Assembly (NCBI RefSeq): GCF_031877795.1 | Contig: NC_133971.1 | Location: forward strand, 95,424,654 to 95,488,653 | DNA from: Strix aluco | Taxonomy: Eukaryota; Chordata; Aves; Strigiformes; Strigidae | Reading direction: 5' to 3' | DNA: 64,000 nucleotides | Shown here: positions 1 to 64,000 of the stretch, one piece after another | Layout: each line of letters starts with the position of its first letter | Numbering within the stretch: the stretch's first letter is position 1 | Position numbers and translations under genes: made by a program | Notes under the pieces: generated by a model | Databases searched by the model: none | Seen by the model: the letters and a program-made list of their open reading frames with translations, nothing else | Told to the model about the DNA's origin: nothing

Positions 1-1223
1 GATACGAATTGCCAGACACCCGTTTCTCTTGCCACAAAGGAGCCACAACCTTCATATGCTTTGGGGATTATTACTGGCTCAACAGACATGACCAAAAGGA
101 AATTCCTGACGCACAAAGTGTAGTAGCTCAAAAGGAAAACCCAAAGAATGTGAAGAGAATCAACAGACACATGCACTTATGCATCTTTTAGATCTGAATG
201 GGATACACTTACATGGCCCCTGTTGAACTTCACGGGACCAACAGTGAGGTTAGCTGAGGCCTTCACATCTTGCTAAAAGACATCTCAACAAGATGATCCA
301 ATACGGCTCGATAGTTCTTCTTTTTCTTTCTCACCTGAATTCAGAGGATGCAGAGTCTAAATTCCTTATGTTACTTCTGACAAGAACAGCATTCAAGATG
401 TTTGAAAGTGCAAAATTAGAGACAGCTGGAGTTTCAAAGGAAACGCTGTTAAAAGTTAGCGACACGGGAGGGTACAAAAATTTGAACATGCCTCTGCATT
501 TTCTTCTCAGCCCTGCACTCCTAAGACAGAACAAGGTGTTTCAACTCGATGGCAGTAATTCTATGACTCAAAAAATACAAGGCAGACTTAAAAACAACAC
601 CTCAAACCCATCTAGGTTACATTATCTAGCCGACCGTTCGTTCGTTAACTAGATTCCTCTCAGCTCCCTCCTCCCCATAAAAAACAAAACCAAAAAAGGA
701 CTGTGTGAACAGGGGATCCATCGCTGATACAGAGAAAAGCAGCTGAAAAAGAACTTGTGTAAGATGAGTTTATGTTGCCGTGGTTGGTATTGCTAGTAGT
801 GGTAGAGGGAAAAAGAGGGATTTAAAATACAATTTTTTATTGATTTTGCACCAAGTTCTTTTATATAAAGAGAGCTTACTTCTTGATGAGAACTGTGTAT
901 TTTACAGAAACTTCTATCAAGAAGCTGCACGTGAAAATTTTTTCACATTTGATGTCCAAATGCAACGGTACAGCACATTATCTGAATTTCAAGCAGAACG
1001 TGGCTATCAAATAGGAATGAAGTTTTGGACTAAAAAATATTAATCTCCAGCTGAACTGTTATTTCTGCATTTTTTAAAAAAACTGTATGTATTCCACACA
1101 TTTCTATAAATAACCTTCAGGAGAGAAATTCTCATCTGTCGTTGAAGCACAGCTGAAACCAAGCACATTTTCACCCTGTTTCAACTTTCTGAGCAGTGAC
1201 AATGGGAGTAGATTAATTCTTAC
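1..1223. other. MBD2 intron 3 (partial)
   Basis: AT-rich intronic sequence downstream of MBD2 exon 3. I looked for the next MBD2 exon (LFWEKRL-like) on the minus strand and did not find it. Several 60-120 codon open frames are present, but none has coding character or splice context. Confidence 0.6.
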
Positions 1224-3388
1224 CTGTCGCGGCTGCTCCGTCACTCGCTGTGGGTCAGATCGTACTTTGTTACTAGGGTGATTGGTAACTTTGGTGACTG
1301 GTTGTTTGAAAATTGATGCAGTTTGTCTAATTGGTAAAGTCGTATTTAAGTCTGGTTTTCCCTGTTAAAAAAAAAAAAAAAAGAAAAAAAAAGCGAATTA
1401 ACAAAAATTATACATGAAAAGTACACAAATTAATGTTGGATTCAGCCTCTTCTGCTGATGTGCAAAAGAAGGAGTAAAGATTTCCCTTAACTAACCTTTG
1501 CAGTCATGCCTTTTAAAGAAAAAGTAACACTTAACTGGTTCCACACATTTTCACCTTCTCGGGAAGAATTAAACTGCTTGAAAGTCCATCTTTCCTTTTG
1601 TTAAAATATATATGTTAATTGTTCAAGTGACTTACTTTCTGAAAAGAGGCAGCTTCACGATCAGATGTCAAAAGGAAATCTCCAAAGCTTCAGGAAATTA
1701 TGTTTGTAGCAAACAGTTTCTAGGGTTCCAAGTCTTAAAGAACAGCAACTTCCTACAGAACTTTGGTCACAAATTTCCTAAGCGATTCCTACATAGAACA
1801 ATCCTTAATGAAGTGCAGCAATTTATTCTGGAAAGAAACTAAAACTATATCTACTTTAACAAGTTTTCTGACAAAGCTAGTTTTTATCAGGTTTGCGAAC
1901 TGATTCCCAGGCATCAGATAAAATTTTATCAATACTATCTTGTCACACATCCAACCCTTAGGCCCTCGGGGAGAGTAGAGCCTGAACTCCTCTCCAACAA
2001 CCCCAGAGTATTCAGGGTGGGGGAACAGAATTCTCCTGTATCCCCCAAGACTGATGAAGAAAGAAAAAGACAGATCATCACTAACACACCATCCCAGATT
2101 TTCTAAATCTCTACCCAAAAGCAGACGGCCAGTTCACAGTGCTGTGCCACCAGAACAGCACCTTACAGCTTTTTTATTTGTAATGCCATTTCCTCCAAAG
2201 CCTGAACACATCATTTCAGGCTTTTCTGCTCCTGCTTTTTGTCCAATATTTTCCTTAACAACTAAGATAATTCCTTTCTTTTTTCCCAAGGATACAAGGG
2301 TGTGACTGAGAAGACATGTCATTATATTGACACAAGAGAGACACTGAAAATAAATATCCCATGATACACATTTTCCCAGCGAACGTGTATCAGAAAGCAA
2401 AATTCACTATTTTGCAGGAGTTCTAAGCACTTCAAAACATTTAAACAGCCATATCCAGTTTCTGACAGAGAAAAATGGTGAAGCTTTTGCTTTTTAAACA
2501 TTTACTGCTACTCATTCAAAAGGAAGAAAAATGAGTTATTACGTAATATTTCATATCTCAGGAGTTTTATAACTGGCTGTGAGATCGTAGCTCAAAAGTT
2601 ACCCAATGAACATCAATTTTAGACTTCATCCAAGGACCATGCTAGAAGAGTTTTCCATTAAGATTTACATTGACTCCTAATTTTGTGAGAAAAAGCAATC
2701 TCTTGGGTTTAGAAGTGGAAATTAAATCCCAACCTTCAAATCCTCCATATATAGATTACAAAAGTTGACTTCATAAAAGAGGCTACGTCAAGAACCAAAA
2801 GCACAAGCTTGTTTGAAAATCATTCATTCCTAAACTGAACGCTCTGGAATTTCAGATGAAAGTTAGAATACTTTAGTCTGCAATGATCAGTATAAAAATT
2901 AAATTAAAAGTATGGTGAGAGGCTTAGGCCTATTAAGCAATAAGCGTTCTCTTCACTGCATGTGTCTCGGATTAAATTCTTATTTTAAAAAGTACAAATC
3001 CAGAGCTTTGCCAGAGCAATCTGACAGGGCAGTTCCTCCACCAGCCGAATGTCCTGTATTTTAGTGCTTCTCTTATTGCAACGTAGGTGGCTGATGAGAA
3101 GGGGAACGTGGAGTCATTCTTCTGATATGTGTGCAGCGCATAATCTAGAAACCAGCAATAAAGAGAATATCATCTCTGCACTCCACAGAAAGCAATTTTC
3201 ATTATGAAGAGCATTCGGCAGGCAAGCCACTTAATCCCAAAATACATCCTTACACACTACAATGGTTCTTGGCTGCTGCTATCCAATGATTTGATTCATC
3301 TGTTGGGTGCAGGGAGAGGGAAGGGAGGAGCCGCTTCCTATAGCCTATAGCCTCTTCAGGATGACAAAGTGCTATTAGCTCCTTTCTG

Positions 3389-3423
<35 letters not shown>

Positions 3424-6400
3424 AATTTCCCCACGCGATTCTAAGGAATGTAATTGATAGGAAGGAGCAACAGACTAACGCTTCACATTTATCCAGGCAC
3501 CTCAACATAACCTAAATGAAGGGATAGTTTTAAAATTTCAGGCCTCAATTTTTCCTGCAGATGGTGAGGAAGGTGATTTATCCAGAGTCCTCTGCATATC
3601 CTTAGCCATTCAGCAGGACGACTCAATTCATACACTCATTTGTAAGTTTGGGGAATCCTTGCTTAATACTGATTTGCTCAGAGGAGTCAAAAGAGTTTTC
3701 CAGCCCAACAGAATAAAGACACTAGAACATACAGGTGAATTCTGAAAGAGTTCTAAAAACCTCTTATTTTCAGTGGAAACAATTCTGACCCTGGGTCTCT
3801 ATTCTTACCACTCCCTTAAATATACCTTGTTATTTTATAGGTCCCCTTTCTTCATAATTTCCAGGTAACGCAGTTAACTCATTAAAATAAGGCTAAAACC
3901 CCAAATTCTAATGGAGGTTTTGCTCAGAAACTCAGGCACCTATCATTTCTAGTTTATAACCTTACAGCCAGAAACTACCCGCTCTCCACGTCCTGCGGTG
4001 TTATTGCTCCCAAATGGGAAAAGCAGCGTCTCTTCAGCCGTCTCCACCTTCCGCTCCGTCCCTAACACGTTCTTGATTCTTCTTGAACTGGGACCAAGGT
4101 CTCCACGGCCAGAGGAAACGGCAACAGAGCACGAGCACTTCTACCTGTTCACACTTAATAGTTTTAACCAACCCGAGAAATTACCATTCAATTAGCTCGG
4201 AAGTTAGAAGACCTTTTTATATAAAAGCAAAAGTGAGAATTTATGCTTCTAAAGAAATCTAGGAAGTAGTCTTCTAATGTTTCACCCAGGTAGTCCCAGA
4301 CCACTAGAAAAATACTTTCAGATACTTTGGTCACTGCTTTTAACACGTGCTTTGCATGGTGAATACTGCTTATGGGCTCTGTTTCTTTTTTCCCCGCTGA
4401 CGATGACAATAGTAAGTCTAATGTTAGACTTTTTCATCTATAATATATATTTTCATATATAATTAAAGCAACTCTGATTGAGCCCAGAATCACCAAGCAG
4501 AGCTAGACAGTAATTGCATGTATTTAAATTTGCACAAAGCGTTTTGACAATGAACTTTCCTCACACCCCGTAACTGAATTCACACCAGAACCTCGATAGA
4601 CCTTGCCTATCCTACAAGCTTCGCATTCCCTGATCTTGTGACATCAAGTTCAAAGTCGTATTTGATGCTTTGAAGTCCATGCCCCCAGGGCATTCTGTGC
4701 AGTAGCATCAGTATTAGTGGTAAAATAGCTATTAAAACTGACAAACCCAACAATATTACAGAGCCATCTGCCATATGGGGGATAAATCCGGTTTAGCAAA
4801 TATTTCTAGAGCAAAGGTCTTCGTTTCAAGTTCATGAAAAATATTTACAGGTTCCTTTTGGCCTGTAGCGTGACTTACAGAGAAGTTAAAAAATAAATCC
4901 GTTAAACTTAGAAAAAGAAAAAGGGAGATTTCTTCAGGCAGTGTGAGAAATTAAGGAAATTCAGCTGCATTAATGATACGGGTCCCAGAATTAAAGCGAA
5001 ACCCTGATGAATTATAAACTATGCAGGAAATACAGGTTCAAGGACTAGATGCCTCACATCCCTTTTATCAAGGCTACACACTAGGAAACGGTCATTAGGA
5101 TAAACTGTTTAAACTAAGAACAGATCAATTCCTAAGTACTGTAATTATAATCTTATTACTTTCCTGCTTTATTTCCTTTCTAATCACAGTCACATCTGGG
5201 CTTTCTGATCTCATCCTAAACAAACAGTCTCTCATTTGTGGCATTGAGTTCTGAACAACAGAAATAAATTCTTTAGTACAGAAACTTGCTAAGCTCACCC
5301 ATCTCCAGCACCCGCAGATCTTCAGATGTACGGGGGGAAAAAAATTATCAGGCCTTACCGGGAAGCGACTGATATTCAGAGAAATTCTTTTTTCACAACA
5401 AATCGTAAGCCAGCCGTACCTAAGATTTATTCATGAGAAAGGAAGAGCTTCCAGTACAACCTAATAGAAATAAGTAACAAAGATCCCTACAACCAACACC
5501 TCTCCTGAAGAAAGCTCTTCTGAGCTTTCCAGATAGAAGACACTATCTATGTGTTTCAAATGGTCAGACCCAGATTACTTCATTTTAGATGGCAATTAAG
5601 CTCACAATATTCAGTTTTAGGCACTCCTACAAAACTTCAGCCTTCAGAAACACAGACGTAGTGGGGGCTTTCACACTGCTCGACCGCTATCACAAAACAA
5701 CATCTCTTCCTACTCTGGGAACTATAGCAATGGATCAGCTAGCAGAAATATCAATGTTCCCTGCTTGGTTTTAATCATTACGAGTATTGTATGCTCCAAC
5801 AATGGTTTCCAAAAGAATTTCAGCCCATTATCTTTCCAAAGACGTGTATTTCCAGAAGCATCGATGTGCCCTGGCTGTAAAAATGTTTTTAAAAACTCAG
5901 CAATGTACTTCCAGGCCTTTCAAATCCTTTAACCTAAGAAGTCACGTATAACCAGACAGCATGTTTATCCAGTACTCTCTTTTATGTTTTCTTTACAAAA
6001 TAAAGAATTGATAAGCATATTTTATAAGCACAGCAGTATGCTGTATCTACCGGATTCATATTCAATTTATTCCTTATTTCATTGTCTCTTTAAAAGCACT
6101 TCAAATAAATAAAGTAACTTAATTTGCAAGCGAAATGGAAAAACGGGGACGCAAAAAACAATGGCAAGGTGAGTAGAGGTTGAAGCAAAACTCCTCCTGT
6201 GGCTCCACCGTAAACAAACCTATCAAATATATGTTTTTATTGCCAATACTGAAAGGGCAGTACGAATGCACAAGGCTAAGATTGGAGAGAAGTATTTTGC
6301 TAGAAGAATATTTCCGTGTCATTTCTGCCGTTGCACACGAACGTCACAAAATGGAGGGCATTCGGTAGCACAGTTCCATTTTAAGCCAGGTGGCATCAGC

Positions 6401-9400
6401 ATGTCAACGCTGACATTGAGGCCTCATCTGCTAACGCTGAGAATCTCAAAAGTTAGAAGCAAGGCAAGCCAGCATTTCCATCCACCAGCTGCATAAACCT
6501 AACTGCCTAGACACGTCCCCGAAAGAAGACTCAAGTGTATTTTGATATTTCTTCTTGAAACAGAAGGGGAGCCAAAGAATTTAGAAACATTTGCGGTAAA
6601 TTGTTTGTACAAAAACAAACACCCCATAAAATGTGAGCAAGTTTATACACAAACTTGCCTACGCAAGTCTGTCTCTTAGGGGCCCCCCCAGCAGCACAGC
6701 TGCAAGGACTAGAAGACAACCACAACCAACCTCTTCCAGTGGCTGTGGAAGAAAACATAAACTTCAGGAATAAGAGATCTCATTTTTAACTGTCACAGGA
6801 ATACTACAGAAATTCTCAAAAGCTCAGGAGTTACAGATTCAGTCACTCTGAAATAATAAATGTTATTTACCTAAAAAGAAAAAAAAAAGCTTTTTTTTCT
6901 AATCTTGTATTTAACAGAGCTACTGTGAGCAACATTCAAGTAATTTAAGATCACAGGAATGCAAAGTGAGCACTCATCTGAATTTATATTATCCCAAATG
7001 TTGTAATTTCTGTTCATGCAAAAAGCCTACTGAAAACCTTTCCTTGGACTACCCCGAAGTGTGGTATTATTCGAAAGCCTCATGTCTGCGGGAAGAAAAT
7101 ATTAAATAAATTTGAACACATGCTTTAAATAAAAAGAAATCAGCATGAAATGTGAGGTTCACGCATTACGACCGGCAGATGACAAAAAACATCAGTGCAC
7201 AAGACATCACTACAACTTGTTAGGTATTTTCACACACTACTTTAAGGGATGGAATCCTGAAGAATAAAATACTTAAAAAGATAACATTGCAGGTTGTTAC
7301 AGAAATTCTTTCAAACCGTTGTATGAGGTTTCTAAAGTTTGCCCAGGAATATATTATCTGTGAGTCAGCTGAATTTACTTGTCATGTCCCTATGTGCTAC
7401 ATCAGTTATTTCACTTCTGTATGCTTCAGCCTTTTGTTTTTAATCTACTATGCACAATTTCTTCAGTATTCAAAAGGATACACTGGTGTTCAAAAAGAAA
7501 CAGACAGCAAGAGCACAATCAGATCAATTGAGAATGGAATCTTAAACCAGAAAAACACCTGGCCTTGTTAAGCTACCCAGCTGTACCCAGACATCCAGAT
7601 TTGTACAGATAAATACATTTGCCTCAGAAAACAAGCTTCCTGGCACATATCGCACCCATTAAAAACGTGAACTATTTCATCTCAGAACAGGAAGATGAAC
7701 ATAGCAATTTGAAGCCTCGCACAGGAGAATCTCTCGGCGTCAACAGTCCTAATTTTTCCCATTGAGAAGAATATCATTCAGGTAGATGACTAGCACTGAG
7801 GTTTTTAGTCCCAAGCCAACTCCTGAGTTACTCAAACTTCTGATTTATACTTAACCTCACCTTGATATTTTCTTGGTAGTAGCAGAGTATTCCTTCTATT
7901 TATAAATTTACGGCTCTACCACTACTAAAAATTAAACATACATGTACATCCTAGAAGCGGACTGCTTTAAGCAGAAACGAAATTGCTAAATGAACTACAG
8001 GAAAGGAAATTCTTAGGATATCCTTAAACACAGTATTTACTAACAAACCTTATTTTGATTGAGAGAATCATTCCTTAGTCTCTGTTTGTTCTTCTGCAAT
8101 TTACTGGGCATCATCTTTCCCGTTCTGAAGTCAAAACTGCTGAGATCAACAGTGTTTCCCAGGTATCTTGCCAACTGAGGCTTGCTTCTGAACTTCTTAC
8201 CACTTGGACTAAAAAGAAGAAAACACTTTAGTATGTTTTGTTGTACAAGAGGATACAACCTTGTCTTCTTATAACAGGTTTTATACCTTGTTAAATAGCT
8301 AAAAAGTTTCCATTATCTTTATTCCATGTGGCACGTTCATTGGTTAGTGATGGCGTACCTGCCCAACCTCTGCAGTTCCGCGCCCAGCCTTTGCACAGGA
8401 TTTAATTTCAGGCCGTTGGACTCTACGCTGAGCCTTGGGAAGCTGGGTTACCAGTACAGCTAAACCCAACTCCAGTCTAAGAACTAGAAACATCAGGCTG
8501 GTGGCCAAGCGCGGGACCCTCTCTGGGCAAATGTAAAGACCGTACGCTCGGTTTAAACTGATTGCCAGCTAAGGCCAGCCTAAGCCTCAACAGCAACCCG
8601 TCTCCGCTATGGAGTGGCAAGGTTTTAAGTGATGCGCAGAGCTCGGAGTGGAGGTGACACGCCGTCTCTTTGCCATTCGGTGGCTAAGACTTGGTGAGCA
8701 AAGCCAGGTAAGTCACTGAGCCACAAGCAAGCAAGCAGCAAGCGAGATGATGCGGAATATGAAACAGGTCCAAAGCTGTGATCGCGTATATAGACCCCAC
8801 CACAACAAATGAAATCAGTCGTAGGGAAGTTATTTAAATCGCCTTCATCTGGAATTATTATTACCCCAAAGTCCCAGCTGATATTTTTGAGTAACATCAG
8901 CAAATACCCGATTTCCAGTTTTCCTAGGGAAGCGGTATGTCTACCAATCTCTACATCACAGACCTTTCCAGTGCCCTCTCTGCCCTAAATACACATTTAA
9001 TCCAGCATTTTTTCAGACCTCACTGGGCATTCCTGTCGACTTACTAACCAGGCTGCGTGCCCTGCGTGCAAATCATCACTAATAAGCGCCTCAGTGACAA
9101 GAAGCTACTGTAAGGGACAACGGTGCTGCCCCTGGACTTAAAAACTCGGCAGAAAATCAAGTATCAAGAACTGCTGTGTAAAACTCAGACCTCAAGAGCA
9201 GTTTGTGATAAGCCTCTCAGTATAGACAGCTGTGAAAATGGCTAAAAACCCGTCACGTGAAGCCAACAGTCCCTTGGTCTAATGCAAATTTCTACCCAAT
9301 GAAACAAGCCGAGTGTGAAAATCCTCCCGACTTCTGAAACCCAAATGGTTAACTGAACTCAGAATTTTCCACGCCACTTCCTTTCTGCAGAAAACTGCTG

Positions 9401-9437
9401 AAGATTTTTGTCTTCTTCACTTTTCCAAAGTGTTTTT

Positions 9438-9468
<31 letters not shown>

Positions 9469-12400
9469 CAAACTTAAAAACACCTTGAGGCAAGAACTTC
9501 CCCACAGAAGAGTATGTATTGAATTCTGGGAAAAATAGTTAATTAAGCCAAACCTTTTTCAAAGTCATTTAAATGAATCCAGATATATGGAAAGACATAA
9601 TTAACAAGAGGTAAAGGGTGGGAGAAATAGACTTTAAAAAGATCACAATCTGAAGCTAACCTCCTCAAGGATGGGTGTGGGAGGGGAAAAAAAAAAAAAA
9701 AAACCACCACACATACGTACACCCCACCACAAAACTCTTTTCTACTTCTCATAAACCAAGAATTGAAGCTAAGCTATAAGCCAAACTAAACACACCACCA
9801 GTTTTATTTTAGATAGTGGAGATTAACACCCTGGCTTGTTAACAGGAGGAAAAATTCTGCGCTGAAGGTCAGAGACAGAGCGAGTCTCCTCTGGGGCAAG
9901 TAAGTTTGCTATTAAAATAATCTGACCCATTGTCTTTCATTCCTATTCAGGCATCTATAAGAAAAATTCAGGATAAAACCTTGGCAAGAATTGCTGGCTG
10001 CCTAGCTAAATGTCCGTTTCCTAACAGACTGGAAGGGCTGAATTTACTGAATAAAGCCCCCTGTTATGAATTGCTTTCCCAGCTGCCCTGAGGAACATAA
10101 AACACTGAAGGAAAAGGAGGAAACAATAAGCCAAGCCTGAAGTTGGTGTCAATATTCTCTGTTCCAGACACCTTTTTTCTAATTCAAACCTGTATACACT
10201 CGGTCATGTTAGCCCATAGTGAAGTAACTGCTAAACAGATGTAGAAATTTGACATCCTACAGCTTCTATTATATCCTAATTTTGGTATCAAAAATGAAAC
10301 GTGCTATTTTTCATTTTTTCCCATATCACCACCTCCTATAGTTTTGTAAGAAGCTAACAGGCTGGGTCATCAAGACAGGACTCTTTTTACTAGCTCTCCT
10401 CTTCAGGTTCCTTGGAGAGAAATGCTTCATGTACACCTCAAAAGAATCCAAAATTCCAGCAGCGAGCAGTTATCAGCTTAGCTTCGCTAAAAATCCCTCC
10501 TGTAGAACTCCAAAACCAGATTCCACAAGTAAAAGCAAATTTTATAAACGCATCCAACAGTCTTAAATTCTATTATGTACACAACTAATATTTTGGAGGT
10601 CTTGTTTGTTTGTTTTGTTCGGTAATCCAAAAGCAAACCAAAGCATATGATCCAATATTCCATCTGCGTGGATCATCGGTAGGGCTGGGATTAAAGGTAT
10701 TAAATCCACAGCACAAAATCTACCATGTAAGCTAACGGTGAAACTCTTAGCAGGGACAGCCTGCAGTCCATTAGCAAAATATTGAGTTTCGCCTTAATTT
10801 CAGCATTTTTGTGCCGAGATTGGAAAATTTAAAAATATAGACGCTAAAAAAGAATCCAAAACAAAGAAGAAGCAACTGAAAATAGGCTTTTTTTTTTTTT
10901 TTTACTAAAAAGCGTTTGGCATTCTGTCCCATAGTTTTTGCTTCCACACTTTCCCACACTGGCGTGAAGGACGATAGACTCGCTCTATCTGTCCTTGACC
11001 TGACATGCCAAGAGCAACCAAAAAAGGCAGGCGGGGAGGAATCCGTCCGCCTTAGCTTTGGTTGCCACTTCAGTCAAGTACTTATTCTGCACTTTTTGGA
11101 CATTTCCCTTATTCCACCACTCGTTCTCATCATCCTACTCCCACTATATTCACATTGTCAGGGCATCTTTCCCTTCCACGTGATGGACCACTCGTCTGCC
11201 CTCTCTCATAAAAACAAAACAAAAAAAAAATTGGTTTTCTTGGTCCTTAAGTGCATAGCTGTCTATTCCTTATTATTTTCAGCATAATCATGCCCTTAGC
11301 TTCGAAGTCATTCGATTTCTCCGGATTATTTTCTGATTCTCACTTGTTCTGATGAAACTTGCTCACGCTACGTACGGAGCACGCAACACTTGCGCATCCA
11401 AGTTAACAGATATTAATACCAGATCGGTGCCAAGACCATCGTCCATGCTACTCCATTAGGAAGTTACAACCACCAAGAAGCCCTTGTTTTATCATAACTT
11501 GCTATTGTCTCCTCTTACTCATTTTACAAAATCTCCACACCTCAATCATTTTACAAAACCAGTAGTATTTCCCATTCTCCAGCGTCAACGCAATCTAACG
11601 ACACACAACTGGAAGTGAAGCTCACTGAGGTCCAACAGACTGAGCAGCATTCCTTCTGCTTACTTCAGAACACTTATTTTGGCCCAAACTCTACAATCTA
11701 GTGAATTCTGCTAGGAAACTAGATTTCATTTGCTTCCATTTTCCACACAAGCCCCTATCCATAATTGTTCTTCATTTCAGAGTTTCAACAAGTTCATACG
11801 ATGACAAAATACTGGAGAAGGTAGATGCTCTGTAAGCCTCTGGTTCAACCTCAAAATTCCCACTGGCCTTCCATTCAGCCTCAAGGCTGCAATTTTTTCT
11901 ACTACTGTCCAGACTCATAATTCTCAGTAAAAAAAATGTTTAGCAAGACAAAAAAAAAACATTAGCAAGACATTTTGGCTTACAATTTCATACATCAGAC
12001 CTTCCTCCTGTTCTATGAGGGATACATGATGCTGGAAGGATTTTGAATAAACTCAAACCTTTATTTCCACCCCACCTGTATTAGTTTTCACACAGATTCA
12101 TTTTCTGACTACCAGGCCTGTAGCTGTTTCCATTTTCTACTCTGAAAGTGTCAAACCACTAAAGTCATGCCTTAATTTCTGAATCATTCCCAGATTATTT
12201 CCAATTTCTAACCTGCTCCTGCTGCAAAGCTTTCTCGTACCTGCAGAGAAAGCTCCATGAGGTAAAAGTCAAATAAAAGACCTTTTTGCAGAGGCTTTAT
12301 TTGAACATCTATTAAATAATTAGCGTGCACTAATGGAAAAGAGTGAGGTTATACAACCTATTTAACCAGTATGTCTACATAAAAGCCTTCTGCTGACACA

Positions 12401-15400
12401 TCTTGGTTCAAACTAAGAACCAGTATGTTCTTTTTTTTTTTTTTTTCTAAAAGCGTTAAAACCAAGTTTAAGTTCAAACCTACCAAGTTTAAGTTCAAAC
12501 CTAGTTTTCAGTAGGAAAGAAAGGCAGAAGGAGAGGTATGAAGCTTTCTTCTCTCTGAGAAGGCACTCTGGATGATACTCCAGAACTATCAGGAGTCAAA
12601 CTGAAAGGGATGTTGAAGAAAGCTCAGACTTCGAAGTCAGATTTTTAAACCACGTCGCGCTGAGTTGACACGCTCTAAAATTTCAACCGCTACAAGAGTC
12701 AGAGCACGGACCACCACATTATTTTAGGGAAACATCACACAGATATGGGAGAAACCAGTAAAATCTGCCCTCATTCACATGTTCTGCACATTCATTAATT
12801 TGACACTGACTTCTTTCATGCGACAAGAAGCGAGTGAAAGCGTTCTTTCAGCGGGCTGTGACACAGCGGAGCCTCTGGTCTGACTAAACTGCAGCGTGAC
12901 CCAACACTGAGACAATTTAGAATTGCAGGATCAACGTGGGATTACACGGGAGTATCTCCACGTAGATCTTCAACGATACATCGCTGTAAAATTGTTATTT
13001 TTATAAGCATTAACAAAATATTTACAAATATTTAGCCTTACCTAAAGACAGTTAACTTTCTATAGCTTTTTAAAAAAATTTGTTCAATTAGATTTTCCAA
13101 ATATTCAGTGCACCTGAGAGACTTAATTCTACCACAGTTGACGTGCGTATCAGCACTTAAACTTTATCCCGTCAAATTAAAACACCCTACAACGTTTTTC
13201 GACATAACCAATTAACAAAAACCAGCACACCTCAAAAGAGGTGACGTGCAACAACATCTGAAAACTATTATTTCAGTGACATTATCAAGGCTGAAATCAC
13301 TTTATACAAGATTAAATGAAGAACACAACCCTTCACCTCCAGCTACACGCTTGTGCAGATTCACATACTATACAAATTGAAGTTCTTAGTGGGCTGAAGG
13401 TGATTATGTTATATAATGAGATTGCAAGGAACTTTATTAATGAAGACACTTTTCAGATGTTTCCTGTGAAGCGGTAGAGCCAGCTAATTAACGTACAAGG
13501 AAGTTACCTTGAATTTTATCGTACAGCAAAACCTACTCTGGCCCCCTTCCCCAGTTCAAAACGTGCAGCAGGTTTACAGACGAGATAGTAACGTGGCTTA
13601 TTAAAACAATAATCTTGCTGGCAGACATTTCTGGGTTTGGTTGCTTTCAAAAAAATTTTGGCAAACAGCCTTTTTTTTTTTTTTATTTATTTTTTTTATT
13701 TTGAGCTTTTGCTTGCTGGTCCTCCCCATCAAACAGATTTTGGAGGAAAATGGAGGAAACACAAGCTAGATGCTTCAACTGCAGATGATAACGGGGAGAA
13801 GACTCTGTCTTCTCCGAGTTTCAAAGGTCTTGCTTTTCAAAGCTTCACGGTTTTGCAGCAGTGGCTAAAATGCTACGAAACCAAAGAAAGAGATGGTGTG
13901 GTTTCATGGCTATTAAAAGTACAATTCACGCCCCTAATTTAGTATTTACACCCTCTACTACAGCACTGCAGGGTCAGTCTAAACAAATCAGGCACCCAGC
14001 CCAAGGTGGCCAACAGTTGCACGGTTCCTGTTTCCTCAGGATCCCGTCTGGAAGGCTGTGGGCTGACCTAGAGCTGTGCCCAACAGCCACACACCAACGG
14101 AGAGGCAGAAAAACGCCAAACACTTTTGAAAAGGCAATTCAGATGAAAAACAAACTTAATTTGGCTACCTAACAGAGGTGGAGCAAGGTAGAGGTATTTC
14201 TACCAATCGTTCCCCTCCACAGGTTGGGAATGAAGCCCAGGAGAGTAAGGAGATTGAAAATATATCCGAGCATTTCACAGTGTCATAGTAAATAAGACCA
14301 CAGAAATCCCACAATAAAATTAGTTGTTTGATCTTACGTTCAAGGGAACCTAATATTGGACAGCTGCTGACTAAAGCCTCCTACATAGCTGACCTCTAAG
14401 GGCGACAGATTTGTTCTACCAGGATATCAAAACTGCTCTGCAATTGTTTGGAGATCTTTTTCCTCAAAGATTTGTTTGCAAATACTCAAACATACAATCC
14501 AAGACATTCAAAGATTCGGTAAAGTCACTACATGAATGGCGTAACATCATACATTTTCATGCCTTCAGCATTATCTCATTTCGCTTGCGACAAAAATATA
14601 TTTTTGACACAATAGGATGTATAGTTTATCCCATCACACTAAATCACCAACAGCAACTGACACCACTAAACTGTAAAGGGTTCATTTCTAGATTGTTATT
14701 TAATCTTCTATTTATGGAAATATTTTGAACTAATTTATCAGAATCTATTTCTGCTTCCTAAACAACCCGATGAGCTCCTCTGCTGGGACAGAAGAGTGAT
14801 TCATCGTGCCCTCATAAAATGAAGTCAGAGTTACCACTATGACTTAGTAATAATCATTATTATCACTCAGTACAGGGATTAATTCACCCTATAAAGAAAA
14901 TAAATTTATTTTACATACTAAGAGCCTATTAGGCAGCATGGTCCAACCAGCATTCCCGATGCTGCCCCAAACTTAAGTAGGGGAAATTGCATTTTCAGAG
15001 ATCAACGTGAGTAACTGAGCCATGGAAATACAAAATACTGCCTGTTCCACTTCGACTTTTTTTTTTTTTTACATTCTCCTTCCAACAGGCAAAACAAAAG
15101 GCAGCCAAAATATTCAAACTAAAACCTAAAGATGATCAAGAGAAAGCCTACTCAAGAAAACTTGAGCTAACTTGTTTGTTATTATCATTGGCCTTGTGTT
15201 GGTTTTCATTTCAGTTTAAAAAAGCAGTGCAGATATGAGCAGTGACGGAGAAAAGATGCAGACTTCCAGAAGAGGGGAGAAGAACAAGACGGCAACTGAA
15301 AATTCTCCTTGATGAAGGCCAGCCCCTAAGTGGGGGCATCGTGGAAAAAAAGATACAATAGGGGAAGCACTAAGAAATTAGCAAGTCGCTAAAGGCAATT

Positions 15401-18400
15401 TTTTTTCTTGCACGGAAGGTGAAGTACATTCTCAAAATTTAGACCTCACTATTAGGACTTGTTCTATGCTCTAATTACCTTTGGAAATAATAAAAAAAAA
15501 AAAAAAAAAAAAGCCTGTGTATAATTGAGCATCACTCAGGAAGTCATGACTTGCTCGCTTTTAAAGGCAAAGGTAAAGGTCTCCCTAAAAAAAAAAAAAA
15601 AGAAAGAAAAAGGCAAAAAAAGATTAAACCAGTCCTACTGTCACTGGAAACTCTCTGGTGTTTATCTTACTGTCAAACCACAAAACAAACTTCAAAGGGA
15701 TGTCTGTTTGCCCCATGGGTACACCTATACTGGAAAAGCTTTTGTAGTTAAACTTAACAGTCTATTAGAATCCACTGCAAGCGGAGTTAAGTACTTGGCT
15801 TTTTTAATCATGACTAGGAAAAGAGTAGAGAAGTTCTCGCTTGTTTTTTTTCCCACGAAGAACAAATGCATCAAACCAGCATATTAACTTGCTGCTGCTG
15901 TGAAAGAAGTAATTTCACGCCAGAGTTTAAGAAACATTTTTCAACAGGTAAACGCTCTAGGGGGTTATATACACTAAAGGGATTTTACCACCAAAGAGAA
16001 GGGGTAAAGAAAACAGAAGCTGAGATACCCATGTTCAAAGTTCCCACTTCACTCAGACTTTTGCAGGATTTTGGAAGCACGACTGAGCCTTTTGGCAGGC
16101 CAGCAGCACCCCCTACCTCATAGTACACTGAATAAATAATACTTTAAAAAAAAAATAAATATGGCAATTTACTACAGTATTAGGCCTTGCACAAATAGGA
16201 GAGTCACTGAAAAATGCTCTTGGTGTAGGTACAGCTTCTCAGAGAACTTTGATTACAGTTAAGATAACAACAGTTATGACAAATTGGAAATATGGTTCGT
16301 ACAAGCACGGCAGCGTGATTTAAAAGAAAAATCAGATGTATGGCCTTAAATGTAATATCCTGTCTGTAGACAAAGGGAAAGAATACTCTCAGATTATCAC
16401 TCTGCAGATACGGGGAGGACATTATAAAGGATTTTGCTACAAAGAGAGACAAGCTGTTCCCAAAGAGGACTTCTTATTCTCGAGGATCAACAAAAACTGC
16501 CTTTCAGCTCGCTTTTGCTGTAAGCCGAGCGCTCGCTTTATACTATGGACAAGATGGTCACTAGGAGAATTCCGACCTCCTTTAAACTCGAAAAGATGAC
16601 GTATATTCCTGGAGGTTGCTACGTATCTCTGATTCACACAACACCGTTTTGCCTCGTAATCTTCTTCTTGCCTTAAATCCGCATCCCTGTGGCTGTGGAT
16701 ATTCCCCGCTCTCGCGCCAGAGCGGCCGTACGCGCTACGACACGCGCTCGAGCCCCGTCTCACGGCCGACCTGCCAGGAAGACACCTGATGTGTGGATTC
16801 AAGTCTAAACCCAGCATTTAGTCCCAGAACGCTGCGCTGGTTTTGCATTTGTCCTACATTCAGTAGGGTGATTTTTTTAACGCACTATTCCCCAGATTGA
16901 ATAAGTTTGTATTATTAAATATAGTCACTCGCTCCTCCCTCAAACTCAGCTCCTGAAGAATTAAGATTTTTCTCCATCACCATTAACAAGGATTAGGCCT
17001 CTGGTGTCACCTGCACAAGCCCAGGATCCTCAAACCAAAACACATGTGGAAATCTATTTCTTCGGACTGCTTGGATAAAATTAAGCAACTGGAAGTTTAA
17101 GCAAATTATTCCAAAGACGTACAAACTTAAAATGCAATGGCGTTGTCCTAAAGTTGCCAAAAAAGCGTGGTATTACTCTCCAAGAGGTCATGCCAAGTCC
17201 TGCCTGTGCAGGCTTTTGGGGAATACTAGTCTGTGTAAGGCACACAAACCCAAACCCACTTAGTACTCAGCGACATATTTTAACAATGTAGCATTTATTA
17301 ACACTCTTTTTTTTTTTTTTTTTTGCTAACAGAACTACAGTGACATATCTCTTTTGAATGCTGTTGGCCTGCTCTACTTACTGGATCAAAACAGATTTTC
17401 ATTTGTTTTAAATATAGCAGTGCTGAAATCTGCCTCATAGCTATAACAGAATGAAAAGAAGGAAAAAAAAAAAAAAAAAAAGGATAAATTTCCTACGCCA
17501 GTCCTGCCTGCAGCCATAAAAACATTTTTTTATTTGTTTCACTTTGGTTGTGCAGAAGTAGTCCTGTTACTGAACAGAAGTTATTTCTCCAGACATAAAC
17601 GACTACTTATTTTTCCAAACCTGTAATCTGTAGTGAAATCAGCAAACTCTAAGCGATGAGTTGCCTGGTAAGTTTTTAGTTTCAATTTTGCGGTTGTTTG
17701 GCAGAAGATCTGCATCACTGCTAACCATGCTGGAAGGCATCCTAAAATTTGAAACATTTATTCCTACCACTTTCCCACATTAAAAAGACAGAATTTCAGA
17801 GGCAGCGATGAGCAGATTACAGTCTTGCATCTTCGACAAAAAAAATGCGTTCAAGAGTTTCTCGACAGGGTTTTAGGCCACAGCAGCGGCAAAATCTGAA
17901 GGGTGAAGGCTCGGATCATTACACAGAACCTCAAAAGCTGTGTCTTGATCTAGTCCAGTATTTGTAAAGTATTTCCACCACACCCCTTTTAATAGCTTTT
18001 TTATGATAATCACGGATGTATGTGAAGAGGGGCAAAGGCATCCCACCAGAAACTACTGGAAGTGGTTTACTTTACCCGAGCAACTGGTTCACATCTTCCT
18101 AAAGCGTGACATGTTAAAATACCATAAAGCAGCCCCGAAATGAGCAAGTTTCAAAATGCAAATAAGGTAGATTTCAACATGTATTAATCTTGCAAGAGTT
18201 GTTCGTAATTACTATTATTATTTAGACCATCGCAGTAAATGAAGCTTTGTCCAAGCCCTTTGTTTTGCTTTTTCTAGCCTTAAGAAATCATAAAAACATA
18301 AACCTCAGGTTTTTAGTCAGCTAACTAAGGTGCCTTAATGAACTTAATGAAGTTACATATTATTCTTTGCAAAGCAAAAACTAAAATGTGGAAATACTAG

Positions 18401-20599
18401 AACTTACAGCATTTTCCCCAGGTCTCCATAGTTTAATTAAGGATCTGTAATACATAAAACACTGACACCCCTACATGTGGCTCAACTCAAGTGTTTTTAA
18501 AACGAGGTCATTCTGAGCAAACAGCTGAAGTTACTTGGGCCTTCTACATTAAATATATTCCAACACAGTCAGCAGTGACTGTCTGGCTTGAGAAAAGTCT
18601 GGCATTTAATTCTGGAAAGAATAATCCTACGCAGAAATGTTGAGTTTAGCAATCTGCAGAAAAACCAGGACCCATCCAGAAAACAGGATTCAGACCGTAG
18701 GTGCAATCGTTCAGACAGGCTTCACGAGGCAGCGCCGCAGAAAGGCAAGGCAGATGCAGAGAGCTAGACAGCGATGCCAGATGCTACCCAATCATCTGCC
18801 ACAATATTAGCATACGGTTGGGAGCGCAAGTCAGACAAAGGCGGTAAGACAAAACCAGAACTCGTCCAAAATAAAGTTTTCAACCGGCTCCCCGGAAAAA
18901 GCTCAGGAAAAATGACCGTTCCTCCTCCACAACTAGCGATCCTTTTGTCAGGCGTTGCGTTTTCTTTAGCAGCAACATGTGATGGGTCAAATGATTCAGC
19001 GCTGACAAAAACGGACTTTTCCATGAGCCGGGATCTGAGAGGGAGCGAGCACGACTTCGCGCTCCTCCGGCTGGGCAGCGGAAAGACCGAGTCCATTTGC
19101 TGTGACAAAAGGAGCCCGCGAGGCCCGCTCGGAAACGGCCACGGCAGGGAGAGGTTTCAGGTGTGGTTCATCAGATGCGCAGGGAGCTATAAATAGAGGT
19201 GCTGTGGGGAAGAGGTTAAGCCTTTGCAGAAGACAGCTTCCTCTGCTGTGCAGCAGGCTGGACTTACAGAAGCGTGGCCTAAGAGCAAGACTTCAGAATT
19301 TATTTCATTTCTGCCTTGAGAAAAGAACTATCTTTTCAGTTTCGGAAAGCAAGCGGGAGGGTGAGACAAAATTAGGTTGCTGTTGCTTCTCTTGGTTTTA
19401 CTATAGCCCGTGCAGTAATAACGAGAACATTTAGCAGTGGCAAGACTTCTCCAATTTTCACATGCTCTTAACTTTGCTAAAATTTCAACTCTTGTTACTA
19501 ATGGTAAGCTTCCTAATTAATTTAGTTGGGGGGGGGGGGGTGTGTGTGTGTGTGTGCATCCCCTGCCAATGCTCTATTTTGGTAGGACACCTTGGGTACG
19601 GATGATGGCAAGTCTTAGTTTAAAGGCAGGGGGATGTTCTCTTTAGGCTGAGCTGAAAAGCTAGGCTTGGGAGGGCTGTCACAGGCCAGCGTGCAGCAGC
19701 GCTAGCACTCCTCTCCCAAAGGAAAACCAGGCTGAAGGGCTCCTTACAAGCCCGGTGGGCTCCCCCGGTCATCAGCCCCGCAGTCAGCCCTGGGCTGGAA
19801 GTTGCCTGGTTGTGGCCAGGAACCGTGGAGCACCACAGCGGGAGCTGGGGGCACAGCTGCCATGGCGGGAGGGGACCGGCCTCACCCCCCTGACAGGAGC
19901 CATGGCGGGAGGGGACCGGCCTCACCCCCCTGACAGGAGCCATGGCGGGAGGGGACAGGGCTCACCCCCGTGACAGGAGCCATGGCGGGAGGGGACCGGC
20001 CTCACCCCCCTGACAGGAACCATGGCGGGAGGGGACAGGGCTCACCCCCCTGACGGGAGCCATGGCGGGAGGGGACCGGCCCCTGCCAGGCGGGCGGGGA
20101 CCGTCCCCATCCCCACACCGGCCCCTGCCAGGCGGGCGGCGGGAGCGCACGGAGCCCCTCAGCCGCCCCCCGGCCGGCGAGCGGAGCGGAGCGGAGCCTC
20201 CCTGCCAGGCGGGCGGCGGGAGGGCACCGGCCCTCTGACAGGCGGCCGGCGGGAGGCGAGCGGGAGTCTCCGCCGCCCCTGACAGGAGGGGACCGCGACC
20301 GGCCCCGACCCCCCGAGCGGGGGGAGCCCGGGGAGCAGGTGGCGGCGCCGGGGGAAGGCGCGGGCTGTGTGTGTGTGGCGGCGGTGGGGGGGGAGCGGGG
20401 GGAGCGCTGTCGGTCCCTACCCGGGCCGTCCCCGTCCCGCCGGGGGAGCGGAGCGTGCCGGGCCGGGCGGCCCCGCCGGTACGTACCTGAAGTAGTAGAC
20501 ATCGCTCTTGCCGGCGCTGAGGCCCGACTTGCGGATCACCTCTTCCTTCTTCCAGCCCGGGGGCAGCGCGGGGCAGTCCATCCTGCCCTGCTTCTCCAT
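1224..20599 (-). CDS. MBD2: MBD2, methyl-CpG-binding domain protein 2 (exons 1-3, 3' part off the left edge)
   Basis: Nuclear reader of methylated CpG that recruits the NuRD co-repressor. Coding exons on the minus strand are 20599-20487, 8208-8049 and 1361-1224, joined in phases 2 and 0. Exon 1 gives MEKQGRMDCPALPPGWKK and ends in DVYYF. Exon 2 opens with SPSGKKFRSKPQLARYLGN and completes the MBD fold (roughly residues 7-75, with the R-T-G-K region intact). Exon 3 gives the GKPDLNTTLPIRQ segment and ends at EQPRQ before a GTAAG donor. Splice sites: exon 1 CAG/GTACGT, exon 2 acceptor TTTTTAG, exon 3 acceptor AACAG. The later exons, including the coiled coil that binds GATAD2A, are not in the window. 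I chose the ATG at 20599. The frame stays open upstream without an ATG that I could find, so a longer GC-rich N-terminus like the mammalian Gly/Arg-rich MBD2a form cannot be excluded. Identity is near certain; the 5' end is not. Confidence 0.93.
1362..8048. other. MBD2 intron 2
   Basis: About 6.7 kb of AT-rich intron. The only clear structures are homopolymer runs, chiefly a pure A31 tract at 3391-3421 and an A/T palindrome around 6880-6899. Human MBD2 introns host an H/ACA snoRNA (SNORA37), but I could not pick out an H/ACA element here with confidence. Confidence 0.6.
3391..3421. repeat. A31 homopolymer
   Basis: Uninterrupted run of 31 A within MBD2 intron 2. No recognisable retroelement body lies upstream, so it may be simple slippage DNA or the tail of an old, decayed retroinsertion. 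Confidence 0.85.
9433..9468. repeat. poly-T/poly-A palindromic tract
   Basis: A T-rich run passes directly into a run of A, forming a near-perfect AT palindrome in MBD2 intron 1. Low-complexity DNA able to form a hairpin; no gene association seen. Confidence 0.7.
16655..16795. promoter_or_regulatory. isolated CpG-dense patch in MBD2 intron 1
   Basis: A short GC-rich stretch with closely spaced CpGs (CTCGCGCC, GGCCGTACGCGC, ACACGCGCTCGAG) surrounded by AT-rich, CpG-poor intron. A 126-codon minus-strand frame with an ATG (16817-16437) crosses it, but the protein resembles nothing I know. It could be an intragenic regulatory element, an alternative promoter or a young GC-rich insertion. Confidence 0.35.
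18725..19155. promoter_or_regulatory. small intragenic CpG island in MBD2 intron 1
   Basis: A roughly 430-bp block with many CpGs in otherwise CpG-poor intron, about 1.3-1.8 kb from MBD2 exon 1. A 140-codon plus-strand ATG frame (18774-19196) and an overlapping 114-codon minus-strand frame run through it. High GC lowers stop-codon frequency, so the frames may be incidental. Candidate alternative promoter or enhancer; no known protein recognised. Confidence 0.4.
19528..19556. repeat. G-run plus (TG)n microsatellite
   Basis: A run of about 13 G is followed directly by about eight TG dinucleotides. Simple repeat in MBD2 intron 1. Confidence 0.9.
19861..20080. repeat. 40-bp GC-rich minisatellite
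   Basis: Five complete 40-bp units start at 19861, 19901, 19941, 19981 and 20021, with a partial sixth at 20061. Each begins CATGGCGGGAGGGGAC and ends in a CCCCC-TGACAGGAGC-type sequence, with only a few substitutions between units. Degenerate relatives (CTGCCAGGCGGGCGG, CTGACAGGCGGCCGG) continue to about 20290, so the array appears to have grown out of the MBD2 CpG island. The G-runs make it a G-quadruplex candidate. Confidence 0.92.
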
Positions 20600-21568
20600 G
20601 CACCGGGCGCAGGGCCCGAGGCGGCGGCGCCGGGGGAGGAGGAGGAGAAGAAGGAGGAGGAGGAGGTGGGACGAGCGGGGAAGGGGCTCCCCCGGCTGCC
20701 AGCCCCCGTCGCTCGCAACAAGAGCTTTATTGTTCCCGGACACGGCCGGGGCCGGGACCCCCTGGCGATGGCGGCCGCGGCGCGCTGCTGGGCGCCAGGA
20801 GCGCGGGCTGCGCGCGCAACCGGCGGAGCTCCTTTCCCCCGGCGCCCGCTTCCGCGGCCGAGCCCCGGAATCCGGTGGCGGCGGGGCCCAGCGAGCGGGG
20901 CGCGGCGCGGCCTAGAGGGGCCAGAGCGGCCAACCCCGCCGACCATAGAGAGCGCCGTAGGCGGGACAGAGCGGCCGCGGCGGGGCCGGGGCGGCCATCG
21001 CCGGGACCTCCGGGCGCCTGAGGACGGGCCCGGGGCTGCGGGGGCTGGAGGAGCCGCAGGGGCAGGGACGGGGGCGCTAACTGCCGTAAACCTGAATTCA
21101 CCCATTTCTCCTCCGGCGCGGCCATGAATAAAACATTTCCCTGGACTTCCCCCCCCCCCCCCAGCGTTCAGTTTATTCGTCTCCTCTATGCCGCCGCCCC
21201 CCCCCCCCCGCCGCCTCGGGGCCGTTTCCCTCAGCACGACGCTGCTTTAGCACCGCGACCACCCCGACCCCCAACAACTTCCCCGGGGCGCTCCCGGAAC
21301 GGAGCCACCGCTCCTCGGCGGCCCCGCCGCCACAGCGCAGCGTCCCCCGGGTCCCTCCTCCTCCTCCAGGTCGCCCGCGGGGTCCCTCAGGGCGGCGGGG
21401 CCGGGCTCGGTGGAGGCCCCGGCCCTCCCCGGCGGCTCTAGGACCTGCGCGGCGCCGCCGCCGCCTCCTCCTCTTCCTCCTCCTCCTCCTCGGCGGGGCG
21501 GGCGGAGCGTGGCCCCGGCGGTGCGGGGAGCGGCTCGGCGGTGGCGGCTGAGTCAGCCCTGAGGCGGC
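20600..21568. promoter_or_regulatory. divergent MBD2/POLI CpG-island promoter
   Basis: Very GC- and CpG-rich DNA lies between the MBD2 start on the minus strand and the POLI start on the plus strand, only 0.97 kb apart. An ETS-like CCCGGAA lies near 21292. Several C-tracts and CTC/GAG triplet runs are present. No TATA box is obvious, as expected for a housekeeping island. Long open frames in all directions here are a product of GC richness, and I do not call them genes. Confidence 0.8.
21547..21557. promoter_or_regulatory. MARE/ARE-like palindrome 5' of POLI
   Basis: GCTGAGTCAGC, a perfect palindrome matching the core of the Maf-recognition/AP-1 type element, lies 11 bp before the POLI ATG. 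In the family context it would bind small-Maf/NRF2 or AP-1 dimers. Its use here is inferred from sequence only. Confidence 0.5.
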
Positions 21569-24500
21569 ATGGAGCCCTTCCCGCCGCCCGAGGAGGAGGA
21601 GGAGGAGGAGGAGGAGGACTGGCTTCGCCCGCAGCCGGGCGGCGGGGCCGCTCCGCCCGCCCCGGGTGAGCGCGGGCCCCGAGCGGGGAGCGATGGCGCC
21701 GGCCGCTGAGGGGAAACCCGCGGTTCACCCCCTTCTTCTCGGCCTCTCCCGCTCGTCCCCCGGTGGGGACACACGCCCGGGGCGGGGAGGGCCCACCGGG
21801 GTGAAAAGGCGGGAGCTGCGGGGGGGCCGCCTCAGGAAAACATGGCGAGGGCCTTGTGGGCGCCGTGGGGGGGGAGGGCCCCGCCTCGGCAGCCATAGCC
21901 CTGCCTTTCCTCTTTATTTTTTAATTATTTCTGCCATCCTGCTGGTAATCAGTCTAGACTCCTCCAATTCTCCTCTGGGAACCTCAGGAGACATTAAAAA
22001 CGCCACAAAACAGCAGATGGAAGTAGAGCTGGGTTTCGCTGGGACTCTTATCAACTAGTTGGGGTTTGTTTCAGCTTGGAGAAATGAACCCCTTTTTATT
22101 TATTTTCTTTTGCTTTTTTTAACTTGGCAGGCTTGTTTTCAGAGCAGGGTTTGCTGTTGGTCGGATGGTGATTTGCCATCTTCATTGGCCACCCCGGGAA
22201 AGACAGATATTTGATAGCAGAGTTAAAGATAGATGATTTTACAGAAATACATTAAAAAGAAGTTTCAGTATTCCACTGTGTAAGGATATTGTATCAGTAA
22301 AGTGATGTTCTAAAATACTTTGGTGAAAAATAGAGCTGGCCCTCTGCAAACAGGAGTGTTTAGTCATAAACCGAGTTGCTGTGGATGATTTACGCTCCTA
22401 AGTAATTCTAGAATTTGTATAAAACTTGTAAATTTTATATTCTTGCTGTAGTATCTGTTTATTAGGATGGAATAATTTGAAAAAAAAGTGGTGACATCCC
22501 ATGTAAGGCGGCTGGTAATTTTTAATCTGTTTGTTTACTTCCCTCGCAGCAGACCACGGCAAGTCTGTATCAGCCAGAAGCACAGCGTGCAGAGTGGTTG
22601 TGCACATCGACTTGGACTGCTTTTATGCACAAGTAGAAATGATCCGTAATCCCGAATTAAGAGCCAAGCCTTTAGGTGGGAGTTATTTCGCTGTTAATTT
22701 GGGGATGACGCATACTTGGGCAGAAGCAACTTAAGGATGTGAATAAAGTCAGGCTGTGGCTGTGTGGTGAGATACAGGCGGTCACACCGGCGCTGTAACC
22801 ACATCCAGAGGGAGTAAAGTGCAGTCTAGACTCCACGTAGCTGGGACTACAAGATTCATAAATCCTCTTGAGGACAAGTACGGGCACTTGCCGACGTGTC
22901 TGAGCAGTTCTGGGGATTGAAGGTGGTTTTATAACGTCCGTGGGCACAGAGAGGGCTGAGCTCCACACATGAGCCTGAGTTTTTTGAGGCAGTCACGCTT
23001 CACGCATGTTTTATTCCATGCACAAGAATGAATGTGAGACAGGGTAGTGTCTGCGGTCAGCAAAGAAAGTACATTGTAAAATGACTCTTGATAAAGAGCA
23101 CTTTCACGGGTAAGATTGCCTGGAAAGGCCCAAAATTAAGAGCAATATTACAATTTCTATAAACTTTTAAAATGTTCTTACCACCCAGTGATCTAAATCA
23201 AGAGATTTGTCCTTATAGTCTTGTAGAACAAGACACTCGTGTCGGCGTGGAAGTACTGTGCTCTTCTGGGAAGCACCAAGAAACCTAAACGTTAAAAACC
23301 ACCTTTATTTTTAGGTGTGCAACAGAAATACATCGTCGTTACCTGTAACTATGAAGCCAGAAAACGCGGAGTTAAGAAAATGATGTCTGTCAAGGATGCT
23401 AAAGAGAAGTGTCCTCAGCTGGTGCTGGTTAACGGAGAAGATCTAACTCCATACAGGGAAATGTCGTACAAGGTTACAGGTACAAAATTAACAATTTTTC
23501 AGAAGACAAACACTTTCTGTTAAACTCCCTGTGCACGTGCACACGCGGGCGACAGCGTAAGAGGTTTTCCTGCTCTCAAAGTTACCGGGATGAGCCTCAT
23601 AGCGTGGCGATAATCCTACGATCGTGGCGATGGCCGCCCTGGCCCCGCCGCGGCCGCTCTGTCCCGCCTACGGCGCTCTCTATGGTCGGCGGGGTTGGCC
23701 GCTCTGGCCCCTCTAGGCCGCGCTGCGCCCCGCTCGCTGGGCCCCGCCGCCACCGGATTCCGGGGCTCGGCCGCGGAAGCGGGCGCCGGGGGAAAGGAGC
23801 TCCGCCGGTTGCGCGCGCAGCCCGCGCTCCTGGCGCCCAGCAGCGCGCCACGGCCGCCATCGCCAGGGGGTCTCGGCCCCGGCCGTGCCCGGGAACAATA
23901 AAGCTCTTGTTGCGAGCGACGGGGGCTGGCAGCCGGGGGAGCCCCTTCCCCGCTCATCCTTCCTCCTCCTCCTCCTCCTCCTCCTCCTCCCCCGGCGCCG
24001 CCGCCTCGGGCCTTGCGCCCGGTGCATGGAGAAGCAGGGCAGGATGGACTGCCCCGTGCTGCCCCCGGGCTGGAAGAAAATAAGCTGTTTGACTTGGTTG
24101 CAATCCGGGTCAGGTGCTGTAACTGCATCGTGGGATCCGTGTGCTACGTTAGGATTACGCACTTGGAGTTCTTTAAGAACTCTTTTTCTTATTTCGATAC
24201 TGACTGCGGTACTAGATCTCCAACTGTGAAGCAACGGAGGACAGAACACTGAAACCTCCGAGTGGGCGAACGTCTCCGGTATCTCTTAATTAAATGATTT
24301 GCCAATATTGCTATTGATTAGTGCTTTTATCATTAGCAGCGTTAGCAGGAGAAATAGTAGTAACTTAAAAAGTAAAAACCCACCTAGCAGGGAAACAGAT
24401 CTCCTTAGGAGAAAGTACTGCAGAGGTTAAGAACTCTAATTTCAAAGAGAAATGAGGAAAGAAAGAGATTTGGGGAGAAGAAAAGCAGATGACAGGGGTA

Positions 24501-27500
24501 GTTGTGGGATGATGAAATACCCCTTCACCTTTGCTAAAATAACTACCTTATTATTTTATCTTGAAGAGAACAGTTTCCTCCTCAAATCCACGTGACACCA
24601 GACATGAAAATCTGATGTTTTTCACTGTGCACATATTATCCTTGGGTATCTTTTCCTCCTAGAGTTGTTGGGGGAATTTTGTCCACTGGTGGAAAGACTT
24701 GGGTTTGATGAAAATTTTGTGGATATCACAGAGATTGTAGAGAAAAGACTAAACCAGCTCCAGCAGAGTGGATGGTCCAGAGTCAGTGTGTCTGGCCACG
24801 TGTACAACCACCAAGGTGCGTTAAAACGTTCTTCACGCTGAAAAATTTGGTAAATGTTTGTGAGGTTCAAGTATCTCTCTGCTTCTAAGTATTGTTCAGA
24901 GCTGAACAGTTGGGAACTCGTGCTGCTCTGTGCTTGGTTTCTGTATTTGAGAGCCCACTGACCACAAATATTCATCAGCGTTCCAATTAGACTGTACAAA
25001 AAATAAATCTCCGTGGCAGAGGAGCATCTACAGTGATTCAGGAGAACAGATTGTCACCGTCCTTTCTTTTCCTTTAAAGTAGTTTTACTGTACTAAGACA
25101 TAGTTGTTGTCAATTGGCAAAATTGAGGTTTTTAACAAATAAAACCCAACAGAAGACCGTTTTGCCGTGGTCATGAGGGCAGGAATAGACTTACTGAGAC
25201 TGAACGTGCATGCGATCGCTACGCCGCGATACGAATTTCCTGCACTAGGGAGGCAAACAGGTTTTTTTTCCTGGATTTTGAGCTATTGTGGTGGCTTTGG
25301 AGAGGAGGGAAACGCCTGGATAGTCTTCTTCCTCATTTGGCATTTGCATGTAAGAAAGGCTTGGCTGCAAGGCAGCCCTTTCAATTAAAGGTTTGTTAAT
25401 CTCTACTTTGGTTACATTGGTACAAGAATCTCTGATATTTAACACTTTCCTTTGACATCTCTTAATATATTGTATTTTATATTTAAAATACTTCCTAAAC
25501 ATGCTTCATGGACAGTATGTCCCTGGGTTGGGACAGCAGCACTCCCCCTTTGACCAGGGTTTCGGGGAGATAAGCGTGAGGTTAAACTTAGAAGCCGTGG
25601 CAATACCACTTGACGCATGAGACCGTAATTCCTCGTACCGCTTTAACGCAATGTAAAAAATATCTAAAATCTTAGAGAATTAGCTAACTAGGTGACTTTA
25701 CACACCGAACCCTGCTCGCTTTTTCTTTGCAGCTATCAACTTGCACGACACAACGCACGTAAGGTTAGTTATCGGATCTCAGATTGCAGAAGAGCTCAGG
25801 GGAGCCATCTACGCGAGACTGGGCCTCACCGGCTGTGCAGGAGTGGCCTCCAACAAATTCTTGTCTAAACTGGTATCTGGGACCTTTAAACCAAATCAGC
25901 AAACACTTCTTCTGCCTGAAAGCTGTCAAGATCTAATATGCAGCCTCGATCACATCCAGAAAGTGCCTGGTGAGTACGGTGCTGGGAGCACAGATGGGGA
26001 GCGTCCTGACAACTCTTACGATAATTAAAAAGACTGAAAGAGTAACTGAAATCATTTGAAAATCTCATTTTCGCAAGCAGGCAGCGGGGTGTGTTTAGGG
26101 TGCTTTCTCTTTTTTCATAAGCTGTTTTGAGTTTTGCTTAGCAGGAGTGAAAGCTCTTTGGGTTTCTTACTTTTTGGTCTTGACATAAAAGTCTTGCAGC
26201 ACTTTCCAAGATACCTTCAAAAATACTGAAATCGCAGCTTATTTTTATTGAAGCCTAAACATCATGGTTTTAAATACAAACTTTTTTAAACCTTGCTGAT
26301 TGGAAACCTTCTGCCAGTTATTAAAATGGAGCCTGACAGAATACTCTGAGGAGGTGTTTTTCCTAATTATTCCACGCCGACACTGTGCCGTTGGCCAGGA
26401 AGCCTCAGTGGAGGCCACAGACACAGACCAACTGTTGCTGTGTCCCAATTTTCTAATGGCAGATTGTAAAATTTGAATGGAAACTCGGCAAAAATATTGC
26501 TGAAAAGCCTGCACTCCAGTAGTGTAAATAACTGTCAGTACTACACATGTGGGGACGACTTCTATCTACATGTATATTTTCACTTTTCTGGGTATTTTTT
26601 TATACACGTTTTATTTAGGCATTGGCTACAAAACTACCCAACGTCTCGAAATGCTGGGTGTTAGGAACGTGTGTGATCTCCAAGCGTTTCCATCTGAGGT
26701 GTTGGAGAAGGAACTGGGTGTTTCTGCTGCTCAGCGTATCCAAAAACTCAGCTACGGAGAAGACGACTCCCCTGTGACTCCATCGGGCCCTCCTCAGGTA
26801 CAAGTATTGTTCTGAATTACTTTATAAAGAGCAAAAAAACTGCTTTTAGTTTGATACAGCTTTGCTGGACTGACCAAAATGCTGCCTTTTTGTATGTATT
26901 CTCTGGTACGACTCAAATTAATGCGTAATTCTCCTGAAGTTCAGTTGAGCTCTGAGCGCCAAAGATATCTTGGTGTTAATTCTATGCTTAATTGTGATAC
27001 TCTTCTTTCCTCTTTGGAATTTTGAAGTAAATATAAAACTGAAAGGACTAATGTGGGGTTTTTTTAGTCCTTTAGTGATGAAGATTCCTTTAAAAAATGT
27101 TCGTCAGAAGTGGAAGTTAAAGAGAAAATTGAAGAACTGCTTCCTAACCTATTAGACAGGTGACTGTCTTCAGTAGCTCTGTTTGATGACTGAAATGCTG
27201 ACCTGGAGGCACTTGGAGCGTATCGTAGGTTTGTCTCACACTCCACATTTCATCTCTCCACAAAATGTATTTACAGGGAGGGCACCTGCCTCTCCAACTT
27301 CCCCCTTTTGGGTGTTTTTTCTCAATTCTTGGATTGTCCTGCCCCCTTGCCCCGCTTTCCTCTTGCCAGCCCTCCCCTTCCTGCGCAGCTTCTCCCATCA
27401 GGACCTTTGCATATTCCATTTCCTGATGCTTTTCTGGTGCTTTGATTGGGCATCGCAGGATTTTGTGCATCTTCACCGATCCCTGGGAAGGACCCTCTGG

Positions 27501-30500
27501 TTTTTTTCTCTTTCCGTAAGCAACTTTCTGTACTTTCAGGCCCTTGGTGATCCCCATTTATGCTGCTCCACCACTTATTTTTCTGTCAGGCAAAGAACAT
27601 TTTCATTTTGTACTTCCCTTGCCCCGGGAATCCAGGCAGTAGCCAAGCCCAAGATACCTGACAGCATAGCAAGAGGATGCAGTCACTCATGTCTTGGCTC
27701 CCGTGACTTCCCCATCCTCCCTTTTGATCCCGTGACTCTCTTATTACTCCTTTTTATTAATTTATTTTATTCTAGCAGCACTGAACTGTAGTTCCTGTTC
27801 TGCCACACTTCAAATTCTGATTTTTGAACCCCTCTTCTGTCAGTTCTGAACAGCCTTTGCATCCCCTGTTCTTGATTTTTATTTTTCTCTCCATGTTTTG
27901 ATACTCTCTACATGTCTCTCCAAGCCTTAAATCATCTACAAGTCTTAAAGGTTTTTATTTTGATTTTTCTCTCAATATTTTGATACTCTCTACATGTCTC
28001 TCCGAGCCTTAAATAATCTACAAGTTTTAAAGGTTTTTATTTTGATTTTTCTCTCAATGTTTTGATACTCTCTACATGCCTCTCCAAGCCTGAAAATCGT
28101 CTACAAGTCTTAACGGTTTTTATTTTGATTTTTCTCTCAATATTTTGATACTCTCTACATGTCTCTCCAAGCCTTAAATCATCTACAAGTCTTAAAGGTT
28201 TTTATTTTGATTTTTCTCTCAATATTTTGATACTCTCTACATGTCTCTCCGAGCCTTAAATAATCTACAAGTTTTAAAGGTTTTTATTTTGATTTTTCTC
28301 TCAATGTTTTGATACTCTCTACATGCCTCTCCAAGCCTGAAAATCGTCTACAAGTCTTAAAGGTTTTTATTTTGATTTTTCTCTCAATATTTTGATACTC
28401 TCTACATGTCTCTCCAAGCCTTAAATCATCTACAAGTCTTAAAGGTTTTTATTTTGATTTTTCTCTCAATGTTTTGATACTCTCTACATGCCTCTCCAAG
28501 CCTGAAAATCGTCTACAAGTCTTAAAGGTTTTTATTTTGATTTTTCTCTCAATATTTTGATACTCTCTACATGCCTCTCCAAGCCTGAAAATTGTCCACA
28601 AGTCTTAAAGGTTTTTATTTTTCTCTCCATGTTTTGATACTCTCTACATGTCTCTCCAAGCCTGAAAATCATCTACAGGTTTTAAAGGTTTTTATTTTGA
28701 TTTTTCTCTCAATATTTTGATACTCTCTACATACCTCTCCAAGCCTTAAAATCATCTACAAGTCTTAAAGGTTTTTATTTTGATTTTTCTCTCAATATTT
28801 TGATACTCTCTACATGTCTCTCCAAGCCTGAAAATCATCTACAGATTTTAAAGGATTTTATTTTGATTTTTCTCTCCATGTTTTGATACTCTCTACATGC
28901 CTCTTCAAGCCTACAAAATCAACTACAAGTTTTAAAGGTTTTTATTTTGATTTTTCTCTCCATGTTTTGATACTCTCTACATGCCTCTCCAAGCCTGAAA
29001 ATTGTCCACAAGTCTTAAAGGTTTTTATTTTTATTTTTCTCTCCATGTTTTGATACTCTCTACATGCCTCTCCAAGCCTGAAAATCGTCTACAAGTCTTA
29101 AAGGTTTTTATTTTTCTCTCCATGTTTTGATACTCTCTACATGTCTCTCCAAGCCTGAAAATCATCTACAGGTTTTAAAGGTTTTTATTTTGATTTTTCT
29201 CTCAATATTTTGATACTCTCTACATACCTCTCCAAGCCTTAAAATCATCTACAAGTCTTAAAGGTTTTTATTTTGATTTTTCTCTCAATATTTTGATACT
29301 CTCTACATGCATCTACAAGTCTTAAACATTTCCTGCGCCCACATCTCTGCAGGTCTCACAAGAGATACATTCATTTTTGTTCCATGAACACCGTGGGCAA
29401 GCAGGGTTTTACCTGCATCTCAGACATTGCGCAGTAATTACGACATTTGCAGCCAGGCTGTTTGTAGTGTCTCATTTACAACATGTAGAAGCGAAAAGTC
29501 TTTTGTAGCGAAAGTACCACCACCCCTGTGCCTTCTGGAGGGGGAAAGAAACAATTACATACTTTGAAACAACTACAACCAGCTCACCTTTTGCTGCTGA
29601 ACTGGGGATGTTTCCTCAAAAAGAGCTAAAAGCTGAGGATTATACAGGGTGTAACTGCAAATATACTACTTTTAATATATTAAAGTATTGCAGACTGACC
29701 CACTTAATTTACACTTCAGTTGAAGACTATTCACGTTGTGTTGAACTTCTAACTGATGGGTCATTAAGGAAATCAGCCAGAACCCACAAGGTTCCCTGTA
29801 TAATCAGTGGAGTAAAGCCAGAAGTTGGGAGATTTGTAATTCTTAGATGCTGAGACAGTTGCTGTAGTAATTCCGATCCCTTGTGCCCCGCAGGATCCGC
29901 AGGGATGGCAGACAGCCCCACACGGTCCGACTGACCATCCGGCAGTTCTCCTCAACCGACAAGTGGTTTAATCGGGAAAGCCGTCAGTGTGCTCTTCCCC
30001 CTCATCTCAGCCAGAAATTTGGAAAAGGTAAACTTAATATTTTTTGAAAGTATCGACTTTGTGCTCCTACCACTTCACTTCTCGATAAAATTCTGCTACT
30101 TAACATCATGATATTATTCCTTACCCTTAATATTTGGCAACTTTTTCATCACTTGTAAATATATTCTGATGAGATGTGCTAAAACCCTACAGAACTTCAC
30201 TGTAGGAATAACTTCCACAATTCTACCATGTTTTAACCCAGTCTGGCTGGATTCCAGGCAGTAAATTTGGTGGGGTGAGAATGGGAGATGGGGGGCTGCT
30301 TCTCAGATTCATAATCTGCTTTTCTCCATTAGGGATTTGAATTATGTTCTCAGTTTTATTATGTAATAAAATGTCTTTTTGATTTATCTCTGAAAATTAA
30401 TAACATAAAGGCTCTTGTCCTTCTCAGAATTGAGCTTTCCAACCAGCAATTGCAATTCATTTGACACTTCATTCAGGTTGGGGTGAGGAAATAAATCTGA

Positions 30501-33198
30501 ATCACTGCTGAGTCAGCACACAGAATCCCTGTTCCCTGGATTACTCCTCACGGAGAAGCTCTTGAAAGTCTCCAGAGTTTCGCTTCAAAATTGAAACTTC
30601 TACATCAGAGGAGACAAACAATTGCTGCCAGCTCCTATAGTGACACAAACCCCAAGAACCCCCGTAGTTATCACCCGTGCTGGGGCGGTGTTAAACACCC
30701 ACATGGCTCTGCAAAGGCCCTTTTGGGTAGAATTAGATCATTTTTCAAATCTACTCAGCTTGGCTTGTGTTCTGTAATTCTTGTCTAACCAAAGTAATCG
30801 TCACAGGTGTAAAATTAAGCTTTTTTACTGGAGGGGGGGGAAAAGAGTGTTATTCAGTTCAGGACATACCTGGCAGGGCAGAATGAACATCTTAATGACT
30901 ATATTGACAGATTATTTTGGAAGCCTTTAGCAGTGTTCAGAGTTTAATACTTCAGGAAATCGTGTTCCAAGATGAATAAAGGTTTCCTTAGTGTACAGAG
31001 TTATAAATATTCTCATATCGCTAAAAATAGCACTGCATTTTCAACTTAGATTGGGATTGGTCTCTTCTTTTGGTGCACATGCAAAATGTTAAAAAAGTTT
31101 AGAATGTGAAGTTAGAAGTTTGCTTCTACTTCACTATTTAAATCAATCTTGATTACACGTTGCTTTTTTTCAACCATTTTTGTTTTAGAAAGCAGCAACA
31201 TTATATCCCCGTTGGTTGATATATTAATGAAACTCTTTCGAAAGATGATAGATGTAGATCTGCCATTTCATCTTACCCTTTTGAGTGTCTGCTTCTCCAA
31301 CCTCAAAGATCTTCCTAGCAGCAAGAAAGGATCAATTGGTTTCTATTTAAAGCAGATGTCACCGCCATCAGGCTCCGGTAAACGTGTCCGGGTAAGCTGA
31401 AAGATACTGAAAACTATTCTGCAGAGAAGGAAGTTCTATGTCTGTCTTTATTTTATAGATTTAAACCTTAAATTAAGGTTTATTTGGAGTCTTCTAAGCA
31501 GGTGTTACTAGTTTGTTTTCTTAGCCAGACTGCATAAAAGAGGTTTAATACTCTCTTGAATGAGCCAGCCAGCTAGGTTATCCAGCCCCTTAATGGAAGA
31601 AAACAGAATTCACTGAGGAAGAAATCCAAACTCATGTCTTCTAAGAAATAATTGCTGAATTTTGGCTGTTCATTCCAGTAAAATCTGCCCGTTATTCAAC
31701 ATTTGTGAACAACAGGGCACTTACTCGGATACTGTCATACTGCAGCATCTTTTACCTTAGATTAAAATCTCCTTAAAGCTGCTTATCATTTACCTTGTTG
31801 CTTTTATTAAGATATTTTCACAGTGAGTATTTACCTTCCTACACCTTCTCAAGTCTCCCTGCTCAGACTAGAAATTAATCAGAGTTTTAATTCGGTATTG
31901 ACCGCTAGCACTAGCTTCGCATCAAGCAAGCTTCTAATTCCAAATTCCTAATTCCTAATTCCAAATTCCTAATTCCAAATTCCTAATTCCAAATTCCTAA
32001 TTCCAAATTCCTAATTCCAAATTCCTAATTCCAAATTCCTAATTCCAAATTCCTAATTCCAAATTCCTAATTCCAAATTCCTAATTCCAAATTCCTAATT
32101 CCAAATTCCTAATTCCAAATTCCTAATTCCAAATTCCTAATTCCAAATTCCTAATTCCAAATTCCTAATTCCAAATTCCTAATTCCAAATTCCCCGCAGA
32201 GTTTTAAAATGTATTAATAAAATGTAACTTCAAGGTATTTGCTACTTTAAAATACAAAATGATTCCTATGTGTATGTACTTTAAGGTCTATGTTTCAAAA
32301 TAAGATTTAAAAAAACACTACAGATCATGAGGAAAAAAAAAAAATCCCTGTCTGTTAAGGAATAATTTGAAGAACTTGCTGTTAGTGAAATAGAGCTGGG
32401 TCACTAGTCAATTACACAGGACATACTTATGCTTTTTATGTACATTTTTTGCCCCAGGAAGTGGAAGATGTCTCACAAGGTGAGGGAAGTGCTTCTTGGA
32501 ACCAGAAGTGCAACAGCACCAGCGCTACAAAAACTAGGAAACTTTCAGAGGAAAAGCAAAGCAATATAAAAAAAGCAGGAATTCCTGACTTCCCCTTGCA
32601 TTTGTCTCCTGGTGACATCGACCAGGAAGTCTTCAGGGAACTTCCAGAAGATATTCAAAAAGAAATGATTTCTGAAAAACCAGCAGGGATCCCTCCTGAG
32701 GACGTTTCAGGTGGGCTGTCAGCATGTTTTGTGGAAGCGGTACCCGGCGCTTCCCCGGCGCACGGCTCCGGGGCTGGGGGTTCTCCCGAGGGTCACGGAA
32801 ACCCAGGGACAAGCAGCAGCATGGAACAACAACCTACTGATGCTCTGAACTTCATGGGGAGAGACCCGTCATCTCTGGAAGCTGGAGCTGGCCGGAGTGT
32901 TCCGCGGGTGCCTGTCTTGGGTAAAGATAAGGAGGCCTTTGAAACAGCTTCCGAGGAGAAAACTTACAGCAGGCAAGCAGGAATTGTATTTCCTCCTCAT
33001 GTTGACACAAAGACTTTTTATGAACTACCTGCAGATGTGCAAAAAGAGCTACTAGCTGAATGGAAGAGCCAGGAACCTGCGTCCAAAACTTCCACAGATA
33101 AACCCCCTGAAAGGCCTAAAACAAAGAAAGGAAGAAGGAATACAGCACCGTGTTTAGCACAGTCTAACAGTTTGCTAAGGTATTTTAAACCACGGTGA
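21569..33198 (+). CDS. POLI: POLI, DNA polymerase iota (Y family), complete, 708 aa
   Basis: Error-prone translesion polymerase that inserts opposite damaged template bases, guided by PCNA and ubiquitin. Ten coding exons: 21569-21665, 22550-22675, 23315-23479, 24663-24815, 25733-25969, 26619-26797, 27068-27159, 29894-30027, 31189-31391, 32458-33198. All have GT-AG boundaries and compatible phases, total 2127 nt. Protein: acidic start with nine Glu; palm motif VHIDLDCFYAQVE with catalytic D53; second catalytic pair D145-E146 in GFDENFVD; helix-hairpin-helix/little-finger segments (GCAGVASNK, IGYKTTQRLEMLG, KELGVSAAQRIQKLS); ubiquitin-binding UBM1 at about 511-533 and UBM2 at about 640-662, each with the LP-x-D-[IV]-Q core. 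Human POLI is 740 aa, so the length fits. Odd points: a NAGNAG acceptor at exon 2, an altered internal PIP box (440-447) and a C-terminal PIP-like motif. No disruption seen. It starts about 1 kb from MBD2 in divergent orientation. Confidence 0.95.
21590..21619 (+). repeat. (GAG)n trinucleotide run coding poly-Glu in POLI
   Basis: Nine GAG codons plus a GAC encode an acidic stretch directly after the POLI start peptide. Pure triplets make length variation between individuals likely. Human POLI also has an acidic N-terminus, so the charge rather than the exact run may be conserved. Confidence 0.9.
21666..23314 (+). other. POLI introns 1 and 2 (around exon 2)
   Basis: Intron 1 is 21666-22549 and intron 2 is 22676-23314. 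The first 250 bp of intron 1 belong to the CpG island; the rest is AT-rich. No repeats or extra exons recognised. Confidence 0.6.
23625..24080 (+). pseudogene. inverted partial copy of the MBD2 promoter/exon 1 inside POLI intron 3
   Basis: This segment reads on the plus strand almost identically to the minus strand of about 20556-21002. It carries the same upstream CpG-island sequence, the same triplet tract, and the MBD2 start peptide as MEKQGRMDCPVLPPGWKK. Homology stops inside exon 1, at GGCTGGAAGAA, before the exon 1 splice donor, so it cannot make MBD2. Its open frame continues into unrelated intron sequence. Differences from the parent are few and several are CpG to TpG/CpA. There is no sign of spliced-RNA origin; a DNA-level inverted duplication over roughly 2.6 kb fits best. 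It lies in sense orientation to POLI. Confidence 0.9.
24816..27067 (+). other. POLI introns 4-6
   Basis: Intron 4 is 24816-25732, intron 5 is 25970-26618 and intron 6 is 26798-27067. AT-rich, with no repeat family, RNA gene or extra exon recognised. Intron 3 outside the MBD2-derived copy (23480-23624 and 24081-24662) is likewise featureless. Confidence 0.6.
27876..29328. repeat. 82-bp minisatellite array with higher-order structure in POLI intron 7
   Basis: About 17 tandem units of 76-83 bp, each containing GATACTCTCTACATG, CTCTCCAAGCCT and AAAGGTTTTTATTTT. Unit starts (at GATACTC) fall at 27900, 27982, 28064, 28147 and 28229, giving a period of 82-83. Three sub-types differ by linked substitutions (CCAAGCCTTAAATCATC, CCGAGCCTTAAATAATC, CCAAGCCTGAAAATCGTC) and recur in the order A-B-C, A-B-C before the array becomes irregular. 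It is strongly pyrimidine-biased on the plus strand. Flanks within the intron (27160-27875, 29329-29893) show nothing recognisable. Confidence 0.95.
30028..31188 (+). other. POLI intron 8
   Basis: About 1.2 kb of AT-rich intron with a short G-run near 30832. Nothing else recognised. Confidence 0.6.
31934..32194. repeat. 14-bp tandem repeat in POLI intron 9
   Basis: About 18 nearly perfect copies of a 14-bp AATTCCAAATTCCT unit. Each unit is itself made of two related 7-mers (AATTCCA and AATTCCT), suggesting growth from a 7-bp ancestor. The uniformity points to recent expansion. The rest of intron 9 (31392-32457) is plain AT-rich sequence. Confidence 0.95.
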
Positions 33199-34370
33199 AA
33201 TGTTTTTTCGTGAGCGACACTAAGAATCCACGCTTGAAGGCACTTTAGTTCTGAAAAGTTTACTAAAAATTGTAAAGATATGAATATTAAACATGTATTT
33301 TGATAACTTTTGACATAAAACCTGCTGGTGACTCTGTTTAACTATTAGTCCATCTTATTTTTCTTTCTTATAAATTGACATTTATCTGATGAATCTTTAG
33401 TTGTCCTAAAAATATTATAGTATGCAAATGTATTTTAGTATTCACTATTAATACCTTAACACGTTGACTGGGGGGAAGGAATTTTTACTTTAATTTTTCG
33501 TTGAGTTATACTATAGATGCAGTTAATTGTTTCTAACAACTTGGGAAGGGATCGAGCAAAGAAGATGAAAGCAATTTCCAGGCTATTCTTTAATTTGCAC
33601 CACTATTTGGGTGATTTGTAATGGAAATTCCTATTCACACAGCTATCACTATTTCCTGCAGTTAACTCCTTAACTAGAGGTAGTAGAAATACTAAGGGGT
33701 AACGGGAAACATTACTTCCAAATGAATCATATCACCAGCTTGTTCCTGGAAATTAGTCAGCGTATAAAAAATGTTTAGGTTTGGTGCTCAGGATTCAGAA
33801 AACGACAAACAACTCTGTGTATAAAGAGCAGTTTTTAATGAGATGCTATATACAGATTCATCAGGCTTTTCTTCAAATATTTAATTCCAAAGCAGTGAAA
33901 TAGGTGCTAATTACACTTGCACACTTACAGTTAATAAACATGTTTAAAATCTCTAGGACACAAGATGGTTCAGTCAAGAGTACATAATTGAGGTAAGAAT
34001 TTATACACGTGTGTTTAAAGCTATGGCAAAATTTGACTACTGCTGTATTTTAACACTGCTATAATCTCCATCACCACATTCTTATGTCTGTGTATATATA
34101 TATATTCTCTGCAGATAAAGTGCAAAAATAGTACAAAACCATGACCTGATTACAGTGAAAGCGACATCCTGTTCTTTGAAGGCCCTTCAGTGTAAATTCT
34201 TGCATCATTCCCAAGAACAGAAAAAACCAGCAGTCACCGTTTCAACAGTTAAGTTTTATATATTTCCACATAAACCACAATTAAAATAAAACGTCATCAT
34301 CTACTACTTTAAAAATGAATCCATGTAAGAGATACATGTGACTTAAGTGCTTGTTATTTTCCACTTACGT
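33199..34370. other. POLI / STARD6 tail-to-tail 3' region
   Basis: Only 1.17 kb separates the two stop codons. Plus-strand polyadenylation-type hexamers are ATTAAA at 33286-33291 (near POLI) and AATAAA at 33933-33938. On the minus strand an ATTAAA lies at 33839-33834 for STARD6. If the distal plus-strand signal is used, the two 3' UTRs would overlap. No repeats recognised. Confidence 0.5.
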
Positions 34371-37300
34371 TTAATTATGGCTCTTCAAGCCTTTCAGTCC
34401 AGCTCTCGTTTCAGTGATTAAGTTTATGAGAGTAGTAGGTAACACTGTCTCCACTACGGAGCCCGGAAGCATTCCTCCTAGTTGTGGCTGAATAAATACG
34501 ACTAGCTTCGAATGCTCTGGATTCCTGGGATGAAAGGAGCAAAATCCTTCAGTTAACACTCGTTACTCTTCTCATTTGGGATGTACAAATGTTTACAATT
34601 TATAGCTCATCGCTGGTGAAATTCCTAATGTGGAAAAGTGGAGGATGTATAAAGTTTCATTTGTTTCAAAAGACAGTCGGAGTCACAAAACCGATCTGCA
34701 CAAAAGTTGCCGCAGAATAAAACGAAGTAAAATTTTTTTAAAAGCTTCATGGTTTGGTAGATTTTAAGCTTTGGCTAGAGAAGACAACTAAAGATGCTAA
34801 TGCTTTAAATACTTACTCAGGCAGAGGTGAGCAGACGTAGCCACAGGGATTGTTGTAGCCTCGGACACAAGAGGGAGTTGGAGGGCAGCTGGAGTATTCC
34901 ACGCTGACAGCTGTAAGTCACAAAAAAACACCATCAAATTAATCCCCTTTCTATACATCCATCATACAACTCAAAACCGACCCTTTCTAACCCGACTCCA
35001 ACTGCTACAGGATAGTACAAGACCCCACAACACAGTCACTGATGCGTTTAGCGATTCCATTCTGAACACAAAACGGCTAAAGGACATGAAATATTTGTGC
35101 AATTCATTCAACACGGGCGAAAATGTCTCTGTTTAGGCAGGCACACCCAAAAGTACTAACCTTGAGACATGCTTACGCGTACCCAGGTGCTGAGGTGTGG
35201 CTCAGCTCTGGACAAAGAAGTCAGTTTGTCAGCAGATGTCGTTAATTAGTAAACACAATTGCAGGGAAGATGAGGAAACTGCTGCAGACATGCACAGTAG
35301 CAGTTAGGAGGGGTTCTTTTGTTTAGTCACCCATTACTTTTACGTAATAAAGTAAAGAATACAGCTTGAAAAATACTGGTAGGTCAGCTAAGCTCCAAGA
35401 GGAAAAAATGTTGATTTCTGCCATGTACTTAAGGAAGAAGATGAGCACAGAAATGAAGTAGCAGTGGGGTATTTTCCTGGTTGGCCATATAGTTGTAGTA
35501 TTAGTCATTTTACATTTTGTGTGTTTACAGAGCCAAACTCCAAGAGAATCAAATATGGGGCAAATTGGGGGTTTATTCTGAGAATAGTGTATTAGGCAAG
35601 TAGCATCTGGTCAGGAAGCCATCTAAATGCAGAAAAGTGGTATTAAATAAACACTGAATCTATATAATGAAATAATAAATTCCAGCTTCCTCATCCTACA
35701 ACTTTTTTTTTAATTTTTCAAAGAGGCATAATAGGAGAATAAACAAATACAGTATTTTCATTATTAGGCAAAACATGCTGTAGTTACACACAACTTACAG
35801 TTAGTTGTAAGGATCCCACCAGGGTATGGTTTAACATACAGCAGGTCAACAAAATCTCTTGATGAAATCAGTCCCATACCATAACTGTGGGTTACACTGT
35901 GGTATATACCAGTGTCCTGCGAGTAAAGGTGATTTTTTTGGATTAGTATGTAAGAAGTTAAGTTGTATTTAATTGGCAAAGCAGCGTTACGTGTTGAATA
36001 ATGAGTGTGTGGTAAAAACTGATGTCTATTTGTTAGCGTAAGACAACAGTTCTCATCATTAGTTAGTGCTGAACTAACTTGAGAGCACCGAAAGGGATCC
36101 TCAGGAATCTTCCTGGTGGGAAGGGATTCACTGCCGTTCCTTGGGGCCTACATTTGCCACAGGAGTAATTTCCACGTGGAAAAAGTCAAAACGTGCCCAT
36201 TTAGTATCCATGTTTGGGGGAGCTAAATGCCTATTTGCCTTCAAATACACACGCTAGATTGCACGCTGCGCTCTAGGACAAAGATGTCTAATCAGTTATG
36301 CTAAATCAGTTCCAAAAAAAAGCAGAGATGTGCCACCAAATCCTAATATCTGCCCAACTCAAGCAGATCCAGGCAGAGGAAAGTGAGAGAGACGTTCAGG
36401 GAAGACAAAAATGGGAGGATTTTTTTTTTGCCCCCAGTTTAGGGAATACTTTCATACACTTGAGCCATTGATACGTGTGGAATACGTCCTGCGGCCTCTC
36501 TCCACCACGCACAGGGTGGTTAGACCAAAGCCAGCTAACACAGGACTGATATTCTTCACAGGAATTCCCTGCAGAGCGCCTGGGACAAAGCCCCAAGCAA
36601 CTAGAATTCAGAACACACAGTATTTCACAGTGCTAGAACAGCACCAATTCCATTTGCCTGTTGCCTTTAACTTTGGTGATTTTTTTTTAATTTGTATAAT
36701 TTATGCTCACTGAGAGAGGAGCTTTCCCTCCATTTTGTTGGCGTTGTGTCTCCCCCTGCTCTCCGTGGACGCTTCTGTTGTTTCCCACAGACCGGATTTG
36801 AGGACATTTATTTCATAATAAATACTTACATTTACCCTAATTTTTAAATTACCCTAAATATTTAACTGCTAAGGGGAAGGGTGCATTTCACACCCACTTC
36901 ACCTAAGCAGCAGGTTCAGTTTTTACCGACCCAGAAAGCATTTTGCATTAAGAGCCTTCGTCATCCAAGTAGAGGTCTTTTTAGTCACCATAATTCATGC
37001 AGAAAGAGTTAAAATAAAATCTTTGTATTAAATTATCATATTACCTGGTCAATCCTTTCTAACAGCTTGTAAGACTGTAATGCTTTGTCCCATTTGTTTC
37101 GATATTCAGGAAGATACATAAAAGGAATAATTTTACTAGGGACTTCCTTAATTATCCCTTCTCCACGGTATCTAGATTGTGTAAAAAAAAATAGATATTG
37201 AATTCACATTTATGAACTGGAAAAGTAAGTTACACAATAACAAGCATTTAGCAGTTGGGGATGTCAGACTATAATGAGGTAAAGCACACGAATGTGGTTG

Positions 37301-40300
37301 CACTTGATGGATTGATTAAAATTCAAGTAGTAATAAAAATTATTATTCTGTAATTGATTTTTGAGACCGTTACCTTCTTGGCACCAAACATTTTAAACGA
37401 ATTCTTTGCGAGCTGTTAGGTAGGAGGCTGTTAATTTAAATATATGCAATTCATCTATTAATTTATTTTTTCTACATAGATACTTTCAATCCATTTTGAC
37501 ACCGATTGCAAATCTTCTATTCTAGCACATTCTGACGCTGCAACTTTTGTTCACGATCTTCTGAAGAGTTCAAGGGAAAGTTCACAGCGGGGAAGAGCGG
37601 CCTCTCACAAGGAAATGGGAAATTCCTGTGATGCTGGGAACTGCTCCTGAAGGCCGAGAGTTCTCACACCTAGTTCCTGGAGAAAATGTGAATCCCTACA
37701 GTAAGCCCTCAGCAATGAAACGCCAAGGTGAAGGATGCTGCGTGAGGACGGAGGAGCTCAAAGCAGATGACGCTCCAAACAGCGTAAGAAACTTGAAATC
37801 AGATTTACAGGCCCCGACGACACACGAGTGTTAAGTCAGAAAGAGCAAAGACGGCCGAGTTCAAACCCAGACACGGAGGCTCTGTGAAATCACGGGTCTG
37901 TTTCTTCACTCTGCCTTGGTGGAGCACACACAGTGTAGGCGTACAGCTCTGCGCCAGAAACTGGCTTCTCCACTAACTACAGCAGCTCCGACAGCGAGGG
38001 AAAACATTCTAATGCCTCCTCAAAACAGCGAACGTAAGCTGGGGCAGGACCAGTTACAACCAGCATATTAATATTTGGATACGCCCTGGATTTCTGTAAC
38101 TCCCATGAACTTATGTTTACCAATCTCCTAAGCAGCTCTCGCCTGCATCCTGTAATAGCTTCTCTCCTAAACTCAGTGCAAGTCGTTAATCAGGACTCCT
38201 AGGCAAGGCTCTGAAAGACACGGTTGCTAGACTAAAAGAAAGGGCACACTTGTGAAAAATCTCGATTTCCAGCTTTTACAGTGGATTATTGGAGCTGGAA
38301 AAAGAGGAAGTAAGCCTAGGAAAGACCGCTTGGATCACCAAATCTAGTCTAGCTTCGAAAAACTGACACACGGAGCTCACTGTCTTTCTTGAGCTGAGGT
38401 GACATAATTCCAAACAAAATCTATTCAGCCTTGAACAACCAGCTTAATGCTTCCCTGAACTCTGCTGAAAATATTTCACCTGACTGAAGCAAGGATCCCT
38501 ACTGCCTTTCACTGCCAGATCCCACACTGATTTCTTTCAGCAAGTAAAGCAAACTGTTAATACTCCTGCCAATTAAAAAAGAAACCGTCATTTGTGATAC
38601 GCGGTTAATAAATATTCCACGTCAAACTGAAAATGGGAACTATTATACTTTTGCTGCTAGAAACAGCTAGTATTCCTTCAGAAAAGACAGGCTAGGGACC
38701 AGTGCTGCTTGTTTATGTGACAAAGATTTGTATGAAAATAAATAAAAGATTCTGGCTCCCAGTACCAAATGGCAGAAAACACGATGATGCTTCTCCTAAC
38801 TGCAAGGGACTTGCTACATCCAGATCTGAGTACAACTGAAAATGGCTTCGCACCCAACAGAGTAAAACGTACCTTTTTTCCTCCACAAAAACAAATCAGG
38901 CACATTCCTAGGAATTCTAAGCAGCCAGACTCCCACTCCCTCACATCCACCTGTACTGAAGTAAGATCTGAAATACAATAATAATGCCATATACAAAGTA
39001 CGCAAATTTTTATGAAGATAACAGTGCTTTTAATATACTCTAATGAAATATTACACTATTTTCCATTATAATACTGTAATTCTTCAGTAATACTAGTGAT
39101 AAAGCATTGTCTTCTGTAATTAATACTCTCTTTGCTCAAACCTTCAGAAATAATTAGAAAACCAAGCAAGACTTTTGGATTTCAAACACCACTAATCACA
39201 AACATCTCATCATACTGAGAACAAAGAAGAATGAGATGCAAATTTTCTCTAATGCCTATTTGCCTAGATTGGCATTTAATGTAATTTAATACTCATTAGG
39301 GTTTTTTTTTTTTAAAAAAAGAGAAGCTAAGGCCCTGTTGCAAGCGTCCTCTTTTCCTCTGCTTTTGCACACTTCTCTTCAGTGAGATTTTTTTTTTCCC
39401 CCTGGTTTAGTGAGCTGAATCACCTTGGTAAACAATCAGCTGAGTGCCACAGCCACCATAAACGAGAAGCAGGATTGCAGAGCCAGGAGAGGGGCAGGGA
39501 AGAGGAGGGGAGGACTGTAAAGAGTAGAGCCAAGTCTCTCAGTGAGAACAAGCCATGAGATCAGCTTAGCCAGCCTCGCCTAACTCCACCCTTTGGGCCA
39601 AACCTAGCTGCTTCACAGCACAGAATTCATCGCTCGAGAGAAGCGAGGACAGATGGAGTTGCTGCTCTGGAGATTATACGACCTTCTCATTCTTGGTACA
39701 GCTAATTCAGTCTCAGGTGCCAGAAAGAAAAAGGTACAAAGGACAGATAAGGTAGAGCGTATCTGCATGTTTGAGTATCGGTCACTGCACAACTACGAGG
39801 GGGTGAAAAGTGAAGCTCAGCTGCTAAGAGGTAATAGCTTAAATAGAATATTCCACCAGGAAGAGTCACTGACTTCAGGCCAAAAAACTGTGACTTCAAT
39901 TATTGCATATTACTGTTATATGGTATTTAATTTTCACAGCACATTTGGAAATTGCTTAGGAAATCCATCTCTTGTATTCCAGCCCCACTGCTGACCCAGC
40001 GTAACTACAGCACCAAATCCTCTCTACAGCTAACAAAGCTAAACACTTTCATGAAGGACAGAACATGGTTAACTTTTCCATTTCCATCATGGGTGTCACT
40101 GCTCAAAAACCATGTTGTTATTCATTACAATGACAAACAAAACGTAAATACTTACATATTTCCTGCATACTCTTTTGAAGGCTTTGAAGAAACTGTAACA
40201 TTTTTCTCAAAGCAGAAAAAGGAAAAATAAAAACTTAGCAGTTGATAAAGAGTTATCAACTAATTTTTAAAGGAAAACAGTTTTAAACACTTTTTGCAAC

Positions 40301-40445
40301 AAAACATATTTAATAAAAATAACTTCATAAACCATATTAACTAAGATTTTCTTACTGAAACTTTTATCACTCTCCATCCTGAAGTATCTTGACTGTATGA
40401 TAAAATTTTCTCTGAAACTTCATCTGCAATTTTCTTATAGTCCAT
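34371..40445 (-). CDS. STARD6: STARD6, START-domain lipid-transfer protein 6, complete, 210 aa
   Basis: Small cytosolic START-only protein of the STARD4/5/6 group, which carries sterol-like lipids in a hydrophobic pocket; germ-cell expression is known in mammals. Minus-strand coding exons: 40445-40356, 40205-40156, 37171-37045, 35916-35799, 34910-34817, 34524-34371; total 633 nt with compatible phases. The exon holding the ATG begins at 40449 after a TTTACAG acceptor. The protein starts MDYKKIADEV, has DTSGWRVIKVS near residue 20-30, GEGIIKEVPSK, NKWDKALQSYKLL, GLISSRDFVDLLYVK, RGYNNPCGYVCSPL and ends GLKGLKSHN. These match the START order of human STARD6 (220 aa). Domain fills the whole protein, with no signal peptide or membrane segment. 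It is transcribed divergently from C18orf54 and convergently with POLI. Confidence 0.93.
34911..37044 (-). other. STARD6 introns around the 35799-35916 exon
   Basis: Two introns, 34911-35798 and 35917-37044, plus the 292-bp intron 34525-34816. AT-rich, with no repeats or RNA genes recognised. Confidence 0.6.
37172..40155 (-). other. STARD6 intron 3 (about 3 kb)
   Basis: AT-rich intron with short A/T runs (for example 39301-39320). Several 60-115 codon open frames on both strands lack coding signatures and splice context. The neighbouring intron 40206-40355 is only 150 bp. Confidence 0.6.
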
Positions 40446-40449
40446 TTAT

Positions 40450-41594
40450 CTGTAAAGATTTAAAACCAATTAGCTGGTATATGATAAAAGCATTTCTTAA
40501 AGAGCAAAAAACATGAGCTCATTCCTGTATTCTTGCCACAGGCTTTAGTACACATTAACTGAGTATTTCCATCAAATAAACTTTTTAGTCATCATAATCG
40601 ATTTCAGAAAAAAAAAGTCATTATTTAAACAGAAATCTGTAACTGACTTCCAGTCTGGGCTACTGAGAAGTAGCTGTTGGTGTGGATCTTGAGAATGAAT
40701 TACAGCACCTAGTGAGGCACAGCCTTCACTCTGTACTAAATCCATCATTACTCCACATTAAATCTTCCCCTCCTGATACAGTTTATCACCTCAGAGTCTG
40801 ATTCTGCCTTGCTTAAGTCATTAGACTAGTAGCCAACTTGTGTAGTTAAAACACTTGAGGTTCCAACAACTGAAGAGAAGTTTTTCTTCACTCAGAGCTT
40901 TGTGCAACCAGCATCTAGGCTGTGCTATGGGGGAGGCTTTAGCAAGCAAGAGGCTTGTCTCTAGTAGTACAGAGGCAGGCTTGCAGAAGCCACGCTTACC
41001 AAGACAGCCCTTTCCAGCCCAACCCAGCCCTCCCCAACGCTGACATCTCCTGGGGTGCTGCACCTCCCGACCTCCCCACCCTTTTTTCCCCAACACAGTC
41101 AGCTCTTTTTCACAAGACAAACTGGTCCTCAGGCCAGCACTGAACATTTCTGGACTAGTCTCTCACACAAAGTTAACCTCATACCTAAACCTTTACGGGG
41201 CTGCCTCGTGTAACGGGTGGGCACAGCCTTTTCCTGCGCTGCCTCAGTGACACCCTGCGGAATTTAGCCAGGTGCTCGGTTTGCAGCCCCGAAGGAGGAC
41301 TGCCCGCCGAGGGCTACGGAGGAGCACACACCCTCAGCCGGGCATAAATTCGCGGCGCCTCCGGCGAGGCGGTGGGCTGGCTGAACCCATCACCACACGC
41401 AGCCCCCGCTCAGGGAGCGCTGAGGAGAAACCGACCGCCGCGAAGGCCTGGCTGGCGCGACCCTCACCCGCGCGGAGCCAGCCCTGAGGCAAGGCGGGCA
41501 GCCCGCCCCTCACCCCCCTCTCCGGCGGAGGTAGAACCCCGGGTGAAGCGGGGGCTGAGGACAGGAGGGAGAAAAGGCGGCGGCGGGGACTCAC
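40450..41594 (-). other. STARD6 5' UTR intron
   Basis: Region between the first coding exon acceptor (TTTACAG before 40449) and the predicted non-coding exon donor at 41594. The CpG island of the divergent promoter begins near 41270. Nothing else recognised. Confidence 0.5.
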
Positions 41595-41680
41595 CTCAGC
41601 GGCGCGGAGCGGGGAGAGCCACAGCGCCGCCTTCCCGCCTTCCCGCCGCGGGGCATGCTGGGAGCTGTAGTCCCGGCCGG
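41595..41680 (-). other. STARD6: predicted non-coding first exon of STARD6
   Basis: A textbook donor, CTGAG/GTGAGT, lies on the minus strand at 41595/41594 inside the CpG island and points towards the STARD6 coding exons. The first coding exon has an acceptor four bases before its ATG, so a non-coding upstream exon is required. The 5' limit given is a guess based on the promoter motifs just beyond it. Confidence 0.5.
41653..41671 (-). promoter_or_regulatory. ZNF143 (SBS-type) site
   Basis: GCATGCTGGGAGCTGTAGT on the plus strand; its complement fits the long ZNF143/THAP11 consensus ACTACA-NN-TCCCAGMATGC at every fixed position. Confidence 0.8.
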
Positions 41681-41718
41681 CTTCGCCTACACCTCCCGCA
41701 GGGCCGCGCGGCCGCCCC

Positions 41719-41730
41719 TGCGCATGCGCA
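41719..41730. promoter_or_regulatory. NRF1 site
   Basis: TGCGCATGCGCA, a perfect palindromic match to the NRF1 consensus, inside the STARD6/C18orf54 CpG island. Confidence 0.8.
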
Positions 41731-41880
41731 CGCGCCTGCGCGCCGCCATTTTGCGGAGGGACGCGGTCCCTTCAAACCCCCTGCGCGGCAAAGCCCGGAG
41801 GAGCGGCTGCATCGTGGGGTGGGGCTGGCCGGGGTTGCTGGGGAGGGTTGTGGTGCTTTAGGCTCTTTTTTCCTCATGGT

Positions 41881-43035
41881 TTAGTGAGCTGATTGCTTCT
41901 TGTGAGGGGAAAGGGGCCGGGGGTGCCCGCCACGGCCGGGTTTTCACCCCGGGGGTGGTGTGTGAGGGTGGGGCCCCCGGAGGTCGCGCAGCCCTCAGGT
42001 CAGTGCTTAGCCCGGCTCCTCGGCCTTCTGGGGAAGAGCCCTTCGGCTTTGGAAAAGCTGACCCCCACTGTGCCTTTTTCATGTAAATCCTTATGCCGCG
42101 GTTGCGTGATGATCCTTGTATGCATAAAATACTGGATATAACTTAAATACGGCAGGAGGGTTGGAACTACATGATCTTCAAGGTGCCTTCCAGCCCAAAC
42201 CATTCTATGGTAACAAAATTACTAAATTTTGTTCCTTGTTTCAGCGCCTGTAACAGATTTTTCAAATGGTACTTTGCCTACAGCAGTGAAATGAGCTGTT
42301 AGGTTCCTTTCTGTGACCTTGACCATCCTGATTACAGCGTTTGGAACAGGCCTGCACTTCCAACTCTTCAATTTACAGTTTGTGGAGCTACAAAGGCAGC
42401 TTGGATTAGGTTGATTAAATTGCATAGATAGGATGATTTTAAGTGCTCCCATGTGGCTTGTAAAATTCTCTAGCTGTGTGTACCCGTTCTGGTTATATAA
42501 AAATATCTGCAAGGGTAATGGCTTCCTATTCTCGTGACATTGAGTTGTTTTAATTTTTTGTATTAAGCTACTTCTGCTTTTGTCTGTGAATGCTACTCTT
42601 CTGGTTCTGAAATCAAAAGTTATGATAACTTCTGTGTTTCTTTGAATTGTATGTTTGGCAACAAATGTCAGCAGTTCTTACATGAAATCCTGTTCTTGCA
42701 AAAGCAGGGTGTTGAGGTTCCTCTAGAACTAGCGAGGAGCTGGATTTTGTTGTTCTCATTATACTAAAGTTTCAATATACAAGAAGTTTTCCCAGTTGTT
42801 ATCTTTTTTTTTTTTTTTTCAGAGCCTTTATTTTCTGCCTTTGAGTTTTCTAGGGGTGGCACATGTGTATGACAAACTTGTTTGAAAAGCAGCAAGTTGA
42901 ATAGCTAAATAGTAATTTTTAGGAAAATAGTAAGAAATACAAAACAAAAGTAAAAAATCCTAGATATGTTACAGTTTATAGGAAAACATTTCAGTGGAGA
43001 TGATCACTTGCATGTTTGTTTCTTTTTCCATTTAG
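41881..43035 (+). other. C18orf54 5' leader region and first intron
   Basis: The coding exon begins after an acceptor at 43035 (TCCATTTAG), so a non-coding first exon in the CpG island is implied. CAG/GTCAGT at about 41998 is one possible donor. The interval contains a short CR1 3' fragment (42150-42211) and a poly-T run near 42806; otherwise nothing recognised. Confidence 0.5.
42150..42211 (+). mobile_element. CR1 LINE 3'-end fragment
   Basis: Short piece matching the conserved CR1 3' terminus (GGTTGGAACTACATGATCTTCAAGG...CCAGCCCAAACCATTCTATG). It is severely 5' truncated, as usual for CR1. Confidence 0.8.
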
Positions 43036-43048
43036 ACTGATTAAAAAG

Positions 43049-43123
43049 ATGAGTGAAGATTCCAACAGAAACCTGGATAAAAACCATGACAAGCTCAATA
43101 AAAGAAAGCAGTGTCTGTTCTGA
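43049..43123 (+). promoter_or_regulatory. overlapping upstream ORF at the C18orf54 start
   Basis: An ATG at 43049, 37 nt before the chosen start and in a different frame, opens 24 codons that run across the main ATG and stop at 43123. It would compete with the main start and could lower translation. The main ATG has the better context (A at -3). Confidence 0.5.
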
Positions 43124-46100
43124 TTCAACAGTATCTTCTCTTTTAACAAGCTGTAGCACTGACAGCAACAATCCATACTCAAACAGCTGGATTCAGTACA
43201 AGGACAAGCTTTACAGCTCTGCATCTGAGGCTTTGGAAGCTTATATTGAAGATTTTGATTTAAGCCTCACCTCTTCAGAAATAAGCACTGGAAAAATCTC
43301 CATATGTCAAAGCACTCCCAAACAAGTTAAGTTTCCAAAGCATCGTGCCAAGGAAAAACATGGTATGTCTCTGCAAATACGTTGCTTAGTAAGTTTTGGT
43401 GTTTGCTGTTCTTTTCCTGTCATTGCCGATGGTGTTGCAACTCCTTATCTCACCCCAGGTGTGTTTTGTTGAAGGAATATTCCCCTCAAAACTGCTTGCA
43501 AGTCTTTATGGTACAGTAAATGATGCTCGGACATGGCTAGCAATATTTGTCATTCTCTGTAGTGCTTTTTTGTAAATGCCTGGTGGATTGGTGAGAATTC
43601 ACGAGCATGCTCATGGATGCAATAATAAACTCTAGAGTATGGAATAGAAATTGTGTTTTCTATATGCGAAGACAGTGCAAATCACTGCTTAAACCTGAGT
43701 CCTGAAAAAAATCTCAGTTTCCTTTCTGGAGTAAGTAAAGTCAGAATCTAATTAATTGACAGAGTTCCCTTAAACACTGCTTTGTCTTAAAACAAAATCT
43801 GCCTCTTATCCATTGATTTTTATGGAATGTACATTTGGGCCAGAAGTCTAACCCAGCTGGTTAATATATGTGGGTTTGAACTGGCTTCTGTAATTATTAG
43901 TTAGCTTGAATAACTAAAAGTTCATATAATCAGTTTATGAGAAGATCTAGGGTAGATAACTGTGCTTGAACTAATTTATATTGCAAATTCTTTGTCCATT
44001 ACATCTAAAATAACAAAGTCCTCAGTACAGGCAAACTTCATACCTGAAAAAGGATGCTTGCCTGGGTTGCTTTGGCATGGACAGTTATGGTAGCATATAG
44101 TATTAATCAGGGCTTTTTTTTTTTTTTTTTCTTCAGCATATAACCAGCATTTTCTTCAACCTATAACCTTCCTCTAGCTTCACACCTTTCTTTCTCTTAC
44201 CAAGACAGCTGGTGTTTAGCTTTTCGTTTATATTTTTCTAATACAAACCACATTCTACTTATGTTTAATTGATTTCCCAAACAAAAAGAAACATTCTGGT
44301 AATCACTAAAAATGAGAAACTGTTCTATGAAGGACGTCATCTCCTCATGTTTTACTCTGAAATTTCTCCATTGTTGTTGTTTGCAGAAGTCTCATTAGCT
44401 CTGTTCAGACATTAGCTAGTCCGCATACACGTTTTGTATGTTACAATAGGCTGTAATGTACAGATTTCACCTACTGATATTACAGTGAAAGTGAGAAAAA
44501 ATAACTTCCAGGTATTAGCTGAGGAAAACCTGTTTTCATCAATCAAACTGCTTCATCGTTTCAGTTAAAAAAAGGATTTAATGCTATAATTCTTCCCTGA
44601 AAAACTGTCAAGTCAAATTTTACGGAGTATGTAAGTTTGTGTAGAATCACAAAATGGGTCTATAAGCCTATTTTCTGGCTACTTGCCTTGCAAGCTCTTG
44701 TTTTTAACCATTTTTTTCTAGTAAATGTGCCCGGTTTCAATATGGGGAAGTCATCTCTAACATTGTGGTGTGGAGGAAGTGTCACTACTAGGACTGAAGT
44801 ACTAAGGACATGTCTGCAAAATACAGTTCTGAATGTGAAACTAAAAATGGGCTGTAGAATGTTGATTTCTTGTTTCTCTTAAATATTTTACAGTTTTGAG
44901 TGTTTTCTTTAATTATTGTGTAGGACGAAAGGAGGGGTAACTTTTGACTGGTAAGATTTTTATCGAGATTCTGATTAGAAACAGAACCACTCTTGCAAGA
45001 ATGGTGATTCCGTACCCCCCTAGTAAAGAATGTATTTCAGCTTCAAACTATTACTTCATGGTAAATCTTACAAATGTATCCTTTTGGTATGCTTAAAGTT
45101 TAGCAATTCATGTAAAGTCTCTTTGTTTTTCAGCGCTGGAGGATTTTAACCAGCACGTAGGATTGGGTTCTCTTACTTCACCCTCTGGAAGGCAGAGTGA
45201 GTGTGACCCAGACTTGATTAGTCTCACGACAGATGATCTGTTAGCATTCCCAGCGGACGGATCACTGCCCTTTGTCCAGCCTAGTCCTTTTAAATCGAGG
45301 CATCCAAGTAGTGAGTGGAACAGACAGTCCCTGAAAACATCTTCCTGCCCTTACCAAACCTCATCACTCGAGACTGAAAGCGGTTTCAGTCTCCTGGAGA
45401 ATGGGAAAGGTGTTGCTGCCCAGAATCCACACAAAGACTTCAGCAAAAAGAAACGTGATATGCATATACCTGATAGGTACAATTCTGCCTCCTCTGAAGG
45501 AAGTTCAAAGCCCTTATCTTTTGAAGAGAACTCTAACACTTTTAAAAATTATCCAAGGTGGCTTACCAGTCAGAAGTCCAACTTAAGTGTATCGGGGATA
45601 AGTAGTATTCCCAATTTTCACTACCCAGTCTGGCTTAAGAGTTACAACCTTTTCTCTGATTCAACTAAAAACGATGGTCAAAATTTTCATATACAAGGCA
45701 AAGCTTCCTCTTCACAAACTTATGAGATCCTGAAAAAAAGACACTCTGTAGATAAAGACAATTCTAATCTTTTTGAGCAAAATGGTTGCCTGGATCCGAG
45801 AGGTGATAACAAAGCAGAAGAAAGTTGCAACTATGACAGTCCAGATGCATTCTCCCCATGTGAAAACTCATTTTCCAGGCATGCTCAAAAGCTGTCCAGA
45901 GGTAAGGATATTTCATACATTTTTTTTTTTTTAAATTTTGAAGGTATGTGTATAAAGACATTTACATTTTTTAAGCCAACACTCTCTAGCTATGTTAGTC
46001 TGACCGCACTGTACAGTATTTATTCACTTCCATCTTTGACAAATGACTCAAAGCACTTACTAGTAGTTGATGAAGTTAAACAGCTTTTATACTGTAAGTT

Positions 46101-49100
46101 TTCATATATAAATCGATATTTAAGCATTCCTTTTACAGCAAAGTATTTATTACAGTGGCATATTTAGTACCTGACTGCAAGATAATGACAGTAATTCCAT
46201 AAATATTTTAATAGAATTTCAAGCATTAAATTAAATTACATGAAGTGTAACCTTGAGGGAGAGAGACTGCTAAACATTGTGTAAATGAACCTGTCAAACT
46301 GGTAAAAAATACCATTTATTGTGCAGCCTTTTTCTCTACTTTACGCAGTCAGCAGGAGATATTTGTAACCCATATATTTAGGTTAATCCAGGGCCTTCAG
46401 TTTACATAAAAACTTCCCTTGGGAATGGCCCATGCAGCTACTTTTTGCAGCAGACCCTTGCTCCTCAGAAGCAGGGAGGTCCTGCTGTGGTGATCTTTGT
46501 GTTGTGAAATACCAGCATGATAAAAATGTTGGATATAAAAATGTCTGCAAACACCTTTCTAATGTGTGTGTACGCTGAACTTTAAATACAGGCTTACATC
46601 TTTCTTTTCACACAGAACATTTTACCAGTCGTGAACAGACTAGGTATAAAGAAATATGTGAGAATGTGTCTGTCATTTTGAGTGCTTGTCTCAACCTGGT
46701 TTTAAATATGAGTCCTGTATGTGATTGTATATGTGATTTGCGTGTGTATGTTGTGTGGGTTTCTCTCCCAGGTGTCTGTAAAAGCAGCTATTAGAAAAAT
46801 CTGTATGAAATAGGAAAACTAACCTAAGAACTTACAATATTAATAAGTAATATTTAACATTGTATTGTGAATTATTATTAATTATACTTTCCAGAGCATG
46901 AAAGCACCTTAAAAACATTAAATAATCTCGAATGCTGCATACGATAGTTGTTTCACGTAAGAAACTCTTGACTACTTCAAATACTCTCCTGGCTAGAACG
47001 TTGCAGATCCCGTTTGGTACTGATGATTTACGTGCCCTACTGCCATACCATGGTAACCAAAGGAGTTGTATTGGGGCTATACTCTCTGTAAAATATTTCC
47101 AGTGCTAATTCATCTGGAGTAATTTTCTCTGAGGATTGCCTACAATTCAAAGTAATGTGGAAATAATGCCCTTCAAGAGGGTTGGACACATTATGTCTTT
47201 GGTTTTTTTTTTTTTAGAAGACCAGCTTGAGCTGCTTACCTTGAAGGCTGACAGAGGTCTGGAGAGCTCAACCGAAGATTTGTCAAATAATCTGGAAATT
47301 GATGGCAGTCCTTCTACAACAGATATACTAGGAGCAGAAAGATCATGGGAAAATGCTCCAGGTGCTTTGTAAGTAAACATATATTTGGGGCTAATTTGTG
47401 ACAATGTGTGATGTATTTAATTGCTTTTGTATATAGATTATAAGCAACGGTGCTGTGGCTTGTACATAAAGAAAGGATTTAGTATTAAATTTCTTGCTAG
47501 TGCTAAATATTTGATACTTCAAGGTCAGGATATGGCTCCCTTTTTCACTGACTTGCAAAGAGTGTTCTCAATATTATTGCTGCCTTTTAATATCTTTGTA
47601 TATCAGTGATTTATAAGAAATACTTATTTCAGGACAAAAATTAGTTCATGGAACTTAAACTGACAGATTTACTAGTTTATGATTAATAGCTTATGAAAAA
47701 CAAGTTAATAGTGGGAAGTCTATTTTTTTAGAAAAAGCAGTGTGGCTTTGGGAAGTTTTGGAGCAGTCTTAGGAGTGAAATTTCAGTTGTGGAGGAACTG
47801 AAAGGTTATTTCATAAGATCAAAGAATGTTGAAAATCAGTGCTGCTTCTTAAAACTGTAGGAAATTCTCGTAAGGTGTGTGCAGTTCTGGGTGTTGTCTG
47901 TCAGTTTGCCCTGGAAGACTTTGAACTTTTGGTTCATTTTAGCAGTATTTAACAGGTGAGTAAAAGTCTCAAACTGCAGCATTCCTGCACGCGATACTAG
48001 AAGCGGTGCTGTTCGTGTCCTGTTGAGAGGGAGGCTAATGGGCTAACCTCTTGCTAGCCACTGGAATACCCACACAGGAGACCAGCCCTGGAAATCGGGC
48101 TCCATTAATGATTCTGAGACTAATAGTTTTGAATTAAAATACCTTAGAGGCTGTAGAAGAATTAGAAGTCAATAAGCAGAAGGTAACTATTTTTCTGTAG
48201 AAGTTGAGTATTAATGGAGGAATACCAGGTGTAAGAAAAACTTCCATGTGTAATACATTATAGTTAAGAAGTCCTTACCTTCCCTTTTTTGTTCACTTGA
48301 TTTTTTACAGCTACCCAGGTTTTAATTATCCTGGCAAAACTGGAAAAAAATAGTTGTGTGTTTCTCTCTAGTGCTGACAGGACTACTCAGTGCCCCCTTG
48401 GTGTTGCATTGATGCAATATAGCTGGTTTCATCGTCATAACTATATCCTAAACCAATCCTTTTTGTTTCTAAACCTGTTCTTATTCTCCGTTGTGTGTTT
48501 AATGTTGGTTTAGCAAACCACCAGGGCCTGTGTGCTGTGAGGACATGGAGAGTGCTCCACCACTCCCCAGGGCAGATATCATACATAAGTTCTTGGAAGA
48601 CTGTTTAAATGACAAAAATAAGGTCAGTAAAATTGAGTATTTATTTCTGAGAGTGCCCAAAATACATATAACTGGTAAATATAAGAAGGAGAATACCTAT
48701 AAATTGTTTTTTCTTCTTTTTATAATATATAAAGTGGAAAGTCTGCAGTAGGTTAGCCATATCTGAGCATGATGAATTCATACAGTTATTAAATCCTATA
48801 GTCTTACCCTTGGTCACAATTACTATTAAGAAAGCATCTAACTATGAAATGCTTTGTTTAGTAATAGTTTGACTTTTACACTCCATATTTTGTTGAAATA
48901 ATAATTTTCCTGGCTCGAGTAAAGGAAGAATTTTTTTGTTATTGATGTATTAAATACCACAAATTTCCTAGCCTGGCTGATGTACTGTTGGGTACGAGTC
49001 AAGTTCAAGAGTTAAGTAATATATTTCTTATTATTAATGCTGTTGCACTGGAATTGGATCGTGGATTGAATTTACTCTTTTGATTATTCATTATTGTATT

Positions 49101-52100
49101 CCCAGTCCCACATATTAATCACCCTTCTTGGCAGTCTTAATATTGTTCAGTCTTTCATTTTAATTATATGAACCCTTTATCCTTTTCTCAGCTAGGGAGA
49201 TGAGCACTGAGCCCGGTATTGTAGTCAAAAGGCTCACTGTTAATTTATGTATTGGGATGTTCCTTTACCTTCTGCCCTATTCTCCTTGAATCTTAACTGC
49301 TCTAAGGTTCTCTTTTCCCATCCTGTAGTAAACAGAGCATTGCCCTCTAAGTTTTCCCACCGCAGCACATCCTTCCGTTTCCCTAAGGGGAGTTTGTTGT
49401 CACAGAACCCAGTGATGTGCACGAGTAATTCAAATCATCCCATCCGATGAACGTCACTTTGCTGTATTTCACCCTTCATGCCTCCTGTTCTCTTGGTTCT
49501 GCTAGATCATCACACCTTTCTAGTCATAAGTATTTCTAGATGATCCATGAATTTTTGTCACTGTGAGTAAATTTGCTTTTTGATTATACAATGAGCAGAT
49601 ATATAGGTGCTAATTATATGAATAAATCTACGTTTATCATTAAGGAAGCTTACTTGCTCTGTCAGCTACGAAATGTTGAAACCTGTTCCAGCACTGCTGT
49701 CATAGCATTACACGGACTGACAGTCTTCATATTCCTGAATTATTTTCCACAAACCAGGGCTGAGGCCTTCCTGTGTTGCTTCACGTCTTCCTAACAATGT
49801 ATTTCCAGTGATTTCACTGACCATACATTAAGATGAACCAGAACACGTACAATTTAGAAATAGATCTTTAAAGAACAGGTAGAGGGAAACACTCCTAGAA
49901 ATTAGCCTTTAAATTCTTTCAGGGAAACTTCAAAAGTTGTTTTATGTGCACTGCAGTATGAACCAATTCTTTGGGTTTTGGTTTAGGACACTGCTTTTTC
50001 TGGACATCATCATGACAGACCCCTTGAAGCTTTGAAGCGAATGTTGTTTAAACTTCAAGCAATTCAGGGAAGTTTAAGCCAGAATGAGACTGTTGAGCAA
50101 AAAGAAGAGTTTGAAAAAGTGAGTAGTCAGTCTTGTCAAAATCCATGTGCTGTGTATGTTTCCGAGAAAAAATATTAGGAATTTTCTAGACTTGTTTTTC
50201 AAGCATTTTAGAGCGAGCACTGCAGGAGATTTAATCCAGTTTGCATCAGGAGCACATGCTCGAGCCTGCTGCGCCCCGAATCCTCCTCCTCTTGCTGCTG
50301 CGTTCGCAGGGACGCTGCGACAGGCCCGTCGCTCCACAGTGCGCTGTAAGCCAGGAGATGGCGACATTTGAGGCAATCCTGCCCGAAGAGAGTAGGCTGT
50401 GCTCTCTGCTGCTCTAGCCATAGCTGTGTCCTGGAAAAAACTGCCTTCTGAGAATACCCTTGTTAATTCTAGGCTTTCAGGGACATGTACAAAACTTTTA
50501 AAAAGCCAGACCTTCTCCAGTGCTCTATCCTTGCCTCCTTTGGCATCAGTGAGTTGGTATTTTGTGGCACTTCTGTTTCAAAATGATTTCACAGACTTTT
50601 ATTATATCTCTTTACCTTTGTCCTAATGTCACTTGCATCCAGTTCTTAAACCCTCTGTCCTCTACTTGGTAGTGCATGAAATGTTTCACATGGGAATGGG
50701 AATAGGCTGGTGGGAGCCCCATGAAGGCCAACAGGGACAGATGCAAGGCCTGACACCTGGGCAGGAAGAAACCCTTGCAGCAAAACAGGCTGGGGAGTGC
50801 CTGCTAGGGACCTGCTCTGTTAAAAATGCCTCAGAGGTCTCAGTAGGTACAAGCTGAACATAGGCCATCCGTGTGCCCCGGCAGCAAAGGAGGAACAGCA
50901 GGGCCTGGGCTGTATAAACAGGAGCACATGGATCAAGAGAAACGATTGTCCCTCTGTATCCCTCAGCCCTTAGACCAAATCTTTGTTGGGGACATGGATC
51001 GAAGCACCCTCAGCAAGTTCCCGCTGACACCAAGCTGTGTGGGGTGGTGACATGCTGGAGGGAAGGGATCCATCCCAAGGGACATGAACAGGCTGGAGAG
51101 GGGGGGACGGGCAAACCTCATGGAGTTCAACAAGGCCAAGGGCAAGGTCCTGCCCATGGGTCGGGGCGATCCCCAGCACAAATCCAGGCTGGGTGAGGAG
51201 TGGCTGGAGAGCAGCCCCAAGGAGAAGGACTTGGGGGGGCTGGGGGGTGGAAAACTGCCTGTGAGCCAGCAACGTGCGCTGGCAGCCCAGAAAGCCACCC
51301 GTGTGCTGGGCTGCACCCAGAGCAGTGTGGGCAGCAGGGCGAGGGGGGGGATCCTCCCCCTCTGCTCCGCTCTGGTGAGACCCCCCTGCAGTGCTGGGTC
51401 CAGCTCTGGGGGCACCAACAGCAGAAGGACACGGACCTGCTCGAGCGGGGCCAGAGGAGGCCACGAAGATGCTCGGGGGGCTGGAGCACCCCCCTGTGAG
51501 GACAGGCTGAGAGAGTTGGGGGGGTTCAGCTGGAGAAGAGAAGGCTCTGGGGAGACCTTAGAGCGGCCTCCCAGGACTGAAAGGGGCTACAGGAAAGGGG
51601 GGAGGGACTCTTGATCAGGGGGTGTAGGGATAGGATGAGGGGGAACGGTTTTAAACTGACAGAGGGGAGATTTAGATGAGATGCAAGGAAGAAATTGTTC
51701 CCTGTGAGGGTGGTGAGGCCCTGGCACAGGTTGCCCAGAGAAGCTGTGGCTGCCCCCTCCCTGGAAGGGTTCAAGGCCAGGTTGGACGGGGCTTTGGGCA
51801 ACCTGGGCTAGTGGAAGGTGTCCCTGCCTGGGGCAGGGGGTTGGACTGGATGTTCTTCAAGGTCCTTTCCAACCCAAACCAACCTGTGATTCTGCAATTG
51901 TATAATATTACATCCAGGTTTAGGCCCCCTGTTTCCAGAGAGACGTCAATAAGCTGGTGGAGGGCCACTGAGGTGGTTGGGGGCTACAGCACTTGTTTAC
52001 AGAGGGGAGCTGAGAGAATTGGGCTTGTTCAGGCTGGAGAAGAGGAAGTTTGGGGGGACCTAGTAGACATCCTGCACCTGTGAGAGGGTATCTGGAGGAT

Positions 52101-53552
52101 GGAGCCAGGATCTTTGTAGTGGTGCATGCTGGAAGGATGAGGAAGAGGCGTAAGTTGAAACGGGAAGTTCACACTGGGAGAAACTCTCTAACCCTGAAGA
52201 CAGCCAAGCACTGGGACAAGTCATCCAGGAGAGGTGGTGTAGTCTCTGTCCTTGGAGGTTTTCAAGATTTGACTGGATAAAGCCCTGAGCAACCTGCTGT
52301 AACCTCGTAACTGCCCCTGCTTTGAGCAGGAGCCCACTTCCTGAGGTCCCTCCCAACCTCAATTACTTTATGATGCTATAAAGTTTTATTGCATGTTTTC
52401 TGTAATATTCGGCTACTTTTGCTTCCCTCAGTTAAATTATTTTTGTTTGTTTCATTTTCAGCTTTCTGAGAAAGCAGAGGCTGAGTTAAAACTGTGTGAC
52501 AGTGAGAGAATCCCTCTTACTAATTCTATTCGGAAGTAAGTGATTTTTTTTTTCTGACTCTTCACTGTTTTCAGGAAGTGCAGAAAAGGAATGATAAATT
52601 AGCTAAGAGAGTTGTCATGTGATCAAAAACTTTGAGAATAAGCCAGTAGTGAATAACTAAAAACATGGCAGTTCACAGAGCAGAGTGAACTAGTGAATGA
52701 CTGCAGAGATGTCCTCTGTAAATAAACATTTGTGTTTCATCTGTATCAATAGATTAATTATTGCTGCACGTAGATGGACTTTAAGATAGTAGATGATCTT
52801 CAAGGTCTTTTCCAACCTAGATGATTCTGTGATAATCAGGCTCGGAGAAGTTGATAACATGGGACAAAATATTTTCTTTTTTTCACTACTGTGGCAAAAA
52901 TAATTGCTAGAAAACGTATTTCATTAATGAAATAAGTAGAATCCTACTGAACAGTTAAGTGACTAAAGAAATAATAAGTTTGAGAAAAGGCAGAATGGAA
53001 AACAGGGTTTTATTATGTAGAACATTTGTTTCAACAACTCAGTGTTGCAGTACACTTTTAAACTGTAATGTAAAATTAAGATTTTTTTTTAATTTAAAAA
53101 AACACAGTAATTTTCAGTATCGATGTGTTATTTTATGACCTAATGTTTTGCAGTGTTTAACATCCTGTGTTAAATACCTATTCTGTAATAATTTAATAGA
53201 AACTGGTTTTGTGAGCACCTGTATTTGAGAAGATGTATTTAAAATTTGTTCCAAAAAGTATTTTATCTTTTTACAAAAAAATCTCTTCATGTATTTTTAT
53301 AATCTCTAAAACAAAGTGGAACAGTTAGACATAGAGATGTAAACCATATATAATACCATTCAAACTGTTAAATTGTTTGTTGAAAATCAACATTTTGTGT
53401 TTAATAACAGTGTGTATATTATTGTTTAAGTCTTCATTTTTTCCTAATCCAGGGCTTTACATCATTTGTCACATCTTAAAAGTGTCGTTGAAGATAACAG
53501 TAACCAACAAGAGCAGAACGATGATCATCAAGAAGATAAAGAAGAAGAATAA
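43086..53552 (+). CDS. C18orf54: C18orf54 homologue (LAS2, lung adenoma susceptibility 2 family), complete, 536 aa
   Basis: Poorly characterised vertebrate protein; no enzyme domain is visible. Coding exons: 43086-43362, 45134-45901, 47218-47368, 48514-48622, 49987-50118, 52462-52535, 53453-53552, all GT-AG with compatible phases, total 1611 nt. The conserved N-terminal block is SWIQYKDKLYSSASEALEAY, followed by a long Ser/Asn/Lys-rich, probably disordered stretch in exon 2 (residues 93-348). The C-terminal part is ordered: PPLPRADIIHKFLEDCLNDK, DRPLEALKRMLFKLQAIQGS, an acidic helix EQKEEFEKLSEKAEAELK, then SIRKALHHLSHLKSVVED and a very acidic tail. These helices look able to form a coiled coil. 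The start was set at 43086; any frame upstream of it begins with GTG, not ATG. Identity rests on remembered family sequence and on synteny between STARD6 and the DYNAP-like gene. Confidence 0.88.
43363..45133 (+). other. C18orf54 intron after exon 43086-43362
   Basis: About 1.8 kb, AT-rich, with a T-run near 44115. No repeats or additional exons recognised. Confidence 0.6.
45902..49986 (+). other. C18orf54 introns between exons 2 and 5
   Basis: Introns 45902-47217, 47369-48513 and 48623-49986. AT-rich, with no recognised mobile elements or RNA genes. The 47218 exon acceptor has a long pure T tract; its donor is read as TTT/GTAAGT at 47368, which keeps the frame into the next exon. Confidence 0.6.
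50215..50372. promoter_or_regulatory. CpG-dense patch in a C18orf54 intron
   Basis: A short GC-rich block with about ten CpGs (GCGCCCCGAA, GTTCGCAGGGACGCTGCGAC, CCCGTCGCTC) in an AT-rich intron, just upstream of the CR1 cluster. It does not match the CR1 sequence next to it as far as I can tell. Nature unknown. Confidence 0.3.
50690..51900 (+). mobile_element. CR1 LINE, 5'-truncated (possibly two joined pieces)
   Basis: Recognised from CR1 3'-end landmarks in order: CATGGAGTTCAACAAGGCCA, GAGAAGGACTTGGGGG, TCTGCTCCGCTCTGGTGAGA, GACAGGCTGAGAGAGTTGGG, AGAGGGGAGATTTAGATGAG, GCACAGGTTGCCCAGAGAAG, then the terminal GGTTGGACTGGATGTTCTTC and CCAACCCAAACC. The stretch 50690-50990 resembles an upstream portion of a different CR1 subfamily, so it may be a separate older insertion. 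Frameshifted and not coding. It lies in the C18orf54 intron between exons 5 and 6, sense orientation. Confidence 0.9.
51905..52385 (+). mobile_element. second CR1 LINE 3' segment
   Basis: A second, more diverged CR1 tail begins directly after the first one ends: GAGAATTGGGCTTGTTCAGG, CTGGAGAAGAGGAAG, ACTGGGAGAAACTCTCTAAC, CTTGGAGGTTTTCAAGA, and a terminal TGAGGTCCCTCCCAACCTCA. It differs in sequence class from its neighbour, so the pair are independent insertions rather than a tandem duplication. Confidence 0.85.
52771..52836 (+). mobile_element. CR1 3'-end fragment
   Basis: About 65 bp of CR1 terminus (AGATGATCTTCAAGGTCTTT, TCCAACCTAGATGATTCTGT) in the last C18orf54 intron. Confidence 0.75.
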
Positions 53553-56500
53553 TCCGTGAAGCTAATATCTAAAAATATTTTAATATTGTATAACTTGTCA
53601 GCCTGACCACTGGTTCAAAATTTCTTTGAATGTTGAACCAGTGCACGTTCTCAAAAATGTTGTATTCAGTGTTTCTGTACATATTCAGTATTTCTTTATA
53701 TATTCATTCTTTTCATTAGTTACTTCAAAGCTTAACTGAGTATTAGTGCTTCCAGAAGGATCTAACAATATGTGACAAGAGATACCACTTTTTAAAGAAC
53801 ATTTCATTAAAATAATGTGATCATTTTCATGGAAGAATCTCTGTTCATAAAAATTTACAAAAAACCTGGACTATTTGCCCAATTCTAGTCATCACTTTGT
53901 TACACGGCCTGTTAGAAACGGGGAGCTCGATGTGGCGTGTGAAGTTAAGCAGTGGAGTTTAACAAGAATATAATTACATAATACTTCCAGTGCTCTTCTT
54001 TCTAACAGGACTTGAGTTGATGTAACGGCTCCTTGTTCCCTGACCACAAACTTACCAGATGTATTAAAAAGTGTTTTTTGAGTTGTCCCCCTCTCGCATC
54101 CTGGGGAAACCTGGTCTTTTGGGGAGAGAAGGTGCTTGTTTGGAGACATCCTGGTTTGGAGCGGGGTGTACTGAACTGAGCCAGCAGCTGGTTGTCACTC
54201 TTCCTGGGAAGTCCTAATCCCCCTTCCATTTTCCTTGGCTTTGTTCTTAGCTTTAGAGCATATAAAATCCTTCACTGGGCCTAAACAGGCAGAGAAGTAA
54301 TAGAATATTTTTTTTTTTTCAGCACAATTGAATAGAATTAGCTCGTGAAAGCTGCTGATAAGCACCAGAACTTGTGCAGGGGAGAGAGGAGTAGGACTGA
54401 TCCCATTTGGCAACAGCAAATTGAGAGACAAAGGGAAAAGCTGTAAGTAGTAATTTGAGTTGAAATATATTGACAGAACATTTTGAAAGAAGCCTTTTGT
54501 ACCTCTTCTGAGGCTTATATAACGTAACTGAGCGTTTTATGCTGTCAGTAAATAAAATATGTATGGCTCATGCCTTTCTAGTGAGCTGTTTCCTTTTAAT
54601 CTGGATATTTATAGGTACACATGAGAAAGCAGGTACCTGAGTGTGTACTGATTCTGAGAAATGAAATAGAAACCAGAGGAAAAAGTAGAAGAAAGATTAG
54701 CTACATATTTCTCCCATCTTCCTGTTAAGAATTAGTAAGCAGAGAGGTAATAAATGAGTTCATTTTATGAATGCTGTGGCAGGAGAACATAGGTAGATCG
54801 TAAGTAATACATAATAACATATTTCAGACAGATTTTATTGGTCTTTCTCAAATGCTCAGAGCTAGATCTGAAATCAGAGTACAGAAAAGGAAAACATTTT
54901 GAGAAGCTTTTATAAAGCTTTGCATTGCTGAGACATGAATGTACAAACCAACTGATACTCTGGGTGTAACTCTTGTCTGTACTAAGAGAGTATCTGCCAG
55001 TGGTCATTTTATCAAAGGAATTCAGATGTACAAGGAAAAAGGAGGTTTTTTTCCCCTGGCATCACACGTGTGTGAGCGTGGATCACGATAAATTTGCTCT
55101 ACTTTTGCACTACTCCGGCTGCTGTGCGTAGGTAGTTACACGGAGTGTGTGTATGCTGTGTTGTTTGAGTACAGATACTCCTCGGGGTGCTGGTAGCACA
55201 AGCAAGGTGGACTCAAAGCAAGACTTGATGCCCTGAGAGTGCTTAGAGGTTATACACACTGGTTGTATCCTGCTTGCAGGGGTGCAGAGAACAACTGTAA
55301 AGCACCCCCTGCTCCCTTAGAACACCTCTTGATATTAGAGCAGAGTTTCTTTGCTGTTTAGAAAGTCGTTTGCATTAATTTCTCCTCGGAGAGTCCTCAT
55401 ACCTATCCAAATTTGTGAGACTCATCATTCTTAGGAGGGGTTTTTTTTTTTATTAGCCTCCAGATATTTCTCCTTTACCAGTTAAATGTGCTTTGGAGAA
55501 TTTCAACACAACTTTTTCCAGTTTTTAGGGCACACGGACCTCGGTAACAACTAAAAGTATTGTTGACTTTATTGAATATTCATAGTTACTAACTTTATAT
55601 TGGCCGTGGAGAAGGTCCACTGTGTGGGATACTCTACTGTGTGAAATAAAAGTACCTTCAGTATTTGAAACTAAGCAGTAAATGAGTGACACCTTCTAGT
55701 TATAAACAACAGAAATTCAAATAAGAATAAAATAATTTTGAAAAACACAATAAAACACCGTTAGCAAGTGGAGACAACTGGTTTCACGTAAAAATAAGGT
55801 TTTTTAAATGCTATCAAGATTTTTCTGGCCGTTAAAGAGTATTTTAAAGAGGGATTTGATCCTTTATATATCAATAGAAAAAAGGAACTTTTTGATTGTA
55901 TACTCTGGTCAGTTCTTGCAATTGTAGCTGGAATTTAGTTTGCTTACAAGTTAGAATAAAGAAGTTGGCACTCAGGAGAAATAATGGACTATGTAAATTA
56001 AGTACTAAAGAAAAGTAAGTGCTCTATCCAAGATGTCAGTGATGCTCTTGGCCTTGAGGTTGGATCGGAGAAAAGGGATTTTATTGAACTAATTTTCTGT
56101 GGTGACAGTGGGGAAAACAAAAAGGCAGGTAGAAAGACAGAGACCAGCAGTTGGAGGAAATACTAAAATAAAATAGCAGGACTAGATAAAAGGAAAGGCA
56201 GTGTTCCTCAGCAAGTTACAAGAGTTGTTTGCTAAGGATGTACACAAGTAGTTGTGATCCTATGTATTTGCATATACAGGAAATCTTTTATGAGGAGGAC
56301 ACTTCCTGAATTACACTGTATATATATATATCAGTAGAACGGCGCTGAGGGAAGTAAAGGCTTTGAGGAAGACAAGTATTGTTCTCTTCAATCGTGTGCA
56401 GACCGTATCTGTGGTAAGACTATGACTTGGTGTGGTGGGAGGGAAATAGATGGGCTTTGTCTCAGGGATTTTTTTTTTTTTTACCTTTTAAAGGCTTAAT

Positions 56501-59500
56501 GAGAGAGTCCATTGTGATACTGGTCTTGAAATGGAATGACTATGCTGCAGTTATCTTTTCCTCTGCACTAGCAAATCTCTCTGCATTGCTGTATTCACAC
56601 TGATGCAAAAAGGTGCTGAGAGAGGAAAACTTAATTTCAGGCTCCAGATACCATGAAGACTTATCAGGGCTGCCAGCAGAGGGTTAATTTGCCTAGAATT
56701 TGTACCTGGTTTAGTCTGAAAAGGAGGATCTGAAAAACTGCAAACCCCATAGTCACTCATTACCTACTTAATCATTTCTTTCCTATGTAACTCTGACACT
56801 GCCAGAGCAGTTGTGTTTGTTTTCCAAGAGATGCATATGGATTCTCACATATATATATATGTATATCCGGGATTGTGAAACCTCTGAAAATCGTGATGTA
56901 TATTTTCTTTCTCATTGATCGTGGATTCTGTGCTCTACCACAGTTTTTAATTTTTATGTCCTTCCTCAAAATATTTGGTCAACTTTACAGTTGGTAGGTT
57001 TCTCACTGTGCAGAGAATTGCTGTTCGAAAGCAAACGAGAGAAACTTTTCATTAATTTTAATTGATCTGATCCTGCTGTTGCTGTTTGGAATGGCTGAGC
57101 TTTCACAGCTCTTCCAGAAAGGACTGCTGAGGAGAGGTGGGCTTTGTATCATAAGGAAAAATAAGTGCTTCTGTAAGTTTAGGCTTACCAACTTGGGAAG
57201 GAAGGCTTTAAACTAGGATTAACGACAAAAGAATGTAAGTTTTATCAGTGGCAAGGTGACCAGAGGCATAGTAACCATGGTTATAGGGTTTTTATAAAAA
57301 GGGTTGAAGCAATACAGAAAACAGGATAGTGAATATGTCTGCTTAACATCTAAGACGTGCAGGCTCCATGGAAACGAAATGGAAGAATGTCCATGGTTCT
57401 GTACAAAGTTGTGATTTAGGCAACGTAAATATTTCCTTGGTGGGATATTCCGTTTGTTAATGGATTAATACAGAACAAAAGTGGAGGTGGGTCCTGAAGA
57501 AAAAGGGAGGGAAAATATGTTTCTCTATAAATATTTACCTTTGTATCGAAGTCTGGACTATAGAGGGAGAGAATCTGTTAAAAGGATCTTTATGATAATA
57601 AAAAGAAAAAAAAAAGCCTGAGTGCTGTTATGTTGAGGACCTACCATGAAGACCACCAAACCAAGAAGGATGAGATGGAAAGAACATTTTTGTAAACAAC
57701 TGACAGAATAACTTGCCTTCAGGAGATACTAGTTAACCAAATACTTATTGGGAAAATTAAGTTGAATAGAGAGTATCCAGGGTATTTTTAGACTAGGATG
57801 ATGTGAGGTTTTGATACAGAAAGTGAAGATTAATACAAGCATTTTCTCGTAAGGTTTTCAAGATTTTTAGAATGGGAAAGGGGAAGGATAGAAAAAAGCA
57901 ACTACAAGAAATTCAAAGACCTGCTTGTAAAATCCTGTGAAAAAAGGTCTAGGAAAAAGGAGCTCAGGAGTTTGGCAGTTCATAAAAATACATATATTTA
58001 AGATATACTTGCAGGATATCCTAATATGGAGCAGTGAAAATAAACGTAATATGTCGTGTGTCCTCACATAAATACAGGTGTCCTCAAAATAAATGTAATA
58101 TGTCCTCAATGGTCTTCAAGAAGGAAGTGTACGGGAACTAGCCAGGATTGTCCCTAGAGATGAGTCAGCTTGGACTTTTGTGCTTTTTGGAAAGTCCAAA
58201 GCACAAAAATGAGACAAGGAGGAAGAGCTGACAAAGATAATCAAATAATCCAAAAGTTCCTTGTCGTTTACGATGGTGAACAGCCAGTCCCTTACTGATG
58301 TAAGGGAGGCCCAAGGAAAATTTTGGTCCCAGGGAGTAATAAATGATGTCAGCGAATGTATAACGTTTACTTAAAACATCAAGGGCAGCGGGTGGTGGAT
58401 AAAGCTCAGGTTACAACAAGGAAGATGTGATTGATAGCTCTTACGCAAGCTACCTGTGTTCAGTGGACTGCACCCACCAGCATTAACACTAATCCCTTGG
58501 AGAAAAGGCTGAGGCTACCTTGGAGTTATCAGTAATGTTTTGAACTCAGTGCAGTCCCATCATGGTCTAGAAATGGGAGCAGCAGAGGAACTTTTAACAA
58601 AAAGTCAGCTAAATGATACCAAAGAATTATAGGGCAAGAAGCTTCTCCTCAGTTTCTTCGAAGTTCAGAAGGACATAATCAAATGTGGACTATATCAAGG
58701 AAAAAAAGAGAGAGGTCATTACAAACACTGTGTATTACACAAACCTAGTTTCCTTTTTATGGGTAGCACTTGTGTGCCTCAAAACAAGGAGTCATAGTCT
58801 ATATTAAATTATTGTTAGGGAAGTGTAAAGATGGGTGGAAAACAATACTTGGAGAGCAGCTAACAATGACGTCTACTGCTAATCTTTATTTTCATTTCAT
58901 AATGTGGAGTTAGAGAAGATCCAGAGGAGAGTGGCTGAAATGGAAGAGCTGCCTAATGGGGGAGAGGAAAAAGGCTCAGACCTTCAGCTTGGAGAGGGGA
59001 ATGTGTGTTTGATGTGGCTCAAATCCCACAATGAGGAAGTGTAGGAGGCCTTAAAGGAGCTAGTAGATCTGTTTAGGACTGAGAAGTGCTCTTTGTTTTA
59101 AGCAGCAGCCAGTAAATTTAGGAGGTCAGGGAGTATCAGCAGGTTCAGAAAAGACTTTGTCAAAGTCGCGGAGTCTTTCATAGAATGAACTCTGAAGGGA
59201 AGAGGCTGTTTCCTCTAGTATCTCTCATCCAGCAGTTCTGTGTGCTTGTGAGGTATGAAAGGTGTAACCTGGAAATAGTGGCCAGGCTACGCTCTCCCTT
59301 AGCATTTCCTAAAGCCCTGTTGGAGGAAAAGCACTGGGCTGGATGTACTGTTGGTCTCGCCTGGTAGGGCATGGCCCAGGTAGTTAGGTCCATTGTGGGA
59401 GGATAACATGTAACAGTTCTGTTGCAGCAAGAGGTATTTAGGCTTGTGAAAACCTTTTTCATTATAATAATATGTAAGCAGGGAAATGGGTTGCCAAAGA

Positions 59501-59926
59501 AGTTCCAGAACCTCAACCGTTTTTGTGGTTGTAAAAGTAGATTACACAACCAGCCCAAACTGGTCCTTAGCATAGGTAAAGGAGCTAGATGGCCTCTGAT
59601 CTTTTTCCCCCCCCCCCCCCCCAAGTATTTGATGCTTCAGACTCTTATCTCATTGTCATCTCATGCTTAGGGTTCATGTGATACCTGAATAATGTAAAAT
59701 CTGAATGTGGAAACAGTCTGTCCTTTCTGTTGTAATTTGCTGAAGAAGAGATTTTTGTATTGCATCACATTTCTGCACAATGGTACTACCCCAAATGCCA
59801 TTAGGGTTTACTGTGCAGAAGATGAGTCACTTTCCTGGACTCTGAAACATAACTGAGCACATATCGGAATTAACATTCTTTTGTTTCAATGGTTTTTTTT
59901 GTCTTCTGTGGACTAATCTATTTCAG
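53553..59926. other. intergenic region between C18orf54 and the DYNAP-like gene
   Basis: About 6.4 kb. After the C18orf54 3' UTR it is AT-rich and largely anonymous. Stretches at about 58260-58800 and 58910-59600 have the texture of old, decayed retroelements, but I cannot assign a family. A C16 run lies near 59608. A local duplication of a TAATATGTC-containing sequence is at 58040-58105. No gene recognised. Confidence 0.5.
53806..53811 (+). terminator. probable polyadenylation signal of C18orf54
   Basis: ATTAAA about 255 bp after the stop codon, followed by a GT-containing stretch. It is the best candidate seen near the stop; no AATAAA was seen closer. Confidence 0.4.
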
Positions 59927-59935
59927 CTGTACTAA

Positions 59936-60013
59936 ATGGATAACCAGGCATTTGAAATGCATGGAGAGAGCATACAAAGTTCTTCAAAAGGAAAAGAGTG
60001 GCCTAAGAAAGAG
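59936..60013 (+). CDS. candidate 5' coding exon of the DYNAP-like cupin gene
   Basis: A short open stretch lies between a good acceptor (CTATTTCAG at 59926) and a donor (AAGAG/GTACCA at 60013). Its ATG at 59936 encodes 26 residues starting MDNQAFEMHGESIQ and ending KGKEWPKKE. It ends in phase 0, which is what the next exon (61736, open from its first base) needs. The hydrophilic composition suits a cytoplasmic tail ahead of the membrane segment. The donor is not strong, and other exons may lie between, so this is a proposal. Confidence 0.45.
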
Positions 60014-61735
60014 GTACCAGTCATTTTCTTTTACAGTGTTATCAAAATGTTATGAACAGAGTCAGCCTGAAGATTAAACCCTTATTTTGTAATATGACCT
60101 AACCCCATACCCTCAAGAAGGCCCAGAAAAAAATAAAAGCTGTAAAGAGCTTCACTTGCTAAGATCCTAAAATGCACGTGTGCACTAGCTAGGACCTGAA
60201 CTGTGAGACATAATTCCCTGGCCCCACTTAAGTTAATAGCTAAATTCGTTATCCTCTAACTACTGGACAAAGTAATTATCTTTGGAGGATTCCCCATTGA
60301 TTTTAACAAAAAGAGCTACTTAAAAGCTCATCTTGTGGTAATGTTTAGTATCTCTACTGAGTTGCACATCAGAGTACTGTTTCATCTTTTTTTTTTTTTT
60401 TTTTTTGCCCTTGAGAAAAGTAATTCTCAGTAATTTTCCCATTAAAGTTTTTTGCTTCCTGGGATTTGAATTAACTCCGCGCAACAAGAGTTGGCGTATC
60501 GCTCATCAGCCGTTACGTTTGTTTGCAGTCAGCACAGTGCTGCTTCTTGGCTATAAATACACCAAGGCTGGTGATTTCCTCACACATAACTCACTCCACG
60601 CAGTTGTGCTGAGGTTGAGTGTTCTGTATTAGTTATTATTACGTACTATGTACAGCGTGCTTTCGGCTTTAAAAATAATTCTGGAATTGGTGCCACTGCT
60701 GTGAAAATGCTGCAAATTAAAGGTCCTTCAAATCTGGAAAATGGGGATTTTGAATGCATTTAACTATAAATTCTTGTTCTCTGATGAGACGCTGCAGTCT
60801 GAGTACGACTGTTGTGATATTTAATTGAACACAAGCTTCAAAAAGGGAGTCATTTAAACTGAAAAACAGATTATCACCAAATAGAATAGGGGGATATTTT
60901 GAGCACTTCTCTGCTGGCAAGAGAAATGTATTTGTAAAGAACTTTTGTCAAATACACTCATGAAAAAGGTCATTTTGTTAAAATCAGCCAGTAATCTTCA
61001 ATTTTTTTCATTTCTGATTGTCCAGTTTAAGAAATGAACATTCATAGCTCATTTTCAGGCACTCACTGTCTGAAAAATCAGGCTTTTGAAGGCGGATCAA
61101 GCTGTGCACCCAGCATCAGTAAAGAGTTTTAATATTTGAGCCACAAACTGCAGTCCCTATTCATCCAAAGCTGCAACTTCAGCAGCAAAAATGGTTAAGG
61201 GACAAGAAACACTGAATATCCTCACCTGGGTGATGCTTCATGGTGCGAGAAGTGCCCTGGCTTTCTGTAATGAACTTGTGTGCAGCTGCTTCTCCCCTTC
61301 ACCTCCAGAGGCCTGAATATCCCCAAAGGAAATTTGTAGTAAAGAAATGATGCCCCGAGCAGTTAGTACAGATGAAATTTCCCCAGTTTGGCCTGTTTTC
61401 TCCGGCTGTGTGAGACGTGATGTAAAGCAGGGGGAGTGTTTCTGTCCCAGAGATGCAGGTTTGGCCTGAGTTGATGCTACAGGTCTTCAGTGGTTTGTGG
61501 TAAAGTTTAGAAACAGCAAGGAAAAAAAATCTTTAAGCGTTTGTAAGACCCCAGGATGAGGAAAACGTGCTTTTACTTGATGAAATAATGGACAGCCACA
61601 ATCTGATAACATGCTCTGTAAGGTTCCCCTGTGTTTCTGAAAGGCATACTGATCTGATTACCAAAGAACTATCAAAACTGTGTGTTAGATCTAATAAAAC
61701 TTTCTTTTTTTGCTTGGGGGGGGTATTAATTTCAG
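60014..61735 (+). other. putative first coding intron of the DYNAP-like gene
   Basis: AT-rich, with a T19 run near 60388. I searched for further short exons with a matching phase and saw none that convinced me. If 59936-60013 is not an exon, this is simply intergenic or promoter sequence. Confidence 0.4.
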
Positions 61736-63378
61736 GAAAGAAAGGGCAGCTGGCCCCTAATGAAAGTCTTTCTAGTTTGTCTGTTGGCCTGTGTTATCAC
61801 CACGGCAATAGGAGTGCTGGCCCTGTCTTTGGTCTACGTAAAGAACCCTGCCTTTGTAAAAGAGACGGGTGTGACAGACGATGGCACATCTTCCCCAAAA
61901 CCAGCTGAAAAAAGTGTGGATGTCAAATTCCAGTTCCTGAATCATCTGGGGAAATCAAAGGTAAATTGTTCCTCTTGTGCACTAATAGTCTAGCATCATA
62001 TCTAAAAGTTTAATGAATTAATTTCACCTATTTTTTAAGTGTTAGGTGATCGCTCTAAACCTGTTCTCCAGGCTTCTTTTGTAATCCAAAACTTCCTGAC
62101 AGCGTTTCACTCCAATTCATAACAGATGTCAGAAGTGGTATGGATCTCTGGAGTGCCTCTTGGAGAGCTGAATATTTGCTCCAACAGATTAAGCTTGCAA
62201 GACAAGACAACCATTTTATGTGTGATTCTCTGTAGAGTATGAAATCCTGAGAAACAATACCAGAAAAATCTAATTTTAGTACAGACTAACCTCTTCGTTC
62301 TTAGGACTGGATTCAAACAAATGTTGCAAGAAAAAATGAACTCCGTGTTCTTGTTTCAGTGGGCTAAAATGAATTAATTGACAATGTAATGAAGCCCTAG
62401 GAATTATGTAGCTTTGGTTTAGGTGTATTTTGATACTTAGACAAACATATCCTTTGAGCAAACTCTAAAGACATACTCCATCCTCTAAATATAACTTCAT
62501 CTAAAAAATAATTCCTGATTCATTTTTGCTTTTCAGCAAAAGAGGGAAAAGGATAGATTAGATAGTAGGGCACTTGAAGCTAATAACAGCCATCCTGGTA
62601 CTTTTTCTTGTTAGCTTTTACTATGTAATTAATTTTTAAACAAAACATGGTTTTAAGAATGCAAATAAAAGTGTTTAAGAGGAGAGCAACCCTTTTAATA
62701 CGCCCTTCCTCGGTGCAAGGGGATTCTTTCAAGTACAAAACATGTTCTAGAGGGAGTACAAATATTGGGAAAGAAATAGCTTCAGGTGCAAATAGTTTGC
62801 AACCGTAGAAATTCCGGAAAACGTCTTACTTGGAAAATGTTCTGAATATTTTGAATCTAAAAGATTAAGCATATATGTAACTCCTTTCCCAAATCAAAGT
62901 CCAGAATGATGTAAAAAGAGGCGGTGCGGATAATTTTATTCTTGATATCACTATTTCTCTCTCATTTGTAGAAACAATACATCACAACATGAGAAAGTAT
63001 ATAAATGATTGTGAAAAATGGTTAAAGTACATACAGAGAGAATCCTCGCTGAGAAAAGGAATAGGTCCCTTCGGTATTGCCCTGACCAAGAACTTTCTGA
63101 ACTATTTTTGTATTGTTTGGTCACCGCTGTCAACAATTAATACAATTCTCCAACTCTCACTAACTTTACAGGTACATAACTACCCAGGTGGTGAAATTCA
63201 GTGGGCAAGATTCAGGAAGGATGTAAACGAATATCAAAGCGATGAAGAAATGGAATTTGGAAAAAGTATCAATAACCATCGCTCCAAAATGACTTTTGGA
63301 ACCTTACGGATCAAAAGCAAAGGGCTTCGGGCTCCCCACTGGCATTTTAATGCCAATGAACACGGCTACCTCCTACAG
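61736..63378 (+). CDS. DYNAP-like membrane-anchored cupin protein (partial, 3' end off the right edge)
   Basis: Two exons, 61736-61960 and 63172-63378, joined in phase 0 (acceptors TAATTTCAG and CTTTACAG; donors AAG/GTAAAT and CAG/GTATTA). The first encodes a hydrophobic segment of about 24 residues, KVFLVCLLACVITTAIGVLA, then a linker. The join gives NHLGKSK/VHNYPGGEIQWAR, typical of the strand that opens a germin/oxalate-decarboxylase-type cupin barrel. The second exon contains APHWHFNANEHGYLLQ, the full cupin motif 1 with His, His and Glu ligands for a Mn-type metal. The membrane segment is long and uncleaved-looking, so a type II protein with an outside cupin domain is likely. The frame is open upstream of the ATG at 61760, back to the acceptor, so that ATG is probably internal. 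Position after C18orf54 is that of mammalian DYNAP. Function as oxalate decarboxylase is not shown. Confidence 0.75.
61961..63171 (+). other. intron of the DYNAP-like gene
   Basis: Intron separating the membrane-segment exon from the cupin exon. An open frame extends upstream of the cupin exon to 62989, but it has intron-like composition. The direct join of the two exons reconstitutes the cupin strand without it, so it is read as intronic. Confidence 0.6.
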
Positions 63379-64000
63379 GTATTATCTGATTATTTCAACT
63401 TTCCCAACTGGCTTTGCAGTTTAAAGCATCACGTATATATAGATGGATGTATGTATGTAAAAAAACCCCCAATGTATGTGTTATATGGAAATTTTAACAG
63501 GTAATAAAAGCAAAATTAGCACTAATTGATGTATGACATTAGTTTTCTTGCTTGAAATAACATTTTCAAATGGAGATGCTTGAAGTAGGCTCTTTAATGT
63601 TGTTACTGGCAAGAGTACCAAACATCTGTAGTTTCCAATGAAGTATAAAAACTGAGGTCAGAGGAGATTTTTAGACACCTGAAAGTTGAAAATTTTATGT
63701 ACTTATTCAAGTACAAATTGAAACTCACCATGAGGAATTGAAGGTAGCATATTAATTTGACAACAAAATGATCTTTCTTTGGAAGCACTTAGATATATCT
63801 CAGATATCCATTTATTTCTAAGAGTAATAATTCATATTTTGATCAGCATAGAACTGAACAGCTCCAGTTGGATAGGGGATCCTTCTTGGAGTAAGGCATT
63901 CCACAAACACCTGGTCCTCTCTCCAGCAGTTTTTGGTCAATAATGACTCTTTTACAGCTGTTCACAGCCTCTTTAGTAAGAAATGGCTTAAGTATGAGCA
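63379..64000 (+). other. intron of the DYNAP-like gene (to window end)
   Basis: Sequence after the cupin motif exon. The rest of cupin motif 1, motif 2 and any second cupin domain must lie beyond the window. Nothing recognised here. Confidence 0.5.

Follow-up and report, generated by a model that had tools for sequence, protein, structure and literature searches.

The gene that occupies the position of DYNAP in Strix aluco is best explained overall as the bird orthologue of DYNAP, probably a type II membrane protein with a metal-binding bicupin as ectodomain. That it is an intact counterpart of DYNAP, with a two-domain cupin ectodomain which the human protein lacks, is well supported. The computed basis consists of an intact open gene model, two full sets of metal ligands, the CLLAC match and the synteny; from this we infer splicing, topology, metal, catalysis, substrate and direction of change. 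The window is the whole stretch of 64,000 nucleotides which was analysed, C41:95424654-95488653, where C41 is a 97-Mb contig in a genome of 1.41 Gb. The contig was extended rightward past the end of the window, and the extended numbering continues the window positions.

A sequence-only reading of the window had proposed a membrane exon at 61736-61960 joined in phase to a cupin exon at 63172-63378 with an H-x-H-x4-E motif. Both exons are located as claimed; each has AG before and GT after it, and the junction is in phase 0. A disrupted cupin frame downstream had been named beforehand as evidence against the proposal, and the frame is undisrupted. On the extended contig the gene was completed as a model of nine coding exons, from an ATG at 59936 to a stop ending at extended 68796. 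The spliced product is 464 amino acids long and has no internal stops, and the introns are all GT-AG. The protein starts with MDNQAFEMHGESIQ and is laid out as a short N-terminal tail, one membrane segment and two cupin domains.

Exon 1, the candidate first coding exon (59927..60013, forward strand as all the exons), lies between the acceptor ...ctatttcag and a phase 0 donor, GAG followed by gtacca. It has 9 bases of 5' UTR ending in TAA, then the ATG, and it encodes MDNQAFEMHGESIQSSSKGKEWPKKE, the predicted cytoplasmic tail, a piece for which we know of no homologue. This is the weakest exon of the model, placed by splice signals and position only. Given a start at this upstream ATG, the one in the membrane exon would code for an internal Met. 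Exon 2 (61736..61960) carries the CLLAC transmembrane segment, recognised by the PF15675 match and by hydropathy, and a juxtamembrane stalk. Exon 3 (63172..63378) is the start of cupin domain 1. It encodes GGEIQWARF ... APHWHFNANEHGYLLQ, which contains the H-x-H-x4-E motif, and Pfam and the alignment place Arg154, His157, His159 and Glu164 here. Exon 4 (extended 64198-64431) has His204 and the lid, and the PF00190 match of the genome search sits here; exon 5 (extended 65629-65782) encodes the linker. These are followed by exon 6 (extended 66936-67045), exon 7 (extended 67181-67294) with Gly354, His357, His359 and Glu364, exon 8 (extended 67934-68080) with His402 and exon 9 (extended 68671-68796) with the stop. 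Exons 3-4 encode the core of domain 1 and exons 6-9 that of domain 2, with introns at different places in the two.

In intron 4 the stretch at extended 64775-65161 is 95% identical to another place in the second copy of the region, on contig C40 (see below), and similar-looking repeat DNA seems to extend almost to the acceptor of exon 5. The stretch resembles a CR1 element, and such a repeat might have an effect on the splicing of exon 5.

The membrane exon was likened to DYNAP by the sequence-only reading, and an independent domain model finds the likeness as well. PF15675 (CLLAC), a family which we take to include DYNAP, matches residues 32-60 at 1.1e-13, with 50.9 bits for the whole protein and 53.7 bits for the first 101 residues against a cut-off of 25. 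When the 1.41-Gb genome was searched in six frames, two of the 19 reported places were above the cut-off, and these are the two copies of this gene; the match is therefore not a generic membrane-helix match. The human DYNAP sequence used for comparison, which is provisional, scores 63 bits against PF15675. It comprises 210 residues (22.53 kDa), and the 38-residue stretch richest in Ser/Thr has 21 of them; the printed values for human dynAP are 210 amino acids and 22.5 kDa (PMC8329785, PMC4540312), with Ser/Thr at 20 of 38 positions in the rich stretch (PMC4540312). A local alignment of the bird protein with the provisional human sequence scores 124, the maximum being 51 in 1000 full shuffles and 89 in 2000 shuffles of the helix letters.

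The exon structure agrees in phase and differs slightly in place. Human dynAP is a type II protein with its C-terminus outside, and its membrane region is encoded in exon 3, as is the S/T-rich tail (PMC8329785, PMC4540312). According to the published isoforms 48 codons lie in exons 0 and 1', and 55 residues are lacking when exon 2 is (PMC8329785). By these sizes and the provisional sequence, human exon 3 would begin in phase 0, with eight residues ahead of the conserved Trp. In the bird, exon 2 likewise begins in phase 0, but with five residues ahead of this Trp, three codons off the human start. Human DYNAP (dynactin-associated protein, with the dynAP isoforms a-c) is thus like the bird protein in its CLLAC segment (KVFL-CLLACVI-TAIGVL), its type II orientation, the phase of the intron shortly before the segment and the position between C18orf54 and RAB27B. 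It is unlike it in having 210 amino acids, a Ser/Thr-rich stub outside and no cupin, whereas the bird has no such stub and carries the bicupin in that place. The human N-terminal tail is longer than that of the bird and not recognisably similar. Taken together we consider it very likely that the gene is the orthologue of DYNAP.

The neighbours point the same way. Upstream, at 47214..47324 on the forward strand, there is a match to the LAS2 family (PF15792); LAS2 is the name which we take to stand for C18orf54. With 25.5 bits it is just under the curated cut-off of 27 bits, and no other place was reported at E <= 1 except its copy on C40. Downstream, RAB27B begins at C41:95544954 (extended 120301), also on the forward strand, with pieces to 95555499. 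It is 100% identical over 52 residues to the human protein, while the next most similar first exon, on contig C12, reaches 87%. The human order is MBD2, POLI, STARD6, C18orf54, DYNAP and RAB27B (Table 2, PMC4868023), and the bird gene lies between the LAS2 match and RAB27B on one strand, as at human DYNAP. A search with the START family for STARD6 as a further neighbour gave no match on C41 at E <= 0.01. The proposal made from the window, a membrane-anchored gene of bicupin type at the DYNAP position, thus agrees with the CLLAC match, with the order and strand of LAS2 and RAB27B and with the Cupin_1 match given below.

Contig C40 (49.3 Mb) has the same region in inverted orientation; the 20 kb compared show 27 mismatches and 2 gaps, an identity of 99.76%. 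Both neighbours, LAS2 and RAB27B, have their matches there too, and the nine exons are all letter for letter identical to those on C41. This identity says little about selection, because there are just 27 mismatches in 20 kb of all DNA. The inverted near-identical pair spans 1.49-1.57 Mb on C40 and 95.47-95.56 Mb on C41. C41 is probably the Z chromosome, C40 the W chromosome and the shared stretch pseudoautosomal; DCC, of the same block, is placed on Z in birds by published work (PMC5327424). The near-identical region probably reaches further, to judge from a weak CLLAC-like pair at C41:94598680 and C40:2448682. Just behind the gene, at about extended 69840-70340, there is a minisatellite of short cctcggctcaaa-like units which matches several places in the copy.

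Bird studies name DYNAP at this position (PMC5327406, PMC5327424), and they bear on the question whether the gene is decaying or a pseudogene. In chicken-like Galliformes, as in Passeriformes, the block is described as lost or disrupted (PMC5327406, PMC5327424), which would suit such a reading. Against it stand the nine intact exons, with neither frameshift nor stop and with both copies identical in the exons, and the transcriptome data, in which DYNAP is found in all Galliformes examined and in some Passeriformes (PMC5327406); we regard decay as very improbable. The two papers conflict on the Galliformes, since PMC5327424 counts DYNAP as absent in Galliformes and Passeriformes, in its account also not found elsewhere by tblastn, where PMC5327406 has transcripts.

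The two cupin domains are recognised by Pfam, with Cupin_1 matching in two stretches at 4.5e-35 and Cupin_2 at 2.2e-15. The nearest PDB sequences are oxalate decarboxylases, 6tzp (4.2e-17) and 1j58 (1.9e-16), followed by 2vqa (Sll1358) at 1.9e-14; the three alignments shown by this search are crossed, in that the first OxdC domain stands opposite domain 2 of the bird and the second opposite domain 1. For a comparison residue by residue the bird protein was aligned with 89 bacterial bicupins, 80 from an alignment-led scan and 9 from plasmids. The H-x-H-x4-E motif and the later His are present in both bird domains, so all eight metal ligands are kept: H157, H159, E164 and H204 in domain 1 and H357, H359, E364 and H402 in domain 2. 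Each of these eight columns is conserved in 88 or 89 of the 89 relatives. When a profile made of the 89 bacterial proteins, with the bird left out, was run against the bird protein only, a single co-linear match extended through both domains (2e-53). With this we consider it highly likely, judged from the residues kept, that the ectodomain binds metal.

The residues around the metals are less uniform. In OxdC, as in the related CsOxOx, roles have been described for Arg92, Arg270, Glu162, Glu333 and the lid (PMC3585803). The equivalent of Arg92 is Arg154 in the bird and Arg in 89/89 relatives. In domain 2, at the place of Arg270, the bird has Gly354 where 88 of the 89 relatives have Arg and one has a gap. 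The bird lid, TTHEELQT, has 8 residues, a length found in no other of the 90 alignment rows (10 residues in 75, 7 in 14). Its Glu225 stands in a column with Glu in 75/89, and Glu224 instead matches the His-Glu of a group of bicupins with short lids; the lid is two residues shorter than the common form. The column taken for Glu333 of OxdC has Leu416 in the bird, and Glu in only 5/89 relatives. Against TIGR03404, the oxalate decarboxylase bicupin family, the bird protein scores 104.9 bits (E 4.8e-30), below the cut-off of 254.2.

An oxalate-decarboxylase-like cupin had been proposed, and part of this stands: the protein is a bicupin and its best PDB match is an oxalate decarboxylase, but it misses TIGR03404, has a short lid and has Gly354 in place of the second Arg. 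By sequence the name oxalate decarboxylase is not established, and with the cut-off missed and the Arg missing the protein should not be filed under it. It should be added that these two points do not show that an action like that of oxalate decarboxylase is impossible.

A comparison with characterised bicupins gives the same mixed picture. Bacillus subtilis OxdC/YvrK (PDB 1j58, 1uw8) is like the bird protein a bicupin with two metal sites, and its Arg92 has, by alignment with relatives, an equivalent in domain 1 of the bird; unlike the bird protein, OxdC has no membrane anchor, has Arg270 where the bird has Gly354 and belongs to a family whose cut-off the bird misses. The OxdC lid is SENS with Glu162 (PMC3585803), against TTHEELQT in the bird. 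CsOxOx of Ceriporiopsis subvermispora, compared by its description and not by sequence, is a eukaryotic Mn bicupin of the same general kind, but with the lid DASN and an active-site Arg in both domains (PMC3585803). The Synechocystis protein Sll1358 (PDB 2vqa) is a Mn bicupin too, but it is cyanobacterial, has no membrane anchor and scores below OxdC in the PDB sequence search. We take Sll1358 to be MncA.

The cupins could belong to a gene of their own. There would then be two adjoining genes, a short DYNAP made of exons 1-2 and ending with VNCSSCALIV in intron 2, and a separate cupin gene, whose start would be exon 3 itself or an ATG in the open frame that directly precedes this exon. Read without splicing, exon 2 does run into a stop ten residues further on, and the product would resemble a short DYNAP. 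Upstream of exon 3 its reading frame stays open as far as 62881 and contains an ATG, and human exon 3 carries the membrane region and the whole tail (PMC8329785). However, the acceptor of exon 3 is good (ctaactttacag) and joins exon 2 in phase 0. Furthermore, the last residues of exon 2, FQFLNHLGKSK, match gap-free (score 11) with WQYFYNLKGSA, the opening of the second repeat; both stand equally far ahead of GG..QWAR. By shuffling, this likeness has a p of 0.0013 with the composition of exon 2 and 0.0049 with that of the protein. The repeat likeness, the matching phase and the good acceptor favour one gene with its first cupin strand in the membrane exon, and two genes appear quite improbable. 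It is the internal-repeat test which makes this placing of the strand seem right. A further proof by the bacterial profile was considered and had to be discarded, as the profile match begins at residue 139 (envelope 116), past the exon 2/3 junction. As a separate observation, an unspliced exon 2 would add VNCSSCALIV and a stop (61961-61993), making a DYNAP-like short isoform of about 111 residues.

In the one-gene model the single hydrophobic segment lies at residues about 37-59, with a hydropathy maximum of 2.76 at residues 37-55. Seven Lys/Arg precede the helix (residues 18-36) and two follow it (residues 59-80), and behind the helix there are four N-x-S/T sequons, at 189, 280, 319 and 324. 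The charge bias and the sequons fit a type II topology with the cupins outside, and bird DYNAP is accordingly predicted to be a type II membrane bicupin. An external, metal-binding cupin had been suggested from the window, and the completed protein is consistent with this prediction.

A search for relatives and a tree had been suggested as checks; relatives were looked for in prokaryotes, phages, plasmids, IMG/VR and PDB, and a tree of domains was built. Pattern scans with the bird protein by itself, which catch close relatives only, found none in genome_contigs (84,980 species) or in IMG/VR. Among plasmids, tblastn gave 47 records, of which 30 are listed at 23.9-27.3% identity. An alignment-led scan of genome_contigs, led by one motif, gave at least 571 relatives, the best 80 of them 23-29% identical. 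A recent transfer from a bacterium or virus was rejected on these grounds: the scans gave no close relative, and the listed ones are 23-29% identical. Searches for a second cupin locus of such kind in this genome, one by each of two approaches with the best candidates scored, showed none.

The domain tree was built from 64 domain sequences, those of the bird and of 31 bacterial proteins left from 88 usable ones after thinning at 65% identity; L122 was dropped as incomplete. The two bird domains are sisters (100/97), and they stand on the side of an uncharacterised bacterial group with short lids, across a branch with 100/99. Forcing the bird to join the canonical oxalate decarboxylase clade gave a p-AU of 0.363, which is not rejected. 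Forcing domain 1 to join the first domains of the short-lid group gave 0.032, and domain 2 with the second domains 0.050; on 107 columns the domain-by-domain pairing is thus marginally rejected. A shared origin of the bird and bacterial domain order was discarded on the sister relation and this marginal rejection. Both bird domains have an insert after GG.(I/F)QWAR which is absent in the seven bacterial proteins compared. We tentatively read the sister domains and the common insert as a separate duplication or a gene conversion. None of the 62 bacterial domains compared is more than 37% identical to a bird domain, and the bird domains share 42% with each other. Against this reading, the 42% is in itself not unusual, because in the 31 bacterial proteins the first domain is on average 35%, and up to 46%, identical to the second.

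These data bear on how bird and human DYNAP came to differ. The cupin might be an acquisition of the sauropsid line, added by exon shuffling or microbial transfer to a DYNAP that had always been short. It is true that the relatives found are all bacterial, in searches which covered prokaryotes, phages, plasmids, IMG/VR and PDB, and that the human isoforms in print are all short (PMC8329785). But no close prokaryotic or viral relative was found, the best 80 of 571 being the distant ones mentioned above, and the intron positions, which are unlike in the two bird domains, do not look young. The different intron places and the distant relatives point to an old gene and not to a young transfer, and capture we find unlikely. 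As the human isoforms in print consist of the tail, the helix and the Ser/Thr-rich stub only, the cupin was probably lost on the way to mammals; of the two directions, from a comparison which covers bird and human, we favour this loss with good probability over a gain in the bird line.

If the bicupin is an enzyme, its mode of action may be pictured as follows. About 36 residues would lie inside, followed by the one CLLAC helix and a lumenal or extracellular bicupin of ~370 residues. Two metal ions would be bound by the bicupin; going by its characterised relatives, they are most likely Mn(II). The likelier active site would be domain 1, with its four metal ligands, the Arg equivalent to Arg92 and a lid with two glutamates. 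Domain 2, which keeps its metal ligands and has lost the Arg, probably serves assembly or electron transfer. For its activity OxdC depends on the N-terminal Mn, and a role as electron-hole donor has been suggested for the other Mn (PMC8254039). The likeliest chemistry would be a Mn/O2-dependent reaction that splits or oxidises a small carboxylate, either on the surface of the cell or within the secretory pathway/Golgi, and by analogy with OxdC oxalate would be the first candidate substrate. We think it somewhat more probable that the ectodomain is catalytically active than that it is inert, while oxalate as its substrate is a tentative suggestion.

The ectodomain could on the other hand be a non-catalytic module binding a metal or ligand, for storage, sensing or adhesion. 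The active-site Arg of domain 2 is lost and the lid is not of the decarboxylase type, and some cupins, e.g. the seed storage proteins, are catalytically inactive (PMC3765361). Most of the seed-storage cluster is however without metal (PMC3765361), whereas the bird protein keeps its eight metal ligands and Arg154 as well. A non-catalytic module is to us a serious possibility, but not the one we would expect.

To our knowledge no vertebrate bicupin of the oxalate-decarboxylase class has been described. In the literature searched, by titles, we found no description of one. Nor did the literature searched, the papers on the bird region included, yield an account of a cupin in DYNAP; predicted-protein databases may hold the bird sequence. 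Human DYNAP is a small protein of unknown physiological role; it enhances the phosphorylation of Akt and causes transformation of mouse cells (PMC4540312). Should the bird orthologue indeed be a metal bicupin anchored in the membrane, human DYNAP would be the remnant of a protein with a metal-binding ectodomain, perhaps an enzyme. This would, if true, explain the short Ser/Thr-rich stub on the outside of the human protein and give a route to the ancestral function.

A bird bicupin also bears on the handling of oxalate, which mammals, as far as we know, do not break down themselves. The opposite view is stated in PMC9498451. The most far-reaching picture would be that the amniote ancestor had a metal bicupin on its cell surface which degraded oxalate or a related small acid, that birds and perhaps other sauropsids kept it as DYNAP, and that mammals reduced it to a membrane stub re-used for signalling; a native cupin enzyme of the oxalate class would on this picture have existed in land vertebrates and disappeared in mammals. 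As a whole we regard this as doubtful.

The bacterial bicupins with a lid of 7 residues are 14 of the 89 relatives, and the 100/99 branch separates them from the canonical oxalate decarboxylases. Five of the seven lids printed start with x-His-Glu-x-Pro (L031, L043, L062, L066 and L080), while those of L089 and L106 are DHDSPQD and SNEEPED; the bird lid starts T-THE. The lids of Parachlamydiaceae L066 (NHEMPED), Chloroflexia L080 (THEQPQT), Paracoccus L031 (RHERPED) and Phyllobacterium L043 (RHERPED) share the His-Glu start with the bird, and L066, L080 and L031 stand on its side of the tree, L043 being outside the tree. Unlike the bird protein these bicupins have no membrane anchor that could be seen in the alignment, and they are 20-26% identical to it. 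Those in the tree differ further in that their own two domains do not pair with each other as those of the bird do. L031 and L043 come from annotated plasmid records, where they are named only 'cupin domain-containing protein'.
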